A model generated the notes under the pieces. The model was not told where the DNA came from and made no database searches. It was given only the letters and a program-made list of their open reading frames with translations. Made by a program: the position numbers and the translations under genes. 64,000 nt of DNA from Stenotrophomonas sp. 24(2023). GTDB taxonomy: Bacteria; Pseudomonadota; Gammaproteobacteria; Xanthomonadales; Xanthomonadaceae. Of the stretch, positions 1 to 64,000 are shown in pieces. Numbering within the stretch: position 1 is the stretch's first letter; each line of letters starts with the position of its first letter. Location of the stretch: positions 2,011,001 through 2,075,000 of the forward strand of contig NZ_CP133160.1 of the NCBI RefSeq assembly GCF_030913365.1. The letters run 5' to 3'.

Positions 1-683
1 ATCACGGTGTACTTGCCGGGCTCCAGCGCTTTGGCTTCGGCCGATTCGGTGGCCTTGCGCATCGCGATGCGCACGTCCTGGTCGGCCTTGAAATCGGCGG
101 CGTCCTTCAGGTTGCGGCCGACCCAGCCCGAGCCGCGGCCATCTTCGGTACGCACCGTGCAGGTGTAGTCGAAGCTGGTGGTGCGCTGGTAGCCGAAGTT
201 GCCGTTGCTGTTGGCCGTGGCATAGAAGCCCTGGCCATCTTCGAGGAAGCCGGCGGCGATCAGGCCATGGCCGCGGCACGGTGCGATCGAGTCGGCGGCG
301 ACCTTGGCGCGGAAGGCCGGGTCGATCGCGGCGGTGGATTCGCTGAAGGTCGGGCTGGGGCGATAGCTCTGCTTGCCGATGGCCGGCATGAACTCCGGGT
401 TCTCCGGTGCCAGGCGCGCCAGGTCCTCGGCACGGCGGACCACGCGTTCCAGCGCGGCATCGTCGAATTCGTTGATCGAGGCGGTGCCCACGCGCTTGCC
501 GAAGGCCACGGTGACGGCCAGTTCGGTGTTATCGACAATCCCGCTGGTGGACACGTTGTTCAGCGCGAAACGGATGTTGCCGGCGATCGAGCCAGCCAGC
601 GTGGCACTGCACTCATCGGCCTTGGACAAGGCGATGACCTTGTCGAGGATGGCCTTGGCCTGGGCTTCGGTGAAGATACTCAT
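1..683 (-). CDS. TldE/PmbA-like metalloprotease subunit (partial, C-terminus outside window)
   Basis: The visible 227 residues start at ATG 681-683 and run off the left edge, so the C-terminal half is missing. The N-terminal part resembles the PmbA/TldD superfamily: a helical start, then segments such as NNVSTSGIVDNTELAVTVAF and a GKRVGTASINEFDD stretch. TldE partners TldD in heterodimeric proteases that degrade or process unfolded peptides; TldE itself normally lacks the metal motif. No signal peptide is visible, unlike the two upstream TldD-like genes. It is last of three same-strand genes, only 21 bp after the preceding stop, so it is probably in one operon. The TldE rather than TldD assignment rests on gene order and the lack of a Tat signal, and is an inference. 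Confidence 0.75.
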   Translation of the reverse strand, partial: MSIFTEAQAKAILDKVIALSKADECSATLAGSIAGNIRFALNNVSTSGIVDNTELAVTVAFGKRVGTASINEFDDAALERVVRRAEDLARLAPENPEFMPAIGKQSYRPSPTFSESTAAIDPAFRAKVAADSIAPCRGHGLIAAGFLEDGQGFYATANSNGNFGYQRTTSFDYTCTVRTEDGRGSGWVGRNLKDAADFKADQDVRIAMRKATESAEAKALEPGKYTV

Positions 684-704
684 GGTGTAAGGGCTCCTGA
701 CCGG

Positions 705-2339
705 TCAGCCGAGGCTGCGTGCGGTGTTGATGACGTTGATGCCGTTGAAGCGCGCGGTGGACGAGCCGTGCGAGACCGCTGAGACCTGGCCCGGCTGGCC
801 CTTGCCGTCGAAGAACGAACCGCCCAGGCGGTAGTCGCGCTCGTCGGCCACGGCGGTACAGGCGTTCCAGAACTCGGGCGTGCGGATCTGGTAGGCCACA
901 TCTTCGAGCATGCGGGTGATCTGGCCGTTCTTGATCTCGTAGAACAGCTGGCCACCGAACTGCGCGTTGTAGCGCTGCTGGTCGATCGAGAACGAGCCAT
1001 CGCCGATGATGTAGATGCCGTTCTCCACGTCCTTGATCAGGTCCGGCACGCTCAGCGCCTTCCTGCCCGGGGCCATCGACACGTTGGCCATGCGCTGGAA
1101 CTGCACGCTGGACCACGAGTCGGCATAGCAGCAGCCATCGGATTCGGTCTTGCCCAGGATGTGGGCCTGGTCGCGGATGGTCTGGTAGTCCACCAGCTTG
1201 CCGTTGCTGATCAGGTCCCAGCGCTTGCACTTCACGCCTTCGTCGTCGTACGCCACCGCGCCGAGGCTGCCCGGCTGGGTCTTGTCGGCGAAGATGTTGA
1301 CCAGCTCGCTGCCGTACTGGAAATGCTGCTCGCGCTTGTCCAGGGTGGCGAAGCTGGTGCCGGCATAGTTGGCTTCATAGCCCAGCACACGATCCAGTTC
1401 CAGCGGGTGGCCGATCGATTCGTGGATGGTCAGCCAGGTGTGCGACGGGTCGAGCACCAGGTCGTACTTGCCCGGCTTCACCGACGGTGCCTTCAGCTTC
1501 TCCTGCGCCTGCTTGGCCGCGGCGATGGCGTCTTCCTTCATGTCGTAGGAAGAGCTGTAGTTGACCACGCCGTTGGGGCTGACCACCTTGCCGGTGGCAG
1601 CGCCGTCCAGGTATTCGTAGCCCAGGCCCATCGGCGAGGACAGGCCCGAACGGGTGCGGAACTTGCCGCTGGCCTTGTCGATGGCGGTGACCTGCATCGG
1701 TGCCCAGATGCGGTGCACATCCTGGTCGATGTAGGAGCCATCGGTGGAGGCGAAATACTTCTGCTCGTTGACCAGGAACAGCATCGAGTTGACGAAGCTG
1801 GCACCGGCCCCCAGCGCGGCGGCGTTCACATCCAGCAGCAGGTCCACCTTTTCCTTGATCGGCACGTCCATGGCGTTCTTGCGGATCGGCGTGCGCCAGC
1901 TGATCTCGCCAACGCCCGGTGCCTTGGCCAGCTGCACCGGCGCGGTCTGCACCCCGGCATTGGCCTTGGCGATGGCAGCGGCCTGCTGCGCGGCCCTGGC
2001 CACGTCGGCGGTGCCCAGGGCGTTGGTGGCGGCGAAGCCCCAGGCACCGTTGACGATCACGCGGATGCCCACGCCGGTGGACTCGGTGTTCACCACGTTC
2101 TGCACCTTGTCTTCGCGGGTGATGACGAACTGCCGCAGGTAGCGGCCGATGCGCACATCGCAATAGGTGGCACCGGCGCTGCGCGCAGCCTGCAGCGCCG
2201 CATCGGCCAGGCGCTTCTTCAGTGCCGGGTCGAGCGTGGACTGCAGCTGCTCGGCGGCGATCACCTTGCCGAAGAAGGACGGCACGATCAGGCCGCCGGC
2301 AGTGAGCCCGGTCAGGGCGAGGAAGTCACGTCGTTGCAA
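705..2339 (-). CDS. TldD-family metallopeptidase with Tat signal
   Basis: A 544-residue TldD/PmbA family protein. It opens with a Tat-type leader (MQRRDFLALTG, then a hydrophobic stretch to about residue 30), which predicts export of the folded protein. The zinc-binding HExxxH motif is at about residues 306-311 (HESIGH), followed by the family region LELDRVLGYEANYAGTSFAT. The C-terminal GQPGQVSAV region lacks the Cys that serves as third metal ligand in E. coli TldD. The protein is about 60 residues longer than E. coli TldD. It is a close paralogue of the gene immediately upstream (30 bp gap) and precedes a TldE-like gene, so a three-gene operon is likely. Substrate unknown. Confidence 0.85.
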   Translation of the reverse strand: MQRRDFLALTGLTAGGLIVPSFFGKVIAAEQLQSTLDPALKKRLADAALQAARSAGATYCDVRIGRYLRQFVITREDKVQNVVNTESTGVGIRVIVNGAWGFAATNALGTADVARAAQQAAAIAKANAGVQTAPVQLAKAPGVGEISWRTPIRKNAMDVPIKEKVDLLLDVNAAALGAGASFVNSMLFLVNEQKYFASTDGSYIDQDVHRIWAPMQVTAIDKASGKFRTRSGLSSPMGLGYEYLDGAATGKVVSPNGVVNYSSSYDMKEDAIAAAKQAQEKLKAPSVKPGKYDLVLDPSHTWLTIHESIGHPLELDRVLGYEANYAGTSFATLDKREQHFQYGSELVNIFADKTQPGSLGAVAYDDEGVKCKRWDLISNGKLVDYQTIRDQAHILGKTESDGCCYADSWSSVQFQRMANVSMAPGRKALSVPDLIKDVENGIYIIGDGSFSIDQQRYNAQFGGQLFYEIKNGQITRMLEDVAYQIRTPEFWNACTAVADERDYRLGGSFFDGKGQPGQVSAVSHGSSTARFNGINVINTARSLG

Positions 2340-2369
2340 GGCGGTTCTCCTTGTCGAAGCAGGATGGGC

Positions 2370-4001
2370 TCATGCGCCGAGACTGCGCGCGGTGTTGATG
2401 ATGTTGATGCCGTTGAAGCGGGTGGTGGACGAACCATGGGAGACCGCCGACACCTGCGCCGGCTGGCCCTTGCCATCGAAGAACGAGCCGCCCAGGCGGA
2501 AATCACGTTCGTCGCAGATGGCGGTGCAGGCATTCCAGAATTCCGGCGTGCGGATCTGGTACGCCGCATCCTCGACCATGCCGGTGATCTTTCCGCCCTT
2601 GATCTGGTAGTACAGCTGGCCGCCGAACTGCGCGTTGTAGCGCTGCTGGTCGATGGAGTAGGAACCGCGGCCATGGATGTAGATGCCGTTCTCCACGTCC
2701 TTGATCATGTCCTCGACGCTGAGCGGCTGCTTGCCCGGTGCCAGCGAGACATTGGCCATGCGCTGGAACTGCACGCTGGACCAGGAATCGGCATAGCTGC
2801 AGCCATGGGAGGCGGTGCGACCGAGGATATGGGCTTCGTCACGGGTGGCCTGGTAATCCACCAGGACGCCGTCGCGCACCAGGTCCCAGCGTTGGGTCTT
2901 GACCCCTTCATCGTCGTAGCCGGCCGCGCCGAGGCTGCCGGGCTGGGTCTTGTCGGCGAAGAAGGTGACGATGTCACTGCCCCAGCGGAAGCCGGCGTCA
3001 CGCTTGTCCAGCGTGGCGAAGCTGGTGCCGGCGTAGTTGGCTTCGTAGCCGAGCACGCGGTCCAGTTCCAGCGGGTGGCCGACGTTCTCGTGGATGGTCA
3101 GGAACAGGTTGGACGGGTCCAGCACCAGGTCGTACTTGCCCGGCTTCACCGAGGGGGCCTTCAGCTTCTCGCGCGCATGGCGCGCCGCGGCGATGGCGTC
3201 CTCCACCGGGTCGTAGGAATCGCGGTAGGCGGTGATGCCGCCGGGCAGCTGCACCTTGCCACGCGCATCGCCGTCCAGGAATTCGTAGCCCATGCCCATC
3301 GGCGAGGACAGCCCGGCGCGGGTGCGGAACCTGCCGCTGGCCTTGTCGATGGCCGTGGCCGTGAACGGCAGCCAGATACGGTGGATGTCCTGGTCGATGA
3401 ACGAGCCGTCGCTGGAGGCGAAGTACTTCTGTTCGTTGACCAGGAACAGGGTGGAATTGATGTAGTCGGCACCCGCCTCGAGCGCGGCGGCGTTGAGCGC
3501 CAGCAGCAGTTCGACCTTGTCCTGGATCGGCACGGCCATGGCGTTTCTGCGCAGCGGTGTCTGCCAGCGCACCTCGCCCACGGCCGGCGTCGGCGCCAAC
3601 TGCACGGGCCGCTGCTGGATGCCGGCATTGGCGCTGGCGATCGCTGCGGCCTGCTGCACCGCCTGACGGACAGCGGCCTCGGTCTGCTGGTGGGTGGCGG
3701 CAAAACCCCAGGCGCCCTTGACGATCACCCGGATGCCCACGCCGGAGGATTCGCGGTTGACCACGTTCTGCACCTGGTGTTCGCGGGTGATCACGGACTG
3801 GTTCAGGTAGCGCCCAATGCGTACATCGCAGTAGCTGGCGCCGAGGCGGCGGGCGGCATCCAGTGCGGCATCCGCCAGCCGGCGCCGGCGCACGGTGTCC
3901 ACGGGTTCGAGCAGCTGTTCGGCCGCCAGCAGGCGGCTGTTGGGCAGCATCATCCCGGCCAGGCCCAGCCCGGAAAGTGCCAGGAACTCTCGTCGTTGCA
4001 C
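2370..4001 (-). CDS. TldD-family metallopeptidase with Tat signal, second paralogue
   Basis: 543 residues from a GTG start at 3999-4001. GTG is preferred because GGGAGAG lies 5 bases upstream and the start aligns with the paralogue (VQRREFLALSG versus MQRRDFLALTG); an in-frame ATG at 4031 would add ten residues with no better ribosome site. It has the twin-arginine leader and the metal motif HENVGH at about residues 304-309, and is similar to the downstream paralogue along its whole length. The pair looks like a tandem duplication that has diverged. It is probably the first gene of the operon, with its promoter in the repeat-rich region beyond 4001. Role presumably exported peptide hydrolysis or maturation; substrate unknown. 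Confidence 0.85.
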   Translation of the reverse strand: MQRREFLALSGLGLAGMMLPNSRLLAAEQLLEPVDTVRRRRLADAALDAARRLGASYCDVRIGRYLNQSVITREHQVQNVVNRESSGVGIRVIVKGAWGFAATHQQTEAAVRQAVQQAAAIASANAGIQQRPVQLAPTPAVGEVRWQTPLRRNAMAVPIQDKVELLLALNAAALEAGADYINSTLFLVNEQKYFASSDGSFIDQDIHRIWLPFTATAIDKASGRFRTRAGLSSPMGMGYEFLDGDARGKVQLPGGITAYRDSYDPVEDAIAAARHAREKLKAPSVKPGKYDLVLDPSNLFLTIHENVGHPLELDRVLGYEANYAGTSFATLDKRDAGFRWGSDIVTFFADKTQPGSLGAAGYDDEGVKTQRWDLVRDGVLVDYQATRDEAHILGRTASHGCSYADSWSSVQFQRMANVSLAPGKQPLSVEDMIKDVENGIYIHGRGSYSIDQQRYNAQFGGQLYYQIKGGKITGMVEDAAYQIRTPEFWNACTAICDERDFRLGGSFFDGKGQPAQVSAVSHGSSTTRFNGINIINTARSLGA

Positions 4002-4119
4002 AGCGTCTCTCCCACCCCGTGCGGCTGGCAAGGGGCCAATCCGATCACGTCAACCGCCTGACTTTCGCCAGCACGGGGCAGGTGGCACAAGTGACTGCAG
4101 TCATGGTTGGGGAGGGTTT

Positions 4120-4318
4120 CGGCAGGGCTTGCAGCCCTGCACCTGCTTCAAGCCAGGGCAACGTCAACGTCAAAAGCGGGCTATCCGTGGGTTGGTGGGG
4201 CGGTGTCGGATTGCGGGGGCGCCGTAAATCCGTCCATGGAGGCTTGGCAGCCGCATCCATGCGGCTGACACCCCGCAATCCGACACCGCCCCACCTCTGA
4301 CAGATTCCTGCGGCTGTC
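4120..4318 (+). repeat. Large hairpin element, copy A (left member of pair 1)
   Basis: The element begins with a small dyad (GCAGGGC/GCCCTGC, 4122-4140) and a spacer containing AAAAGCGGGCTATCCGTGG. The main hairpin has a perfect 24-bp stem (4195-4218 with 4271-4294) around a 52-nt loop (4219-4270). The loop holds an inner hairpin, AGCCGCAT-CC-ATGCGGCT (4249-4266). A GACAG/CTGTC dyad follows. Copies B, C and D share the loop but not the stem sequence. No coding function is apparent. Confidence 0.85.
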
Positions 4319-4319
4319 G

Positions 4320-4344
4320 GTAGGTGTCGACCTTGGTCGACACA
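4320..4344 (+). repeat. SMAG-like GTAG palindrome
   Basis: GTAG followed by GTGTCGACC-TT-GGTCGACAC, a 9-bp perfect dyad. It lies between hairpin elements A and B and faces the oppositely oriented dyad at 4372. Confidence 0.8.
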
Positions 4345-4371
4345 TCTGTCAGATATCGAATGAATTCATCC

Positions 4372-4394
4372 GTGTCGACCAAGGTCGACACCCA
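4372..4394 (-). repeat. SMAG-like palindrome, inverted copy
   Basis: GTGTCGACC-AA-GGTCGACAC, the reverse orientation of the dyad at 4320. The two are 27 bases apart, so the pair could also form a longer cruciform or a bifunctional hairpin. Confidence 0.75.
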
Positions 4395-4411
4395 CCAGAG
4401 CAGAATGCCGT

Positions 4412-4608
4412 TCCGACAGATCGCAGCCAACTGTCGAAGGCGGGGTGGGTCCGGTTGCGGGGGTGTCCGCGGCATGGATGCCGCGGCCAAGCCCCCAAGG
4501 ATGGGTTTACGGCGTCCCCCGCCACCGGACCCACCCCGTCATCCCGCAGGAAGCCCGCTTCTGCTTTTGCTGTTGCTCTGGCTCAGAGCAGGTGCAGGGC
4601 GCAGCCCT
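4412..4608 (-). repeat. Large hairpin element, copy B (right member of pair 1, inverted)
   Basis: Read on the minus strand it has the same order of parts as copy A: terminal GCAGGGC dyad (about 4592-4608), GCGGGCTTCC spacer, then the main hairpin. Stem arms are 4441-4463 and 4516-4538 (23 bp, one mismatch that is a G-T wobble). The loop is 52 nt (4464-4515) with inner stem CCGCGGCAT/ATGCCGCGG. Copies A and B converge on the SMAG dyads between them. Confidence 0.85.
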
Positions 4609-4665
4609 GCCGAGCAAAACCCCCCTCGTGCACAATGGGGCCGACCCCGCCCGGACACCGTCCTG

Positions 4666-5280
4666 ATGTCGAGCAAGCCGTATTCAGAAGCCTGCGAACG
4701 CAACCGCGAACCGATCGCCGCCGCGCTGGACCCGTGGATGGGCGATCGCCACCGGGTGCTGGAAATCGGCAGCGGCACCGGCCAGCATGCCGCGTTCTTC
4801 GCCGAGCGCTGGCCCTGGCTGCGCTGGCAACCCACCGACCATCCCGACCACCTGCCCGGCATCGCGGCCTGGCGCGCGGAAGCGGCGCTGCTGAACCTGC
4901 TGCCGCCGGTGGCACTGCAGGTGGAACTGCCGCCGGCGCCGGGCCTGGACCTGCCGCCGGGCAGCACGTTCGACGCGGCATTCAGCGCCAACACCCTGCA
5001 CATCATGAGCTGGGAACACGTGCAGGCGCTGTTCGCCGCCTTGCCGGGCACGCTGCGCCATGGCGCGCTGCTGGCGGTATACGGCCCCTTCAACCGGGAC
5101 GGCCGCTACACCAGCGACAGCAACGCGCAGTTCGATGCCTGGCTGAAGGCGCGTGATCCACGCAGCGGCATCCGCGACGTGGAGGCCGTGCAGGCACTGG
5201 CGGCCGACCATGGGTTCACCCGTCTGCGGGAGGTGGCGATGCCGGCCAACAACCGCCTGCTGTTGTGGCGGCTGGGGTAG
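4666..5280 (+). CDS. DUF938-type SAM-dependent methyltransferase
   Basis: A 204-residue class I methyltransferase-fold protein of the DUF938 family. The SAM-binding motif I is VLEIGSGTGQHAAFF at about residues 29-43, followed by an acidic region (TDHPD) and the FSANTLHIMSW segment typical of the family. It ends with a conserved RLREVAMPANNRLLLW block. ATG 4666 is chosen because it starts exactly at the family N-terminus (MSSKPYSEACERNREPI); the frame stays open upstream but crosses hairpin element B. The methyl acceptor is unknown for this family. It is monocistronic, convergent with the next gene across a 70-bp gap that contains a strong hairpin. Confidence 0.85.
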   Translation: MSSKPYSEACERNREPIAAALDPWMGDRHRVLEIGSGTGQHAAFFAERWPWLRWQPTDHPDHLPGIAAWRAEAALLNLLPPVALQVELPPAPGLDLPPGSTFDAAFSANTLHIMSWEHVQALFAALPGTLRHGALLAVYGPFNRDGRYTSDSNAQFDAWLKARDPRSGIRDVEAVQALAADHGFTRLREVAMPANNRLLLWRLG

Positions 5281-5314
5281 CGGGCAGGCCACCGCCGCGT
5301 TCCGGGGTCCGGCA

Positions 5315-5339
5315 GGGGCGGCCGGCGCGCCGGCGCCCC
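5315..5339. terminator. GC-rich hairpin between convergent genes
   Basis: GGGGC-G-GCCGGC-GC-GCCGGC-GCCCC forms an 11-bp stem with one bulge. There is no T-run, so if it terminates transcription it does so weakly or bidirectionally. It lies between the stop codons at 5280 and 5351. Confidence 0.5.
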
Positions 5340-5350
5340 GCAGAACCGCC

Positions 5351-8300
5351 TTACGCCACCTGCACGATGTGCAGTGCCTTCGGGTTGCGCCACTGCGCCA
5401 GCAGCGCGGCCTCGCGGGCCTTGGCCTGCTCGAAATGGGCTTCCTTGATGTGGCCGAAGCCACGGATGTGCTCGGGAATGCTGGCGATTTCCACCGCCAG
5501 CGCCAGGCGGTCATCGCCCAGCCCGTCCAGCAGCACCTGCACGGTCCCCTCGTAGTCGGCAATCAGCTGGCGCTCCATGCGGCGCTCTTCGGTGCGGCCG
5601 AACACATCGAAGCGGCCACCCCGCAGGAACTTCAGCTTCGCCAGCACGCCGAAGGCCTTGAACATCCACGGGCCGTATTCCTTCTTCAGCAGGCGGCCCT
5701 GTTCGTCCTTCCTGGCGAACAGCGGGGGCGCCAGGTGGAAGCGCAGCTGGTAGTCACCCTCGAACTGCTGCTGCACGCGGCGCTGGAACTCGCCGCTGGT
5801 GTACAGGCGCGCCACTTCGTACTCGTCCTTGTAGGCCATCAGCTTGAACAGGTAGCGGGCAACGGTTTCGGTCAACGCAGTGGACCCGCCGATGCGGTCG
5901 GCCTCGGCGGCGCGCACGCGTTCGACCAGGCGGCGGTAGCGGTTGGCGTAGGCGGCGTCCTGGTAGTCCACCAGGAAGGTGGCGCGGCGCTCGATCATTT
6001 CATCCAGCGAGCGCGACAGGCGCGCGTCGTCCAGCGGCAGGAACGCCACCTCGCCACCATGCGAAGGCAGGCCGCGCAGTTCGCGTTCGTCACCGGTGTT
6101 GCGCGGGGCGGCGGTGGCGCCCCATTCGTTGCCTTCCCACTCGCCCGGCGGCAGCGGATGCAGCGGGCCCGGGGTGGATTCGGTATCGGTGTGGCGGTTG
6201 CGTACCAGGCCGGCCGCTTCCTGCACGGCCTGCGGATCGACCACCGCCAGGCGGCCCCAGGCGAAGGCCTGCTGGTTCATGGCCACCGCCGCGCCATTGA
6301 GTTCGATCGCGCGCATCAGAGCCTCGAACGACAGCGGCACCAGGCCCTGCTGCCAGGCATAGCCCAGGATGAACAGGTTGGCGGCGATGGCATCGCCCAG
6401 CAGTGCGGTGGCCAGCTGGGTGGCATCGAGCAGCAGCGGCTCCTGTCCGCCCAGTGCCACGCGCACGCCGGCGATGATGTCCGCCGCCGGGAACTGCATG
6501 TCCGGCCGCGTGGTGAAGGTGCCCGGCATCGCTTCATAGGTGTTCAGCACCACCTGCGAACGGCCCGCGCGCACCTTCGACAGCGCCCAGTAATCGTTCA
6601 CCACCACCATGTCGCAGCCCAGCACCAGGTCGGCCTCGCCGGCGGCGATGCGCACGGCGTGGATGTCATCCGGGCGGCGCGCGATGCGGATGTGGGTGGT
6701 CACCGCGCCGCCCTTCTGTGCCAGGCCGGTCTGGTCGAGCACGGTCGCGCCCTTGCCTTCCAGGTGGCCGGCCATGCCCAGCAGCGCGCCGATGGTGACC
6801 ACGCCGGTACCGCCGACGCCGGTGATCAGGATGTTCCAGGGCTGTTCCAGCGTGCCGCGGATGGCCGGTGCCGGCAGGTTGTCCAGCAGGGTGGACGCGT
6901 CGCGCTTGCTGCCCTTGCGCGGCTTGCCGCCGTGCACGGTGACAAAGCTCGGGCAGAACCCGTTCACGCACGAATAGTCCTTGTTGCAGTTGGACTGGTC
7001 GATCTCGCGCTTGCGCCCGAACTCGGTTTCCTTCGGCAGCACCGACACGCAGAAGCTCTTCTTGCCGCAGTCACCGCAGCCTTCGCAGACCAGTGAATTG
7101 ACCATGACACGCTTGGCCGGGTCTTCCAGCTTGCCGCGCTTGCGCCGGCGGCGCTTCTCGGTGGCACAGGTCTGTTCGTAGATCAGGATCGATACGCCCT
7201 TGACCTCGCGCAGGCGCTTCTGCACGGCATCCAGTTCGCTGCGGTCGAAGAACTCCACGTCGCTGGGGAAGTGTTCGCGCTGGCCGGTCCATTTGCCGAT
7301 GTTGTCCGACAGCACCACGATGGTGTGGATGCCCTCGGCGCGCATCTGCCGGGCGATGTCCGGCACGCTCAACGGGCCGTCCACCGGCTGGCCGCCGGTC
7401 ATGGCCACCGCATCGTTGTAGAGGATCTTGTAGGTGATGTTGACCCCGGCGGCCACCGACTGGCGGATCGCCAGCGAGCCGCTGTGGAAGTACGTGCCGT
7501 CGCCCAGGTTCTGGAACACGTGCGGGGTGTCGGTGAACGGTGCCTGCCCGGCCCAGGTCACGCCTTCGCCGCCCATGTGGGTGAAGGTGTCGGTGCTGCG
7601 GTCCATCCAGGTCACCATGTAATGGCACCCGATGCCGCCCAGCGCGCGTGACCCGTCCGGCACATTGGTGGAGGTGTTGTGCGGGCAGCCGGAGCAGTAG
7701 TGCGGCACGCGCGGGAAGCTGGCGCGCGGCAGGGCAAGCTCGGCTTCCTTTTCCTGCATCCACTGCAGGCGCTGCGCGATGGAATCGTTGTTGAAGAACT
7801 TCTGGATGCGGCGGCCGATCACGCCGGCGATGGTGGCCGGGGTCAGTTCACCGGTGGAGGGCAGGATCCACTCGCCGCTCTCGTCGTACTTGCCGACGAT
7901 GGACGGGCGCTGGCCCCAGCTGGACGGCCAGTTGAAGAACTGTTCCTTCATCTGGCGCTCGATGAAGGCACGCTTCTCCTCCACCACGATGATGTCTTCC
8001 AGCCCCTGCGCGAAGCGGGCGATGCCCTGCGGTTCCAGCGGCCAGGTCATGCCGACCTTGTACACGCGGATGCCGATGGCCGCGCAGGCGGCTTCGTCCA
8101 GGCCCAGGTATTCCAGGGCCTGCAGCACGTCCAGGTAGCTCTTGCCGGTGGTGACGATGCCCAGCCGCGCCTGCGGCGAGTCCATCACCACCGTGTCGAT
8201 GCCGTTGGCGCGCGCGAACGCCTGCGCGGCCTTCACCGCATAGCGGTGCAGGCGCATTTCCTGGTCCAGCGGCGGGTCCGGCCAGCGGATGTTGAGGCCG

Positions 8301-9037
8301 CCGGCCGGCATCTGGAAATCCTCCGGCAGCACGATGCGGCGTGCGAACGGGTCCACGTCCACCGAGGCCGAGGACTCCACCGTTTCGGCGATCGTCTTGA
8401 AGCCGATCCAGCGCCCGGTATAACGGCTCATCGCCCAGCCGAGCAGGCCCATGTCCAGGATGTCCTGCACCCCGGCCGGGTTCAGCACCGGCATCATCGC
8501 GCTGACGAATTCATCCTCGCTGCCATGCGGCAGCGTCGAGCTGCGGCAGGCATGGTCATCGGCGGCCAGTGCCAGCACGCCGCCATGGCGCGAGGTGCCC
8601 GCCGCGTTGGCATGCTTGAACACATCGCCGCAGCGGTCCACGCCGGGGCCCTTGCCGTACCACATGCCGAACACGCCCTGCACGTTCGCGCCCGGGAACA
8701 GGTTGGTCTGCTGCGTGCCCCAGACCATGGTCGCGCCCAGGTCCTCGTTCAGGCCCGGGGTGAACTTCACCCGCGCCGCCTCCAGGTGCTTGCGGGCGCG
8801 CCACAGTTCCAGGTCGAAGCCACCCAGCGGGCTGCCCCGGTAACCGCTGATGAAACCACCGCTGTCGATGCCGTCGGCGGCGTCACGCAGGCGCTGCATC
8901 AGCGGCAGCCGCACCAGCGCCTGCACGCCGCTCAGGTAGATCCGGCCCTGCTCGCGGGTATACCGGTGGTCGAGCGCGTAGTCGCGGTCGATCAGGTCGG
9001 CGGAGGACGGCGAGGTAAGTTGCGCGGTACTGGTCAT
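5351..9037 (-). CDS. Indolepyruvate:ferredoxin oxidoreductase, fused alpha/beta (IorAB-type)
   Basis: A 1228-residue fusion of thiamine-diphosphate-dependent 2-oxoacid oxidoreductase domains. The N-terminal pyrimidine domain follows GGFISGYRGSPLGGFD. The ThDP-binding region is near residue 469 (GIGCHYMVTWMDR). A Cys-rich block at about 652-695 (CEGCGDCGKKSFC, then C-x4-C-x4-C spacing) suits an iron-sulfur cluster. The IorB-like nucleotide/CoA domain starts near residue 730 (ITGVGGTGVVTIGALL). It would oxidise aryl or branched 2-oxoacids to acyl-CoA with ferredoxin, in amino-acid catabolism. ATG 9037 is chosen over upstream in-frame codons because it precedes the conserved region by a normal distance. 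Residues about 946-1002 form an unusual low-complexity linker. Confidence 0.9.
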   Translation of the reverse strand: MTSTAQLTSPSSADLIDRDYALDHRYTREQGRIYLSGVQALVRLPLMQRLRDAADGIDSGGFISGYRGSPLGGFDLELWRARKHLEAARVKFTPGLNEDLGATMVWGTQQTNLFPGANVQGVFGMWYGKGPGVDRCGDVFKHANAAGTSRHGGVLALAADDHACRSSTLPHGSEDEFVSAMMPVLNPAGVQDILDMGLLGWAMSRYTGRWIGFKTIAETVESSASVDVDPFARRIVLPEDFQMPAGGLNIRWPDPPLDQEMRLHRYAVKAAQAFARANGIDTVVMDSPQARLGIVTTGKSYLDVLQALEYLGLDEAACAAIGIRVYKVGMTWPLEPQGIARFAQGLEDIIVVEEKRAFIERQMKEQFFNWPSSWGQRPSIVGKYDESGEWILPSTGELTPATIAGVIGRRIQKFFNNDSIAQRLQWMQEKEAELALPRASFPRVPHYCSGCPHNTSTNVPDGSRALGGIGCHYMVTWMDRSTDTFTHMGGEGVTWAGQAPFTDTPHVFQNLGDGTYFHSGSLAIRQSVAAGVNITYKILYNDAVAMTGGQPVDGPLSVPDIARQMRAEGIHTIVVLSDNIGKWTGQREHFPSDVEFFDRSELDAVQKRLREVKGVSILIYEQTCATEKRRRRKRGKLEDPAKRVMVNSLVCEGCGDCGKKSFCVSVLPKETEFGRKREIDQSNCNKDYSCVNGFCPSFVTVHGGKPRKGSKRDASTLLDNLPAPAIRGTLEQPWNILITGVGGTGVVTIGALLGMAGHLEGKGATVLDQTGLAQKGGAVTTHIRIARRPDDIHAVRIAAGEADLVLGCDMVVVNDYWALSKVRAGRSQVVLNTYEAMPGTFTTRPDMQFPAADIIAGVRVALGGQEPLLLDATQLATALLGDAIAANLFILGYAWQQGLVPLSFEALMRAIELNGAAVAMNQQAFAWGRLAVVDPQAVQEAAGLVRNRHTDTESTPGPLHPLPPGEWEGNEWGATAAPRNTGDERELRGLPSHGGEVAFLPLDDARLSRSLDEMIERRATFLVDYQDAAYANRYRRLVERVRAAEADRIGGSTALTETVARYLFKLMAYKDEYEVARLYTSGEFQRRVQQQFEGDYQLRFHLAPPLFARKDEQGRLLKKEYGPWMFKAFGVLAKLKFLRGGRFDVFGRTEERRMERQLIADYEGTVQVLLDGLGDDRLALAVEIASIPEHIRGFGHIKEAHFEQAKAREAALLAQWRNPKALHIVQVA

Positions 9038-9203
9038 GGCTGGCCCGGTAAGGATCGGCTGGCGCCCGGCACGCTGTCGCGCGTCGGGGGAGGCGCGGAA
9101 TTGTAACAGTGGCCCCGGAGCGCACCGGGGGCTCGCGCCGATGGTGGTACTGGGGTTAGGATCGGCCGGAGGGAGGCTGTTGTTACAGCGTGGGGGACAT
9201 TCG

Positions 9204-9845
9204 ATGACGTTCGCAGGACAACTCCTGGCTGGCGTGCTGCTGGCTGCGGGGGCGGCCACCGCGTGGGCCGCGCCGGCACTGCCGGCACCACAGGAGTTCT
9301 ATTTCGAGAAGGACACGGCTGCCACGCCGGTTTCGGTGGTGCCGGCCGAGGGCGATGCCGATGCGCTGGTGGCGCAGTTGATCCGGCAGCGCGAGCGCGG
9401 GCGCAAGACCGTGGAGGCGACGGTACAACTGGCAGACGTGGCCATCGGCCAGGGACGCACCGAGCTGGGCGAGAAGCTGTACCGCGAAGCGCTGGCCGAG
9501 GCGCCGGCTGCGTCGGCCAACGGCCGCGCGGTGCGCTGGAACTATGGCTGGTCCCTGCTGCGGCGGGGCGATGCCGATGCCGCGCTGGCGCAATGGCAGG
9601 CGGCCGCCGGCGGGCTGCGTGGCAATCCGTCCTGGGTACCGCCGACCTACGCCCTGGCATTGTGGCGGCTGGGCGAAAAGGCCGAGGCGGTGAAGTGGTA
9701 TGCCGCCGCGGTGCGTACCGAGCCCAGCCTGTGGAGCGATGCCAGCCAGCACGCCCGCCTGCTGCCGGCCTGGCGCGAGGATGAACGCACGACGCTGGCC
9801 CAGGTGCAGGCAGAGTGGGCAGCCAGTCCGCCGGCCTGGCCCTGA
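9204..9845 (+). CDS. Exported TPR-like protein
   Basis: 213 residues with a signal peptide (MTFAGQLLAGVLLAAGAATAWA, cleavage near residue 22-24). The rest is alpha-helical with TPR-like repeats: LAEAPAASANGRAVRWNYGWSLLRRGDADAALAQW and PPTYALALWRLGEKAEAVKWYAAAVRTEP. TPR modules bind proteins, and the leader predicts a periplasmic location. It is transcribed divergently from the oxidoreductase gene. I cannot assign a specific function. Confidence 0.75.
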   Translation: MTFAGQLLAGVLLAAGAATAWAAPALPAPQEFYFEKDTAATPVSVVPAEGDADALVAQLIRQRERGRKTVEATVQLADVAIGQGRTELGEKLYREALAEAPAASANGRAVRWNYGWSLLRRGDADAALAQWQAAAGGLRGNPSWVPPTYALALWRLGEKAEAVKWYAAAVRTEPSLWSDASQHARLLPAWREDERTTLAQVQAEWAASPPAWP

Positions 9846-9931
9846 GTCGTCCGGGCGCGCTCGCGGCGCGCCCGGGCGTGGCGTGCGCTGCTGATCGATT
9901 CCCCGGCTGATGGCCCGCATCCGAGCCGGCC

Positions 9932-10837
9932 ATGGCCTTTGATGCCTTCGCCCTGATCCTGGCCATGCTGGGCCTGGGCATGCTGTTCGCGCGCCTGCGC
10001 GTGCTGCCCGATGCTGCGGCCGAGACCCTCAACAAAGTGGTGCTGTACGTCTGCCTGCCGGCTTCGGTACTGACCTACGTGCCGCGGCTGCAGCTCGATG
10101 CCAGCCTGCTGGGGCTGATGGCCACGCCGTGGCTGCTGATGCTGGCCACCTGGGGGCTGGTTGCGCTGGCGACCCGCCTTTTCGGTTTTGCCCGTGACGT
10201 GCAGGCGGTCCTGCTGATCTGCGTGGCGCTGGCCAATTCCAGCTTCATCGGCTACCCGATGGTGCGTGCATTGCTGGGTGATGCGGCGCTGCCCTACGCG
10301 GTGGTATATGACCAGTTCGGTACGTTCCTGCTGCTGTCCACGTTCGGCCTGCTGGTGCTGGCCCGTTACAGCGGCGACCGGCCGCCGGGTGCGCGCCAAG
10401 TGCTGCTGCGCATCGTGCGCTTCCCGCCGTTGTGGGCGCTGCTGTTCGCGGTGTTGCTGATGCCGGCGCAGCCACCGGCCTGGATCGGTACCGCATTGAA
10501 GCAGCTGGCCGATGCGATGCTGCCGCTGGTGATGCTGGCGGTGGGCCTGTCGATCCAGCTGCGCCTGCGCCAGGAAGAGCTGCGCCCGCTGGCGGTGGGG
10601 TTGCTGTTGAAGCTGGTGGTGCTGCCGGCACTGGCGTTGCCGCTGTCGTGGGCGCTGGGGCTGCAGGGCCTGATGTTGAAGGCCAACGTGCTGGAATCGG
10701 CGATGCCGACGATGATCACCGCCGCCGCGCTGGCGATCTCGCACCGGTTGGCGCCGCGGTTGGCGGCGGCGCTGGTGGGGTATGGGATCGTGCTGTCGCT
10801 GGTGACGCTGCCGGCCTGGATGTGGGTGTTGGGGTGA
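9932..10837 (+). CDS. AEC-family (auxin efflux carrier-type) permease
   Basis: 301 residues, almost entirely hydrophobic, with about ten membrane segments arranged as two repeats. Family features include NKVVLYVCLPASVLTYV near the N-terminus, ALANSSFIGYPMVRALLG in the middle and LESAMPTMITAAALAI near the C-terminus. AEC transporters in bacteria export or exchange organic acids such as malate or malonate. The substrate here cannot be read from sequence. It is probably monocistronic, and the next 540 bp are repeats. Confidence 0.85.
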   Translation: MAFDAFALILAMLGLGMLFARLRVLPDAAAETLNKVVLYVCLPASVLTYVPRLQLDASLLGLMATPWLLMLATWGLVALATRLFGFARDVQAVLLICVALANSSFIGYPMVRALLGDAALPYAVVYDQFGTFLLLSTFGLLVLARYSGDRPPGARQVLLRIVRFPPLWALLFAVLLMPAQPPAWIGTALKQLADAMLPLVMLAVGLSIQLRLRQEELRPLAVGLLLKLVVLPALALPLSWALGLQGLMLKANVLESAMPTMITAAALAISHRLAPRLAAALVGYGIVLSLVTLPAWMWVLG

Positions 10838-10849
10838 GGTTTTCTGGCA

Positions 10850-11037
10850 GGGCGTGCAGCCCTGCACCTGCCGAAGCAACTTCAACTTCAAAAGCGGGCT
10901 ATCCGTGGGATGGCGGGGTGGGTCCGGTGGCAGGGGACGCCGTGAACCCGTCCATGGGGGCTTGGTCGCCGCATCCATGCGGCTCACACCCCTGCCACCG
11001 GACCCACCCCGCCTTCGACAGTTTCCTGCGGCTGTGG
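10850..11037 (+). repeat. Large hairpin element, copy C (left member of pair 2)
   Basis: Same order of parts as copy A: GCAGGGC/GCCCTGC dyad, a spacer with AAAAGCGGGCTATCCGTGG, then a perfect 25-bp stem (10912-10936 with 10989-11013) around a 52-nt loop (10937-10988). The inner hairpin is GCCGCAT-CC-ATGCGGC. The stem sequence differs from copy A but is fully complementary within itself; it resembles copy B. A GACAG/CTGT dyad follows. Confidence 0.85.
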
Positions 11038-11041
11038 GTGG

Positions 11042-11062
11042 GTGCCGACCGTTGGTCGGCAC
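11042..11062 (+). repeat. SMAG-like palindrome without intact GTAG
   Basis: GTGCCGACC-GTT-GGTCGGCAC, a perfect 9-bp dyad between hairpin elements C and D. Confidence 0.75.
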
Positions 11063-11087
11063 GGGCGCTGATCCCGCGTCTGCTCTG

Positions 11088-11112
11088 GTAGGTGTCGACC
11101 TTGGTCGGCACG
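11088..11112 (+). repeat. SMAG-like GTAG palindrome
   Basis: GTAG followed by GTGTCGACC-TT-GGTCGGCAC, with one G-T wobble in the dyad. It is directly adjacent to the next SMAG copy. Confidence 0.8.
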
Positions 11113-11136
11113 GTAGATCCACGCCATGCGTGGATG
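11113..11136 (+). repeat. SMAG consensus repeat (GTAG type)
   Basis: GTAG followed by ATCCACGC-CAT-GCGTGGAT and G. The same 24-nt sequence recurs at 42842 and 57450. Confidence 0.9.
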
Positions 11137-11214
11137 AGAGCGAAGCGACCGGCTTCTGCTCTTGCTCTTCTTTTTCTTTTCCGTGGCTGACCGCACACGG
11201 AAACCGTCAGGGGT

Positions 11215-11311
11215 CGGGCGGGTAGGTTGCGCGGGGGGCGAGCGCCATGGATGGCGCTCACAAGCCTCCAGGGACGGATTCACGGCGTCCCCCGCGCGGC
11301 CTATCCGCCCG
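11215..11311 (-). repeat. Large hairpin element, copy D (right member of pair 2, inverted)
   Basis: Stem arms are 11215-11237 and 11289-11311, 23 bp, with three G-T wobbles in place of Watson-Crick pairs. The loop is 51 nt and carries the inner dyad GAGCGCCAT/ATGGCGCTC. The loop matches the other copies on the minus strand, but the stem sequence and outer flanks differ. A pyrimidine-rich tract (11152-11182) lies between the SMAG cluster and this hairpin. Confidence 0.8.
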
Positions 11312-11381
11312 GCCACGCGCATGACCCGCCGTTGGCGACCAACCAACAGCCACGAGGGGCTCCGCCGTTGGCTGGAAACCC

Positions 11382-12866
11382 TCAGTCGTCCGCAGACACC
11401 GTCCGCCCCGACGCCCACTCGCGCAATGCCGCCACCTGCTCGGCCATCAGCACCGACAACGGCCGCGTCGCGCGGATCTCGGTCATCAGCAACTCGGTGT
11501 CCAGCGGCCGGCTTTCGGCATGGGCGGCATACAGCCCCGCCACGATGGCCTGCTCGATCTCCGCGCCGGAAAACCCGTTCGCCGCCGCGGCCAACGCCGG
11601 CAGCGCGAAATCGTCCGGGTTCAGCTGGCGCCGGCCCAGGTGCAGGCGCAGCAGTTCCACGCGTACGTCCGGGCTGGGCAGGTCCACGAAGAAGATCTCG
11701 TCGAAGCGGCCCTTGCGCAGCAGCTCGGCCGGCAGCTCGTGCACTTGGTTGGCGGTGGCCACGATGAATACCGGTGCCTTGCGTTCGGCCATCCAGGTCA
11801 GCAGGTAGCCCAGCACGCGGCGGGAGACGCCGCCGTCCTCGCCGCCACTGGCCAGGCCCTTCTCGATCTCGTCCATCCACAGCACGCACGGGGCCAGCTG
11901 CTCGGCCGAGGCCAGCGCCTGGCGCAGGTTGGCTTCGGTTTCGCCGTGGTACTTGTTGTACAGCGCGCCAACGTCCAGGCGCAGCAGCGGCACGCCGAAG
12001 CCGGCGGCGGTCGCCTTGGCCAGCATCGACTTGCCACAGCCCTGCACGCCCAGCAGCAGCATGCCGCGCGGCGGGTCCAGCCCGGCCGGGGCCGAGCCGG
12101 CGATGAAGGCCACCCGCCGCTGGTTGATCCAGCGCTTGAGCCGGTTGGCCCCGGCCACGTCGCCGAAGCGTGCGCTGTCATGCTCGTAGAACAGGTGGCC
12201 GCTGCGGTTGAGCAGCTCGAACTTCAGCCGGGCCAGCTGCGGCAGGTCGTCGTCGCGCAGTGCGCCATCGGCATAGATCAGCTGGCGGGCGATGCGCCGG
12301 GCATCGGCCAGGCTCAGGCCCTGCAGGTTCTTCAGGATCTTCTTCACCGCCTCGCTGTCCACCTCGACACGCCGGCCGCCGTGTTCGCGGGCATAGCCAT
12401 CGGCTTCCTCGCGCAGCATCTTCAGCAGGGCGTTGGCATCGGGCAGGCGTGGGTTGAAGCGCACGGCCAGTGCTTCCAGTTCGGCCGGCAGTTCCACCTT
12501 GGCACCGATCAGCACCAGCACGTGCGGCTGGCTGTGGCGGCGCTGCACCAGGTCGCGCAGGGCACGCTGGTGGCTGGCATAGCCCAGGTAGGGATGGAAA
12601 TCGAGCAGCAGGTAGACCCCGCGCTGTTCAGCCTGGCGGATCATCTGCAGGGCAGCGCTGGCGTCGGGCGGGCCGATGGGCGCGTCCTCGCGTTCCAGGT
12701 CGATGCGGCGCAGGCCTTCGGTGATGGACCAGCGGTACAGCGCCCGCCAGACATGCATGAGCGTCTGCCGGAACAGCTCGACGATGCGGCCCTCGTCCTG
12801 GGTCTCCACCACGATCAGGGGCGTATTGGCGCGGATCAGCGCGCTCAGGTCCTGCAGTTCGCTCAT
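11382..12866 (-). CDS. Ycf46-like AAA+ ATPase
   Basis: 494 residues. The N-terminal domain ([23 protein letters not shown] onward) resembles Ycf46-type proteins. The C-terminal AAA+ module has Walker [13 protein letters not shown] (about residue 269), Walker [12 protein letters not shown], sensor-1-like ATANQ and an arginine-rich [14 protein letters not shown] block. Ycf46-like ATPases are widespread but poorly defined; a remodelling or chaperone role is an inference. ATG 12866 is chosen because AAGGA lies 11 bases upstream and it matches the family start; an ATG at 12893 would add nine residues. It is divergent from the ParA-like gene. Confidence 0.8.
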
Positions 12867-12917
12867 GCCGGTTCGATCCTTCGGGGGCGTCACGATAGCA
12901 AAGGCGGAGGGGAATGA

Positions 12918-13619
<702 letters not shown>

Positions 13620-13650
13620 GCCTCCATCCCTTCTTCCATGGAATCCCGCG

Positions 13651-14127
13651 ATGCGTGAACTGATCCTGCTGCGCCATGCCCACGCCGAACCGGCCACCCC
13701 GGGCCAGGCCGATCTCGACCGGCCGTTGTCGCCGGTCGGTCTGGCCGAAGCCGAAGCCGCCGGCAAGTGGCTGAAGGAGAACAACCTGCTGCCCGACTGC
13801 GTGCTGTGTTCGCCGGCGCGGCGCACCCGCGAGACCCTGGAATCGGTGATGGCCACCATCGGCTATGTCGAGAAGCGCCTGGAAGACCGCATCTTCGAAG
13901 CCACCCCGGGCACCCTGGCCGCGCTGGTGGACGAACGCCGCGACCTGGAACGGGTGATGATCGTCGGCCACAACCCCGGCCTGGAACGGCTGGTGGCCTT
14001 GATGACCGAGGGCTCCAGCAGCGATTACCGCGGCATGCCCCCGGCCGGCATCGCCGTGCTCGGCTTCCCCCGGGAGGCGGCGATCGAACCCGGCGTGGCC
14101 AGCCTGAACGCGTTCTGGTGGCCGTGA
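13651..14127 (+). CDS. sixA: SixA-type phosphohistidine phosphatase
   Basis: 158 residues of the histidine phosphatase superfamily. The catalytic RHA motif (LILLRHAHAE) is at residues 3-12 and the second catalytic His is in VMIVGHNPGLERL. SixA removes phosphate from HPt domains or from the nitrogen-type phosphotransferase protein NPr. Length matches E. coli SixA (161). It probably shares a transcript with the ParA gene upstream and the YceI gene starting 4 bp downstream. Confidence 0.85.
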   Translation: MRELILLRHAHAEPATPGQADLDRPLSPVGLAEAEAAGKWLKENNLLPDCVLCSPARRTRETLESVMATIGYVEKRLEDRIFEATPGTLAALVDERRDLERVMIVGHNPGLERLVALMTEGSSSDYRGMPPAGIAVLGFPREAAIEPGVASLNAFWWP

Positions 14128-14131
14128 GCCG

Positions 14132-14767
14132 GTGAACGCCGTGGTGGTGCGACACCGTGCCTGCCTGGCCCTGCTGCTGGCCGCCGGGCCCGCCAGCGCC
14201 GGGCTGCCGTCGGTGCCGCCGCCCCCGGCCACCCTGCCCCCGGTGCACAGCGTGGCCGGGCCGCGGGTGCTGCTGCTCGATACGCAGCGCTCGCAGATCG
14301 GCTTCGAGGTCCGCACGCGCTTCGGCCAGCGCATCGAGGGGGTATTCCCGCAGTTCGAGGGGCGCATCCAGCTGATGGCCGATGGCCGCCACCAGGTCCA
14401 CCTGAAGATGTATACCCGTACGGTCGAGATTCCCGGCAAGCCCCGCTACACCGGCTGGATGCGCGGGGAGGAATTCTTCGACGCCGGGCTGTACCCGGTG
14501 GTGGAATTCGATTCGCTGCCGTACTGGCCCGAACTGGTCGAGCAGGGGGGGGACATCCACGGCCGGCTCAGCCTGCGCGGGGTCAGCCACCCGGAGACCC
14601 TGCGCGTGGAGAAGGCGGAATGCGCCAAGCCCGGCTATGATTGCGATGTCGTCAGCCGCGGTACCGTGCAACGAGGCCGGTATGGCATGGACAGCTGGCA
14701 GCTTGCCTTGAGTGACCGAGTGACTTTCGTACTGCGAGCGCGTCTGAGCGAGGCGCCGATACCGTGA
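14132..14767 (+). CDS. YceI-family exported lipid-binding-fold protein
   Basis: 211 residues from a GTG start, with a signal peptide (LALLLAAGPASA, cleavage near residue 23). The mature part has the YceI beta-barrel pattern: LDTQRSQIGFEVRTRFGQRIEG, then GEEFFDAGLYPVVEFDS and a final strand region. YceI proteins bind amphiphilic or isoprenoid ligands in the periplasm. Its stop overlaps the GTG start of the next gene by 4 bp (GTGA), which indicates translational coupling. GTG is accepted because no other start precedes the signal peptide. Confidence 0.8.
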   Translation: MNAVVVRHRACLALLLAAGPASAGLPSVPPPPATLPPVHSVAGPRVLLLDTQRSQIGFEVRTRFGQRIEGVFPQFEGRIQLMADGRHQVHLKMYTRTVEIPGKPRYTGWMRGEEFFDAGLYPVVEFDSLPYWPELVEQGGDIHGRLSLRGVSHPETLRVEKAECAKPGYDCDVVSRGTVQRGRYGMDSWQLALSDRVTFVLRARLSEAPIP

Positions 14768-16833
14768 ACCTGCTGCTGCGTGTGCTGGTGCTGGCAACCG
14801 TGTTGCTGGGCAGTGGCTGTGCGTCGCTGTCCGAGCAGCAGCGCGACCGCGCCCAGGCGATCGCGGTGCAGGCCCGTTCGACCGAGGTGGACTGCCGGCG
14901 CGCCGACCGCTGCGCGCAGGAGTCGCCGCTGCGTGCCCTGGCCGGCCGCGCGTTCAGCGAATCGCGCCCGCAGGCCCCGCGCCATTACGCGACCATCCTC
15001 GACGAGGGCGAGGGCGCGCTGGTGGCCCGCCTGAACCTGCTGCGCAGTGCCACGCGCAGCATCGACCTGCAGACCTATATCTTCGACAAGGACGACAGCG
15101 CCCGGCTGGTCATCGACGAACTGCTGGCCGCCGCCCGCCGCGGGGTCAGGGTGCGGGTGCTGATCGACCAGCTTTCGGCCATTTCCGACCTGGAAATCCT
15201 CGGTGCCCTGTCCGGCGCCCACCAGAACTTCGAGCTGCGGGTCTACAACCCTACCTTCGGCAAGGCCCGGCTGAACTACTTCGACTATGCCGGCAGCGTG
15301 CTGTGCTGCTTCCGCCGCTTCAACCAGCGCATGCACAACAAGCTGCTGGTGATCGACGATGCGATCGGCGTGGTCGGGGGCCGCAACTACCAGGATGACT
15401 ATTACGACTGGGACAGCGAGTACAACTTCCGCGACCGCGACGTCCTGGTGGCCGGCCCGGAGGCACGCGCGATGGCGGCCAATTTCGATGCCTTCTGGCA
15501 TGCCAAGCGCAGCGTGCCGGCCGAACGCCTGAACGATGTCGGCCGTACCCTGCTCAAGCAGGGCGTGCCCGCGCTGCCGCCGGCCCAGTTCCGCCGCCCC
15601 GAACGGGTGCAGCGGGTCAGCGAGGAGGCCAGCGACGCGGCCTTCATCGAGCGCAGCTTCGTCGACACCGCCCTGCCGGTGGCCTCGGTGCGTTACGTGG
15701 CCGACCTGCCCCGCAAGCACCGCCGCGAGCGCGCCGATGCGCCGCTGGCCGGCCAGCACGTCACCGAGCCGCAGCTGGATGCGCTGATCGCCGGTGCGAA
15801 GAAGGAAGTGATCCTGCAGACGCCCTATCTGGTCCTGTCCAAGCCGGCACAGAAGCTGTTCCGCGAACTGCGCAAGCGCCCGGAGCCGCCGCGGGTGGTG
15901 GTGTCCAGCAACAGCCTGGCAGCCACCGACAACCCGATCGTGTATGCGCTGTCCTACAAGTACAAGCGGCGCAACATGCGCGAACTGGGCTTCAATATCT
16001 TTGAATACAAGCCGTTCCCGCTGGATGCGCCGGTGGACTACCGCAACCTGCTGCCATCGCCGATCCAGGGGCCGCTGCCGGACGGGCAGGCCGAAGGAGG
16101 CCGGCGCAACACCCTGGTCGGCGGCAGCGCGGCCGGCAGCAACGCACGCAGCGGCAGTGCCCGTTCGGCCACCGTGGCTGGCCGGGACGATGCCCCCGAC
16201 CGGCCTGCGGGCAACAGCAGCAGCGCGCCCCATGACAGCGCCCGGGCACGCCGCCGTGCCGCCGGCAGCGAAGTGGAGCGCCACCTGCTGCGTACCGAAA
16301 CGCGGCCTTCGTTCCTGGGCAGCAAGGCGGTGAACAAGCCGTTGCCGGTCACCCGCAAGGGCGCCCGCATGGGCCTGCATGCCAAGTCGCTGGTGGTCGA
16401 CCGCCGCATCGGCGTCATCGGCACCCACAACTTCGACCCGCGCAGCGAGAACTACAACACCGAAGGGGCCGTCATCATCGACGACCCCGCTTTCGCCGAG
16501 CGCCTGGCCGACAGCATCCTGCGGGATACCGACCCGCAGAATTCCTGGACCGTGGCCCCGCGCGCCAAGCCACCGGTGCTGTCCGGGCTGAACTACAGCA
16601 TGGGCAAGGCGTCCGAAGCGCTGCCGATCCTGGATTTCTGGCCCTGGCGCTACGCCACCGACTACGAATTCCAGCCCGGCCCGGACTGCCCGCAGCCGCT
16701 GCCGCGGCAGAGCCCGGATTTCCATGCCTGCTATACCGCCGTGGGTGACTTCCCCGAAGTCAACGTCGGCCCGAAGTGGCTGCTGGTGCGCATGCTCACG
16801 GCCTTCGGCGCAGGCCTCGTTCCCATTCTCTGA
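14764..16833 (+). CDS. Phospholipase D-family lipoprotein, cardiolipin synthase-like
   Basis: 689 residues. A lipoprotein signal (VLLGSGCAS, lipobox Cys near residue 19) predicts a membrane-anchored periplasmic enzyme. Two HKD motifs define the PLD fold: HNKLLVIDDAIGVVGGRN at about residue 191 and HAKSLVVDRRIGVIGTHN at about 539. The protein is about 200 residues longer than ClsA/ClsB, partly because of a disordered Ser/Arg/Ala-rich insert at about 430-510 between the two HKD halves. It may transfer or hydrolyse phosphatidyl groups; cardiolipin synthesis is only one possibility. GTG start, coupled to the yceI-like gene by a 4-bp overlap. Confidence 0.85.
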   Translation: MNLLLRVLVLATVLLGSGCASLSEQQRDRAQAIAVQARSTEVDCRRADRCAQESPLRALAGRAFSESRPQAPRHYATILDEGEGALVARLNLLRSATRSIDLQTYIFDKDDSARLVIDELLAAARRGVRVRVLIDQLSAISDLEILGALSGAHQNFELRVYNPTFGKARLNYFDYAGSVLCCFRRFNQRMHNKLLVIDDAIGVVGGRNYQDDYYDWDSEYNFRDRDVLVAGPEARAMAANFDAFWHAKRSVPAERLNDVGRTLLKQGVPALPPAQFRRPERVQRVSEEASDAAFIERSFVDTALPVASVRYVADLPRKHRRERADAPLAGQHVTEPQLDALIAGAKKEVILQTPYLVLSKPAQKLFRELRKRPEPPRVVVSSNSLAATDNPIVYALSYKYKRRNMRELGFNIFEYKPFPLDAPVDYRNLLPSPIQGPLPDGQAEGGRRNTLVGGSAAGSNARSGSARSATVAGRDDAPDRPAGNSSSAPHDSARARRRAAGSEVERHLLRTETRPSFLGSKAVNKPLPVTRKGARMGLHAKSLVVDRRIGVIGTHNFDPRSENYNTEGAVIIDDPAFAERLADSILRDTDPQNSWTVAPRAKPPVLSGLNYSMGKASEALPILDFWPWRYATDYEFQPGPDCPQPLPRQSPDFHACYTAVGDFPEVNVGPKWLLVRMLTAFGAGLVPIL

Positions 16834-16844
16834 AGGTCCACGCC

Positions 16845-17279
16845 ATGCCCCAGGTGTTCCGCGATGCGGTTTCCATCGATGCCCTCAACGTGCTCAGCCG
16901 CGGGACGCTGATCGACCACCTGGGCATTGCCTTCACCGCAGTCGGCGAGGACTGGCTGCAGGCCACCATGCCGGTGGACGCGCGGACCCACCAGCCTTAC
17001 GGCATCCTGCACGGCGGCGCGTCGGTGGTGCTGGCCGAAACCCTGGGCAGCAGTGCCGGCAACCTGTGCGTGGACACCCGCACGCAGGTCTGCGTGGGGC
17101 TGGAAATCAATGCCAACCACGTGCGCGCGGTGCGCTCGGGCACCGTCACCGGTACCGCACGCGCGCTGCATGTGGGCCGCAGCACCCAGCTGTGGGACAT
17201 CCGCATCGAGGACGAGCAGGGCCGGCTGGTGTGCAGTTCGCGGCTGACCCTGGCCGTGGTACCGGCCGGCCACGGGTGA
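16845..17279 (+). CDS. Hotdog-fold acyl-CoA thioesterase (YdiI/MenI-like)
   Basis: 144 residues. The family signature HQPYGILHGGASVVLAETLG at about residues 47-66 contains the catalytic Glu and the HGG turn. This is the PaaI/YdiI hotdog family, which hydrolyses aromatic or acyl-CoA thioesters. YdiI in E. coli acts on a menaquinone precursor, but xanthomonads mainly use ubiquinone and no men gene is near, so the substrate is open. It starts 11 bp after the PLD gene stop. Confidence 0.85.
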   Translation: MPQVFRDAVSIDALNVLSRGTLIDHLGIAFTAVGEDWLQATMPVDARTHQPYGILHGGASVVLAETLGSSAGNLCVDTRTQVCVGLEINANHVRAVRSGTVTGTARALHVGRSTQLWDIRIEDEQGRLVCSSRLTLAVVPAGHG

Positions 17280-17388
17280 TGCCGCAGGCGCCGGCGGAAC
17301 CCAGTGTTCCCCGCCCATGGCCGGTGTCTATTGGACTTATGGCCAAATCCGGCTGGCAGCCACTGCGGCGCTCGGGTATCGTGCGCGG

Positions 17389-18180
17389 ATGACTTCCCCC
17401 ACTCCGGCCCCACGTGGCGGCGTGGCGCGTGTGTGCCGCTACCTGTACCGCGTACCGCTGCTGTTGGTCCACATCATCGTGTTCCTGCCCCTGACCCTGA
17501 TCGGCATGATGGCGCCGTGGGGTGCCCTGCGCGTGGGGCGCGAGCGCCTGGACGCGCGGGTGGTGAACCTGTGGCAGGGCGGGCTGATGTGGATCTTCGG
17601 CTTCCGCCTGGTGCGCATGGGCCAGCCCCTGCCCGGTGCGGTGCTGTTCGTGGCCAACCATGTCAGCTGGGTCGATATCTGCATCCTGCACAGCCAGCGC
17701 ATGATGGGCTTCGTTGCCAAGCGTGAAATCGCCGGCTGGCCGCTGGTGGGCTGGCTGGCCGCACGCGGGCAGACCATCTTCCACCAGCGCGGCAACACCG
17801 AATCGCTGGGCGGGGTGATGCAGGAAATGGCCGTACGCCTGCGCGATGGCAAGGGCGTGGGCGTGTTCCCGGAAGGGCGTACCCGTGGCGGCCACGACGT
17901 TGGCCCGTTCCACGCACGTATCTTCCAGGCGGCGGTGGCAACCGGCGTGCCGGTGCAGCCGGTGGCGCTTCGTTATGGCCAGCGCGGCGACGCCCAGACG
18001 ATCGTGGCCTTCGGGCCGGGTGAAAGTTTCTTCGCCAACTTCCTGCGCCTGCTCGGTGAGCCGGCGCGTCGCGCCGAAGTGCATTTCCTGGCACCCATCG
18101 GCAGCCACGACCTGGAAGGCCGCCGGCGCATCGCGGAAACCTCGCGCGCGTGCATCGTGGCGGCCATGACCGGGGACTGA
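17389..18180 (+). CDS. 1-acyl-sn-glycerol-3-phosphate acyltransferase (PlsC family)
   Basis: 263 residues with a hydrophobic N-terminal segment (about 20-45) that anchors it in the inner membrane. Acyltransferase motif I is NHVSWVD (NHx4D), and FPEGRTRGG is motif III. The enzyme would acylate lysophosphatidate or an ornithine-lipid-type acceptor. ATG 17389 is preferred to the open-frame codon at 17317 because it gives the usual short cytoplasmic head before the membrane segment. The next gene begins 4 bp after the stop, so they form an operon. Confidence 0.85.
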   Translation: MTSPTPAPRGGVARVCRYLYRVPLLLVHIIVFLPLTLIGMMAPWGALRVGRERLDARVVNLWQGGLMWIFGFRLVRMGQPLPGAVLFVANHVSWVDICILHSQRMMGFVAKREIAGWPLVGWLAARGQTIFHQRGNTESLGGVMQEMAVRLRDGKGVGVFPEGRTRGGHDVGPFHARIFQAAVATGVPVQPVALRYGQRGDAQTIVAFGPGESFFANFLRLLGEPARRAEVHFLAPIGSHDLEGRRRIAETSRACIVAAMTGD

Positions 18181-18184
18181 GGCG

Positions 18185-19222
18185 ATGGTGGCCGTGCGCA
18201 CGCCACCGGCTCCGCTTCCGGGCGACGGCATGCTGCTGCACGCCGATGATTACCGGCCGCCGCGCTGGCTGCGCAACCCGCACCTGCAGTCCATGCTCAG
18301 TTCCAGCCGCCTGCGTCTGCGCCGTGGCCAGCTGCTGCTGGCCGCCAGTGGCGCCAGCACGCGCGAGCTCATCCTCGACGGCGGTGACGGCGTGCGCCTG
18401 CAGGGCTTCCACAGCCACGTGCCCGGCCGCACGGCCAAGGGCATGGCGTTGCTGCTGCACGGCTGGGAGGGCAGCGCCGAATCCAGCTACATGCGCATGA
18501 CCGCCGCGCGCATGCTCGACCAAGGGTTCGACGTGGTGCGCCTGAACTTCCGCGACCACGGCAATTCGCACCACCTCAACCCGGGCATCTTCCACTCCAA
18601 CCGTATCGATGAAGTGGTGCAGGCTGCGGCCGATGTCGCCCGGCGCTGGCCGGACCTGCCGCTGGTGGCCGCCGGCTATTCGCTGGGCGGCAACTTCGTG
18701 CTGCGCCTGGCCCTGCGCGCGCCGGCCGCCGGCGTGCCGCTGCTGCGCGTGGCCTCGGTCTGCCCGGTGCTGGACCCGGCGTTGACCATGGAAAGCATCG
18801 AGAACGGCCCGGCGATGTACGACTGGTACTTCCGCCGCAAGTGGGCCGGCTCGCTGCGCCGCAAGCGCGACCTGTTCCCCGAGCTGAGTGACTGCGACGA
18901 CAGCGTACTGCGGCTGGACATCCGCGCGCTGACGGCGTGGCTGGTGGAACGGCACACCGATTTCGGCTCGCTGCAGGACTACTTCGATGGCTACTCCATC
19001 GCCGGCGACCGCTTGGCCAGCCTGCAGGTGCCGGCCGACATCCTGATGGCGCAGGATGACCCGGTCATTCCCTATGTCAGCTTCGGCAACTGGCAGCTGC
19101 CGGTGCAGGCCCGGCTGGAAACCGCCTGCTGGGGCGGCCACTGCGGGTTCCTGGAAAACTGGCGCGGTGATGGCTTCTCCGAACGCTGGGTGGCCCAGCG
19201 GCTGCAGTGCGCGATCGCCTGA
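18185..19222 (+). CDS. YheT-family alpha/beta hydrolase
   Basis: 345 residues. After YRPPRWLRNPHLQSML, typical of YheT/EMB8 proteins, comes the oxyanion segment LLLHGWEGSAESSYMR, the nucleophile elbow GYSLGGN (Ser about 164), the acidic residue in AQDDPVIP and the terminal His in GGHCGFLEN. The family are esterase-like proteins of unknown natural substrate; E. coli YheT is a putative hydrolase. Coupling to the PlsC gene (4-bp gap) suggests a lipid-related role, which is an inference. Confidence 0.85.
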   Translation: MVAVRTPPAPLPGDGMLLHADDYRPPRWLRNPHLQSMLSSSRLRLRRGQLLLAASGASTRELILDGGDGVRLQGFHSHVPGRTAKGMALLLHGWEGSAESSYMRMTAARMLDQGFDVVRLNFRDHGNSHHLNPGIFHSNRIDEVVQAAADVARRWPDLPLVAAGYSLGGNFVLRLALRAPAAGVPLLRVASVCPVLDPALTMESIENGPAMYDWYFRRKWAGSLRRKRDLFPELSDCDDSVLRLDIRALTAWLVERHTDFGSLQDYFDGYSIAGDRLASLQVPADILMAQDDPVIPYVSFGNWQLPVQARLETACWGGHCGFLENWRGDGFSERWVAQRLQCAIA

Positions 19223-19291
19223 ACAGGCCCCCACGGACGGCGCCCGCACCGGCACCGCTACAATGGTGGTTTGCCCTACAGCCGGACCGCC

Positions 19292-21367
19292 ATGCAAGAC
19301 CAGATCCTCCAAGCCCTGCGCCAGAACCAGGCCGACCAGGCCGTGCAGCTGGCCCAGGCATGGACCGAGAACGCCCCCCAGCACGCCCAGGCCCATCGCT
19401 GGCTGGCGCTGGCCCTGCAGCAGCAGGGCCAGGTGCAGGCTGCCCTGGCTGCCCTGCAGCAGGCGCTGCTGCTTGCCCCTGATGATGCCGAACTGCACCT
19501 GCAGCAGGCCGGGCTGCTGCTGGCACAGCGCCAGTTCGACGATGCCAGCCAGGCCCTGCAGCGCACCACCGGGCTGAACCCCAACGCGCTGGATGCGTAC
19601 GTGATGCAGGCGCACCTGGCGCTGGCCCGGGCCGATGCCGATGAAGCCCATCGGCTGTCGCAGCTGGCGGCCAAGGTCGAACCGGACCATCCCGAACTGC
19701 ATGCCCTCGATGGCATGGTGGCGCTGCAGCGTGGCGATGCCGACCGCGCGCTGGCGCTGCTGTCCGCGGCCGCGCGGGCGATGCCGGACGATCCGCGCGT
19801 ACTGTACGCGCTGGGGTCGGCCTACCTGCGCAAGGACATGCTGGCCTTTGCCGAACAGGCCTTCCGCCGCGTGCTGGAACTGAAGCCGTCCCTCACCTCG
19901 CTGCATGGGCTGGTGGTGCAGCTGGCGCTGCGCCAGGACAACACCGGTGCGGCGCTGGAAGCGCTGCAGCAGGCCATGCGCCTGCCGGAGATGGATACCC
20001 CGGTGATGCACCGGCTGGGCGGCGAACTGGCCCTGCGCGATGGGCAGCCGCTGCAGGCACGCGACCAGCTGCTGCCGCTGCTGCAGTCGTTGCCCGGTGA
20101 CCGCCAGGTGCTGCAGCTGCTGCTGATGTGCTGGCAGCGCCTGGGCCGGGAGGACGAGGCGCGTGCCGAACTGGATGCGGTACTGGCCAGCGATGACCAG
20201 CTGCACGATGTCTGGCTGGCCCGCCTGGCGGTGGAAACCGTTGGCAGCGAAGCGGCCACGGCGGTGGTCGAACGCTGGCTGGCGGCCATGCCCGACCATC
20301 TGCCGGCGCTGGAAGCCCGCATGCGCCTGCATGACATGGCCGGGCAGGCCGACCAGGCCGAGGCCCTGGCACAGCGCATCGTGGCCGTGCAGCCGGACCG
20401 CATCAGCGGCCAGGTGCGCCTGGTCGACGCGCTGCTGCAGCGCGACCCGGCTGCCGCCGTCACCCACGTGCAGGCCTTGATCGATGCGGCGCCGGACGCC
20501 GCGCGGGCGGACCTGCGCACCTGGCTGGGCGAAGTGCTCGACCGTGCCGGGCAGACCGATGAGGCCGTGCGCACCTGGCTGGCCCTGCAGGCCGAGCAGG
20601 CGCCGCAGCGGCTGCCACTGCCGCCGCAGGCCAAGGCGCCGCCGAGCTGGCCGCCGATGGGCGATCCGGCCGAGGTGGCCGGTGGTGCGTCGGCACCGAT
20701 CTTCCTGTGGGGCGCCCCGGGTTCGGGGGTGGAACGCGTGGCCGCCACCCTGGCCGGGGCCAGCCCGGTGTTCCGCAGCGACCGTTTCGGCGCTGCGCCG
20801 CCGGATGATGCTTTCCAGAACTACCACACCCTGCAGGACCTGGCGTCCGGCGTGCTGACCCCCGAGCGCCTGCTGCAGCGCTGGCGCGAGCAGCTGTCGG
20901 TGCGGGGCATCGAAGGTGACACCGTCATCGACTGGCTGCTGTGGTGGGACAACGCCCTGCTGTGGGCGCTGCGCCCGCAGCTGCCGCAGGGGCGCCTGCT
21001 GGTGGTGCTGCGCGATCCGCGCGACATGCTGCTGGACTGGATCGCCTACGGCGCGGCCGCGCCGCTGGCGGTGACCTCGCTGTCCGAAGCCACCGAATGG
21101 CTGGTGCGCGCCCTGACCCAGATCGCCAATCTGCAGGATGAAGACCTGTACCCGCTGGCGATGGTGCGCATCGATGACATCGGCAATGACACCCATGCGA
21201 TGGCCGACCTGCTGTCGCGGCTGTTCGGCCGCGCGCTGCCGCCGGCCCAGCACCTGGGCCCGCCGCGCTTCCCGGCCGGCCACTGGCGCCACTACCGCCA
21301 GGCGCTGTCGTCGGCCATCGCCCAGTTGACCCCGGTCGCGGTGCGGCTGGGCTACCCGGAAACCTGA
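19292..21367 (+). CDS. TPR protein with C-terminal sulfotransferase-like domain
   Basis: 691 residues. Residues 1 to about 430 are a run of TPR units rich in Ala, Gln and Leu (for example HRWLALALQQQGQVQAALAALQQALLLAPDD). A C-terminal domain begins near 470 with a P-loop-like APIFLWGAPGSGVERVAATL, followed by LLVVLRDPRDMLLDW, the PAPS/sulfotransferase-type RDPRD motif. TPR-sulfotransferase proteins exist in many proteobacteria, with targets mostly unknown. ATG 19292 is chosen over TTG 19271. It lies 69 bp after the yheT gene. Confidence 0.8.
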   Translation: MQDQILQALRQNQADQAVQLAQAWTENAPQHAQAHRWLALALQQQGQVQAALAALQQALLLAPDDAELHLQQAGLLLAQRQFDDASQALQRTTGLNPNALDAYVMQAHLALARADADEAHRLSQLAAKVEPDHPELHALDGMVALQRGDADRALALLSAAARAMPDDPRVLYALGSAYLRKDMLAFAEQAFRRVLELKPSLTSLHGLVVQLALRQDNTGAALEALQQAMRLPEMDTPVMHRLGGELALRDGQPLQARDQLLPLLQSLPGDRQVLQLLLMCWQRLGREDEARAELDAVLASDDQLHDVWLARLAVETVGSEAATAVVERWLAAMPDHLPALEARMRLHDMAGQADQAEALAQRIVAVQPDRISGQVRLVDALLQRDPAAAVTHVQALIDAAPDAARADLRTWLGEVLDRAGQTDEAVRTWLALQAEQAPQRLPLPPQAKAPPSWPPMGDPAEVAGGASAPIFLWGAPGSGVERVAATLAGASPVFRSDRFGAAPPDDAFQNYHTLQDLASGVLTPERLLQRWREQLSVRGIEGDTVIDWLLWWDNALLWALRPQLPQGRLLVVLRDPRDMLLDWIAYGAAAPLAVTSLSEATEWLVRALTQIANLQDEDLYPLAMVRIDDIGNDTHAMADLLSRLFGRALPPAQHLGPPRFPAGHWRHYRQALSSAIAQLTPVAVRLGYPET

Positions 21368-21378
21368 GGAAACCCCCC

Positions 21379-21990
21379 ATGCACCTGATCAGCCACAGCC
21401 TGGCCAACCGCAGCCCGATCGACCGCACGTTCGCTGCGGGCGACGCGCAGGGGTTCGCGCCCAACCACAACCCGCACCTGGCCTGGAGCGAGGTGCCGGC
21501 AGGCACGCGTTCCTTTGTCCTGGTCTGCGTGGACCCGGACGTGCCGACCGTGCCGGAGACCGTCGGGCGCAACGACATGACCATCCCGTCCGACCAGCCG
21601 CGCTGCGACTTCGTGCACTGGGTCATGGCCGATATCCCGGCCGACATCCGCGAACTGGCCGCAGGCAGCTGCAGCGACGGCTTCGTGGTGAAGGGCAAGA
21701 CCGCCCCGGCCGGTCCGGCCGGCAGCCGCCAGGGCCTGAATGATTTCACCGGCTGGTTTGCCGGCAACCCGGACATGGCCGGTGACTACCTGGGCTATGA
21801 CGGCCCGTACCCGCCGTTCAACGACGCGCGCGTGCACCGCTATTTCTTCCGCGTGTTCGCGCTGGATGTGGCCACGCTGGCGCTGCCGACACCGTTCACC
21901 GCTGCCGATGCGCACCGTGCCATGCAGGGCCACGTGCTGGGAGAAGCCGCGCTGTACGGCACCTACACGCTGAACCCGGCGCTGGCCTGA
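21379..21990 (+). CDS. YbhB/YbcL-family (PEBP-like) protein
   Basis: 203 residues of the phosphatidylethanolamine-binding/Raf-kinase-inhibitor-like family. Diagnostic segments are NPHLAWSEVPAGTRSFVLVCVDPDVP and CDFVHWVMADIPAD, then NDFTGWFAGNPDMAGDYLGYDGPYPP and HRYFFRVFALDV. No signal peptide, so cytoplasmic. Bacterial members bind small anionic ligands and have no settled role. It starts 11 bp downstream of the TPR-sulfotransferase gene and ends before a bidirectional terminator. Confidence 0.85.
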   Translation: MHLISHSLANRSPIDRTFAAGDAQGFAPNHNPHLAWSEVPAGTRSFVLVCVDPDVPTVPETVGRNDMTIPSDQPRCDFVHWVMADIPADIRELAAGSCSDGFVVKGKTAPAGPAGSRQGLNDFTGWFAGNPDMAGDYLGYDGPYPPFNDARVHRYFFRVFALDVATLALPTPFTAADAHRAMQGHVLGEAALYGTYTLNPALA

Positions 21991-22075
21991 TGCGCCTGCC
22001 GCCCCGGTGCACGTGATGCGTGCGCCGGGGGAGGATGCGGGGGGCGAAGAGGCGGCAGTCCGTCACCGCACCCAC

Positions 22076-22105
22076 AAAAAAGGGCGGCCCTGCGGCCGCC
22101 CTTTT
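22076..22105. terminator. Bidirectional intrinsic terminator
   Basis: GGGCGGCC (22082-22089) pairs with GGCCGCCC (22094-22101), flanked by A6 on the left and T4 on the right. It can serve both the plus-strand operon ending at 21990 and the minus-strand gene ending at 22112. Confidence 0.85.
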
Positions 22106-22111
22106 CCGTTC

Positions 22112-22924
22112 CTACTTCTTCTCGTTGGCTGATTCGACCACCATGTCCAGCACATACGCCTGCGACGGTGCGTCGGCCGGCGGGTTGGCGATCTTGAAGC
22201 GCTTCACGCGCAGCACGTTGCGCACGCCCTCCTCGTGGGCATAGCCCTCGATGGAACCGTAGAAGTTCTCGAACGCGCCCGGGGTGCCCTGCTTCAGGCC
22301 CTTGTCGTCGAACTTCACTTCGCGCACCTGCAGGCACTGGTAGTCCGGAATCAGCGGGTGCGAGCACTTGGCGGTCTTCGCGCCGATTTCCAGGAACACC
22401 GTCTCGCCCGGGCCACCGTAGCGGGTTTCAGCGGTCGGCTCGGGCGCGAACACCAGCACGTCGCCCTTGGCGGTGGTCAGCGCCAGCGTGCCATCGGCGT
22501 TCAGTGCTGCCTTCAGCGTGCCTTCCAGGCGGCTGCCCACGGCCTGGTCCAGCGCCATCAGCGCTTTGTCGGTGCAGGCCATCAGGGTCGAGGCCATGGC
22601 GCTGACCGTCAGCGTGCCACCGGCCAGGGTGTAGCCACCGCCCAGGTGGTTGCAGGTGTTGCTCACCGACAGCCGGCCCTCGTTGAAGTCCAGCGTGACC
22701 GGTGCATCGGCGCGCACGAACAGGGCATCGATGCGCTTGCCGTCGGCACCGGTGGCGCCCTGCAGGCGCCAGTGCTGGCCCTGCAGCCACTTCGCATCCA
22801 GCGCGGGCGGGGTGGCTTCGGTGCCGGTGGTGGCCGGATTGATCGCGGCCGTGGTGTTGGCCGGGGGCTGGCTGCAGGCGGCCAGCAGGGCCAGCGGCAG
22901 GATCAGGGCAAGGGTGCGGTTCAT
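22112..22924 (-). CDS. META/DUF4377-domain lipoprotein
   Basis: 270 residues from ATG 22924. A lipoprotein signal (LILPLALLAACSQ, Cys about 17) anchors it in the envelope. The middle (about 40-165) is a META/HslJ-like domain: QHWRLQGA, then VSNTCNHLGGGYTLAGGTLTVS and MACTDKALMALDQAVG. The C-terminal part (ETVFLEIGAKTAKCSHPLIPDYQCLQVREV) matches DUF4377. META proteins such as HslJ are tied to stress or novobiocin tolerance; here function is unproven. GGAG precedes the start by 6 bases. Confidence 0.8.
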   Translation of the reverse strand: MNRTLALILPLALLAACSQPPANTTAAINPATTGTEATPPALDAKWLQGQHWRLQGATGADGKRIDALFVRADAPVTLDFNEGRLSVSNTCNHLGGGYTLAGGTLTVSAMASTLMACTDKALMALDQAVGSRLEGTLKAALNADGTLALTTAKGDVLVFAPEPTAETRYGGPGETVFLEIGAKTAKCSHPLIPDYQCLQVREVKFDDKGLKQGTPGAFENFYGSIEGYAHEEGVRNVLRVKRFKIANPPADAPSQAYVLDMVVESANEKK

Positions 22925-22996
22925 GAAAATCTCCTTGAGGAACCAGGGGAAGAACGCGGCAACGGCCACGACGGGGTCAGGCGTGGCCTGCCGTGT

Positions 22997-23791
22997 TCAG
23001 CTGCCGGCAGGCAACCAGAGCAGCAGTGCAGCGCCCAGGGCGATGCGGTAGACCGCAAACGCGGTGAACCGGTGCGACTTGATGTAGCCCATCAGCCACT
23101 TCACTACGACGAAGCCGGTGATGGCCGCGGCAACGAAGGCCACGCCGACATCGGTCCAGTTCTCGCTGGCCAGGTTTCCTTCCCTGGCCAGTTCCAGGAA
23201 GGTGTAGGCACTGGCGGCGAACATGGTGGGAATCCCCAGCAGGAACACGAACTCGGCAGCGGCGGCGCGGCGGCTCAGGCCCAGCAGCATGGCCAGGAAG
23301 ATGGCCGAGGCCGAGCGCGAGGTACCGGGGAACACGCCGGCCACCACCTGCGCCAGGCCCACGCCGATCGCGACGGTCCAGGTCACCTGGTCACGATCGG
23401 GCAGGCGTGCGGTGTAGGCCTCCACCAGCAGCATCCACACGCCGCCGATGATCAGCGCCCAAGCCACCGGGCCCACGGTTTCCGGCAGTGACCAGCCGGC
23501 CTTGCGCACCACCAGGCCGACCACCGCCGTGACCAGGAAGGCCGCGCCCAGCTTGAACACGTACTCGCGGTTCTCGCGCTGGCCGAAGCCGGTGGCCAGC
23601 TGCAGCAGGCGCTGGCGGAACACCAGGACCACCGCCAGGATCGCACCGGCCTGGATGACGATGTTGAAGAAGTCCGAACGCGCGCCCAGCCAGTGCTGGG
23701 CGATCAGCAGGTGGCCCGTGCTGGAGATCGGCAGGAATTCGGTCAGGCCTTCGAGGATGCCCAGCAGCAGGGCGGAGAGCAGGTCGGACAT
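22997..23791 (-). CDS. uppP: Undecaprenyl-diphosphatase UppP (BacA)
   Basis: 264 residues with about eight membrane segments. Both UppP signatures are present: [14 protein letters not shown] (residues 14-27) and [12 protein letters not shown] (about 174-185), which hold the catalytic Glu/His and Ser/Arg. It recycles the undecaprenyl carrier for peptidoglycan and O-antigen assembly and gives bacitracin tolerance. It is located 72 bp upstream of the META lipoprotein gene on the same strand and divergent from glnA. Confidence 0.95.
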
Positions 23792-23851
23792 GGGCGGAAG
23801 CAGGCTCAGTCAGGGAAAAAGGGGAGCCGCAGAGGATAGAGCATCCACCCT

Positions 23852-23866
23852 GCACCAAAGCAGTGC
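23852..23866 (+). promoter_or_regulatory. NtrC site 1 upstream of glnA (weaker)
   Basis: GCACCA-AAG-CAGTGC matches the NtrC consensus GCACCA-N3-TGGTGC at all but two positions. Its centre is about 127 bp before the predicted transcription start. It is 29 bp, close to three helical turns, from the stronger site. Confidence 0.75.
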
Positions 23867-23880
23867 GGTCCTGCACCGGC

Positions 23881-23895
23881 GCACCACACTGGTGC
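23881..23895 (+). promoter_or_regulatory. NtrC site 2 upstream of glnA (perfect dyad)
   Basis: GCACCA-CAC-TGGTGC is a perfect NtrC-type dyad centred about 98 bp before the predicted start, the usual enhancer distance. With site 1 it could hold an NtrC oligomer that activates sigma-54 RNA polymerase. Confidence 0.85.
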
Positions 23896-23958
23896 GGGCC
23901 GGCACGCACCCGCGCGGTGCCCATCCAGAAGAATCAATGACTTGTGAAGATCAAAATG

Positions 23959-23975
23959 TTGGCACGGTCTTTGCT
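23959..23975 (+). promoter_or_regulatory. Sigma-54 (RpoN) promoter of glnA
   Basis: TTGGCACGGTCTTTGCT matches the -24/-12 consensus, with GG at 23961-23962 and GC at 23973-23974 at the required 10-base spacing. Transcription should start near 23986, giving a leader of about 29 nt before the ATG. Confidence 0.9.
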
Positions 23976-24014
23976 CCATCACGGCAGGCATTCATCCCAC
24001 CGAGGTTGCACCCG

Positions 24015-25424
24015 ATGTCCGTTGAAAACGTTGAGAAGCTGATCAAGGACAACCAGATCGAATTCGTCGATCTGCGTTTTGTCGACATGCGTGGCGTCGA
24101 GCAGCACGTCACCTTCCCGGTCAGCATCGTCGAGCCGTCGCTGTTCGAAGAAGGCAAGATGTTCGACGGCAGCTCCATTGCCGGCTGGAAGGGCATCAAC
24201 GAGTCGGACATGGTCCTGCTGCCGGACCCGGCCAGCGCCTACGTGGACCCGTTCTATGCCGATCCGACCATCGTGATCAGCTGCGACATCCTCGATCCGG
24301 CCACCATGCAGCCGTACGGCCGCTGCCCGCGCGGCATCGCCAAGCGCGCCGAAGCCTACCTGAAGGCCTCGGGCATCGCCGAAACCGCGTTCTTCGGCCC
24401 GGAGCCGGAGTTCTTCATCTTCGATTCGGTCCGCTTCGCCAATGACATGGGCCACACCTTCTTCCAGGTCGGCTCGGAAGAAGCCGCGTGGAACAGCGGC
24501 GCCAAGTACGACGGCACCAACAGCGGCTACCGCCCCGGCGTGAAGGGCGGCTACTTCCCGGTTCCGCCGACCGATTCGCTGCACGACCTGCGTGCCGAGA
24601 TGTGCAAGACGCTGGAACAGGTCGGCATCGAAGTGGAAGTGCAGCACCACGAAGTGGCCACGGCCGGCCAGTGCGAGATCGGCACCAAGTTCAGCACCCT
24701 GGTGCAGAAGGCCGATGAACTGCTGCGCATGAAGTACATCATCAAGAACGTGGCCCACCGCAACGGCAAGACCGTCACCTTCATGCCCAAGCCGATCGTC
24801 GGCGACAACGGCAGCGGCATGCACGTGCACCAGTCGCTGTCCAAGGGCGGCACCAACCTGTTCTCCGGCGATGGCTACGGCGGCCTGAGCCAGCTGGCGC
24901 TGTGGTACATCGGCGGCATCTTCAAGCACGCCAAGGCCATCAACGCCTTCGCCAACTCGGGCACCAACAGCTACAAGCGCCTGGTGCCGGGCTTTGAAGC
25001 CCCGGTGATGCTGGCCTACTCGGCCCGCAACCGTTCGGCCTCGTGCCGCATTCCGTGGGTGTCCAACCCGAAGGCCCGCCGCATCGAAATGCGCTTCCCC
25101 GATCCGATCCAGTCCGGCTACCTGACCTTCACCGCGCTGATGATGGCCGGCCTGGACGGCATCAAGAACCAGATCGACCCGGGCGCGCCGAGCGACAAGG
25201 ACCTGTACGACCTGCCGCCGGAAGAAGAAAAGCTGATTCCGCAGGTCTGTTCCTCGCTGGACCAGGCCCTGGAAGCACTGGACAAGGACCGCGAGTTCCT
25301 CAAGGCCGGCGGCGTGATGAGCGATGACTTCATCGATGGCTACATCGCGCTGAAGATGCAGGAAGTGACCAAGTTCCGCGCGGCCACCCACCCGCTGGAA
25401 TACCAGCTGTACTACGCGAACTGA
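24015..25424 (+). CDS. glnA: Glutamine synthetase type I
   Basis: 469 residues, the standard length for GSI-beta. Visible signatures are [17 protein letters not shown] near residues 48-66, [12 protein letters not shown] (metal ligands), [15 protein letters not shown] and the ATP loop [11 protein letters not shown]. The adenylylation Tyr is at residue 398 in DLYDLPPEE, so GlnE control is expected. It makes glutamine from glutamate and ammonia in the cytoplasm. It is preceded by a sigma-54 promoter and two NtrC sites and followed by a hairpin, so it is probably a single-gene transcript. ATG 24015 is placed 29 nt after the predicted start; the open frame further upstream crosses the promoter. 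Confidence 0.97.
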
Positions 25425-25432
25425 CCGGCGTG

Positions 25433-25472
25433 GCGATGGCGGTGGGTTTCCCCTCCCACCTGCCGCCATCGC
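25433..25472 (+). terminator. Hairpin after glnA
   Basis: GCGATGGCGG (25433-25442) pairs with CCGCCATCGC (25463-25472), extended by TGGG/CCCA. Only a weak T-rich tail follows. Two further GC hairpins, GCGGCT/AGCCGC (25482-25497) and GCAGGCC/GGCCTGC (25502-25520), lie in the 320-bp gap before the PII gene. I see no convincing promoter there. Confidence 0.65.
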
Positions 25473-25540
25473 TTCCGGTTCTGCGGCTGGGGAGCCGCAA
25501 AGCAGGCCCCTGCGGCCTGCCATGGTGGAGCGGGCGATGA

Positions 25541-26083
<543 letters not shown>

Positions 26084-26104
26084 CCCCCTTCCGGAGATCC
26101 CACC

Positions 26105-27535
26105 ATGAAGCTGCGCTTTTTCACCGGGTGGCAAGCCCGGTTCCATCTCGTGTGCCTGATGATGCTGCTCAGCCTGCTGGCCGTGGGTGCCTGGCCGGGC
26201 CAGGCCAACGCACAGGCGGCACAGACCACGCCGCTGCCCACCGAACCGGTGGCCGTTGAACCGCTGCAGCCAGCGGCCGCCGCGCCGGCTGCCGACGCCG
26301 CTGCAGCAGCCCCCGCCTTCGACCACGGCGACGTGGCCTGGATGCTCACCTCCACCCTGCTGGTGCTGCTGATGGTGGTGCCGGGCCTGGCCCTGTTCTA
26401 CGGCGGCCTGGTGCGTTCGAAGAACGTGCTGTCCGTGCTCAGCCAGATCCTGGTCGTGTTCTCGCTGGTGCTGCTGCTGTGGGTGGCCTATGGCTACAGC
26501 GCGGTGTTCAGCAGCGGCAACGCGTTCTTCGGCTCGTTCACCGAATTCGCCTTCCTCAAGGGCTTCACCCCCGAATCGGTCGGCAACACGCCCATCAAGG
26601 GCCTGCCGGACTACCTGTTCGTGGCCTTCCAGAGCACCTTTGCCGGCATCACCACCGCACTGATCGTCGGCGCCTTCGCCGAACGCATCAAGTTCAAGGC
26701 CGTGCTGCTGTTCTCGGCGCTGTGGTTCACCCTGAGCTACATCCCGATGGCGCACATCGTCTGGGGCGGCGGCTATCTGGGTGAGATGGGCGCGATCGAT
26801 TTCGCCGGTGGCACCGTGGTGCACATCAATGCCGGCGTGGCCGGCCTGGTCGGCGCCTGGTTCCTGGGCAAGCGCATCGGCTACGGCCAGACCGCGCTGA
26901 AGCCGCACAATGTGCCCTACACCTATATCGGCGCGATGCTGCTGTGGGTGGGCTGGTTCGGCTTCAATGCCGGTTCGGCCGCCGCCGCCGATACCGTGGC
27001 CTCGCTGGCCTTCATCAACACCATCCTGGCCACCGCCGCGGCGGTCGTCGGCTGGACGCTGGTGGAAGCGGTGACCAAGGGCAAGCCGTCGGCACTGGGC
27101 GCGGCGTCCGGCGCCGTGGCCGGCCTGGTCGGCATCACCCCGGCCTGCGGCACGGTCGGCCCGCTGGGCGCGATCGTCATCGGCGTGGTGACCGGCGCGA
27201 TCTGCGTGTGGGGTGTCACCGGCCTCAAGCGCCTGCTGAAGGTCGATGACACCGCCGACGTGTTCGGCGTGCACGGCGTCGGTGGCATCGTCGGTGCCAT
27301 CCTCACCGGCGTGTTCAGCGCGCAGTCGCTGGGCGGTACCAAGGCGGGCCTGGATATCGGCCACCAGGTGTGGGTGCAGGTGGTCAGCGTCGGCTTCACC
27401 ATCGCCTGGTGCGCCGTAGTGACCACACTGATCCTGCTGGTGGTGCGTACCGTGGTCGGCCTGCGCGTGACCGAAGAGGCCGAACGCACCGGCCTGGATG
27501 TCACCTCGCACGGTGAATCGGCCTACGAGGCCTGA
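26105..27535 (+). CDS. amtB: Ammonium transporter AmtB
   Basis: 476 residues: a cleavable signal peptide (to about residue 37), a Pro/Ala-rich linker (38-75), then eleven membrane segments. Family landmarks are PGLALFYGGLVRSKN, GGTVVHINAGVAGLVGAW (pore His) and FGVHGVGGIVGAILTG (second pore His). The protein conducts ammonium across the inner membrane and is blocked by GlnK. The long periplasmic Ala/Pro linker is a feature of the xanthomonad and pseudomonad type. Co-transcribed with glnK. Confidence 0.95.
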   Translation: MKLRFFTGWQARFHLVCLMMLLSLLAVGAWPGQANAQAAQTTPLPTEPVAVEPLQPAAAAPAADAAAAAPAFDHGDVAWMLTSTLLVLLMVVPGLALFYGGLVRSKNVLSVLSQILVVFSLVLLLWVAYGYSAVFSSGNAFFGSFTEFAFLKGFTPESVGNTPIKGLPDYLFVAFQSTFAGITTALIVGAFAERIKFKAVLLFSALWFTLSYIPMAHIVWGGGYLGEMGAIDFAGGTVVHINAGVAGLVGAWFLGKRIGYGQTALKPHNVPYTYIGAMLLWVGWFGFNAGSAAAADTVASLAFINTILATAAAVVGWTLVEAVTKGKPSALGAASGAVAGLVGITPACGTVGPLGAIVIGVVTGAICVWGVTGLKRLLKVDDTADVFGVHGVGGIVGAILTGVFSAQSLGGTKAGLDIGHQVWVQVVSVGFTIAWCAVVTTLILLVVRTVVGLRVTEEAERTGLDVTSHGESAYEA

Positions 27536-27633
27536 TGTACGGGCGGGCGGCCCGGAACGGCCGCCCGCTTGCCCCCTCCGCGCAGGGCGTGGCACGGCAT
27601 GCACGATCCCCTGTGATCGCGCACAATCGGGGC

Positions 27634-28380
27634 ATGCACCCGATCCGCACCGCCCTGATGCTCTCGGCCTGCCTGTTGCTGGCCGCCTGTGCTTCCTCGC
27701 CGAAGGTGGAGCGCAACCCGCTGGCGACATGGGTGCCATCGCCCAACTACAACGCCCGCAAGCCGGTCGTCATCGTGCTGCACCACACCGAACAGGCCTC
27801 GGTGCAGCAGAGCCTGAAGACACTGCGCACCGCCAACAGCGGTGGCCGGGTCAGCGCGCACTACCTGATCGGTGCGGATGGCCACCGCTACCAGCTGGTG
27901 GCCGATGAGCACCGCGCCTGGCATGCCGGGGCAGGGCGCTGGGGCACCATTACCGACCTCAACTCGGCCTCCATCGGCATCGAGCTGGACAACAACGGGC
28001 GCAGCCCGTTCACCGGTGCGCAGATCGACGCGCTGATCGTGCTGCTGCGTGATCTGACCACCCGCCTGGGCATTCCGCCGCGGCAGGTGATCGGCCATGG
28101 CGACCTGGCACCGGGCCGCAAGGTCGACCCCAGCCGGTTCTTCCCGTGGCAGCAGCTTGCCCAGGCCGGCTTCGGCCTGTGGCCGCGCGTGCAGGATGGT
28201 GCTGCACCGGACGGCTTTGATGCGTGGGCGGCGCTGGCGCGGTTCGGTTATCCCCTCGACAACCGCCCCGCAGCGGCGGCGGCGTTCCACCGGCATTTCC
28301 GCGGCCGCGATGACCTGCCGGCACAGCTGGACGCCGAAGATGCCCGCATCCTGTATTCGCTGCTGTTGCAGCTGCCGTGA
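27634..28380 (+). CDS. N-acetylmuramoyl-L-alanine amidase, lipoprotein (AmiD/AmpD-like)
   Basis: 248 residues of the amidase_2 family. A lipoprotein signal (ACLLLAACASS, Cys about 19) places it in the outer membrane, as for E. coli AmiD. Zinc ligands are in VIVLHHTEQ and VIGHGDLAPGRKVDPSRFFPW, and HAWHAG lies between. It cleaves muropeptides and may feed peptidoglycan recycling, which in Stenotrophomonas affects beta-lactamase induction. A C-terminal domain (about 185-248) resembles the peptidoglycan-binding helices of AmiD. It is 98 bp after amtB. Confidence 0.88.
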   Translation: MHPIRTALMLSACLLLAACASSPKVERNPLATWVPSPNYNARKPVVIVLHHTEQASVQQSLKTLRTANSGGRVSAHYLIGADGHRYQLVADEHRAWHAGAGRWGTITDLNSASIGIELDNNGRSPFTGAQIDALIVLLRDLTTRLGIPPRQVIGHGDLAPGRKVDPSRFFPWQQLAQAGFGLWPRVQDGAAPDGFDAWAALARFGYPLDNRPAAAAAFHRHFRGRDDLPAQLDAEDARILYSLLLQLP

Positions 28381-28450
28381 TCCGGCGGCGCCATGAACGC
28401 GTCGCGTCGCCCGGCTTGCCGGCCAGCGGCCCGCACTCCACCATGGCGGC

Positions 28451-29617
28451 ATGACTGATTCCGCTTCGTTGTTCACCCGCAGGCACGGCCTGTTGCTGGC
28501 CATCGCCGTCCTCGCCGGCTGCAGCACCACCGCGCCGCGCCCTGACGCACCGGCCCGGCCGGGCACGGCCAAGCCCTACACCAAGGTGGAATGGAGCGCG
28601 CTGCCGGCGGTGTCCGATGCCGATCTGCGTGCCGGTTTCCTGGCCTGGCGCAGCGCCTGCCCCCGCCTGAAAACCGATGCGGTCTGGGCGCAGCCGTGCG
28701 CCACGGCCAGCACCGTCGCCGATGGCAACCCGGCGCAGATCCGCCAGTTCCTGCAGCGCGACCTGGATGTGTACGCCCTGCGTGCGGCCGACAATCGCGC
28801 CGATGGCCTGATCACCGGGTACTACGAGCCGGTCTACAGCGGCAGCCTGACCCGCACCGGCACGGCGACCGTGCCGGTCTACGGCACGCCCGATGACCTG
28901 ATCGTGGTGCAGCTGGACAGCCTCTACCCCGAACTGAAGGGCAAGCGCCTGCGTGGGCGCCTGGAGGGCAAGGTGCTCAAGCCCTATGACGATGCCGGCA
29001 CGATTGCCAGCAAGGGGGCAAAGGCCCCGGTGCTGGCCTGGCTGACCGACCCGATGGACCTGCAGCTGCTGCAGATCCAGGGCTCCGGGCGCGTGCGCCT
29101 GGCCGATGGCACGCAGGTGCGCCTGGCCTACGCCGAGCAGAACGGCCACCCCTACCGTGCCATCGGCCGCTGGCTGGTGGACCAGGGCGAGCTGAAGAAG
29201 GAAGACGTCAGCATGGCAAGCATCCGCGCCTGGGCCCAGGCCCATCCGGCACGCGTGCCGGAACTGCTGCGCAGCAATCCCAGCTACGTGTTCTTCGTGC
29301 GCAACCCGGACAGCCCGGAAGGCCCGCGTGGTTCGTTGAACGTGCCGTTGACCGCCGGCTACAGCGTGGCGGTGGACCGCACCGTGGTGCCGCTGGGCAG
29401 CCTGGTGTGGCTGTCCACCACGCGCCCGGACGGCAGCGCGCTGGTGCGCCCGGTCGCCGCACAGGACACCGGTGGTGCGATTGCCGGCCAGGTGCGCGCC
29501 GATCTGTACTGGGGCACCGGCGATGCCGCCGGCGACCTGGCCGGGCACATGAAGCAGGCGGGCCGGATGTGGCTGCTGTGGCCCAAGGGCGCGGCACTGC
29601 CGGCACCGGCCAACTGA
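28451..29617 (+). CDS. mltA: Membrane-bound lytic murein transglycosylase A
   Basis: 388 residues. A lipoprotein signal (AIAVLAGCSTT) is followed by the MltA domain (RADGLITGYYEPVYSGSLTRTG and GSGRVRLADGTQVRLAYAEQNGHPY) and a C-terminal 3D domain with the catalytic Asp in VAAQDTGGAIAGQVRADLYWG. It cuts glycan strands to 1,6-anhydromuropeptides at the outer membrane. It follows the amidase gene by 70 bp, so two peptidoglycan hydrolases sit between the amtB and ntrBC genes. Confidence 0.93.
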   Translation: MTDSASLFTRRHGLLLAIAVLAGCSTTAPRPDAPARPGTAKPYTKVEWSALPAVSDADLRAGFLAWRSACPRLKTDAVWAQPCATASTVADGNPAQIRQFLQRDLDVYALRAADNRADGLITGYYEPVYSGSLTRTGTATVPVYGTPDDLIVVQLDSLYPELKGKRLRGRLEGKVLKPYDDAGTIASKGAKAPVLAWLTDPMDLQLLQIQGSGRVRLADGTQVRLAYAEQNGHPYRAIGRWLVDQGELKKEDVSMASIRAWAQAHPARVPELLRSNPSYVFFVRNPDSPEGPRGSLNVPLTAGYSVAVDRTVVPLGSLVWLSTTRPDGSALVRPVAAQDTGGAIAGQVRADLYWGTGDAAGDLAGHMKQAGRMWLLWPKGAALPAPAN

Positions 29618-29701
29618 ACCGGCCACCTTCGCACTGCGGAGCCGGGCGATAATGGCGCTTTCCTGAACTTTCCGGCCGCGCAGGCGGCCAGGGCCTCCGC
29701 A

Positions 29702-29980
29702 ATGAAGAACGCAAAGAAGTATTACAAGCACTGGGCCGAATCGGGCCTGGGCAAGGGCAACGTCCTGCTGGAAGCCCGCGGTGACACGATCGTGCGCCAG
29801 GTGGAGATCTACGGCATGACCGCCGTCTGGGCCGACGCGCACGGCCACAGCGATGACCGCTTCCCGCTGGCCGAGCAGCCGGTGTCATTCCTGGATCTGG
29901 ACGAAGACGACGAAATCACCGCGCGCGAATTCGACGCGGCCTGGAAGAAGGCGCGGCTGGCCACCGGCTACCCTGTCTGA
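29702..29980 (+). CDS. Small protein with EF-hand-like loop
   Basis: 92 residues, no signal peptide, acidic C-terminal half. I do not recognise the family. Residues 65-76 read DLDEDDEITARE, which fits the 12-residue EF-hand loop (D1, D3, D5, I8, E12) followed by F. The N-terminal part (residues 20-55) looks like a small beta-sheet with VLLEARGDTIVRQVEIYG. A calcium- or magnesium-binding role is an inference from this single loop. It is flanked by mltA and ntrB on the same strand. Confidence 0.7.
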   Translation: MKNAKKYYKHWAESGLGKGNVLLEARGDTIVRQVEIYGMTAVWADAHGHSDDRFPLAEQPVSFLDLDEDDEITAREFDAAWKKARLATGYPV

Positions 29981-30025
29981 CGGCCGGCTGCCGCCGCCGG
30001 CCCGATCCATCATCCGTCCCGCTTT

Positions 30026-30042
30026 TGCACTACATTGGTGCA
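30026..30042 (+). promoter_or_regulatory. NtrC site touching the ntrB start codon
   Basis: TGCACTACATTGGTGCA fits the NtrC consensus TGCACYA-N3-TGGTGCA at every position. The ATG of ntrB follows at once (30043). In E. coli NtrC also represses glnL (ntrB) from a site near its start, so autorepression is likely. There is no Shine-Dalgarno-like sequence between this site and the ATG. Confidence 0.85.
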
Positions 30043-31104
30043 ATGTCCGACCCCGTTCCCCCGCCGTCCCTCGACACCCTTGGCACGCCGCTGGCCTGGG
30101 CCGGGGCTGACGGTCGCATTGCCGGCTGCAACCCGGCCTTTGCGCGCTGGATGGGGGTCAGTGGCCGCCGCCTGCTGGGCCAGCCGCTGGCGGCGCTGGA
30201 AGTGCAGGGTGAGGCGCTGGCCCATTTCCTGGCCCGCGATGAACGCGACAGCCTGCGCCTGCACCGGCTGGCGCTGGCGCTGCCGGGCGATGCACCGCGC
30301 TTCGCCGAAGGCTGGATGAGCCGCCGCGATGACGGCGGCTGGCTGCTCGAAGCGCACCCGGTCGATGAATTCCCGGGCCTGGACCCGACCCAGGCCCTGC
30401 CCAGTGCGCTCAGTGCGGCGCTGAAGGGGTTGGCGCACGAGCTGCGCAACCCGCTGGCCGGCCTGAAGGGCGCCGCGCAGCTGCTGGCCCGCCGTGCGGC
30501 GCAGCGCGATGCCGCCGAGCGCGAACTGATCGAGCTGATCGGCTCGGAGATCGAGCGCCTCAACGGCCTGCTCGAGCAGCTGCTGTCGCCGGCACCGGCC
30601 GCGCCGCATGCGCCGCTGAACATCCACGCGGCGCTGGAACGCGTGCTGCGGCTGGCCGAGAGCGAGGCCGGCTGGGCGGTGCGCCTGCAGCGCGATTACG
30701 ACCCGAGCATTCCCGAATTCCATGGCGATGCCGATCGCCTCACCCAGGCGGTGTGGAACCTGGTGCGCAATGCCATCCAGGCCGGTGCCGGCACCATCAC
30801 CCTGCGCACCCGGGTGGAGCATGGCGTGCGCATCGCCGAGCAGCTGCACACGCTGGCGCTGCGGCTGGAAATCGCCGACGACGGCCGCGGCGTGCCCGAA
30901 GAACTGGCCGAACACCTGTTCCTGCCGCTGGTCAGCGGCCGTGCCGAAGGCACCGGCCTGGGCCTGGCACTGGCCCAGCAGGTCGCACGCGAGCACCGTG
31001 GCACGCTGACCTACCGCTCGCGCCCGGGGCATACCGTGTTCACGTTGCTGCTGCCGATCGGCGGCCCCGCCGCTGCCCTCCAGGAGGTCCTGCGCGATGC
31101 CTGA
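30043..31104 (+). CDS. ntrB: Nitrogen-regulation sensor kinase NtrB
   Basis: 353 residues. An N-terminal PAS-like domain (LAWAGADGRIAGCNPAF), the H-box HELRNPLAGLKGAAQLL near residue 136, the N-box VWNLVRNAIQAG and G-boxes DDGRGVPEEL and EGTGLGLALAQQ are all present. Cytoplasmic, with no membrane segment, like E. coli NtrB. It phosphorylates or dephosphorylates NtrC under PII control. ATG 30043 is chosen; a TTG at 30025 would start inside the NtrC site. It overlaps ntrC by 8 bp. Confidence 0.93.
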   Translation: MSDPVPPPSLDTLGTPLAWAGADGRIAGCNPAFARWMGVSGRRLLGQPLAALEVQGEALAHFLARDERDSLRLHRLALALPGDAPRFAEGWMSRRDDGGWLLEAHPVDEFPGLDPTQALPSALSAALKGLAHELRNPLAGLKGAAQLLARRAAQRDAAERELIELIGSEIERLNGLLEQLLSPAPAAPHAPLNIHAALERVLRLAESEAGWAVRLQRDYDPSIPEFHGDADRLTQAVWNLVRNAIQAGAGTITLRTRVEHGVRIAEQLHTLALRLEIADDGRGVPEELAEHLFLPLVSGRAEGTGLGLALAQQVAREHRGTLTYRSRPGHTVFTLLLPIGGPAAALQEVLRDA

Positions 31105-32551
31105 TTCCCTTTCCAGCGCGTCCAGCGCGCAGCGCATCTGGGTGGTCGATGATGATCGCGCCGTGCGTTTCGTGCTCAGTACCGCGCTGCGCGAAGCCGG
31201 CTACCAGGTGCAGGATTTCGACAGCGCCGCGCCGGCCCTGGCGGCGCTGCAGGAACAGCCGGCCCCGGCGCTGCTGTTCACCGATGTGCGCATGCCCGGC
31301 GATGATGGGCTGGTGCTGCTGGACAAGCTCAAGGCCGCGCATCCGCAGCTGCCGGTGGTGGTGATGTCCGCCTATACCGATGTGGCCAGTACTGCCGGTG
31401 CGTTCCGGGGCGGTGCGCATGAATTCCTGTCCAAGCCGTTCGATCTGGACGATGCCGTGGCGCTGGCCCGGCGCGTGCTGCCCGAAGTGGCACCGGCCCT
31501 GGCGGCCACCCCGGTGCCGGCCGAGGCCGGCCGTGACCAGCCCCCGCAGCTGGTGGGCGATACCCCGGCCATGCGCGCGCTGTTCCGCGCCATCGGGCGC
31601 CTGGCGCAGGCGCCGCTGGCGGTGCTGGTGACCGGCGAGACCGGTACGGGCAAGGAACTGGTCGCCAACGCGCTGCACCGCGAATCGCCACGCGCCAAGG
31701 GCCCGTTCGTGGCCCTCAACACCGCCGCCATTCCGGCCGAACTGCTGGAAAGCGAGCTGTTCGGTCACGAGGCCGGTGCCTTCACCGGTGCGCAGCGCCG
31801 CCATGTCGGCCGCTTCGAGCAGGCCGATGGTGGAACCCTGTTCCTGGATGAGATCGGCGACATGCCGCTGCCGCTGCAGACGCGCCTGCTGCGCGTGCTG
31901 GCCGAGGGCGAATTCTTCCGCGTGGGCGGGCGTGAGCTGATCCGTGTGGACGTGCGGGTGGTCGCGGCGACCCACCAGGACCTGGAAGGATTGGTGGCGC
32001 AGGGGAAATTCCGTGCGGACCTGCTGCACCGGCTGGACGTGGTCCGCCTGCAGCTGCCACCGCTGCGCCAGCGCCGCGAGGACATCGCCCAGCTGGCCAG
32101 CACGTTCCTGGCCGCCGCCTCGCGCCGGCTGGACACGCCGCCCAAGCGGCTCACCGCCGCCGCGCTGCAGGCCCTGCGCGAGCATGACTGGCCGGGCAAC
32201 GTCCGTGAACTGGAAAACGTATGCTGGCGCATGGCCGCGCTGGCCGCCGCCGACACCATCGGCGTGGCCGATGTGGAAACCGCGCTGCACCGCGACCGTG
32301 GTGGGCGCGGCAGCGTTTCCGCCGACCCGGGCCAGTGGGAGACCCTGTTGGCGGCCTGGGCGAAGCAGCGCCTGGCCGAAGGCGCCGAAGGGTTGCACGC
32401 CCAGGTGCGTGAACGCGTGGACCATGCGCTGCTGGACGCCGCGCTGCAGCTGACCCATGGCCGCCGCGCCGAAGCGGCCGCGCGGCTGGGACTGGGCCGC
32501 AACACGCTCACCCGCAAGCTTGGCGCCGGCCGCCGCCGTACCCCGCACTGA
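31097..32551 (+). CDS. ntrC: Nitrogen-regulation response regulator NtrC
   Basis: 484 residues. Receiver domain with Asp in FTDVRMPGDDG, a sigma-54 activator AAA+ domain (Walker A GETGTGKE, sigma-54 contact GAFTGA, Walker B GGTLFLDEIGDM) and a C-terminal Fis-type helix-turn-helix (AEAAARLGLGRNTLTRKL). It activates sigma-54 promoters such as the glnA promoter at 23959 and binds the dyads at 23852, 23881 and 30026. The start overlaps ntrB by 8 bp, so translation is coupled. Confidence 0.95.
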   Translation: MPDSLSSASSAQRIWVVDDDRAVRFVLSTALREAGYQVQDFDSAAPALAALQEQPAPALLFTDVRMPGDDGLVLLDKLKAAHPQLPVVVMSAYTDVASTAGAFRGGAHEFLSKPFDLDDAVALARRVLPEVAPALAATPVPAEAGRDQPPQLVGDTPAMRALFRAIGRLAQAPLAVLVTGETGTGKELVANALHRESPRAKGPFVALNTAAIPAELLESELFGHEAGAFTGAQRRHVGRFEQADGGTLFLDEIGDMPLPLQTRLLRVLAEGEFFRVGGRELIRVDVRVVAATHQDLEGLVAQGKFRADLLHRLDVVRLQLPPLRQRREDIAQLASTFLAAASRRLDTPPKRLTAAALQALREHDWPGNVRELENVCWRMAALAAADTIGVADVETALHRDRGGRGSVSADPGQWETLLAAWAKQRLAEGAEGLHAQVRERVDHALLDAALQLTHGRRAEAAARLGLGRNTLTRKLGAGRRRTPH

Positions 32552-32647
32552 ACGTGCCGTGCACGCGGTGCATGCATGGCATTGCCAACCTGTTGATCCG
32601 CCCTGGACGATGCCGTCCGTAGTGTTCCCTGCAAGGAGAGAATCCCG

Positions 32648-33214
32648 ATGCGCCTGACCCACCTGCTGCTGCCGCTGTCCGCCGCCGTGCTGCTGGCGGC
32701 CTGTGGCAGCACGCCGCCCACCCGCCCCAGCGCTCCGGCCGTGCCGGTGGTCAGTACCGCCAAGCAGGCCGAAGCCAACCTGTCACCGGCGTCGGCCAGC
32801 ATCGTCAGCGGTCGCTTGGCCCTGGTGGTTGAACCGGGCGGTGTGCATGTCACCGGGTTGATCGGTGGCCTGCAGCCGCTGCAGGTGGCCGGCTTCCACG
32901 TGCACGAGCGTGGCGACTGCAGCGCGGTGGATGCCAGCAGCGCCGGCAATCATTTCAATCCTGCCGGGCAGGCCCATGGCCGTGCCGGTGCCGGCGCGCA
33001 CCACCTGGGGGACATGGACAACCTGCGGGCCGATGCACAGGGGCGCGCCAACGTCGATGTCCATCTCAAGGGCGTTACGCTGGGCGGCGGTGCCGCCACC
33101 GATATCGCCGGCCGTTCCCTGGTCGTGCATGCCAATGCTGATGACTATCGCAGCCAACCCGCCGGCAATGCCGGCGTCCGCATCGCCTGCGGCCTGATCC
33201 GCGTCACGCGCTGA
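32648..33214 (+). CDS. sodC: Cu/Zn superoxide dismutase lipoprotein, copy 1
   Basis: 188 residues. Lipoprotein signal (SAAVLLAACGS). All metal ligands are visible: GFHVHERGDC, GNHFNPAGQAHG, AHHLGD and LVVHAN, and the anion-guiding region ends in GNAGVRIACG. It converts superoxide in the periplasm. It lies 32 bp before a second sodC gene, with which it forms a tandem pair. Confidence 0.92.
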   Translation: MRLTHLLLPLSAAVLLAACGSTPPTRPSAPAVPVVSTAKQAEANLSPASASIVSGRLALVVEPGGVHVTGLIGGLQPLQVAGFHVHERGDCSAVDASSAGNHFNPAGQAHGRAGAGAHHLGDMDNLRADAQGRANVDVHLKGVTLGGGAATDIAGRSLVVHANADDYRSQPAGNAGVRIACGLIRVTR

Positions 33215-33245
33215 AGGCCAGGGCATCCAACCGAAGGAGTGTTCC

Positions 33246-33875
33246 ATGCGTCTGATCCACACCTCCCTGTTCGCGGCCATTGCCGCCATCGGCCTGTCTG
33301 CGTGCAGCCAGCCCTCGGCGCCGGCACAGACCGAGGCCCCGGCGGCGGCCCCGGCCGAGAGCAACGCCCCGGCCGCAGAGACTGCGCCGGCCGCGGCGCC
33401 GGCCACCGCCACCGCCACCGCCACCGCCACCGCCGAACTCGCACCGACCCAGGGCAGCGACGCCAAGGGCACCGTTACCTTCAGCGTGGTCGACGGCAAG
33501 GTGCACGTGACCGGCCAGGTCAGCGGCCTCAAGCCGGGCAGCGAGCACGGCTTCCACATCCACGAGAAGGGTGACTGCAGTGCACCGGATGGCATGAGCG
33601 CCGGTGGCCACTTCAATCCGGGCCACCAGGATCACGGCAGTGTCACCGCCGATCCGCACCACGGTGGCGACATGCCCAACATCAAGGCCGACGACAAGGG
33701 CGTGGCCACCATCGATGGCCCGGTATCGAGCAACGTCAACATCGGCAAGGGCGATGATTTCGACATCATCGGCCGTGGCCTGATCGTGCACGCCGACCCG
33801 GACGACTACACCAGCCAGCCGACCGGCAACGCCGGCGCACGCCTGGCCTGCGCGGTGATCCAGAAGGCCCCGTAA
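33246..33875 (+). CDS. sodC: Cu/Zn superoxide dismutase lipoprotein, copy 2
   Basis: 209 residues. Lipoprotein-type leader (AAIAAIGLSACSQ) followed by a 45-residue Ala/Pro/Thr linker that includes five Thr-Ala repeats. The catalytic domain retains HGFHIHEKGDC, GGHFNPGHQDHG, PHHGGD and IVHADPDDY. It differs from copy 1 by the longer tether and by an acidic DDFD insertion. Ends before a strong terminator. Confidence 0.92.
   Translation: MRLIHTSLFAAIAAIGLSACSQPSAPAQTEAPAAAPAESNAPAAETAPAAAPATATATATATAELAPTQGSDAKGTVTFSVVDGKVHVTGQVSGLKPGSEHGFHIHEKGDCSAPDGMSAGGHFNPGHQDHGSVTADPHHGGDMPNIKADDKGVATIDGPVSSNVNIGKGDDFDIIGRGLIVHADPDDYTSQPTGNAGARLACAVIQKAP
33403..33432 (+). repeat. Hexanucleotide repeat (CCACCG)x5 in sodC copy 2
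   Basis: Five perfect copies of CCACCG encode Thr-Ala repeats in the lipoprotein tether. Because the unit is 6 bp, slippage would change tether length without a frameshift. Confidence 0.85.
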
Positions 33876-33895
33876 GGACGACCTTCTGGAAACGG

Positions 33896-33922
33896 AAAAC
33901 GCCGGCAGACGCCGGCGTTTTT
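33896..33922 (+). terminator. Intrinsic terminator after sodC pair
   Basis: AAAAC, GCCGGC, AGAC, GCCGGC, then GTTTTT: a 6-bp GC stem extended by A-T pairs, with a T5 tail. Confidence 0.85.
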
Positions 33923-33968
33923 CTGCATCGAATCCGCCGGGCCATGCCCGCTGGATTCGTAGGGGCAG

Positions 33969-33991
33969 GTAGCGCCAGGCCATGCCTGGCG
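33969..33991 (+). repeat. SMAG-like GTAG palindrome
   Basis: GTAG then CGCCAGGC-CAT-GCCTGGCG, an 8-bp dyad with the CAT centre seen in other SMAG copies. It lies between the convergent sodC and 34007 genes. Confidence 0.8.
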
Positions 33992-34006
33992 GCATGCCTG
34001 CGCCGC

Positions 34007-34894
34007 TCAGCGCGCCAGCAGCGCGCGCGCGTCCTGCCCGGCCTCGCAGTGCACGAACAGCACCGGCACGCCGTGCGCTTCGAGCACCGCTGCCATCTGC
34101 CGCTGCCGCATCAGGTACTGCTCGTAGATGCCCTGCAGACGGCCGCAATCGTTCTTGCTGTGGCTGTAGTACGCGCACCAGCCGGCCGGGTCGAACAGCG
34201 CCATGCGGGCTTCGCCATGGGTATAGCGCAGCAGCGGTTCGGGCGCGGTGTCGAGCCATTCGTCGTCACCGGGGGCCATGATCGCCGTTTCGATCAGCGG
34301 CCACAGCGCCGCCAGCCCCTGGTTGTCGTACTGCATCGACATCATTGCGGCCAGGTCATTGACCGTGAAATAGCGCGCATGCTCAACGCGGGCACCGAAA
34401 GCGTTCTGCGCCAGCAGTGCGGTATCGGCGTGGGCCATGCCCTGGGCCAGCAGCACTTCTTCCAGCGCGTTGGCCACCTCGCTGGTGACCGCCACCTCGG
34501 TGCCGGTCAGCAGGAACGGCACCACGCGCAGGCCACCACCGGCCAGCGTTGCATCGGCCTGGAAGGGCAGCGGCACCTCGCCCTCGGCATTGGCACCGAA
34601 GGCCAGCACGCGCGGGCCCTGGTTGCGGCCCGGCGCGCGCATCTGCAGTTCTTCCAGCCGGCGATGGATCGGCCAGCCAGGGCGCAGCACCTCGGCCGGG
34701 TCGAAATGGGCGGCGGCGAACACCAGGTCCAGCGCACTCACCTGCGGCACCAGCTTGGCCAGATCGCGGCCGACACGCTCGGCCAGTTCACCGGCCTGTT
34801 CGGCACCCAGCACGGCCTGGCGCGGGATTTCACCGCCGGCCAGTTCCAGGGCCAGCACGCCAAGGGCATTCATCGCGGGGTCGGGTTTGGTCAT
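34007..34894 (-). CDS. Conserved protein of unknown function
   Basis: 295 residues, no signal peptide and no membrane segment. I do not recognise a family. It starts MTKPDPAMNALGVLALELAGGE and has a Met-rich YFTVNDLAAMMSMQYDNQGL stretch near residue 182 and a C-terminal YEQYLMRQRQMAAVLEAHGVPVLFVHCEAG. It is alpha/beta in appearance. It is divergent from the thiolase gene with 108 bp between starts. Codon use resembles its neighbours, so it looks native. Confidence 0.65.
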   Translation of the reverse strand: MTKPDPAMNALGVLALELAGGEIPRQAVLGAEQAGELAERVGRDLAKLVPQVSALDLVFAAAHFDPAEVLRPGWPIHRRLEELQMRAPGRNQGPRVLAFGANAEGEVPLPFQADATLAGGGLRVVPFLLTGTEVAVTSEVANALEEVLLAQGMAHADTALLAQNAFGARVEHARYFTVNDLAAMMSMQYDNQGLAALWPLIETAIMAPGDDEWLDTAPEPLLRYTHGEARMALFDPAGWCAYYSHSKNDCGRLQGIYEQYLMRQRQMAAVLEAHGVPVLFVHCEAGQDARALLAR

Positions 34895-35002
34895 GGTTTC
34901 ACGGTTGGCCCATCACAGGGCGGCAGCTACACTTGGTGCCATTATGCCTGCTCTGTCGTGCAGGCCATGTTGCAGACACCCTCATTCCTGCCAGGTATCT
35001 CC

Positions 35003-36283
35003 ATGCCCAACGCCCGTCCCGTCGCAATTCTCGGTGGTGTCCGCATTCCGTTCTGCCGGCAGAACACCGCGTATTCGGATGTCGGCAACCTGGGCATGTC
35101 GGTACGTACGCTTGGGGCGCTTGTCGAACGGTTCGGCCTGCATGGCCAGCAGTTGGGCGAAGTGGCCATGGGCGCGGTGATCAAGCACCCCAGCGACTGG
35201 AACCTCGGCCGTGAAGCGACGCTGTCCTCCGGCCTGTCGCCGCTGACCCCGGGCATCACCCTGCAGCGCGCCTGCGGTACCTCGCTGGACAGCATCATCA
35301 CCGTGGCCAACAAGATCGCGCTGGGCCAGATCGAATCGGGCATCGGTGGCGGGTCGGACACGACTTCCGACGTGCCGATCGTGTACGGCAAGAAGCTGCG
35401 TGCACGCCTGCTGGCAGCCAACCGGGCCAAGACCACCGGCGACAAGATCCGTGCGCTGACGTCCGGCTTCAAGTTCTCCGAGCTCAAGCCGGAATTCCCC
35501 GGCGTGGCCGAACCGCGCACCGGCAAGAGCATGGGCGAGCACTGCGAGGACATGGCCAAGGAATGGAACATCTCGCGCGATTCGCAGGACGAATGGGCGG
35601 TGGCCTCGCACAGGAAGCTGGCGGCTGCCTATGAGCGCGGTTTCTTCAGCGATCTGATCGCGCCGTTCCGCGGCGTCGAGCGCGACAACATCCTGCGTGC
35701 CGACACATCGCTGGAAAAGCTGGCCACGCTCAAGCCCGCCTTCGACAAGGTGTCCGGCCGTGGCACGCTGACCGCGGCCAATTCCACCCCGCTGACCGAT
35801 GGTGCTGCTGCGGTGCTGCTGGCCAGCGAGGAATGGGCGCGTGCGCATGGTCACGAACCGCAGGCCTACCTGCGCGATGCGCATGTGTCGGCGGTGGATT
35901 TCGTGCATGGCGAAGGTCTGCTGATGGCACCGACCGTGGCCGTGCCGGAGATGCTCAAGCGCAACGGCCTGACCCTGCAGGACTTTGACATCTACGAGAT
36001 CCACGAAGCCTTCGCCGCGCAGGTGCTGTGCACGCTGCGCGCGTGGGAGAGCGAGGACTACTGCCGCAACCGCCTGGGCCTGGACGCGCCGCTGGGCCGC
36101 ATCGACCCGGACAAGATCAACCTGCTCGGTTCGTCGCTGGCCACCGGCCATCCGTTTGCCGCCACCGGTGCGCGCGTGATCGCCACGGCCGCCAAGCAGT
36201 TGGCCGAACGGGGCGGTGGCCGCGCGCTGGTATCGATCTGCACCGCCGGCGGCATGGGCGTGGTGGCGATCGTCGAACGCTGA
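35003..36283 (+). CDS. Acetyl-CoA C-acyltransferase (thiolase, FadI-like)
   Basis: 426 residues. Thiolase signatures: nucleophilic Cys91 in LQRACGTSLDS, the NSTPLTDGAAAVLLAS segment, EIHEAFAAQ with the catalytic His, GHPFAATGAR and the C-terminal CTAGGMGV with the acid/base Cys. Length and the N-terminus resemble FadI rather than PhaA. It would cleave 3-ketoacyl-CoA in fatty-acid oxidation. No fadJ partner lies within view. ATG 35003 is chosen by homology; the frame is open upstream. Confidence 0.88.
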   Translation: MPNARPVAILGGVRIPFCRQNTAYSDVGNLGMSVRTLGALVERFGLHGQQLGEVAMGAVIKHPSDWNLGREATLSSGLSPLTPGITLQRACGTSLDSIITVANKIALGQIESGIGGGSDTTSDVPIVYGKKLRARLLAANRAKTTGDKIRALTSGFKFSELKPEFPGVAEPRTGKSMGEHCEDMAKEWNISRDSQDEWAVASHRKLAAAYERGFFSDLIAPFRGVERDNILRADTSLEKLATLKPAFDKVSGRGTLTAANSTPLTDGAAAVLLASEEWARAHGHEPQAYLRDAHVSAVDFVHGEGLLMAPTVAVPEMLKRNGLTLQDFDIYEIHEAFAAQVLCTLRAWESEDYCRNRLGLDAPLGRIDPDKINLLGSSLATGHPFAATGARVIATAAKQLAERGGGRALVSICTAGGMGVVAIVER

Positions 36284-36305
36284 TCGCCGCGCGTCCGCGT
36301 GCATG

Positions 36306-36333
36306 AAAAAGCCGCCCATCGGGCGGCTTTTTC
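36306..36333. terminator. Bidirectional intrinsic terminator
   Basis: AAAAA-GCCGCCC-ATC-GGGCGGC-TTTTT lies between the convergent thiolase and hemY genes and can serve both strands. Confidence 0.88.
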
Positions 36334-36363
36334 GTATCGCTTCCGTATCGCCGGTGGTGGGCA

Positions 36364-36382
36364 ATCCACGCATGGCGTGGAT
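36364..36382 (-). repeat. SMAG-type palindrome without GTAG
   Basis: ATCCACGC-ATG-GCGTGGAT, the SMAG core in the opposite orientation to the other copies, 17 bp before the hemY stop. Confidence 0.75.
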
Positions 36383-36398
36383 CCCCTCCCGCCGGCCG

Positions 36399-37706
36399 TC
36401 ACGGCAGACGCGGGTTGCCGAATGCGTCGCGGTCCTCGTTGGCGTTGTACACCGGCGGAACGTCGCCGGTGCCGTGTTCTTCCACCGTGGCGCGCGGTGC
36501 CGGCTCACCCGCAGCGGCTGCCGCGTGCACCAGCGCCAGGCTGTCTTCGCCGCGCTGCAGGCGCAGTGCATTGGCCAGGCATTGCGCCGCCAGCGCCGGT
36601 TCGCCACGCTGCAGGAAGGCCAGGCCCAGCGCTTCCCATGCGGGTGCGCCGGCACCGGCAGCGATCGCTTCATGCAGGAAGCCATCGGCGGCATCCCATT
36701 GTTCCTGGGCCAGGGCGATGCGGCCCTGTGCCAGGCGCAACGCGGCCGATGCATCGTGCGTGCTGCGCCAGCGCTGCAGGTTCGCTGCCCGCGTGGCCAG
36801 GCGCTCGGCCGGCAGGCGGCCGTACAGCTCCACCAGCGTGTCGTCCCAGCGGTTGTCCAGCGCCTGCTCCAGCGCCAGCAGCGCCGGTTCGTCCCACGAC
36901 AGCGCGACGGCGCGGGTGGCATAGGCACCCACCACATCGGCGGTGGGGCGCAATGCCTTCGGCGTGGTTTCCCACTGCGCGGCCAGTGCGTTGACATCGG
37001 CCGCTTCCAGCAGCGCCTGCGCAGCCAGGCGTGCTTCCAGTTCACTGGCCACCTCGGCCGGCAGCACCTTGCTCTGCCGCAGGGGGCCCAGCTGCCCATA
37101 GGCCTCATGCGCACGGCCGGCGCGTGCCAGTGCTTCGGTACGCAGCCACAAGCCGCGCGGCGGCAGCGGTTGCACCGCCGCCGCATCCAGCGTGTTGATC
37201 GCATCCACCGGCAGCTCGCGTTCCAGCAACTGTTCGGCGCGCAGCAGGGCATGCAGGGTGGCATCGTCGGTCGCCAGGCGCTGCAGCAGGGCGTCACTGG
37301 CAGCCGCATCGGCGCGGGCCTGCGCACTGCGCACGGCATGGGCCAGCGCCACGGCGGCCACTTCCTTGTCGGCGGCCGCGCCGTCGAACAGCTTTTCCGC
37401 ACGCTGCCACTGGCCATGCTCGTAAGCCTGCAGGCCATCGATCAGGCGCACGCGGCCCTGCTTGCGGCGGTAGCGGCCCCACGCGCGGAACGGCGCAGCA
37501 ATCAGGCTCCACAGCAGCCACAGCACCAGCAGGGCGATCACCGCCAGCAGGGCCACCTTGGGCAGGTTGCTGTGGTAGTCGTAGCCGCCATAGCGCAGGA
37601 TCACTTCCCCGAAGCGGTTCAGGTCGGCGGCCCCCAGCCAGTGTGCGGCGAACACGCCGATGGCCACGGCCAGCAGCAGCACGACAACGGATTGCAATGG
37701 CTTCAT
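36399..37706 (-). CDS. hemY: HemY-type protein (haem biosynthesis operon)
   Basis: 435 residues. Two N-terminal membrane segments (about 5-24 and 48-68) are followed by TPR-like helices (LIDGLQAYEHGQWQRAEKLF and later WEALGLAFLQRGEPALAAQCLANAL). This is the HemY_N family, which follows hemX in proteobacteria; it is not the protoporphyrinogen oxidase also called HemY in Gram-positives. The role in haem synthesis is not settled. It starts 6 bp after hemX. Confidence 0.9.
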   Translation of the reverse strand: MKPLQSVVVLLLAVAIGVFAAHWLGAADLNRFGEVILRYGGYDYHSNLPKVALLAVIALLVLWLLWSLIAAPFRAWGRYRRKQGRVRLIDGLQAYEHGQWQRAEKLFDGAAADKEVAAVALAHAVRSAQARADAAASDALLQRLATDDATLHALLRAEQLLERELPVDAINTLDAAAVQPLPPRGLWLRTEALARAGRAHEAYGQLGPLRQSKVLPAEVASELEARLAAQALLEAADVNALAAQWETTPKALRPTADVVGAYATRAVALSWDEPALLALEQALDNRWDDTLVELYGRLPAERLATRAANLQRWRSTHDASAALRLAQGRIALAQEQWDAADGFLHEAIAAGAGAPAWEALGLAFLQRGEPALAAQCLANALRLQRGEDSLALVHAAAAAGEPAPRATVEEHGTGDVPPVYNANEDRDAFGNPRLP

Positions 37707-37712
37707 CGGGAT

Positions 37713-38690
37713 TTACCTCCGGTCTCGCAGGGTACGCAGTTGCTGCAGGGTGCTGCCCAGGGTGGCGCTGTCCAGCTGCAGGGGCATCGTGCGCAGGCCC
37801 TGCAGTTCACCACGCACGTTGCGCAGGGCTGGTGAATCCGGCCACAGCCGCGGCAGCCAGCGCTCCACGCGCCGCAGCGCGGCATCGCTGCCGGGGCGGT
37901 CACCGCGCTCGATGGCCGCACGGGCCAGGGTCAGTTCCACCTGCAGTGCTTCCAGCCCGGCCTGGCGCTGGGCGTCGCTGAGTGGCCCGTTCAGGCGGGT
38001 CGGGGTGATGTCCACGAAGGGCGCCAGCGTGCGCTGCCACCAGGGGGTGCCGGCGGAGGCGGGCGTGGCGGTGGCCTGCACCTGCAGCGGCAGCGACGGC
38101 AATGCCGCCTCGATGGTGGCCAGCCGCGCGCGTGCGGCATGGCGTGGGCCCTGGCCGAGCGCATCGAGCGCATCGCGCTCCTGGATCAGGGCCTGGCGCA
38201 GGTTCAATCCGTCGTTGTCGGCCAGGTGCCCCAGCGCGGTCGCGGCCATCGCATACAGCCGGCGGGCGCCCTCCACGTCATCGGCGTAAGCCAGCCGCTG
38301 CCCCGCCTGGCCCAGCAGCAGCTCGGCCTCGTCCAGATAGACCGCCTGGCGGCCGTGGGCGGTGCTGTCGGCCAGCTTGGCCAGGTTCTCCTCCAGCAGT
38401 GCGCTGCGCTGGGACAGGCCGAGCATTTCATCGCGCAGCACGCGGTTGGTCACCGCAGCGTCCTGCAGGCGCTGGCTGGTGGCGCGCTGGTCACGGCGCA
38501 GGGCGTCCAGCGCATCGGCCAGGCCCCGCAGCTGCACGGCGCTGGTCTGCGCGCGGCTGGCCTGTTCGCGCTGCAGCTGCTGCCAGTACTGCCAGCCGCC
38601 ATAGCCGGCGGCAGCGACCAGCAGCAGTGCCGTGGCGGGCAGCAGCCAGCGCAGCGGGCGTCGGGGCGTGGGCGGGAGGGTGTCGTTCAT
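37713..38690 (-). CDS. hemX: HemX-type membrane protein
   Basis: 325 residues from ATG 38690. One membrane segment (about 15-35), then a coiled-coil (SRAQTSAVQLRGLADALDALRRDQ) and a helical domain. Databases often label HemX as uroporphyrinogen-III C-methyltransferase, but no methyltransferase motif is present. It sits between hemD and hemY in the usual order. The upstream in-frame ATG at 38768 is disfavoured because it would put 26 residues before the membrane segment. Confidence 0.88.
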   Translation of the reverse strand: MNDTLPPTPRRPLRWLLPATALLLVAAAGYGGWQYWQQLQREQASRAQTSAVQLRGLADALDALRRDQRATSQRLQDAAVTNRVLRDEMLGLSQRSALLEENLAKLADSTAHGRQAVYLDEAELLLGQAGQRLAYADDVEGARRLYAMAATALGHLADNDGLNLRQALIQERDALDALGQGPRHAARARLATIEAALPSLPLQVQATATPASAGTPWWQRTLAPFVDITPTRLNGPLSDAQRQAGLEALQVELTLARAAIERGDRPGSDAALRRVERWLPRLWPDSPALRNVRGELQGLRTMPLQLDSATLGSTLQQLRTLRDRR

Positions 38691-38787
38691 CCGGGCATCC
38701 TTGTCGGTCGCGGCGGCTGGCCGGCCGGGTACGCTACACAGCATCCCTGTTGGGGTGCCCAGCGGCAAGCTGGCATCGCGGCCCTGT

Positions 38788-39576
38788 TCAGGTCACTGCC
38801 GGGGCCGTGAGCGCGGCGTGTGCGGCCTGCACCAGTTGCAGGGCGGTCGGCCCGCCAGCGACGTCGATACGCTGCAGTCCCAGCGCCTGCGCCTGCGCCG
38901 CCAGGCGGTCACTGGCCACCACGACCCGCGCGTGTGCCTGCAGCTGCTGCTGCCAGGCCGGTGGCAGCTGTGCCCAGGTGCGTGCCAGGGCCTCGCCACT
39001 GCTGACCGCCAGCACCCAGGGCCGGGGTAACCGTGCCAGGCGCGACAAGGCCCGCGCCGGCAACCGCAGCGGTGCCCGCTGGTAGACATCGGCACGCACC
39101 ACCTGCGCACCGGCGGCGGCCAGCTGCGCGGCGATCAGGCCGCGGCCTCCGGGCGCGGTGACCAGGCCGATGCGCTGCCCGCCCGGCTGGGCCAGCACCG
39201 GCAAGGCCAGCAGGCCTTCGCTGTCCATCCGTGCCGGGGCCTGCACCCCCTGCACGCCATGCGCCTGCAAGGCACGCTGGGTGCCTTCGCCGACCGCCAG
39301 CCACGGCACCGCCGCTGTGGCGGGCAGGGGCCGCAGGGCGGCAGCAGCGTGCACCGCGGCCGGGCTGGTGAACACCACGCAGTCGGCCATCAGGGCAGCG
39401 TTCAGTTTGGACAGCACCACCGAACTGCTTTGGCGCCGCAACCGCCAGGGCGGTAGTGCCAGCAGATGCCCGCCCAGCGGGCCTGACGCCCGTCGCAGGG
39501 CCGCATTCTGTCCCTGCGGGCGCAGGGAAACGAGGGTCCAGCCAGTGGGTATCGTATGGTCGGCCATTGCCTGCAT
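38788..39576 (-). CDS. hemD: Uroporphyrinogen-III synthase
   Basis: 262 residues. HemD-type features: VSLRPQGQNAALRRA at the N-terminus, the central DCVVFTSPAAVHAAAAL, then LVTAPGGRGLIAAQLAAAGAQV and VLAVSSGEALARTWAQL. HemD sequences are weakly conserved, so operon position also supports the call. It closes hydroxymethylbilane to uroporphyrinogen III. ATG 39576 has GAAGGG 9 bases upstream; ATG 39567 is an alternative. The start is 35 bp from the divergent thioesterase gene. Confidence 0.88.
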   Translation of the reverse strand: MQAMADHTIPTGWTLVSLRPQGQNAALRRASGPLGGHLLALPPWRLRRQSSSVVLSKLNAALMADCVVFTSPAAVHAAAALRPLPATAAVPWLAVGEGTQRALQAHGVQGVQAPARMDSEGLLALPVLAQPGGQRIGLVTAPGGRGLIAAQLAAAGAQVVRADVYQRAPLRLPARALSRLARLPRPWVLAVSSGEALARTWAQLPPAWQQQLQAHARVVVASDRLAAQAQALGLQRIDVAGGPTALQLVQAAHAALTAPAVT

Positions 39577-39611
39577 TATGCGGGCCCTTCGTTGCCGTGG
39601 CTGCTGCGCCG

Positions 39612-40079
39612 ATGTCTGCCGATGTCCTGTCTTCTTCGTTGACCGCCCTGCAGGACGTGCTGGACACCATGCCGGCGGTGCGCGCGATGCAGATCCGCCT
39701 GGATGGCTACGCCGATGGCGTGCTGCGCATCACCGCGCCGCTGGTGGCCAACGTCAACGACAAGGGCAATGCCTTCGGTGGCAGCCTGGCTTCGGTACTG
39801 ACCCTGTCCGGCTGGGCGCTGGTCAGCCTGCGCCTGGCACTGGCCGGCCACCCGGCCGAGGTCTACGTGGCCGACAGCCAGCTGCGCTACCTGGCCCCGG
39901 TCTACGAGGACCTGCATGCCCATGCGCAGGCGGCCGACACCGCCAGCTGGGAGACCTTCCTGGCCACCTTTGCCCAGCGCGGCAAGGCACGCATCAGCAT
40001 CGTGGCCACCCAGCCCGGGGCCGACGGCCGTGCAGCGGCCGAGTTCACCGGTCGCTTCGTCGCCTTCCCCAAAGGGTAG
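39612..40079 (+). CDS. YiiD C-terminal-type thioesterase domain protein
   Basis: 155 residues of hotdog type. The central helix NVNDKGNAFGGSLASVLTLSGWAL and the following VADSQLRYLAPVYEDLHAHAQ match the putative thioesterase domain found at the C-terminus of YiiD/FabY-like proteins. Some members act in initiation of fatty-acid synthesis. It stands alone here, without the acetyltransferase half. It shares a short intergenic promoter region with hemD. Confidence 0.75.
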   Translation: MSADVLSSSLTALQDVLDTMPAVRAMQIRLDGYADGVLRITAPLVANVNDKGNAFGGSLASVLTLSGWALVSLRLALAGHPAEVYVADSQLRYLAPVYEDLHAHAQAADTASWETFLATFAQRGKARISIVATQPGADGRAAAEFTGRFVAFPKG

Positions 40080-40110
40080 GATGGGCGGCCTACGCCCTGG
40101 GGAGAGTGCG

Positions 40111-40539
40111 ATGCGCCGGTTGTTCCCGTTGTTGATCCTGTCCATGCTGCTGCTGGCCAGTTCGGCGGCCTTCGCCGACGGCCCGAGCCGCAAGCAGCGC
40201 ACCGCGCTGGAAAACACCCAGAACGCCTACGGTGCGACCATCCGCTGGGGCAGCATGGATGATGCCATCGGTTACCTGGATCCCCGGCAGCGCAAGGAAA
40301 ACCCACCCACCGAGTTCGAGCTGGAGCGTTATGCGCAGCTGCGCGTGTCCTCCTACCGCGAGCGTTCCAGCGCGGCGCTGCCCGATGGCGTGGTCGAACG
40401 CCGGGTCGAGATCGGCGTGATCAACGTCAACACCCAGGCCGAACGGCTGGTGGTGGTGGTCGAGCGCTGGCGCTGGGACCCGGAGGCCAAGCGCTGGTGG
40501 CAGACGGCGGGCCTGCCGGACCTGTGGCGCGGCCAGTGA
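40111..40539 (+). CDS. Exported small conserved protein
   Basis: 142 residues with a clear signal peptide (MRRLFPLLILSMLLLASSAAFA, cleavage after residue 22). The mature part is charged, with a conserved-looking FELERYAQLRVSSYRERS and a C-terminal VVVVERWRWDPEAKRWWQTAGLPDLW, like nuclear-transport-factor-fold lipoproteins. The function is unknown. GGAGAG lies 5 bases before the start. 31 bp separate it from the thioesterase gene. Confidence 0.75.
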   Translation: MRRLFPLLILSMLLLASSAAFADGPSRKQRTALENTQNAYGATIRWGSMDDAIGYLDPRQRKENPPTEFELERYAQLRVSSYRERSSAALPDGVVERRVEIGVINVNTQAERLVVVVERWRWDPEAKRWWQTAGLPDLWRGQ

Positions 40540-40595
40540 CGGGCGGTTGCCGGCTTGTGCGACAATCGGCGCCCGCTTATCGACCCGTGACCTGA

Positions 40596-41033
40596 GTGAA
40601 TTACGAAGAGTTGCTGGCCTTTGCCGGCCGAAACCCCATGCTGACCGCGGCGCTGGTCGGTCTGACCGTGGCCATCCTCGTGACCGAGATCCGCCGCCTG
40701 TTCCGGGGGTTCAAGGGCGTCAAGCCGGCCGAACTGGTGCAGCTGATGACCGCCGGTGGCGCGGTCGTGGTCGACCTGTCGGCCAGTGGCGACTTTGAAA
40801 AGGGCCATATCGCCGGCAGCCGCAACGCGCAGGCCAGTGCCTTCGGCCCGGACCACAAGCTGGTCGCCAATGCCAAGCAGAGCCCGGTCGTGCTGGTGTG
40901 CCGCACCGGTACCGCCTCGGAAACCGCCGCCAAGGCGCTGAAGAAGGCCGGCTTCGAGAAGGTCTTCGTGCTGGACGGCGGCCTGCCGGCCTGGCAGCAG
41001 GCCGAGCTGCCGCTGGTCAAGGGTCGCAACTGA
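40596..41033 (+). CDS. Membrane-anchored rhodanese-like protein
   Basis: 145 residues from a GTG start. One membrane segment (about 14-30, MLTAALVGLTVAILVT), then a rhodanese domain with VVDLSASGDFEKGHIAGSRNA and the active-site loop VCRTGTAS containing the catalytic Cys. This is the arrangement of the YibN-type protein encoded upstream of secB in many gammaproteobacteria. It may transfer sulfane sulfur at the membrane. The gap to secB is 110 bp. Confidence 0.88.
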   Translation: MNYEELLAFAGRNPMLTAALVGLTVAILVTEIRRLFRGFKGVKPAELVQLMTAGGAVVVDLSASGDFEKGHIAGSRNAQASAFGPDHKLVANAKQSPVVLVCRTGTASETAAKALKKAGFEKVFVLDGGLPAWQQAELPLVKGRN

Positions 41034-41143
41034 CCTTTATTTTCCGTATTCACGGCGGGTGGGCTTGTGCTGCGCACCGGCCGACCCTATAGCTGTCATT
41101 CAACACGCGTTTTTATTGCATTCATTTCTGGGAGCAACAGGCA

Positions 41144-41659
41144 ATGTCCGAAGAGAACACCAACGGCGCCGCACTGGCCGATACCGCCACCGGTCCGGCT
41201 TTCACCGTCGAGAAGATCTACGTCAAGGACGTTTCCTTCGAATCGCCGAACGCGCCGTCCATCTTCAACGATGCCGTGCAGCCGGAGCTGCAGCTGAACC
41301 TGAACCAGCAGGTCCAGCGCCTGGGCGAGAACGCCTTCGAAGTCGTGCTGGCCGTCACCCTGAGCTGCAAGGCCGGTGAGCGCACCGCCTACGTGGCCGA
41401 AGTGAAGCAGGCCGGCGTGTTCGGCCTGGTCGGCCTGGACCCGCAGTCGATCGACGTGCTGCTGGGCACCCAGTGCCCGAACATCCTGTTCCCGTACGTG
41501 CGCCAGCTGGTCAGCGACCTGATCCAGGCCGGCGGCTTCCCACCGTTCTTCCTGCAGCCGATCAACTTCGAAGGCCTGTACGCGGAAACCCTGCGCCAGC
41601 GCCAGGAACAGGGCGAAGGCGCTTCGCTGGCCGATTCCGAGCCGGCCGGCAACGCCTGA
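41144..41659 (+). CDS. secB: Protein-export chaperone SecB
   Basis: 171 residues. Typical core: [45 protein letters not shown], then [41 protein letters not shown]. SecB keeps preproteins unfolded for SecA. The order rhodanese-secB-gpsA is conserved in gammaproteobacteria. Confidence 0.96.
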
Positions 41660-41676
41660 TCGCCGCCGCATCGTCG

Positions 41677-42702
41677 ATGAACGAGAGCGCTGACAAGATC
41701 GCCGTGCTTGGCGCCGGTTCCTGGGGAACCGCGCTGGCCAGCCTGCTCGCCCGGCACGGTCACCCGACCGTGCTGTGGGGCCGCGATGCGGCCATGGTCG
41801 AGGCCATCGACCAGCGCCACGAGAACACCCGCTACCTGCCGGGCATTCCGTTGCCGGCCTCGCTGCGCGCGACCACCGACATGGCCGCGGCGGTGAAGGA
41901 TGCGGCGTGGGTGCTGGTGGTGACCCCGTCGCACGCGTTCAATGAAACGGTGCGCGCGCTGGCGCCGCTGCGCCCGGCCGGTGCCGGCGTGGCGTGGGCG
42001 ACCAAGGGCTTCGAACCGGGGTCGGGCCGTTTCCTGCATGAAGTGGCACGCGAGATCCTCGGTGACGACGTGCCGCTGGCGGTGGTCACCGGCCCGTCCT
42101 TCGCCAAGGAAGTGACCCAGGGCCTGCCGACGGCCATCACCGTGCACGGTGACAACCTGGAATTCGCGCAGGTAGTGGCCGAGGCGATGCACGGCCCGGC
42201 CTTCCGTGCCTATACCGGTGACGACATGGTCGGTGCTGAGCTGGGCGGGGCGATGAAGAACGTGCTGGCGGTCGCCACCGGCGTGGCCGATGGCATGCAG
42301 CTTGGCCTGAACGCCCGCGCCGGCCTGATCACCCGTGGCCTGAACGAGATGCTGCGCCTGGCTGCGGCGATCGGCGCCAAGCCGGAAACGCTGATGGGCC
42401 TGGCCGGCCTGGGCGATCTGGTGCTGACCTGCACCGGCGACCTGTCGCGCAACCGCCGCCTGGGCCTTGCCCTGGGCCGCGGGCAGACCCTGCAGGACGC
42501 CGTGCGCGAGATCGGCCAGGTGGTCGAATCGGTGCAGACCGCTGACGAGGTGATGCGCCAGGCGCGCCGCCACGGCATCGACCTGCCGATTTCCGAAGGC
42601 GTGCGTGCCGTGCTGCACGGCGAACAGACGCCGGCCGAAGGCCTGCAGACCCTGCTGGCCCGCGAACAGAAACCGGAATACCCCGACACCCTGTTCCGCT
42701 GA
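41677..42702 (+). CDS. gpsA: Glycerol-3-phosphate dehydrogenase [NAD(P)+]
   Basis: 341 residues. N-terminal Rossmann motif GAGSWGTAL (residues 11-19), [31 protein letters not shown] and the catalytic-Lys region [18 protein letters not shown]. It makes sn-glycerol 3-phosphate for phospholipids. It begins 17 bp after secB and is followed by an intrinsic terminator. Confidence 0.95.
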
Positions 42703-42731
42703 CGCTGCCATCGGCAGATCGCCACGAAGAA

Positions 42732-42757
42732 CCCCGGCGCCGTGCCGGGGTTTTTTT
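42732..42757 (+). terminator. Intrinsic terminator after gpsA
   Basis: CCCCGGC (42732-42738) pairs with GCCGGGG (42744-42750), followed by T7. Confidence 0.9.
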
Positions 42758-42797
42758 GTGCGCGCGGTATCCCGATGGACCCATGCCGCGAGCCCCG

Positions 42798-42821
42798 GTA
42801 GAGCCACGCCACGCGTGGATG
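42798..42821 (+). repeat. SMAG repeat (GTAG type)
   Basis: GTAG then AGCCACGC-CAC-GCGTGGAT and G. It is close to consensus, with one mispair. It is 20 bp from the next copy in the same orientation. Confidence 0.85.
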
Positions 42822-42841
42822 AGCCCGCGCAGAGCCCACCT

Positions 42842-42865
42842 GTAGATCCACGCCATGCGTGGATG
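42842..42865 (+). repeat. SMAG consensus repeat (GTAG type)
   Basis: GTAG then ATCCACGC-CAT-GCGTGGAT and G, identical to the copies at 11113 and 57450. Confidence 0.9.
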
Positions 42866-42892
42866 CGTTTCCCACCCATCGCTGAAATAAAA

Positions 42893-42917
42893 GAAGCCCG
42901 GCACAAGGCCGGGCTTC
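42893..42917 (-). terminator. Terminator of the Ax21-family gene
   Basis: On the minus strand GAAGCCCGGC pairs with GCCGGGCTTC, followed by a T-rich tail (TTCTTTTATTT). Confidence 0.85.
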
Positions 42918-42977
42918 AGTGGCGTGAGGGAGAGAGAGAGTCACACGCCGGGAGACGCCTACGCTAACGTGCGTTTG

Positions 42978-43553
42978 TTACCAAGTGAAGCGCGGACCGA
43001 CAAACCATTCACGGTCACCGGCCTTGGCCAGCTTCACTTCGCCACTCAGGCCCCAGTTCTGGTTGAACTTGGCGGTGGCACCGACGCGGCCGTAGAACTC
43101 GCCGTCCGGGTTGACGCCGTGCTTCTTGCTGTAATCCTCGTAGCCGGCCAGCACGTAGCCTTCGAAGTTCGGGGTGAACGCGGTGCGCACGCCGACTTCA
43201 GTGGAGTAGCCGTTGAAGTCCAAGCCGTGCTTCGGGTCGAACTTCTGGTAGGCCACGCGGGCCAGCAGGTCGGTGTTCGGGGCCACGGTGTAGTTGTAGC
43301 CCACGCCCAGGCGCCACTGGTCGACGTCGTTCTTGCTGCGGTCGGTTTCCTGCGCGCTGTAGTCACCGAAGATGTGGAAGTTCGGGTGCACCGCCACCGA
43401 ACCCTTGACGCCCCAACCGTCGGCATCGCCGCCGCGGGCATCGGTGTTCACGTAGCCGCCTTCAACGTAGTTGTACGACAGGCCATCGGCCGCCGACGCC
43501 GCGAACGGCAGGGCAGCAACCAGACCCAGGGCCAGCAGGGACATCTTGTTCAT
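42978..43553 (-). CDS. Ax21-family outer membrane protein
   Basis: 191 residues. Signal peptide (LALGLVAALPFAASA, cleavage near residue 22), then GLSYNYVEGGYVNTDARGG and a series of alternating-residue strands ending in EWFVGPRFTW, a terminal-Trp barrel closure. It matches the Xanthomonas/Stenotrophomonas Ax21 family, small beta-barrels also shed in vesicles; the family has been linked to biofilm and virulence, with some of that literature disputed. Monocistronic, with a long structured leader. GC is slightly lower around the promoter. Confidence 0.85.
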   Translation of the reverse strand: MNKMSLLALGLVAALPFAASAADGLSYNYVEGGYVNTDARGGDADGWGVKGSVAVHPNFHIFGDYSAQETDRSKNDVDQWRLGVGYNYTVAPNTDLLARVAYQKFDPKHGLDFNGYSTEVGVRTAFTPNFEGYVLAGYEDYSKKHGVNPDGEFYGRVGATAKFNQNWGLSGEVKLAKAGDREWFVGPRFTW

Positions 43554-43587
43554 CGGGATACACCTTTTAATTTTTTTGATGTGTCGG

Positions 43588-43618
43588 CCGCGTCCATGGG
43601 AGGGGAGGGAGGACGCGG
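43588..43618 (-). promoter_or_regulatory. Leader hairpin of the Ax21-family gene
   Basis: CCGCGTCC pairs with GGACGCGG around a 15-nt loop that is pyrimidine-rich in the mRNA (contains CCUCCC). It is 35 nt upstream of the start codon. AAAAGGTG near 43565 is the ribosome site. The loop could pair with that purine-rich site, or the stem may protect the transcript. Both are inferences. Confidence 0.6.
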
Positions 43619-43699
43619 TCGACAGGTGTGAATTATCCGTTTGTTGGTGAAATCGCCCCTGAATTTTGAACTGACTGGTATATAAATAAGGCGCGCGTT

Positions 43700-44330
43700 C
43701 AGGGAACTCGACGCGGGTGCATGTCGTCCTCCCGCAGCCGTGTGCACAGCCCTCCGAGCATCACGCTGCAGCAGCAGTAACGGCTGGCCGGGTTGCCGCC
43801 GTGGGCGCGAAGGGTGCGTCGATGACCGCCGGTGGAGCGCTGCGCGGTGACAACGACGATGCCTGCCGCCGACAGCTACCCGCGTATGGCGTTGCCGTTC
43901 CGTGCACCGGCGTTGCCCGTGGTGACGTGCCCACCGCGTTCAAGCGGATGGATGTGCAGGTCATCGCCGCGCGTGAGGCATGACGGTGCGGGAAGGCGAT
44001 GTCGCCGTCGTGAATACCAGCGTCAGCCCGTGTGCGTCGTCGGGCGGCACGATACGCCGCTGCGGGGCACCCTGCAGCACGACATGGCCGGGTGCCCGGT
44101 CGAGGTCACGGACGCTGAACTCGACCGCCACGAGAGGGCGCCCGGGGACGCGCTGCCGGGCAGCGTCGATCTGCGTTCCATCCCGCTCATGGCTGCCATG
44201 CGCGCTGCTTTCTGCCGGGCGGTGATCGTGCAGGGCAATGCGATGAACACCGATACCGGCATGCGCCAGCGTGATGCAGTCGTGAACGCATGCGCGGGGC
44301 AGCAGGGAATAATCGACCCGCGATGCTGCA
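43700..44330. other. About 630 bp without a convincing gene
   Basis: Several short frames are open here but none has the codon pattern, start context or recognisable motifs of a gene, and they break into different frames. The GC content is normal. I see no tRNA, strong terminator or repeat. It may be a decayed gene remnant or hold a small RNA. Confidence 0.5.
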
Positions 44331-44340
44331 CGGAGAATTC

Positions 44341-44377
44341 ATAGGAAATACCTATGAATGGTGCAGTTTCATTCAAT
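44341..44377 (+). promoter_or_regulatory. OxyR-type site upstream of catalase
   Basis: ATAG-N7-CTAT (44341-44355) is exact, followed at the correct N7 spacing by GCAG and CAAT, which match the second ATAG-N7-CTAT half at two and three of four positions. The first half also sits in a larger dyad, ATTCATAGG/CCTATGAAT (44337-44359). It is 74 bp before the catalase start. OxyR control of catalase genes is common in xanthomonads. Confidence 0.8.
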
Positions 44378-44451
44378 TATTTATTCGATCCGGGTCTGGC
44401 TACAGTGGCAGCCGACTCTCCGCCTTCCCCATCACCCACAGGAGCCAGCCC

Positions 44452-46095
44452 ATGAGCCAGTCCGATGGAAAAACCGCAACGTGCCCCTACCACAGCGCAC
44501 CGGCGCCCGAGCAGGGCGCGCAGCAGCAGCGCGATCTCAGCACCACGCCGAAGCAGCAGCACGGTGATGCCCCGGTCACGCCACTGACCACGGCGTTCGG
44601 TGCGCCGGTGGTGGACAACCAGAACAGCCGCACCGCCGGCCCGCGTGGCCCGCTGCTGATGGAGGATGTCTGGCTGCTGGAAAAGCTTGCCAACCTCAAC
44701 CGCGAGGTGATTCCCGAACGCCGCATGCATGCCAAGGGCTCCGGTGCGTTCGGTACCTTCACCGTGACCCATGACATCACCCGCTACACGCGTGCCAGGC
44801 TGTTCGGCGAGGTCGGCAAGCAGACGCCGATGTTTGCCCGCTTCACCACCGTGGCCGGCGAGCGTGGCGCGGCCGATGCCGAGCGCGACATCCGTGGCTT
44901 CGCGCTGAAGTTCTATACCGAAGAAGGCAACTGGGACCTGGTGGGCAACAACACGCCGGTGTTCTTCCTGCGCGACCCGCGCAAGTTCCCGGACCTCAAC
45001 AAGGCGGTCAAGCGCGACCCGCACACCAACCTGCGCAGCGCACGCAACAACTGGGATTTCTGGACCCTGCTGCCCGAGGCACTGCTGCAGGTGACGGTGG
45101 TGATGAGCGACCGCGGCATCCCGCGCAGCTTCCGCCACATGAACGGCTTCGGCTCGCACACCTACAGCTTCATCAATGCCGATGGCGAGCGCTTCTGGGT
45201 CAAGTTCCACTTCGTCACCCAGCAGGGCGTTGAGTCGCTGACCGATGCGCAGGCGCAGAGCCTGGTCGGCCACGACCGAGAGAGCCACGGCCGCGATCTG
45301 TTCGGGGCGATCGAGAAGGGCGACTTCCCGAAGTGGACGCTGTTCGTGCAGGTGATGCCGGAGCTGGAGGCGGAAACCTACCGCATCCATCCGTTCGACC
45401 TGACCAAGGTGTGGCCCAAGAGCGATTACCCGCTGATCGAAGTCGGCCAGTTCGAGCTGAACCGCAACCCGGACAACTGGTACCAGGACGTCGAGCAGTC
45501 CGCGTTCGCCCCGAGCAACCTGGTGCCGGGCATCGGCCCATCCCCGGACAAGATGCTGCAGGCCCGGCTGTTCGCCTACTCCGATGCGCAGCGCTACCGC
45601 CTGGGCGTGAACCATCACCAGATTCCGGTCAATGCCCCGCGCTGCCCGGTGCACAGCAACCACCGCGATGGCGCGATGCGCGTGGATGGCAACTACGGTG
45701 GCCTGCCGCATTACGAACCCAACAGCTTCGGCCAGTGGCAGGAACAGCCGGCCTACCGCGAGCCGCCGATGAAGATCCGGGGCGATGCGGATTTCTGGAA
45801 TTTCCGCGAAGACGATGCCGACTACTTCAGCCAGCCCGGTGCGCTGTTCCGCAGCTATGACCAGGCGCAGCAGCAGCGCCTGTTCGCCAACACCGCCCGC
45901 GCGCTGGGCGATGCGCCGGACTTCATCAAGCAGCGCCATATCGACAACTGCAGCAAGGCCGATCCGGCCTACGGCGCCGGTGTCGCCGCTGCGCTGAAGG
46001 CGCTGGCCGGGCAGAGCAGCGACCCGTTCCAGCCGGCGCAGCCGGAACCGGCCTTCCCCACCGCCACGCCGGGTGCGGAAGACATCGAGCTCTGA
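44452..46095 (+). CDS. Monofunctional haem catalase
   Basis: 547 residues. Catalytic His93 is in [14 protein letters not shown], the distal Asn in [16 protein letters not shown], and the haem-ligand Tyr in [14 protein letters not shown]. The N-terminus [17 protein letters not shown] and the length suit a clade with an extended tail rather than the 750-residue large-subunit type. It dismutates hydrogen peroxide in the cytoplasm. An OxyR-type site lies upstream and a GC hairpin downstream. ATG 44452 follows AGGAG by 6 bases. Confidence 0.93.
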
Positions 46096-46113
46096 TCGTC
46101 TGCCCATCGTGCC

Positions 46114-46142
46114 CAGGTGCCGCTTCCCCCAGGCGGCACCTG
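46114..46142 (+). terminator. Hairpin after catalase
   Basis: CAGGTGCCGC (46114-46123) pairs with GCGGCACCTG (46133-46142), a 10-bp perfect stem without T-run. The following 190 bp up to the chemoreceptor gene hold no other feature that I can recognise. Confidence 0.6.
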
Positions 46143-46335
46143 CGGCCGGGCCGCTGGAAAGCCACGCATGGAACGTTGTGATCCACCTGCAACGACGCGC
46201 TGCGATCCGGTTTTATTCCATCGAAACAATCAATCGATCACGCCATCAACCGGGCGCCCACCCCGCCGATACCGCTCACGCGACGACCCTGCATCCATTC
46301 CGGGTAAGGCACGCCGCTGCAAGCAGGGTGGAACC

Positions 46336-48489
46336 ATGTCCGGTATGTCGTGGCTGCAGAATCTGTCCATCGGTCGGCGCTTGATGCTGGCCTTCGCCAC
46401 GCTCATCGCGTTGATGATGGTGCTCACCGCCGTTGGCGTGCAGCGTGTGCGGATCATCGAAGCCAACCTCACCCAGATCAACGACATCAACAGCGTCAAG
46501 CAGCGCCATGCCATCGACCAGCGCGGCAGCGTGCACGACCGCGCCATCGCGCTGCGCGATGTGGTGCTGCTGCCGGCCGGTGCCGAGCGCGAGCAGGCGC
46601 TGGCGCTGATCGACCGCCTGGCCGCCGACTATGACAAGGCCACCGTGGCCCTGCGCGCGCAGCTGCGCAGCAGTGACGATGCCGAAGAGAAGCGGCAGTT
46701 CGCCGCCATCGAAGCGATCGCCCGTGACATCGCCCCGACCGTGCAGCAGGTCCGTGCGCTGCGCGCGCAGGACGATGCCGAAGCGGCCACGGCGCTGCTG
46801 CTGGGCAAGGCCCGCCCGGCCTTCGTGCAGTGGCTGGGCGCGATCAACGCGCTGATCGACCATGAAGAGCAGAAGAACCGCGCGGCGGCCGACAGGGCGG
46901 CGTCCACGGCGCGCGCGTTCTCCTACCTGATGATCGTGCTCACGGTGCTGGCCCTGGTGCTGGGCACGGCCATCGCCCTGCTGCTGACCCGCAGCGTGGT
47001 GCGGCCGCTGCAGCAGTCGCTGCGGCTGGCCCAGCGCATCGGCGGTGGCGACCTGGGCGCGGACGTGGCCATCGCTGGCCGCGACGAGTGCGCGCAGCTG
47101 CTGCGGGCCATGGCCACCATGCAGGAGCGCCTGCGCGAGGTCATCGCGGCGCAGGCCGGCATGGCCGCGCGGCATGCCGAGGGGCAGATCAGCTACCGCA
47201 TGGATGCCACCGCACTGCCGGGCCAGTTCGGGCAGATGGTGGCCGACACCAATGCGCTGGTCGATGCCCATGTGCGCACGGAAATGACCATTGCCGAGGT
47301 GATGGGCCGCTATGCGGTCGGCGATCTCAGCCCGGACATGCCCAGCTACCCGGGCGAGAAGGCGCGCCTGTCGCAGACCGTGCAGCAGGCCAAGCAGAAC
47401 CTGGTGTCGATCAGCGCCGACATCGGCGAGCTGAGCCAGGCGGCCCGCGATGGCGACTTCTCCCACCGGGGCGTGGCCGAGGGCTATGCGTTCACCTTCA
47501 AGGACATCATCGACAACCTCAACGGCATGATGGCCACCGCCGATGCCAGCCTGGGCGCCCTCTCGACCGTGCTGCAGGCCATCGCCCGCGGCGAGCTGAC
47601 CGGCCGCATGGACGAAGCCGCCGCCGGTGTCTTCGGGCAGATGTCGCGCCATTCCAACACCACGGTGGCGCAGCTGACGCAGATGATCGGGCAGATCCAG
47701 CGCGGCGCACGGCGGATCGATGAAGCGGCCGCCGACATCGCGCAGGGCAACGGTGACCTGTCCGCGCGCACCGAGGCGCAGACCGCCTGCCTGGATGACA
47801 CCACCGCCTCCATCCGCACGCTGGCCAGCGCGGTGCAGCACAACGCCCGCCTGGCCCAGCAGGCCAATGGCCTGTCGCTGGCCGCCACCGATGTGGCCAC
47901 CGCCGGCCGCCGCGCCACCCATGACGTGGTGGAAATGATGCAGCGTATCGAGGCCTCGTCGCTGCGCATCGCCGACATCACCGCGGTGATCGATGGCATC
48001 GCGTTCCAGACCAACATCCTCGCGCTCAACGCGGCGGTGGAAGCGGCGCGTGCGGGCGAGCATGGGCAGGGATTTGCGGTGGTGGCCGGTGAGGTGCGCA
48101 CGTTGGCGCAGCGCTCGGCCGCGGCGGCGCGCGAGATCCGCACGCTCATCGTCGATGCCAACGGCCAGGTGGCCGAAGGGTCGGCACTGGTGGAGCGTGC
48201 CGGGCAGACGATGGAACAGATCGTGGACAGCGTGGACCGGGTGCGGGCGATGATCGGCGATATCGCCACCTCATCGCAGGCGCAGTCCGGTGATATCGCG
48301 CGGGTGGATGAAGGACTGGACCGCCTGGCCGGAATGAACACCCTCAACAGCCAGTTGGCCGATGTGGCTGCCGATGCCGCGCGGTCGATGAAGGAAGAGG
48401 CGGTGCAGCTGAGCGACGCGGTCAGCGTGTTCACCCTGGAAGCAGGCACCCCGGCCACGCGCCAGCGCCCGCTGGGGGCGGCGGCCTGA
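46336..48489 (+). CDS. Methyl-accepting chemotaxis protein with repeated HAMP-like units
   Basis: 717 residues. Membrane segment 1 (about 16-36), a periplasmic helical sensor with four-helix-bundle character (about 37-195), membrane segment 2 (about 196-219), HAMP, then further HAMP-like units (GQISYRMD, VGDLSPDMP, DGDFSHRG, RGELTGRMD) before the signalling domain. The hairpin tip reads [44 protein letters not shown]. The segment before the tip, CLDDTTASIRTL, departs from the usual LEETAASMEEL. No C-terminal CheR pentapeptide. ATG 46336 follows GGTGGAAC; 46345 is an alternative. Confidence 0.9.
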   Translation: MSGMSWLQNLSIGRRLMLAFATLIALMMVLTAVGVQRVRIIEANLTQINDINSVKQRHAIDQRGSVHDRAIALRDVVLLPAGAEREQALALIDRLAADYDKATVALRAQLRSSDDAEEKRQFAAIEAIARDIAPTVQQVRALRAQDDAEAATALLLGKARPAFVQWLGAINALIDHEEQKNRAAADRAASTARAFSYLMIVLTVLALVLGTAIALLLTRSVVRPLQQSLRLAQRIGGGDLGADVAIAGRDECAQLLRAMATMQERLREVIAAQAGMAARHAEGQISYRMDATALPGQFGQMVADTNALVDAHVRTEMTIAEVMGRYAVGDLSPDMPSYPGEKARLSQTVQQAKQNLVSISADIGELSQAARDGDFSHRGVAEGYAFTFKDIIDNLNGMMATADASLGALSTVLQAIARGELTGRMDEAAAGVFGQMSRHSNTTVAQLTQMIGQIQRGARRIDEAAADIAQGNGDLSARTEAQTACLDDTTASIRTLASAVQHNARLAQQANGLSLAATDVATAGRRATHDVVEMMQRIEASSLRIADITAVIDGIAFQTNILALNAAVEAARAGEHGQGFAVVAGEVRTLAQRSAAAAREIRTLIVDANGQVAEGSALVERAGQTMEQIVDSVDRVRAMIGDIATSSQAQSGDIARVDEGLDRLAGMNTLNSQLADVAADAARSMKEEAVQLSDAVSVFTLEAGTPATRQRPLGAAA

Positions 48490-48514
48490 CGCCGCCGCTA
48501 CCAGCGTACCGGGC

Positions 48515-49543
48515 TTACGGTGTCGCGACGGCCACCGGCACCGGGAAGGTCCAGCGGCCGTCCAGCACCGACGCTTCAGGACGGTAGATGCGCACCAGGT
48601 AGTTCCAGCCGGCCATGGTCGGGATGCAGTTCGGCGTGGTCGGCGCGCAGCCGCCGAACTGCACGTCGATGCTGCCATCGGCCTGCCGGTGCGCGGTCAC
48701 GCTGTTCACCGAATAGCGCTTGAGCGGGTTCGGCTCGAAATAGCCGTCGGCGTTGTAGACCGACAGCGACCAGAACGCCTTCATCGGCACGTCCTGCACG
48801 TGCACGCGGTAGACCGCCTTGCCATCGTTGTTGGCCACCGCGCCACCGGCGTAGATGGCCTCGCTTTCCGGATTGCCGCCCCAGCCGGCGGCGGTGCCGA
48901 GCAGATGGCGCACCGGCTCGATCTGCTCGCGGCTACCGAACATGCGCTTGTAGTCGGGAATGCGCGCGACCAGGCCCAGCAGCAGCTTGCGGACCTGGTC
49001 ATGGGAGGTCTTGTCCCAGGCCGGGATCTCGAAGCGGCCTGTGTTCGCCTGCTCGATGGCCAGTGCGTCCTGCAGCTGGTGGGCGCGCTTCATGTCGGCG
49101 GCGCTGGTCTCATCCACCAGGGTGCGGATGATGATCAGCGCGTAGCGCGTGCCGGCCTCCTCGCGGGTCAGCACGTGGCGACCCGGGTCATGCCAGAGGC
49201 CGACGGTGATGTGGTCCTGGTTGACGATCTGCGCGGCCATGTAGCGTGTGCCCGCATTGGGCATCACCAGCGTGGCCGGTGAGGCGTCCAGGTCCACCAC
49301 GGCATAGGAGTACAGCGTGTCGCGGTTGAGCCGGATGATCAGCTGCTTGTCCAGCGCGGGGAAGTTGCGCGCATGCTCGAACTTTCCGAAGCCGCCGTCG
49401 GCCACGATGTTGCCCATGTAGACATCGCTCTCGGCGCGCACGAAGTTGTCCGTGTTGACCGGAATGGGCGTGGCGGTCTGCGCCGCAGCGGCGCCGGCAG
49501 CGGCCAGCATGAGGGCGAGGGCGAGGATCTTCTGCGGTGTCAT
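48515..49543 (-). CDS. DUF1254/DUF1214-domain exported protein
   Basis: 342 residues. Signal peptide (LALALMLAAAGAAAAQ, cleavage about 22). The N-terminal DUF1254 part runs NFVRAESDVYMGNIVADGGFGKFEH to NAGTRYMAAQIVNQDHITVG. The C-terminal DUF1214 part has KAFWSLSVYNADGYFEPNPLKRYSVNS and GWNYLVRIYRPEASVLDGRWTFP. The family is periplasmic and of unknown function. It starts 4 bp after the outer-membrane protein gene, so both are in one operon. Confidence 0.85.
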   Translation of the reverse strand: MTPQKILALALMLAAAGAAAAQTATPIPVNTDNFVRAESDVYMGNIVADGGFGKFEHARNFPALDKQLIIRLNRDTLYSYAVVDLDASPATLVMPNAGTRYMAAQIVNQDHITVGLWHDPGRHVLTREEAGTRYALIIIRTLVDETSAADMKRAHQLQDALAIEQANTGRFEIPAWDKTSHDQVRKLLLGLVARIPDYKRMFGSREQIEPVRHLLGTAAGWGGNPESEAIYAGGAVANNDGKAVYRVHVQDVPMKAFWSLSVYNADGYFEPNPLKRYSVNSVTAHRQADGSIDVQFGGCAPTTPNCIPTMAGWNYLVRIYRPEASVLDGRWTFPVPVAVATP

Positions 49544-49547
49544 GGGC

Positions 49548-50507
49548 TCACTCCTTGGTCGACAGGGGCAGGGAAACGGTCAGGAACAGGTTGTTGCTGC
49601 GTGCGCGGTTCTCGACCGCGGTTTCATGGAAGTACTTCAGGCGGGTGGAGATGGCCCGGCCACCGGCCTGGAAGCTGTAGGACACGCCGGCCCCGATCGC
49701 CGAGGTGCGCCCCTTGAACGGGCCCAGCAGTGCGCCGCTGCCCGAATCGCCACTGACCTGCTGGTAGTGGTAGCCCAGCAGGCTGAGCGACCATGCCGGT
49801 GACAGGTACTGGCTGGCGGCGGCTTCCAGATGCAGCTCATCGCCGCTGCGGTAGTCGGTGGCGTGGTTGCTGCCGTTGACGGTGTAACCGGCGGCCAGTG
49901 ACAGGTCACGGCCCTTTTCGACATCCAGCCAGGTCACCGCGGTGGTGAGATCGGTGCCCCAGCGGTTGAAGGACACGTTGGCCAGACGGTCACGGCGGTA
50001 GTCGCCGACCGGCACGTTCACCGACAGCCCGGTCTGCCAGAACAGGCGGCCCGAGCGCCAGGACAGGTTGGCGCCCAGCGATGGATCACCGTAGGTGGTC
50101 AGTGCATCCGAGCGGCCGCGCGTGCTGCCGCCACCCAGGCGCGGGAAGTCCGTGACGAGGCTGGCATCCAGGCTTTTGCGCCCGACCGGCAGGGTCGCGC
50201 TCAGGCCCAGCCGCCCGCCGCCGAACTGCCACGGCGTGGACCACAGCAGCGTGGACAGGTTGACGAACGCATCGGCGTCCACGCCCGAGGCGAAGCGACC
50301 GCCGGTAGGCAGTACGCGGCTGCCGCCGAGCGAACCGCGATAGAAATAGCTGTCGTTCTGGTAGTACAGCCCCGGCGGTGGCGCCAGCGCCGCGCCCTGG
50401 CCCTTCATGCCCAGCAGGTAGACGCCGGTGGAGCCTTCGGCGGCGCGGGCGGTAGCGATTGATGAAAACAGCGCGATGAGGAGAATGGAGGCGGTAGCCT
50501 TTGGCAT
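49548..50507 (-). CDS. Outer-membrane barrel of the SphA/phenol-MetA-like transporter family
   Basis: 319 residues. Signal peptide (LLIALFSSIATARAAE). YLLGMKGQGAALAPPPGLYYQND is typical of the group of putative transporters related to the MetA pathway of phenol degradation; the rest is strand-rich with alternating polar and apolar residues, ending in NNLFLTVSLPLSTKE. It may be a channel for a hydrophobic compound. It is divergent from the Crp-type regulator (133 bp), which suggests that the regulator controls this operon. Confidence 0.8.
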   Translation of the reverse strand: MPKATASILLIALFSSIATARAAEGSTGVYLLGMKGQGAALAPPPGLYYQNDSYFYRGSLGGSRVLPTGGRFASGVDADAFVNLSTLLWSTPWQFGGGRLGLSATLPVGRKSLDASLVTDFPRLGGGSTRGRSDALTTYGDPSLGANLSWRSGRLFWQTGLSVNVPVGDYRRDRLANVSFNRWGTDLTTAVTWLDVEKGRDLSLAAGYTVNGSNHATDYRSGDELHLEAAASQYLSPAWSLSLLGYHYQQVSGDSGSGALLGPFKGRTSAIGAGVSYSFQAGGRAISTRLKYFHETAVENRARSNNLFLTVSLPLSTKE

Positions 50508-50640
50508 GACGGGCCCTTGCAGAACGCCGGTGGGGACGGTGGATCAAGGCCGGAGGCACTTGAGCGCGGATTCTAGAAAGGCGCGGACACGGCGATTGTT
50601 CGAAATCGCACAATCTTGGGCAGCCGGAAGGGGAACAGGC

Positions 50641-51318
50641 ATGACGCAGGTGGATGAGGCGGTGGCGCGGGTGTGCGCGCATGGCTGGCTTTCGGAACAG
50701 CCATCACAGTTCTGCGCGCGGGTGGTGGAACGCCTGCGCGTGCTGGATTTCCAGGCCGGCGATTTCATCTACCGGCGCGGTGACCCGCTGGGCGGCATCT
50801 ACGGGTTGGTGTCCGGCGTGGTGGCGGTGGACATCGCACCGCCCGGCGAGCCCGGCCGGCTGGTGCAGTACGGCATTCCCGGGGCGTGGACCGGCGAAGG
50901 CTGCTTCCTGACCCGCCAGCCGCGGCGGCTGGACCTGCGCGCCTGTGGGCCGGTGCGCGTGGTGCACCTGCCCTTGGCCGCGATGGATGAACTGGTGCAG
51001 CAGGACCCTGCGGCGCATGGGTGCTTCGCACAGATCATGATGGCCAACGTCTACGTGCTGCTGCGCATCGTGCATGACCTGCAGATCGTGGACGTGGACA
51101 AGCGCATCGCCTCGACCACGGCCCGCCTGCATGTGCCCGGCGCCGACGCGCTGCCGATCAGCCAGACCGAACTGGGGCGGCTGGCCAATGCCTCGCGCCG
51201 GCAGGTGGCCGCTGCGTTCCGCCGGTTTGCCGCGCAGGGCTGGTTGACCACCACCTACCGCAGCGTGCGCGTGGACGATGCGGCGGCCCTGGCCGGGTTC
51301 GCGGTCAGCGAGGACTAG
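50641..51318 (+). CDS. Crp/Fnr-family transcriptional regulator
   Basis: 225 residues. Cyclic-nucleotide-binding-type beta-roll (FQAGDFIYRRGDPLGGIYGLVSGVVAVDI), the long dimer helix (ANVYVLLRIVHDLQ) and a C-terminal winged helix-turn-helix ISQTELGRLANASRRQVAAAFRRF. There is no N-terminal Cys cluster for an iron-sulfur centre, so it is not Fnr-like; the roll lacks the complete cAMP-binding signature. ATG 50641 follows AAGGGG by 9 bases. Likely regulator of the divergent operon at 48515-50507. Confidence 0.85.
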   Translation: MTQVDEAVARVCAHGWLSEQPSQFCARVVERLRVLDFQAGDFIYRRGDPLGGIYGLVSGVVAVDIAPPGEPGRLVQYGIPGAWTGEGCFLTRQPRRLDLRACGPVRVVHLPLAAMDELVQQDPAAHGCFAQIMMANVYVLLRIVHDLQIVDVDKRIASTTARLHVPGADALPISQTELGRLANASRRQVAAAFRRFAAQGWLTTTYRSVRVDDAAALAGFAVSED

Positions 51319-51341
51319 GGCCGCACTGTGTGCGCTGGGCC

Positions 51342-51920
51342 TCAGGGCGAAGGATCACCGGCGTCGTGGCTGTGTGCTGGCGTGCGGCCCGTGCCCAGCA
51401 TGCTGCGCAGCACGCCATCGCGGCGTACCCAGTGGTGGAACAGGGCAGCGCCGAGGTGGGCCATGACCACGGCGAACAGCAGGTAGGCCAGCCAGCCGTG
51501 CGCGCTGCGCAGCCAGGCGTACAGCGCGGCATCATGCGGCGCGATGGCCGGCAGCTGCAGGCCCGCGCTGAGCACGATCGGATAGCCCCCGGCCGACAGC
51601 ATGGCCCAGCCGATCAGCGGCATCGCCAGCATCAGGGCGTACAGCAGCACATGCGAGGCATGCGCGGCAGCCACCTGCCACCTGGGCAGGTCGGCGGGCA
51701 GGGCCGGTGGCCGGTGCTGCAGGCGATAGGCCAAGCGCAGGATCGCCAGCACCAGGATCGCGATGCCCAGGGGCCGGTGCAGGTCGATCAGCGCCGGCCG
51801 CGCCGCGATGGAGCTGACCATGGCCACGCCGATGAACAGCATGGCGACGATGAGCACGGCCATCAGCCAATGCAGGGCACGGGCCAGGGCGGTGAAGGTG
51901 GACGGTGTCTGGGCGTTCAC
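51342..51920 (-). CDS. Cytochrome b561-type membrane protein
   Basis: 192 residues with four membrane helices. Haem-ligating histidines are in ALARALHWLMAVL, LIDLHRPLG, AHASHVLLYALMLAMPLIGW and SAHGWLAYLLFAVVMAHLGAALFHHWV. Such proteins carry electrons across the inner membrane, in some cases as superoxide oxidase (CybB). It begins within the last codons of the SrpA-like gene (4-bp overlap), so the two are translationally coupled. Confidence 0.9.
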   Translation of the reverse strand: MNAQTPSTFTALARALHWLMAVLIVAMLFIGVAMVSSIAARPALIDLHRPLGIAILVLAILRLAYRLQHRPPALPADLPRWQVAAAHASHVLLYALMLAMPLIGWAMLSAGGYPIVLSAGLQLPAIAPHDAALYAWLRSAHGWLAYLLFAVVMAHLGAALFHHWVRRDGVLRSMLGTGRTPAHSHDAGDPSP

Positions 51921-53014
51921 GGGCGCTCCTCGCCGATGGCGTCATGGGCCTGGCCACGGGCGATTTCGCGTTCGCGGCGGTTGAAGGACTGCGAATACAC
52001 CGCCGAGCGCGCTGCCAGCAGCGGATCGCCGGAGGCGGCCAGGCCCTGCGGCAGGACCAGCGGATCGAAATTGATGTCGCGGCATTCGCCGGTGGCCTGC
52101 GGGGTGGCCGATTTCAGTTCCAGCACGCCCGCCACCCGCTGTGCGCGCTCGGCCGGCCAGGCGTAGGAGGCATCGTCGATGCGGTCGCCGGGGCCGGCTT
52201 CGGTCAGCACCAGGTCCCAGCGTACCGGGCCGGCGGCCAGCCGCGCGGACAGGTCCTGCACCAGGAAGTTGGCGTCGGCCTGCTCGCGCTGCTCGGGGCT
52301 GAGCGGCACGAACGGCGCTTGCGGGCGCAGTGTCCAGCGCAGGGCATGGCGGCTGCCATCGGCGGCCGTGCCGATGAAGGTGTTGAGGCTGTTGTAGGGG
52401 GTGTTGGCCCAGCTGTTGGACCACGGTGCCGATTTGGCCCAGGCCTGGAAGGCCCTGGCCTGCGGGTGGCCGGCCAGGAACGCGGCCATCCGCGCCGGGT
52501 CCGGCTTGCCGGTGGCGGGGTCGGGCGTGGCTGCTTCGGCCTGCGCCTTGAAATCCTCCGGCGTGGCGACGGCGAAGAAGGGCGAGCTGTTCATCGCCGT
52601 GCGCCACTGCTGGCCATCGTCGGTGCGCAGCAGCAGGGCCAGGCTGCGCACGCGGGCCTTGGCATCGGCGGCGTGCGGGTCGGTACCGGGGTAGGACAGG
52701 CGGCCCAGCACGGGCACGCTGCGCTGGGTGAACACCCGCGCCGAGGACCAGGCCGCGCCGTCACCGCTGGCGGTGAACGTGCCCAGCACGCAGGTGCCCT
52801 TGCTGTGCGAGCGGCGGAAGCCGGGCTGGGGCGGGCTGCTGCGCTCGATGGCACCGATCAGGGTGGGGGCATCGAGCGTGCGCGAAGGCAGGTGGCCGCC
52901 GCTCCAGGCGAAGGCCAGGGTGACGGCGCCGACGATCGCGCCGATGCCGGCCAGGGGCAGCAGGGGGCGAAGGCGCAGCAGGGGGGAAGGGCGGCGTGGC
53001 GGTGGCTGGGACAT
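51917..53014 (-). CDS. SrpA-like catalase-family peroxidase
   Basis: 365 residues, shorter than a true catalase. An N-terminal membrane anchor (LLPLAGIGAIVGAVTLAFAW, about 18-38) is followed by FRRSHSKGTCVLGTF with the distal His, a LSYPGTDPHAADAKARVRSLALLL segment and the C-terminal haem-Tyr region (AARSAVYSQSFNRREREI). Periplasmic peroxidase of the SrpA group. Coupled to cytochrome b561 and divergent from an ECF sigma gene. Confidence 0.88.
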   Translation of the reverse strand: MSQPPPRRPSPLLRLRPLLPLAGIGAIVGAVTLAFAWSGGHLPSRTLDAPTLIGAIERSSPPQPGFRRSHSKGTCVLGTFTASGDGAAWSSARVFTQRSVPVLGRLSYPGTDPHAADAKARVRSLALLLRTDDGQQWRTAMNSSPFFAVATPEDFKAQAEAATPDPATGKPDPARMAAFLAGHPQARAFQAWAKSAPWSNSWANTPYNSLNTFIGTAADGSRHALRWTLRPQAPFVPLSPEQREQADANFLVQDLSARLAAGPVRWDLVLTEAGPGDRIDDASYAWPAERAQRVAGVLELKSATPQATGECRDINFDPLVLPQGLAASGDPLLAARSAVYSQSFNRREREIARGQAHDAIGEERP

Positions 53015-53149
53015 TCCGGGCTCCGGGCGGGGGATCTAGGGGTAGGACGCGCGGGGGCGCTGTCTATTCCCGGGCCGGATGCGGGGGAATAATGGCCGCC
53101 CGTGGTCGTCCTACCCATGGACCCCTTGCCCTGCCCCCGGAATGCCGTG

Positions 53150-53665
53150 ATGGACGAACTTGACGACCAACGCCTGCGCGAGCTGCTGCCCGCCCTGCGC
53201 CGCTTCGCGCGTTCGCTGTGCCACGACGCCAGCGGCGCCGACGATCTGGTGCAGGCCACGCTGGAGCGTGCGTTGACGCGCTGGCGCAGCCGCCGTGACG
53301 AAGAGGCGCTCAAGCCCTGGCTGTTCCAGATCCTGTACCGCCAGTTCATCGACGAGCAGCGCCGCAGCACGCGCTGGCAGCGCCTGGTGCAGCTGTTCGG
53401 TGCCCCGGCACGCGATGCCGAACCGTCGGCCGAGCGCGTGCATGATGGCCGCGCCTCGCTGGCCCGGTTCAACCAGCTGCCGGCTGAGCAGCGCGCCCTG
53501 CTGATGCTGGTGGCGGTGGAGGGCCTGAGCTACCGCGAGGCCGCCGACGCGCTCGGCGTTCCGATCGGAACGGTCATGTCACGCCTGTCGCGCGCCCGCG
53601 ACCGCCTGCGGCAGCTGGACGAAGGCCCGTCGCGCACCCCCACGCCCCTGAGGAGAGTCCCATGA
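53150..53665 (+). CDS. ECF RNA polymerase sigma factor
   Basis: 171 residues. Region 2 (LCHDASGADDLVQATLERALTRW) and region 4 (LSYREAADALGVPIGTVMSRLSRARDRL) are both clear. ATG 53150 is preferred because GGAA lies 7 bases upstream and the protein then starts at the family N-terminus; ATG 53117 would add eleven residues. Its stop overlaps the anti-sigma start (ATGA). Divergent from the peroxidase/cytochrome pair, a probable target. Confidence 0.9.
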   Translation: MDELDDQRLRELLPALRRFARSLCHDASGADDLVQATLERALTRWRSRRDEEALKPWLFQILYRQFIDEQRRSTRWQRLVQLFGAPARDAEPSAERVHDGRASLARFNQLPAEQRALLMLVAVEGLSYREAADALGVPIGTVMSRLSRARDRLRQLDEGPSRTPTPLRRVP

Positions 53666-54411
53666 ACATCACCCCTCCCACTGACGAGGAACTGCATGCC
53701 CACGTGGATGGCCGCCTGGACCCGGCGCGCCAGGCCGAGGTGCTGGCGTGGCTGCAGGCCCATCCCGAGCAGCAGGCCCGCATCGATGACTGGGTGAGCG
53801 ATGTGCGCGGCCTGCGCGCGGCGTGGGCGGGCACCGAGGCGAGTGCTTCGCTGCCCGCCGCCTTCGACCTGGCGGCCACGCGCCGCCGTGTCGTCGCCCG
53901 GCGCCGGCAGCGGCTGGGCATGGTGGCGGCCTGCGCGCTGACCCTGTGCGTGGGCACCGGCCTGGGCTGGCAGCTGCGCGCGGGCAGCGAGGCCGACCAC
54001 CTGCCGATGGCCGATGCGGTGTCGGCCTATCGCCTGTTCGCTGCCGGCGGCGTGCCGCTGGAGTTCAATGCCGGGGGCCGCCAGCAGCTGGACGACTGGC
54101 TGCGGGACCATTTCGGCTCGGCCGCCGATGTGCCGGACCTGTCCGCGCAGGGCTACCGCCTGCAGGGCGGCCGCCTGCTGTCCACGGCGGAAGGTGCGGC
54201 GGCGATGCTGGTCTACGAGGCCGAAGATGGCGGGCGCATCGGCCTGTACGTGCGCCCGCGCACCACCCGCGCGCTGCCGGTGGGCGAGCGCCGCGACGGC
54301 CGCCTGCTGGCGCAGTACTGGTCACGCGATGGCGTGGCCTTCGCGCTGGTCGGACCGGCCGAGAGCATGCGCACGCAGCCATTGGCACCGTTGCTGCGCG
54401 GCGCCGGCTAG
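53662..54411 (+). CDS. Membrane anti-sigma factor
   Basis: 249 residues. The N-terminal DEELHAHVDGRLDPARQAEVLAWLQAHPEQQ is typical of anti-sigma factors but lacks the HxxxCxxC zinc motif. One membrane segment (about 91-110) leads to a periplasmic domain of about 130 residues. It should hold the sigma factor at the membrane until an envelope signal releases it. Translationally coupled to the sigma gene. Confidence 0.88.
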   Translation: MNITPPTDEELHAHVDGRLDPARQAEVLAWLQAHPEQQARIDDWVSDVRGLRAAWAGTEASASLPAAFDLAATRRRVVARRRQRLGMVAACALTLCVGTGLGWQLRAGSEADHLPMADAVSAYRLFAAGGVPLEFNAGGRQQLDDWLRDHFGSAADVPDLSAQGYRLQGGRLLSTAEGAAAMLVYEAEDGGRIGLYVRPRTTRALPVGERRDGRLLAQYWSRDGVAFALVGPAESMRTQPLAPLLRGAG

Positions 54412-54419
54412 GGCGCGGC

Positions 54420-55019
54420 TCAGGCGATTGGCGAGGACTGCTGCGCTACCGGTGGTGGCGCCTGCCGCGCAGCCGTCCATGCGCGCAGGCCCATCACTGC
54501 CAGGCCGATGAAGAACAGGTACAGCGCGGCGGTGACGTGCAGGGATTTCACCAGGTAGGTGCCCACGTACACCGCATCCACCAGGATCCACACCCACCAG
54601 GCCGCGACATGGCGGCGGGCCTGCCACCACTGCGCCATCAGGCTCAGTGCGGCCAGCATCGCATCCAGCCAGGGCAGCGCGGCATCGGTAAGGAAGTGCA
54701 TCACCGCCCCCAGTGCCACGCCGCCGGTCACCGCCACGGCCACATCGCGCAGCAGGTGATGGCGTGCCAGTGGCACGATGCGGATCTGGCCGTCCTGCTG
54801 CGCATGGCGTCGCCAGTTCATCCAGCCATAGGCCAGGAACGCGGCGAACGCCACCTGCAGCAGCGTGTCCGAATACAGGCGTGCTTCGGCGAACACCAGC
54901 CCGTACAGCGCGACCGACACCAGGCCCACCGGCCAGGCCAGCAGCAGCCGGCGTGCCATCAGCCACACGCCGGCGACGCTGAAGATCGCCGCGGTCCACT
55001 CGAGCACGGCGCTGCTCAT
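54420..55019 (-). CDS. PnuC-family transporter, thiamine type (PnuT-like)
   Basis: 199 residues, seven predicted membrane helices. The family segment LPWLDAMLAALSLMAQWWQARRHVAAWWVWILVDAVYVGTYLVKSL is diagnostic for PnuC proteins. Most PnuC carry nicotinamide riboside, but this gene overlaps a TonB-receptor gene by 4 bp behind a TPP riboswitch, which argues for thiamine (PnuT). This substrate call is from context. Confidence 0.85.
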   Translation of the reverse strand: MSSAVLEWTAAIFSVAGVWLMARRLLLAWPVGLVSVALYGLVFAEARLYSDTLLQVAFAAFLAYGWMNWRRHAQQDGQIRIVPLARHHLLRDVAVAVTGGVALGAVMHFLTDAALPWLDAMLAALSLMAQWWQARRHVAAWWVWILVDAVYVGTYLVKSLHVTAALYLFFIGLAVMGLRAWTAARQAPPPVAQQSSPIA

Positions 55020-57196
55020 AGCGCGAAGGTCACCGACAGGCGCGCCTGCCGCGGCGCACCGGGGAACAGGTAGTAGTCACCGGAGCTGCTGCCGGTATCG
55101 CGCCAGTAGAAGCGGTTGAACACGTTGTCCACCGACAGGTTCCAGGTGACCGGCTGGCCGCGCAGCTGCTGCTGCAGGCGCAGACCCAGGTCGACCACGT
55201 GGTAGGCCGGCGCACGCACGCGGCCATCGGCGGTGGCCACATTGGCCGCGGCATAGCGCCAGCCACCGGTGACGGCCAGGGTCGGCACGAACGGCAGCTG
55301 GTAATCCAGGTGTACCGAGGCACGGGCCTTGGGCACGTTGATCAGCTGGTGCCCTTCGTAGGTGGGCGTGCCGGTGTCATGCACGCGCGCCTGCAGCACG
55401 CTGGCGCTGGCATTGAGGTGCAGGCGCTCGGTCAGCTGGCCGTTGGCGCTCAGTTCCAGCCCGGTGTGGGTCTGCTGGCCGGCCTCGACGAAGCTGTAGC
55501 CGGCGGCGCTGCCATCGGGCATGGCGTACTGGTAGGGCTGGCGGATGCGGAACAGCGCCGCGCCCAGGTCCAGTGCATCGGTGGCGGCGAACTTCACGCC
55601 TGCTTCGAGCTGGCGCGACTCCACCGCCGGCAGGAAATCGCCGGCATTGCTGGTCCAGAACGGGGCTTCCTGGCCGAGCGCGATGCCCCGTACGTAGCTG
55701 GCGTAGGCACTGAGCGCGCCGGTGGCCTTCCACACCAGGGCGGTCTGCGGCAGGAAGCGCGACAGGCGGTCACGGCGTTCCAGTGCACCGCGCTTGTCGT
55801 AGGCCCGCTCGTCCAGGCGCACGAAACGGCCACCGGCCAGCCACTGCCAGTCATCACCGATGCTGATGCGGTCCAGCACGAAGGCGGCCCTCTGGCGGCT
55901 GTCCAGGCGCCGCACCGCATCGCCCGGCTGCAGCGGCGAAGGCGCGAACACCGGAATGTCGGCATCGTGGATGTTGGCGGTACCGACGTACTCGTTGACG
56001 TTGCGGCGCTTGTCCACGGTGCGCTGGAAGCTGTCCAGGCCCAGGGTCAGCTGGTGGCCGATGCGGCCGGTGCTGAAGTGGCCACGGAGTTCGGCGCGCG
56101 CTTCCAGATTGCGGCGGGTGTCGTCCGGGCTGCGGTAGTCGTAGATGTCGTAGTCGCCGTTGGGGGCGAAGTAATTGCCCGGCACGCTGCCATCGGCGCA
56201 CTGCGCGGCGTAGAAGCAGCCATAGGCGAAGGCCACGTTGTCATCGATGACCGAACGGCTGTGGCCGACGGCCACGCGCGACTGCCAGTCCGCGTTGAAA
56301 TCGTAGGTATGGGCGGCGGTGATGTTGCTGCTGGCGATGCTGACCGGTGCCTGCCAGGGCTGGTGGCCGAGCATCAGCGAGCGGTCCACGCCGTGCGGCA
56401 GGGCCACCCCGCCCAGCAGCTGGTAGCCGGATACCGAGCGCTGCGCGCTGGTCTGGTAGTTGGCATCCACTTCCAGCTTGCCGTGCTCGCTGATCAGCCA
56501 GTCGGCCGCCAGCGAGTAGAAATTGCGGCGGCCATCGGCGTGATCGACGTAGGCGTGGGTGTCTTCCCAGGCGGCATTCAGGCGCAGGCCGAAGCGCGGG
56601 GTCAGCCAATGGCCGACGTCCACGGCGGTGTAGCGCGAGCCTTCCGAGTCGGTGCCCAGGGTGACGGTGCGGACCTCGGCCGGGCGCTTGCCCACGTAGT
56701 TGATGATGCCGCCCGGGGCCATCACGCCGGCGGCCAGGCCGGCTTCGCCCTTGAGGATCTCCACCTGCTGGAGGTTTTCCAGCGCCAGGCGCTGCTCGCC
56801 GGCCATGGACAGGCCGTTGAAGCGGTAGCCGGTGGCGGTATCCAGCGCGAAGCCACGGATGGCGATGTTCTGGTAGTAGCCCACCGGCGCGTAGCTGTCG
56901 CCCAGCGATGCATCGCTGCGGGCCAGCTCGGACAGCGTGCGCACCTGCAGCGTGTCCAGCTGCGCGCGGTCGAGCACGTTCACCGATGCCGGCGTGTTCT
57001 TCCAGTCGCCGCCGCCGAAGCTGCCGGACTGCGCCGCACGGTTGCCGTCCTGCCGGGCCTGCACGCGCACGGCCGCCAGATCGGTCGGCGAGCGTTCGCC
57101 GGCATCGGCGGGGGCATCGGCATGGGCGGGCAGGGCCACGCACAGGGCCAGGGTAAGCAGGGAGGGACGCAGGCAGCGGTTCATTCGGTTCGTCAT
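55016..57196 (-). CDS. TonB-dependent receptor, probably for thiamine
   Basis: 726 residues. Signal peptide (LLTLALCVALPAHA), plug domain (SVNVLDRAQLDTL, YQNIAIRGFALDTATGYRFNG, LLQVEILKGEAGLAAG-type loop) and a 22-strand barrel ending in QARLSVTFAL with terminal hydrophobic residue. The TPP riboswitch at 57276-57350 lies 80 nt upstream of the start and the downstream overlap is with the PnuC-family gene, so it likely imports thiamine or its phosphates. ATG 57196 or 57184 are both possible; neither has a strong ribosome site. Confidence 0.88.
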   Translation of the reverse strand: MTNRMNRCLRPSLLTLALCVALPAHADAPADAGERSPTDLAAVRVQARQDGNRAAQSGSFGGGDWKNTPASVNVLDRAQLDTLQVRTLSELARSDASLGDSYAPVGYYQNIAIRGFALDTATGYRFNGLSMAGEQRLALENLQQVEILKGEAGLAAGVMAPGGIINYVGKRPAEVRTVTLGTDSEGSRYTAVDVGHWLTPRFGLRLNAAWEDTHAYVDHADGRRNFYSLAADWLISEHGKLEVDANYQTSAQRSVSGYQLLGGVALPHGVDRSLMLGHQPWQAPVSIASSNITAAHTYDFNADWQSRVAVGHSRSVIDDNVAFAYGCFYAAQCADGSVPGNYFAPNGDYDIYDYRSPDDTRRNLEARAELRGHFSTGRIGHQLTLGLDSFQRTVDKRRNVNEYVGTANIHDADIPVFAPSPLQPGDAVRRLDSRQRAAFVLDRISIGDDWQWLAGGRFVRLDERAYDKRGALERRDRLSRFLPQTALVWKATGALSAYASYVRGIALGQEAPFWTSNAGDFLPAVESRQLEAGVKFAATDALDLGAALFRIRQPYQYAMPDGSAAGYSFVEAGQQTHTGLELSANGQLTERLHLNASASVLQARVHDTGTPTYEGHQLINVPKARASVHLDYQLPFVPTLAVTGGWRYAAANVATADGRVRAPAYHVVDLGLRLQQQLRGQPVTWNLSVDNVFNRFYWRDTGSSSGDYYLFPGAPRQARLSVTFAL

Positions 57197-57275
57197 CAGG
57201 CAGAAGGAGACGAAGCGACGGCGCGAACGTGCACCGGCCCGGCGTGGCCGGGGTGGCGGTGTGCCCACTGCTCAA

Positions 57276-57350
57276 AGCTCCCTACGCCGGTGCAAACCGG
57301 ATCAGGTTCCAAGGGACTCTCTCAGCCTGGCAGACCCAGGCACCCCCGCT
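57276..57350 (-). ncRNA. TPP (thiamine pyrophosphate) riboswitch
   Basis: Read on the minus strand it contains GGGGTGCC, the conserved CTGAGA, ACCTGATCCGG and GCGTAGGGA in the order of the THI element. The ends AGC and GCT close helix P1, and two internal dyads form P3 and P4/P5. It precedes the TonB receptor gene. A CCCGG/CCGGG dyad (57238-57252) lies between the aptamer and the start and could serve as the expression platform. Confidence 0.92.
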
Positions 57351-57413
57351 TCGGTGACCATTTCACTACAAATGGTACGGATTTGCGAGCCGCACCCCGG
57401 CGGCCGGCGGCCT

Positions 57414-57437
57414 GTAGATCCACACCCTGCGCGGATG
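57414..57437 (+). repeat. SMAG repeat, divergent copy
   Basis: GTAG then ATCCACAC-CCT-GCGCGGAT and G: stem with mismatches relative to consensus. Confidence 0.75.
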
Positions 57438-57449
57438 AACGCCCATCCC

Positions 57450-57473
57450 GTAGATCCACGCCATGCGTGGATG
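57450..57473 (+). repeat. SMAG consensus repeat (GTAG type)
   Basis: GTAG then ATCCACGC-CAT-GCGTGGAT and G, 12 bp from the divergent copy. The pair lies between the phosphotransferase stop and the TPP riboswitch. Confidence 0.9.
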
Positions 57474-57487
57474 CTCCTCTGAAGCGT

Positions 57488-58624
57488 TCAGCCAGCCCCG
57501 CGCAGCGCGGCCAGCAGCCGCTGCCCGATCTCCCCCGCGAACCACTGCGCATGGCCCAGCAGGAAGGTGTGGTAGGCCACGTCGGCATTGGCGGTCGAGC
57601 CGGTGACGCCCTCGAAGTACTCCACTTCGGACAGTGCGAAGTCGAAATGGACCACCGGCAACAGGTCGGCCAGTAGGGCCACGCGTTCCGGCGCCAGCGG
57701 CAGCACCTGCTGGTAGCCCTCGACCAGTGCCAGCGCAATGTCCGTGCGCACGGCCTGATCGCCACGCTCCAGTTCCAGCCAGGCAATGGCGTTGCGCTCG
57801 ATGGCCGTGGCCAGGTCGAACAGCGCGCTGGTGGGCGAGGCCAGGCCGAAATCAAACACCGTCTGCACCTGGGGCACTGCGCCGTCCTGTCGCCACAGCA
57901 GGTTGGAGACGTGCCAGTCGTTGTGCGCCCACAGCGTGGGTTCGGCCTGCAGGCGTGTACCCAGTGCGGCATGCCAGGGCAGCACCGTGCGCTGCAGCTG
58001 CTGCTGCCAGGGCTGGCGCGCCAGATAGCGGGCCAGGCCGGGGCGCGCGGGCAGGCTGGCGGCGAGCAGGGCCAGCGGGTCGGCGCTGCGGATCAGCGCA
58101 TCACGCGCCACCAGGATGTGCGTCGTGCGCTGTGGCGCGTCGTAGCCCGCAGCGGCCTGGTGTAGCCGGGCCAGCATGCGGCCGGCTTCGCGTGCCTGCG
58201 CCACGTCGCCCACCAGCGTCCACGAATGGGCATCGCGGTAGACGTCGTGGCCTTCGCCCAGCGCATGCAGTTCGTAGGTCCATTCGCCGTGGGCCACGGC
58301 GCTGGCGCCATGCGCGTCGTGCAGCACCCGCACCACTGGCAGGCCCTGTGCGCCGAGGTGGGCGATGAAGCGATGCTCTTCGCCCAGCGTCTGCACGCTG
58401 CGCACCCGCTGGTGGTGGCGCTTGATGAAGACACGGCCCGCCGCCGCTTCGACGATGGCAGCGGCCGACAGCGGGCGCGGGCTGTGCCAGAGCAGCCGGC
58501 AGTTACCGGCCAGCTGGGGGTAGTCCGCCTGCAGCCCGGCCAGTTCCGCAGCGGTGATCGGTGGCCAGTCAGCGGCCACCGAATCGTTGTTCAGGCCCTG
58601 CACGCGGTGGGAGGAAACGGACAT
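57488..58624 (-). CDS. APH-fold phosphotransferase
   Basis: 378 residues from ATG 58624. Aminoglycoside-phosphotransferase/protein-kinase-like fold: GRVFIKRHH (ATP Lys), RRIAHLG-like helix region, catalytic loop WAHNDWHVSNLLW (Brenner HxDxxxxN) and metal-binding VFDFGLASP. Substrate not evident; homologues include SrkA-like and small-molecule kinases. It ends 138 bp before the TPP riboswitch, so it is not part of the riboswitch-controlled transcript. Confidence 0.8.
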   Translation of the reverse strand: MSVSSHRVQGLNNDSVAADWPPITAAELAGLQADYPQLAGNCRLLWHSPRPLSAAAIVEAAAGRVFIKRHHQRVRSVQTLGEEHRFIAHLGAQGLPVVRVLHDAHGASAVAHGEWTYELHALGEGHDVYRDAHSWTLVGDVAQAREAGRMLARLHQAAAGYDAPQRTTHILVARDALIRSADPLALLAASLPARPGLARYLARQPWQQQLQRTVLPWHAALGTRLQAEPTLWAHNDWHVSNLLWRQDGAVPQVQTVFDFGLASPTSALFDLATAIERNAIAWLELERGDQAVRTDIALALVEGYQQVLPLAPERVALLADLLPVVHFDFALSEVEYFEGVTGSTANADVAYHTFLLGHAQWFAGEIGQRLLAALRGAG

Positions 58625-58703
58625 GGGGCGGTGCGCAGCGGCATGGCGGCAGGTGGAAGGGCGACCATGGTACCGCCCGGGCCATGGCACTGCCGTGCCG
58701 GGC

Positions 58704-59420
58704 TCAGAAATGCGGATCGGCAATGGCGGGCATCACCAGTTCACGCACGAAGCTGGCATCGGACAGCGACAGCAGGCTGCGCAGCACCGCCACCACGTCG
58801 TGCACGGGTACCCGCGTGCCGGCGCCGCGCGCGGCGGCCACCTCACGTGGCACCTGCAGGCCATCGTCGGTATTGAGATAGCCCAGGTGCAGCGTGGTGA
58901 CCGCCAGGCGCTGTGCGCGGAACTGTTCGCGCAGCGCATCGGCGATGCCGTCCAGGGCGGCCTTGGTGGCACCGAAGGCCACCTCCGGACGACCACTGCG
59001 GCGCAGCGCCGAGGTCGAGCCGGTGAGGACCAGGCGCGGCTGGCGGCTGCGCAGCAGCCGCGGCAGCAACCGGCGCAGCAGCAGGAGCAGTGCGGTGAGG
59101 TTGGTGTCCACCAGGCGCGCCAGTTCCTCGTCCGGGCTGGCCAGGAAGTCGTACGCATCGCTGAAGGCCTGCGCTTCCCAGATGCCGAGGTTGCAGACCA
59201 GCACGTCCAGCACCGGCGGTGCCTGTGCATCGATCCGCGCGGCGGCGGCCTGTGGCTGTGACAGGTCGGCCTCGATCCAGTGCACCGTCGTGCCACGGGC
59301 GGCGGTGAGGTGCGCCGGGCGGGTGCGCGACACGCCGGTCAGGGTGTCGCCGGGCTTGCACAGGCCTTCGCCAAGCGCGCGGCCAAGCCCGCGGCTGGCG
59401 CCGATGATCATGATGTCCAT
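58704..59420 (-). CDS. SDR-family protein lacking catalytic Tyr
   Basis: 238 residues. Cofactor loop GASRGLGRALGEG (residues 7-19), a CNLGIWEAQ (NAG-like) segment and the catalytic Ser in LVLTGSTSALRR. The YxxxK position reads FGATK, with Phe in place of the catalytic Tyr (Lys kept). Classical dehydrogenase activity is therefore doubtful; it may be a non-catalytic homologue or use another residue. The function is unknown. It lies 79 bp upstream of the phosphotransferase gene. Confidence 0.8.
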   Translation of the reverse strand: MDIMIIGASRGLGRALGEGLCKPGDTLTGVSRTRPAHLTAARGTTVHWIEADLSQPQAAAARIDAQAPPVLDVLVCNLGIWEAQAFSDAYDFLASPDEELARLVDTNLTALLLLLRRLLPRLLRSRQPRLVLTGSTSALRRSGRPEVAFGATKAALDGIADALREQFRAQRLAVTTLHLGYLNTDDGLQVPREVAAARGAGTRVPVHDVVAVLRSLLSLSDASFVRELVMPAIADPHF

Positions 59421-59498
59421 GCAATGCTGCTCCGTTCACGGGAAAAGCCGGTGGTCGCCCACTGGCCGTCCTGTTTACGGCCTCAACCATTGTTGAGG

Positions 59499-60137
59499 TC
59501 AAGCGCGCGGCTGCGCGGCGGCCCGCCGCCAGGCCGGCCACGCTTCGCCGATCACCCGCACGGCCGAGGCCAGGAACAGCAGCGCGATGATCGCCCCGAC
59601 CACGATGTCCGGCCAGCCGCGCCCGCTCAGGGCCACCCCGGCCCCGGCCAGCAGCACGCCGAGGTTGGCCAGCACATCGTTGCGCGAGCATTCGAAGGTG
59701 CTCTTCATGTTGAGGTTCAGTGCGCGGAAGCGCCACAGCAGGGCCAGGCAGGCCAGGTTGGCCACCAGCGCGATGCCGCCGAACAGCAGCATCAGCCCGC
59801 TCGCCGGCGGCACCCCGTTGACCACGCGATACGCCACTTCCACCGCGATGAAGACGAAGAAGGCCAGGATCATCAGGCCCTTGGCCAGCGCGGCGCCGGC
59901 CTCCCAGCGTGCGCCGCGGTTCACCGCCCACAGGCTCAGGCCGTAGACGATGGCATCGCCCAGCATGTCCACCGCGTCGGCCTGCAGGGCGCTGGAGCGG
60001 GCCACCAGCCCGGCGCCGAACTCGATGAAGAACATCGCCAGGTTGATGACCAGCACGGCGACCAGCACGCGCCGCTGCGCCCCGTGCAGGGCCAGCGCTT
60101 CCAGTTCCGAACGTTTGTGGCTGCAGCAGTGGTCCAT
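59499..60137 (-). CDS. Cation diffusion facilitator metal transporter
   Basis: 212 residues with six membrane helices. The metal-binding motif ALQADAVDMLGDAIVYG (DxxxD) is in helix 2 and SRNDVLANLGVLL in helix 5. The N-terminus MDHCCSHKRSE could bind metal. It lacks the long cytoplasmic C-terminal domain of most CDF proteins, so it belongs to the short type. It would export a divalent cation in exchange for protons. Divergent from a MerR regulator whose operator sits in its promoter. Confidence 0.88.
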   Translation of the reverse strand: MDHCCSHKRSELEALALHGAQRRVLVAVLVINLAMFFIEFGAGLVARSSALQADAVDMLGDAIVYGLSLWAVNRGARWEAGAALAKGLMILAFFVFIAVEVAYRVVNGVPPASGLMLLFGGIALVANLACLALLWRFRALNLNMKSTFECSRNDVLANLGVLLAGAGVALSGRGWPDIVVGAIIALLFLASAVRVIGEAWPAWRRAAAQPRA

Positions 60138-60182
60138 GGCACATCCGGGGCCGGCCCGGCCTTGAAAGGGGGAACAGGCGCC

Positions 60183-60213
60183 TTTATCAACCTTGTAGCC
60201 CCTACAAGGTCAA
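60183..60213 (-). promoter_or_regulatory. MerR-type promoter and operator of the CDF gene
   Basis: On the minus strand, -35 TTGACC (60208-60213) and -10 GATAAA (60183-60188) are separated by 19 bp, the stretched spacing typical of MerR-activated promoters. The spacer and -35 edge hold a perfect dyad, ACCTTGTAG and CTACAAGGT with CCC between (60190-60210). The same dyad includes the AAGG ribosome site of the divergent merR gene. Confidence 0.9.
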
Positions 60214-60216
60214 GCC

Positions 60217-60627
60217 ATGTCCACCTCCTTCAGCATCGGCCAGCTGGCCCGGCAGACCGGCACCAAGGCCGAAACCATCCGCTACTACGAAAAGATCGGC
60301 CTGCTGCGGGCACCGCTGCGTTCGCAGGGCAATTACCGCTGCTACGACGTGGGTGACCAGCGCCGCCTGGCATTCGTGCGCCGCGCGCGCGAACTGGGGT
60401 TCTCCATCGAACAGGTGCGTGAACTGATCGCCTTCAGCGAACAGCGCGAACACGCCTGCCGCGAGGTGGACGAGGTGGTGCGCCTGCACATCGCCGACAT
60501 CAGCCGCCGCATCCGTGATCTGCAGGCATTGCAGGAGGAACTGCAGCGGATGATCGGTAACTGCCCCGGCGGCCGCATGGCCGATTGCCGGGTGCTGGAC
60601 GCGTTGCAGCCGACGGCGTCCCGCTGA
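60217..60627 (+). CDS. MerR-family metal-responsive regulator (ZntR/CadR/PbrR type)
   Basis: 136 residues. Winged helix-turn-helix (SIGQLARQTGTKAETIRYYEKIGLL), coiled-coil dimer helix and a metal-binding region with Cys81, Cys116 and Cys124. A Cys near position 79-81 separates divalent-metal sensors (ZntR, CadR, PbrR) from copper sensors such as CueR. It should bind the dyad 60190-60210 and induce the CDF gene. AAGG, 8 bases before the ATG, lies in the operator, so bound protein may also limit its own translation or transcription. Confidence 0.9.
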   Translation: MSTSFSIGQLARQTGTKAETIRYYEKIGLLRAPLRSQGNYRCYDVGDQRRLAFVRRARELGFSIEQVRELIAFSEQREHACREVDEVVRLHIADISRRIRDLQALQEELQRMIGNCPGGRMADCRVLDALQPTASR

Positions 60628-60629
60628 CA

Positions 60630-60669
60630 CCCCGCCACCGGGCGCCCTGCCCAGGTCCCGGTGGCGGGG
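60630..60669. terminator. Strong hairpin between merR and chemoreceptor genes
   Basis: A 13-bp perfect stem (60630-60642 with 60657-60669), GC-rich, with no T-run. It separates the convergent stop codons at 60627 and 60680. Confidence 0.65.
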
Positions 60670-60679
60670 CGGCGGTTGC

Positions 60680-62818
60680 TCAGTGCACCAGGCTCAGGGC
60701 GGGGCGCACGGTGGGCGTGCCGCGCTCGGCCTCGGCGATGCGGAACACCGACACGGCCTGGGCCAGGTCACGCGCCTGCGATTCCATCGCCGAGGCGGCA
60801 GCGGAGGCTTCTTCCACCAGCGCGGCATTCTGCTGGGTGGTTTCATCCATCTGCATCACGGTCTGGCTGACCTGCTCGATGCCGGCGGCCTGCTCGGAGG
60901 AGGCCGCGGAAATCTCGGCCATGATGCCGGTCACGCGCTGCACCGATTCCACCAGTTCCTCCATGGTGCGACCGGCCTGCTGTGCCAGTGCCGAACCGGT
61001 TTCGACCTTGCTGGTGGAATCGTTGATGAGGTCCTTGATCTCCTTGGCGGCCGTGGCGCTGCGCTGGGCCAGCGCACGCACTTCGGCGGCGACCACGGCA
61101 AAGCCGCGGCCCTGTTCGCCGGCACGCGCGGCCTCGACGGCGGCGTTGAGCGCCAGGATGTTGGTCTGGAACGCGATGCCGTCGATGACCGAGATGATGT
61201 CGGCGATGCGGTGTGATGCGCCCTGGATCTGCGCCATCGTCGCCACCACCTGGCCGACGACCTGGCCGCCCTCGCCCGCGACCGCTGCCGCGCCGATCGA
61301 CAGCTGGTTGGCCTGCCGCGCGTGGTCGGCATTGTGGCGCACGGTGGAGGTCAGCTCCTCGATCGAGGCGGCGGTTTCCTCCAGGTTCGCGGCCTGCTGC
61401 TCGGTACGCCGCGACAGGTCGTTGTTGCCGGTGGCGATCTCGCTGGCGGCGGCATTGATGGCCAGGCTGGAGTGCTGGATGCGCGAGACGATACGGGTCA
61501 GCTGGGCGACGGTGCTGTTGGCATCGTCGCGCATGGTGGCGAACACGCCGTGGAACTCGCCGTCCATGCGCACGGTCAGGTCACCGGCAGCGATGGCCTG
61601 CAGCGTGGTGGACAGGGTGGCCAGGTTGTCGTCGGCGGTCGCCATGAGCTGGTTCAGGCGCGCGACCATGGTGCCGAATGCATGCTGGAAGGCAGTGGCG
61701 TCGCCCCGCTGCGAGAAATCACCCTGTGCGGCGGCACCGGCCAGGCGGCTGATTTCCTGGTTGACCGCCCCGAGGTTGCGCTTGACCGTGGCCATGGATT
61801 CGGTGATGACCGCTTTTTCTTCCGGCAGCACGTCCATGTCATCGGACAGGTCACCGATCGCATAGCGGCCCATCAGCGCCGACACGCGGGCGAGCAGCTG
61901 CAGGTGGGAATCCACCAGCGCATTGGTGTCGCGCACCATCTGCCCGAATGCGCCGGGGAAGGCCGCTTCATCCATGCGATGGCTGATGCGGCCGGCGTCG
62001 TGCTCGCGGTGCATGGCCGACTGCGCGCGCAGCACCGCATGCAGCTGTTCCTGCATGTGGCGCATGCTGGTCAGCAGGCGGCCGGTTTCATCGCCGGGCT
62101 GTGGTGGAATGCTGTTGTCCAGGCGGCCCTGGGCGATCGCATCGGCCACGGCGGTGGCGCGGCCCAGCGGCCCGGTCAGGCTGCGGGTTATCAGCCAGGC
62201 CAGCAGCAGGCCGGCGATGGCCGCCAGCGCACCGAAGGCGAGCAGCACGCGGTTGGCCAGGCTGACCGCCGCATCGATGCCTTCGCTGGAAATGGCGGTG
62301 TTGGAGCGCTGCAGGTCGATGCCGGCCTGGATGGCGGCGCCGCGTGCGGCGAAGAACGGGCCGGCTTCGCCATGCAGCAGGGCCGTGGCCTGCGCGATGT
62401 CGCCATCGTGGACCAGCGCGCGGATGCGCGAGTTGGCGGCATGCGCAGCCGCATCGGTGCCGGCGATCGCCTTCATCACCACCTCGCCACGGGCATCGAA
62501 GCGCAGGCTGGCCAGTTCATCGCGCACCTGCTGGTAGTCCTTGCGCAGTCCTGCAGCCTTTTCCAGCAACCCATCGCGCTGTTCCGGTGCGGCCAGCAGC
62601 AGGTCGCGGGTGGTCTGCTCGGTCTGCAGGTTGAGACTGCGCAGCTGCCAGAACAGCTGGGTCTTGTGGTTCTGCAGCTGGGTGATGTCCTGCACGTGCC
62701 GGTTGACCACGTGCAGCTGGTAGAGCGAAAGCGCGGACGACAGGGCCAGCATCAGCAGCAGCAGGCCGAAGCCCAGGGCCAGGCGCGTGCCGACCTTGGT
62801 GGACGTGAGGAAGTTCAT
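60680..62818 (-). CDS. Methyl-accepting chemotaxis protein with repeated HAMP-like units
   Basis: 712 residues. Membrane segment 1 (about 12-32), helical sensor domain (about 33-188), membrane segment 2 (about 190-212), then five successive HAMP-like units (for example [45 protein letters not shown]) and the signalling domain with [41 protein letters not shown]. Methylation-type segments [11 protein letters not shown] and [12 protein letters not shown] flank the tip. Same overall plan as the receptor at 46336; the two are paralogues. No CheR pentapeptide at the C-terminus. Confidence 0.92.
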
Positions 62819-62884
62819 GCAGCTCCTTGCTGGCGGGTGTCGATGATCCCCGGGGTTAACGTCTGCGGCAGCGGCGCCTTGAAC

Positions 62885-63367
62885 TCATCCCTGTCTCGAA
62901 ATAAACCGCTGCAGGGCGCTGACCAGTGCGATGGACGTATCCCCCTTGCCGGCCACCACGGAGCGCGCGCGCTCATCGCGCACCCCCTTGCGCGGGCGCC
63001 CGCGCGGCGCCCCACTGACCGGGCGCCAACGTACCGCGCCATTGCTGCTGTGGGGTTCGCACTGCCAGTGCACGCCACGCAGTTCGGGGTGCTCGGCCAG
63101 GCCCTGGGCCCAGATCGCGTCGAACAAGCCGTCCTTCTCCCAGCGCTTGAAGTGGCGGTGCGTGGTGCTGACGCTGCCCAGTTCGCTGGGCAGTGCCTGC
63201 CAGGCGCAGCGCGTGCGCAGCACATGCAGCACCGCATCGAACACTGCACGTTGGTTGCGCGATTTGCGCCCGCCCCCCTGGCGGCGGACATAGGGCTTGT
63301 CCTGTGTTCTCAAGGGCGGCGGAATCAGTACTTCAATCCGTCTCCATAGCTCGTCGCTGATGCCCAT
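62885..63367 (-). CDS. Transposase-derived DUF4096 protein with AT-hook
   Basis: 160 residues. Residues 1-100 are the DUF4096 N-terminal DNA-binding domain of IS5/IS4-like transposases (MGISDELWRRIEVLIPPP, GGGRKSRNQRAVFDAVLHVL, WQALPSELGSVSTTHRHFKRW). The DDE catalytic half is absent. Instead residues 111-160 contain an AT-hook core, PRGRPRKG (121-128). No terminal inverted repeats, target duplication or second transposase frame is visible around it. It may be a domesticated DNA-binding protein; a decayed IS is the alternative. Confidence 0.7.
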   Translation of the reverse strand: MGISDELWRRIEVLIPPPLRTQDKPYVRRQGGGRKSRNQRAVFDAVLHVLRTRCAWQALPSELGSVSTTHRHFKRWEKDGLFDAIWAQGLAEHPELRGVHWQCEPHSSNGAVRWRPVSGAPRGRPRKGVRDERARSVVAGKGDTSIALVSALQRFISRQG

Positions 63368-63595
63368 ACGTGTTCAATTCGTCTCCTCCCCGGTCGCCCG
63401 GAACGGCAGAGTATGCAAGACGTGAACGCGTTGCGATAACAGGCAAGTCGTTGTTTTGAGATAATTTTTCCTGCACATTCTGCACTGTTCGCGCACGCTG
63501 CGGCAGGTTCGGCGTGGCCCGGTGCAGCGCGCTTGCAGCCCTTCTGCACGCAGGGGCGTCTATGGTGTGGCCAGCGCACCCACGAGAGCCACCCG

Positions 63596-64000
63596 ATGCA
63601 TCCGACCCGGTTGTTGACCTGCCTGCTGCTGGCCACCGCGACTGCGGCGGCGGAGGTTCCCGCACCACCGGACCAGCAGTTGCAGCCCCTGTTCCAGCAG
63701 GTGCAGGGCGCGCATCTGTTCAAGGACCAGAAGACCTTCGCCGATGCCGTGCCCAACGCGGCGCCGGCATCGGTGCTGCAGGCCTGGCAGCAGGCGCAGG
63801 CCGGCGCGGGCGAGGCCCTGCCGCAGTTCGTCGCCACGCACTTCACACTGCCGGCCGCGACGGTCGCCTACGTGCCGCCGGCCGGGCAGACACTGCGCGC
63901 GCACATCGATGGCCTGTGGCCGGTGCTGACCCGGCACAGCGAGGATGTTCCCGCGCACGGCTCGCTGCTGCCGCTGCCACACCCCTACGTGGTGCCGGGC
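63596..64000 (+). CDS. treA: Periplasmic trehalase (partial, cut by window end)
   Basis: The first 135 residues are present. Signal peptide (LLTCLLLATATAAAE), then LQPLFQQVQGAHLFKDQKTFADAVPNAAP, FVATHFTLPAATVAYVPP and HIDGLWPVLTRHSEDVP, all typical of glycoside hydrolase family 37 trehalase. It splits trehalose to glucose in the periplasm. ATG 63596 is the only start compatible with the signal peptide. The 228-bp gap before it is AT-richer (63440-63480) and probably holds the promoter, but I could not fix -35 and -10 boxes. Confidence 0.9.
   Translation, partial: MHPTRLLTCLLLATATAAAEVPAPPDQQLQPLFQQVQGAHLFKDQKTFADAVPNAAPASVLQAWQQAQAGAGEALPQFVATHFTLPAATVAYVPPAGQTLRAHIDGLWPVLTRHSEDVPAHGSLLPLPHPYVVPG

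What the first reader, a model, noticed from the sequence alone, without database searches (positions are those of the whole stretch)
4195..11311. Four large hairpins share a 51-52 nt loop but have different, self-complementary stems
Seen directly: stems at 4195/4271 (24 bp), 4441/4516 (23 bp), 10912/10989 (25 bp) and 11215/11289 (23 bp, some G-T pairs) each enclose a loop of 52, 52, 52 and 51 nt. Loops are alike (CGCCGT, TCCATGG, GCCGCATCCATGCGGC-type inner dyad), while stem sequences of A, C and D differ widely yet remain complementary. Compensatory change on this scale suggests selection for structure, in RNA or as a DNA cruciform, or a replication mechanism that copies one arm from the other. 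I know of no named family with this description, although similar repeats may be listed in Stenotrophomonas genomes.
Basis: seen in the sequence. Interest (0 to 1): 0.8.

Follow-up and report, generated by a model that had tools for sequence, protein, structure and literature searches.

The report
Dispersed hairpins resembling CsrA-binding sites
Four long hairpins in this bacterial genome belong to a repeat family scattered through many gammaproteobacteria, whose stems change freely while staying paired and whose two small loops look like landing sites for the global RNA regulator CsrA/RsmA, although no binding has been measured.

Summary
The four hairpins are real, not chance. Their core occurs 56 times in this genome, in 73 of 91 genomes of the genus, and in many other gammaproteobacterial genera.

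Across 51 copies with unrelated stems, 95.6% of pair cells form a standard pair, against 38-46% with the partners slid (copies were picked for having a stem). Stem mispairs favour one strand: 87 would be G.U on the complement of the CGCCGT strand, 24 on the CGCCGT strand (p about 1e-9). Flanks show no such bias.

On that wobble-tolerant strand both inner loops read CANGGANG, varying mainly at the Ns, with 20 nt between the GGAs in 62 of 66 two-motif copies. This is the published RsmE/CsrA ANGGAN loop. Best reading: each hairpin is a portable two-site docking hairpin for an RsmA/CsrA dimer. Binding is untested, and the nearest upstream gene often transcribes the other strand. No hairpin lies at the 52 of 261 RAYT-type genes examined.

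The parts
4194..4295 (-). Hairpin 1. Strand given is the proposed functional strand; the CGCCGT strand is +. Outer stem 4194-4218/4271-4295, 25 bp perfect; 52-nt loop
   Evidence: model R1 hit 4195-4294 (-), 104.1 bits (by construction, since hairpins 1 and 2 are two of the 51 rows of the model, as L135)
4231..4261 (-). Two CANGGANG loop motifs of hairpin 1 (4254-4261 in inner hairpin P3, 4231-4238 in P2), 20 nt between the GGAs
4436..4543 (+). Hairpin 2, inverted relative to hairpin 1; proposed functional strand +; stem 4436-4463/4516-4543
   Evidence: weak Ysr224 match 4460-4549 (-), 34.3 bits; model R1 hit 4440-4539 (+), 102.0 bits (row of the model)
4473..4503 (+). Two CANGGANG loop motifs of hairpin 2 (4473-4480 and 4496-4503)
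10909..11016 (-). Hairpin 3; proposed functional strand -; stem 10909-10936/10989-11016
   Evidence: model R1 hit 10913-11012 (-), 102.9 bits, E 1.1e-22
10949..10979 (-). Two CANGGANG loop motifs of hairpin 3
11209..11314 (+).
   Evidence: model R1 hit 11214-11312 (+), 88.2 bits, E 4e-19
11246..11276 (+). Two CANGGANG loop motifs of hairpin 4
   Evidence: these four pairs are the only CANGGANG-15-CANGGANG pairs in the 64-kb window
4319..4396 (.). Inverted pair of short REP-like repeats (GGTAGGTGTCGACC type) between hairpins 1 and 2; resembles SMAG/GTAG REPs (label by resemblance)
4121..4140 (+). Small outer hairpin GGCAGGGCTTGCAGCCCTGC at the left edge of the composite, followed by a CAACGTC-type tract (read by eye)
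   Evidence: similar blocks precede many of the 56 copies
4594..4611 (-). Mirror-image small outer hairpin (GCAGGGCGCAGCCCTGCC) at the right edge of the composite (read by eye)

Best explanation
The hairpins are copies of a gammaproteobacterial repeat family related to YPAL/Ysr224. SHOWN by computation: a 25-30 bp outer stem free to change sequence but kept paired, closing about 52 conserved nt that form two inner hairpins. SHOWN: mispairs are of the kind tolerated as G.U on the strand complementary to the CGCCGT strand, so that strand is the one under structural selection, as RNA or as single-stranded DNA. SHOWN: on that strand both inner loops are CANGGANG, about 20 nt apart. INFERRED: the RNA of that strand is bound by an RsmA/CsrA dimer bridging the two loops; the long stem presents and stabilises the platform. 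INFERRED: dispersed at gene ends, often as facing pairs, the copies attach RsmA control (stability, termination, or titration of RsmA) to read-through, convergent or leader transcripts.
For: Family: 56 copies in this genome at 3 mismatches or fewer; 73 of 91 genus genomes at 2 or fewer, reversed-pattern control 0; 65 of 299 order genomes at 3 or fewer; 15 of 299 phylum genomes at 2 or fewer, all inside the class. Structure: 52 of 56 own copies have an outer stem of 21 bp or more; in 51 copies with unrelated stems 590 double-change cells against 168 shuffled, 0 of 500 shuffles as high on any of five measures. Strand: unique single-arm mispair events A.C 39 against G.T 9 on the CGCCGT strand; one copy from each of 93 small clusters 87 against 24, in the same direction in all four source groups: other genera 42:11 (40 copies), own genome and genus 16:2 (20), Stenotrophomonas contigs 7:2 (7), contigs L275-L312 22:9 (26); flanks 47 against 37. 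My stem scoring penalised A.C and not G.T, so it worked against this result. Loops on the complementary strand in 51 copies: P2 = C51 A51 N G51 G51 A51 N G51; P3 = C50 A50 N G51 G49 A49 N G47. P3 letters were in no search pattern. Own genome: 51 of 56 copies have two motifs, 4 one, 1 none. GGA spacing 20 nt in 62 of 66. A CsrA review gives the ANGGAN loop, the SELEX consensus RUACARGGAUGU and bridging of sites 10-63 nt apart, best above 18. The own genome has one csrA-family gene.
Against: No binding or expression datum. In 100 copies (genome-contig loci that passed my filters, rough gene caller) a co-directional gene ends before the hairpin in 64, median 68 nt, and transcribes the other, UCC-loop strand; for the proposed functional strand the count is 58, median 160 nt. 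Single copies between tandem genes show no orientation preference, 19 against 15. The Rfam Ysr224 model is written on the UCC-loop strand. ViennaRNA gives the P2 loop a closing-pair probability of only 0.12 (GGA unpaired 0.97), and in all four folds it closes P3 with one more A-U pair, leaving a 4-nt NGGA loop. On the CGCCGT-strand alignment one of five covariation measures does not beat the shuffles (474 of 500). Strand bias and loop conservation would also fit a single-stranded-DNA-binding recombinase. The conserved junctions (CGCCGTRAA, GGCTYG) are not explained by CsrA.
Confidence: 0.5

Rival explanations
1. The hairpins are only the recognition part of a miniature mobile element: an unknown transposase reads the inner loops in one strand of single-stranded DNA, and pairing of the stem is all that matters.
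For: High copy number; neighbouring copies nearly always face each other (+- 19, ++ 2 in the own genome); orthologous sites with and without the hairpins (L170 lacks both of pair 3/4) and with different hairpin types. YPAL is described as mobile, with target duplications of 3-26 bp and empty sites (PMC2229807, passages). One-strand wobble tolerance fits ssDNA as well as RNA.
Against: No transposase found, though only the Y1 family (PF01797) was sought: no hairpin at the 52 of 261 matches examined. No BLAST match of hairpin 2 in phage or plasmid records. It gives no reason for the ANGGAN loops.
Confidence: 0.25
2. A generic 3'-end hairpin: it stabilises or terminates upstream transcripts whatever its loop sequence.
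For: Median 68 nt after the stop of a co-directional gene in 64 of 100 copies; convergent gene pairs 38, divergent 16. A review passage says YPAL might influence the stability of upstream transcripts (PMC2229807).
Against: The loop is far more conserved than the stem, and the wobble-type mispairs favour the strand opposite to the nearest co-directional gene's mRNA.
Confidence: 0.15
3. No selection: replication template switching copies one arm onto the other, so the stems stay complementary while drifting.
For: Double changes are at least as often transversion-type as transition-type (38 and 15; 21 and 17 among near neighbours), while single-arm changes are mostly transitions (48 transitions and 29 transversions; 70 and 32).
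Against: It does not predict the strand-specific 87:24 mispair bias. The short inner stems P2 and P3 also covary.
Confidence: 0.08
4. They are the published TIR repeats of the S. maltophilia RAYT-like genes (ORFs 1152 or 4509).
For: The '1152' TIRs are described as self-complementary and close together (PMC3733652, passages).
Against: Seven RAYT loci inspected carry GGGGTCAGATCCCTTTCGC-type (3 loci) or AAAAGGGGACGGAGGGG-type TIRs (4 loci). None of 52 RAYT loci has the hairpin core; 5 of the 52 are in genomes without any hairpin.
Confidence: 0.02

Closest known systems
YPAL / RU-2 (Yersinia palindromic sequence); Rfam RF02770 Ysr224
   Same: Same loop: the reverse complement of RU-2 as printed in PMC2759123 Table 1b, turned round by eye, contains GACGCCGTAAATACATCCATGTAGGCTCGAGCCGCGCCATCCTTGGCGCGGACGC. 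Internal stem, intergenic position. A Sodalis copy with the same core scores 82.9 bits, above the Ysr224 gathering score of 70.
   Different: Window copies score 27.4 to 34.3 bits (hairpins 1, 2, 4). Six loci of other genera and three loci give no Ysr224 match at E 0.01. Stems differ from copy to copy here, while YPAL is described as one 167-168 bp sequence. Here they often sit in facing pairs around REPs.
CsrA/RsmA-sequestering sRNAs (CsrB, RsmZ)
   Same: Hairpins with GGA loops on one strand, more than one site per molecule (PMC7652899, passages).
   Different: Dispersed repeats of two sites each on a long stem, not one sRNA gene with many sites; binding untested.
SMAG / GTAG REPs and RAYT/TIRYT repeats of S. 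maltophilia
   Same: Dispersed palindromes in the same genus, often in dimers (PMC2613905, PMC3733652, passages).
   Different: REPs are 20-40 bp; these are about 105 nt, and none of 52 RAYT loci examined has one.
RsmU, RsmA-binding sRNA from the Xanthomonas comEA 3'UTR (PMC7694677)
   Same: RsmA bound by an mRNA-derived RNA with GGA motifs (abstract, passages and section 2.4 read).
   Different: Of 30 comEA loci checked, 5 have the hairpin core, about 1.3-1.5 kb from comEA, and 25 have none, so RsmU is very probably not a copy.

Membership tests
YPAL/RU-2 (Ysr224) | Loop sequence and two inner hairpins | tested here: met
YPAL/RU-2 (Ysr224) | Rfam RF02770 gathering score of 70 bits | tested here: not met
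   No match at gathering score in the window; hairpins 1, 2, 4 score 27.4-34.3 bits. Met by one of two Sodalis copies (82.9 and 61.7 bits). Hence 'YPAL-like', not filed as Ysr224.
YPAL/RU-2 (Ysr224) | Insertion close downstream of stop codons | tested here: met
   64 of 100 copies passing the filters, median 68 nt; own genome (rough gene callers)
YPAL/RU-2 (Ysr224) | Target-site duplications and empty sites | tested here: inconclusive
   Orthologous loci without the hairpins exist (L170, L152), but the junction read in L170 is reworked by REPs; no duplication was established
YPAL/RU-2 (Ysr224) | One conserved 167-168 bp sequence | tested here: not met
   98 stem clusters at 80% identity among 250 copies
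CsrA/RsmA binding element | ANGGAN hexaloop closed by C-G | tested here: met
   Letters: P3 and P2 columns; 66 of 82 representatives have two motifs, 15 one, none without. Predicted folds shorten the P3 loop by an A-U pair and close P2 weakly.
CsrA/RsmA binding element | Two sites 10-63 nt apart for dimer bridging | tested here: met
   20 nt in 62 of 66 two-motif copies
CsrA/RsmA binding element | Transcribed on the GGA strand and bound by CsrA/RsmA | not testable with these tools
   needs RNA-seq, EMSA, CLIP
RAYT/TIRYT-flanking TIR | Flanks a Y1 transposase gene | tested here: not met
   0 of 52 loci (32 with at most 1.5 kb and 20 with about 2.5 kb on each side) out of 261 Y1_Tnp matches in 91 genomes
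GTAG REP | 20-40 bp palindrome with terminal GTAG | tested here: not met
   About 105-nt hairpins; the flanks are typically GGGATGG... and CTTCGACAG..., by eye

The most novel reading that the evidence does not exclude
A mobile repeat has spread a ready-made two-site CsrA/RsmA docking hairpin through the gammaproteobacteria, up to about 126 copies per genome, often in facing pairs so that transcripts from either side can carry one copy in binding orientation. The copies together act as a dispersed RsmA decoy and attach post-transcriptional control to the genes beside them, while the stems are continually renewed in sequence without losing pairing.
Probability: 0.3. Interest if true: 0.9.

Novelty: new variant of a known kind. 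Interest (0 to 1): 0.75.

Why it matters
In the papers I saw, YPAL/Ysr224 is a Yersinia repeat or sRNA without a known ligand. If the reading is right, it is one lineage of a class-wide element with a definable ligand, it would explain what the conserved loop is for, and it would add a layer of dispersed, mobile sites to the Csr/Rsm system. The strand test (wobble bias in an inverted repeat, with flanks as control) is also a general way to tell which strand of a palindrome is under selection.

Tried and rejected
Rejected: RAYT terminal inverted repeats (52 of 261 matches). RsmU identity (30 comEA loci). The facing pair 1.5 kb apart in L249 as an autonomous element: the ORFs between look ordinary by eye. 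Rfam miRNA matches far below their gathering scores are taken as long-hairpin artefacts. A captured-target origin of the stems: in the own genome, sequence outside variable stems is also conserved. Mutational strand bias as the cause of the mispair asymmetry: flanks 47:37 (three largest clusters only). The tRNA search of the window and BLAST in phages, plasmids and E. coli genomes gave nothing; the E. coli search used a Sodalis copy, while a paper's table lists 3 YPAL matches in E. coli (PMC2847712), a difference I did not resolve. Not resolved: arm-copying against stepwise compensation.

Counting limits: copies in the stem statistics were chosen for a stem score (250 of 292), so percentages paired lean high. 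Of 98 stem clusters, 51 (loop 52, stem 22 or more) entered the covariation test and 82 (loop 51-53) the folding test; in the latter 66 have two motifs, 15 one, and one more than two. P2 letters were part of most search patterns; the exceptions are named. Events are unique by cluster and column, not mapped on a tree. Several genome-contig loci come from one genome. That the titles are gammaproteobacteria is my recall; one says only Pseudomonadota.
Full report
WHAT IS THERE. The four hairpins are present as described and fold far better than shuffles (z -5.1 to -8.7). The loop core occurs 4 times in the window against 0.00 expected. They come in two facing pairs: hairpins 1 and 3 carry the CGCCGT core on +, hairpins 2 and 4 on -. 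Between the members of a pair lie short REP-like repeats. At the outer edges of pair 1/2 are a small hairpin (GGCAGGGC..GCAGCCCTGC type) and a CAACGTC-type tract, seen at many of the 56 own-genome copies.

FAMILY. The own genome (one contig, 4.52 Mb) has 56 matches to the core at 3 mismatches or fewer. In 49 of 56 copies the loop is exactly 52 nt, and 52 of 56 have an outer stem of 21 bp or more. In the genus 73 of 91 genomes have the core at 2 mismatches or fewer, up to 126 copies, with the reversed-pattern control at 0 in every genome. In the order 65 of 299 genomes and 21 of 85 genera at 3 or fewer; in the phylum 15 of 299 at 2 or fewer, all marked own genus or same class. Their titles include Marinobacter, Rheinheimera, Methylomicrobium, Moritella, Zobellella, Sodalis, Saccharospirillum, Xanthomonas, Pseudomonas and Alcanivorax; that these are gammaproteobacteria is my recall, one title says only Pseudomonadota. 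Where two copies lie within 600 bp they nearly always face: 19 +- and 2 ++ in the own genome, 22 of 23 in other loci of the genus, 26 of 30 in genome-contig loci. Of the 100 copies, 69 were single.

STEMS CHANGE, PAIRING STAYS. I gathered 292 distinct copies with enough flank, 250 with good stems; 58 of the 250 are from the own genome, 75 from genus loci, 117 from named contigs. They fall into 98 stem clusters at 80% identity. One copy per cluster where loop and stem allowed (51 of 98) gave alignment A1: 95.6% of cells paired, 590 cells with both sides changed against 168 in shuffles, covariation score 0.839 against 0.187, 0 of 500 shuffles as high; sliding the partner gives 38-46% paired. Because copies were picked for having a stem, the first figure leans high. 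The outer stem has compensated changes at all 24 pairs, inner P3 at 6 of 6, inner P2 at 3 of 6. At the orthologous site of pair 1/2 other genomes hold hairpins of other types, and one double change (ATTGC/GCAAT to AGTGC/GCACT) is visible by eye.

WHICH STRAND. In a stem, a mispair that is A.C on one strand is G.U on the other. Unique single-arm events in the five largest clusters give A.C 39 and G.T 9 on the CGCCGT strand. In 93 copies, one from each small cluster, the count is 87 and 24 (p 1.4e-9); 47 copies lean one way and 12 the other. By source the counts are 42:11 in 40 copies of other genera, 16:2 in 20 copies of the own genome and genus, 7:2 in 7 Stenotrophomonas contig copies and 22:9 in 26 copies of contigs L275-L312. 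Conserved flanks of the three largest clusters show G>A plus T>C 47, C>T plus A>G 37, so mutation bias is not the obvious cause. The complementary strand is therefore the one whose fold is kept. It also has the lower predicted energy in 67 of 82 representatives.

WHAT THE LOOPS LOOK LIKE. On that strand the inner loops of the 51 copies read P2 = C51 A51 N G51 G51 A51 N G51 and P3 = C50 A50 N G51 G49 A49 N G47, with the first N of P2 spread as T22 G19 A5 C5. That is CANGGANG twice. A CsrA review (passages) gives the ANGGAN loop for RsmE, RUACARGGAUGU for CsrA SELEX with AC and GU pairing round a six-nucleotide loop, and dimer bridging of sites 10-63 nt apart, best above 18. Here the GGAs are 20 nt apart in 62 of 66 two-motif copies. 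In the 64-kb window a CANGGANG pair at this spacing occurs four times, at the four hairpins only. P3 was never in a search pattern. P2 was in most, but it fits TCCNT in 44 of 44 copies of orthologue loci fetched by a gene and in 143 of the 150 places listed by a search that left P2 free (counted by eye). The genome has one csrA-family gene.

AGAINST. There is no expression or binding datum. A co-directional gene ending before the hairpin transcribes the other strand in 64 of 100 copies (median 68 nt); the proposed functional strand has 58 (median 160). Rfam's Ysr224 is modelled on the other strand. The P2 closing pair is predicted at 0.12, and the four folds shorten the P3 loop to NGGA by an A-U pair. 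A DNA-level reading (transposase recognising one strand) explains strand and pairing equally well, though not the loop letters.

RELATION TO THE KNOWN. The reverse complement of RU-2, printed in PMC2759123 Table 1b (passages; turned round by eye), contains the loop. RU-2 is YPAL, described as mobile, intergenic, with variable target duplications (PMC2229807 passages), with 37-144 copies in ten Yersinia species, 2 in Y. ruckeri and 3 in E. coli in one table (PMC2847712 passages). Ysr224 copies in Y. ruckeri differ in expression during biofilm formation (PMC12112432, one passage). Window hairpins fall below the Ysr224 gathering score; a Sodalis copy with the same core exceeds it. I file the hairpins as YPAL-like, a new variant. 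They do not appear to be the S. maltophilia RAYT TIRs (PMC3733652 passages): the TIRs at the seven RAYT loci inspected differ, and 0 of 52 RAYT loci, of 261 matches, hold the hairpin.

IN PRINT? Searches for YPAL (17 papers listed), Ysr224 (2), combinations with CsrA, RsmA and repeats (4 listed; 10 of 19 listed) and for Stenotrophomonas repeats (3; 20 of 65 listed) showed no link of this family to CsrA in titles or abstract starts. Six of the 17 YPAL papers were opened and searched in full text for CsrA: 0 occurrences in each. The one review holding both Ysr224 and CsrA does not connect them in the passages shown (PMC9029176). The library holds open-licence papers only, and the founding YPAL paper is not in it.

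VERDICT. Family and structural selection: about 0.95. Functional strand: about 0.85. CsrA/RsmA docking: about 0.5.

Noticed in passing
window 57262-57357 (-): TPP riboswitch above the gathering score (67.8 against 54.3 bits).
   Followed up: no
L169 (orthologue of pair 3/4) and own-genome copy C1:1959554: Other GC-rich inserts sit inside the inner loops of a YPAL-like hairpin: one in P2, one (TTGCTCGTGTGCGC...) in P3; the P3 insert recurs at C1:1959554 and in L144. Another repeat seems to target these loops.
   Followed up: partly
G563:C1:94445-95607: Six copies in direct tandem at 226-229 bp spacing.
   Followed up: no
L249:215-405 and 1780-1960: In a Pseudomonas MAG the hairpin sits inside what looks like a MITE with ends AAGGAAGCACTGAT / TTAATCAGTGTTTCCTT (by eye).
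   Followed up: partly
L091, L096, L106 (1.3-2.5 kb): RAYT genes flanked by GGGGTCAGATCCCTTTCGC palindromes, perhaps the published '1152' TIRs; in L096 the repeat is in a 127-bp array.
   Followed up: partly
upstream of many own-genome copies, e.g. window 4141-4182: Variable-length tract of CAACGTC/CAACGGC/CAACAGC-like hexamers between the small outer hairpin and the big hairpin.
   Followed up: no
window 53012-53144: Large imperfect inverted repeat (60-nt arms, 72%, 13-nt spacer), unrelated in sequence by eye.
   Followed up: no
five largest stem clusters: Unique double stem changes are mostly transversion-type (38 of 53), more than stepwise G.U-mediated compensation predicts; arm-templated copying or recombination between copies may contribute.
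   Followed up: partly
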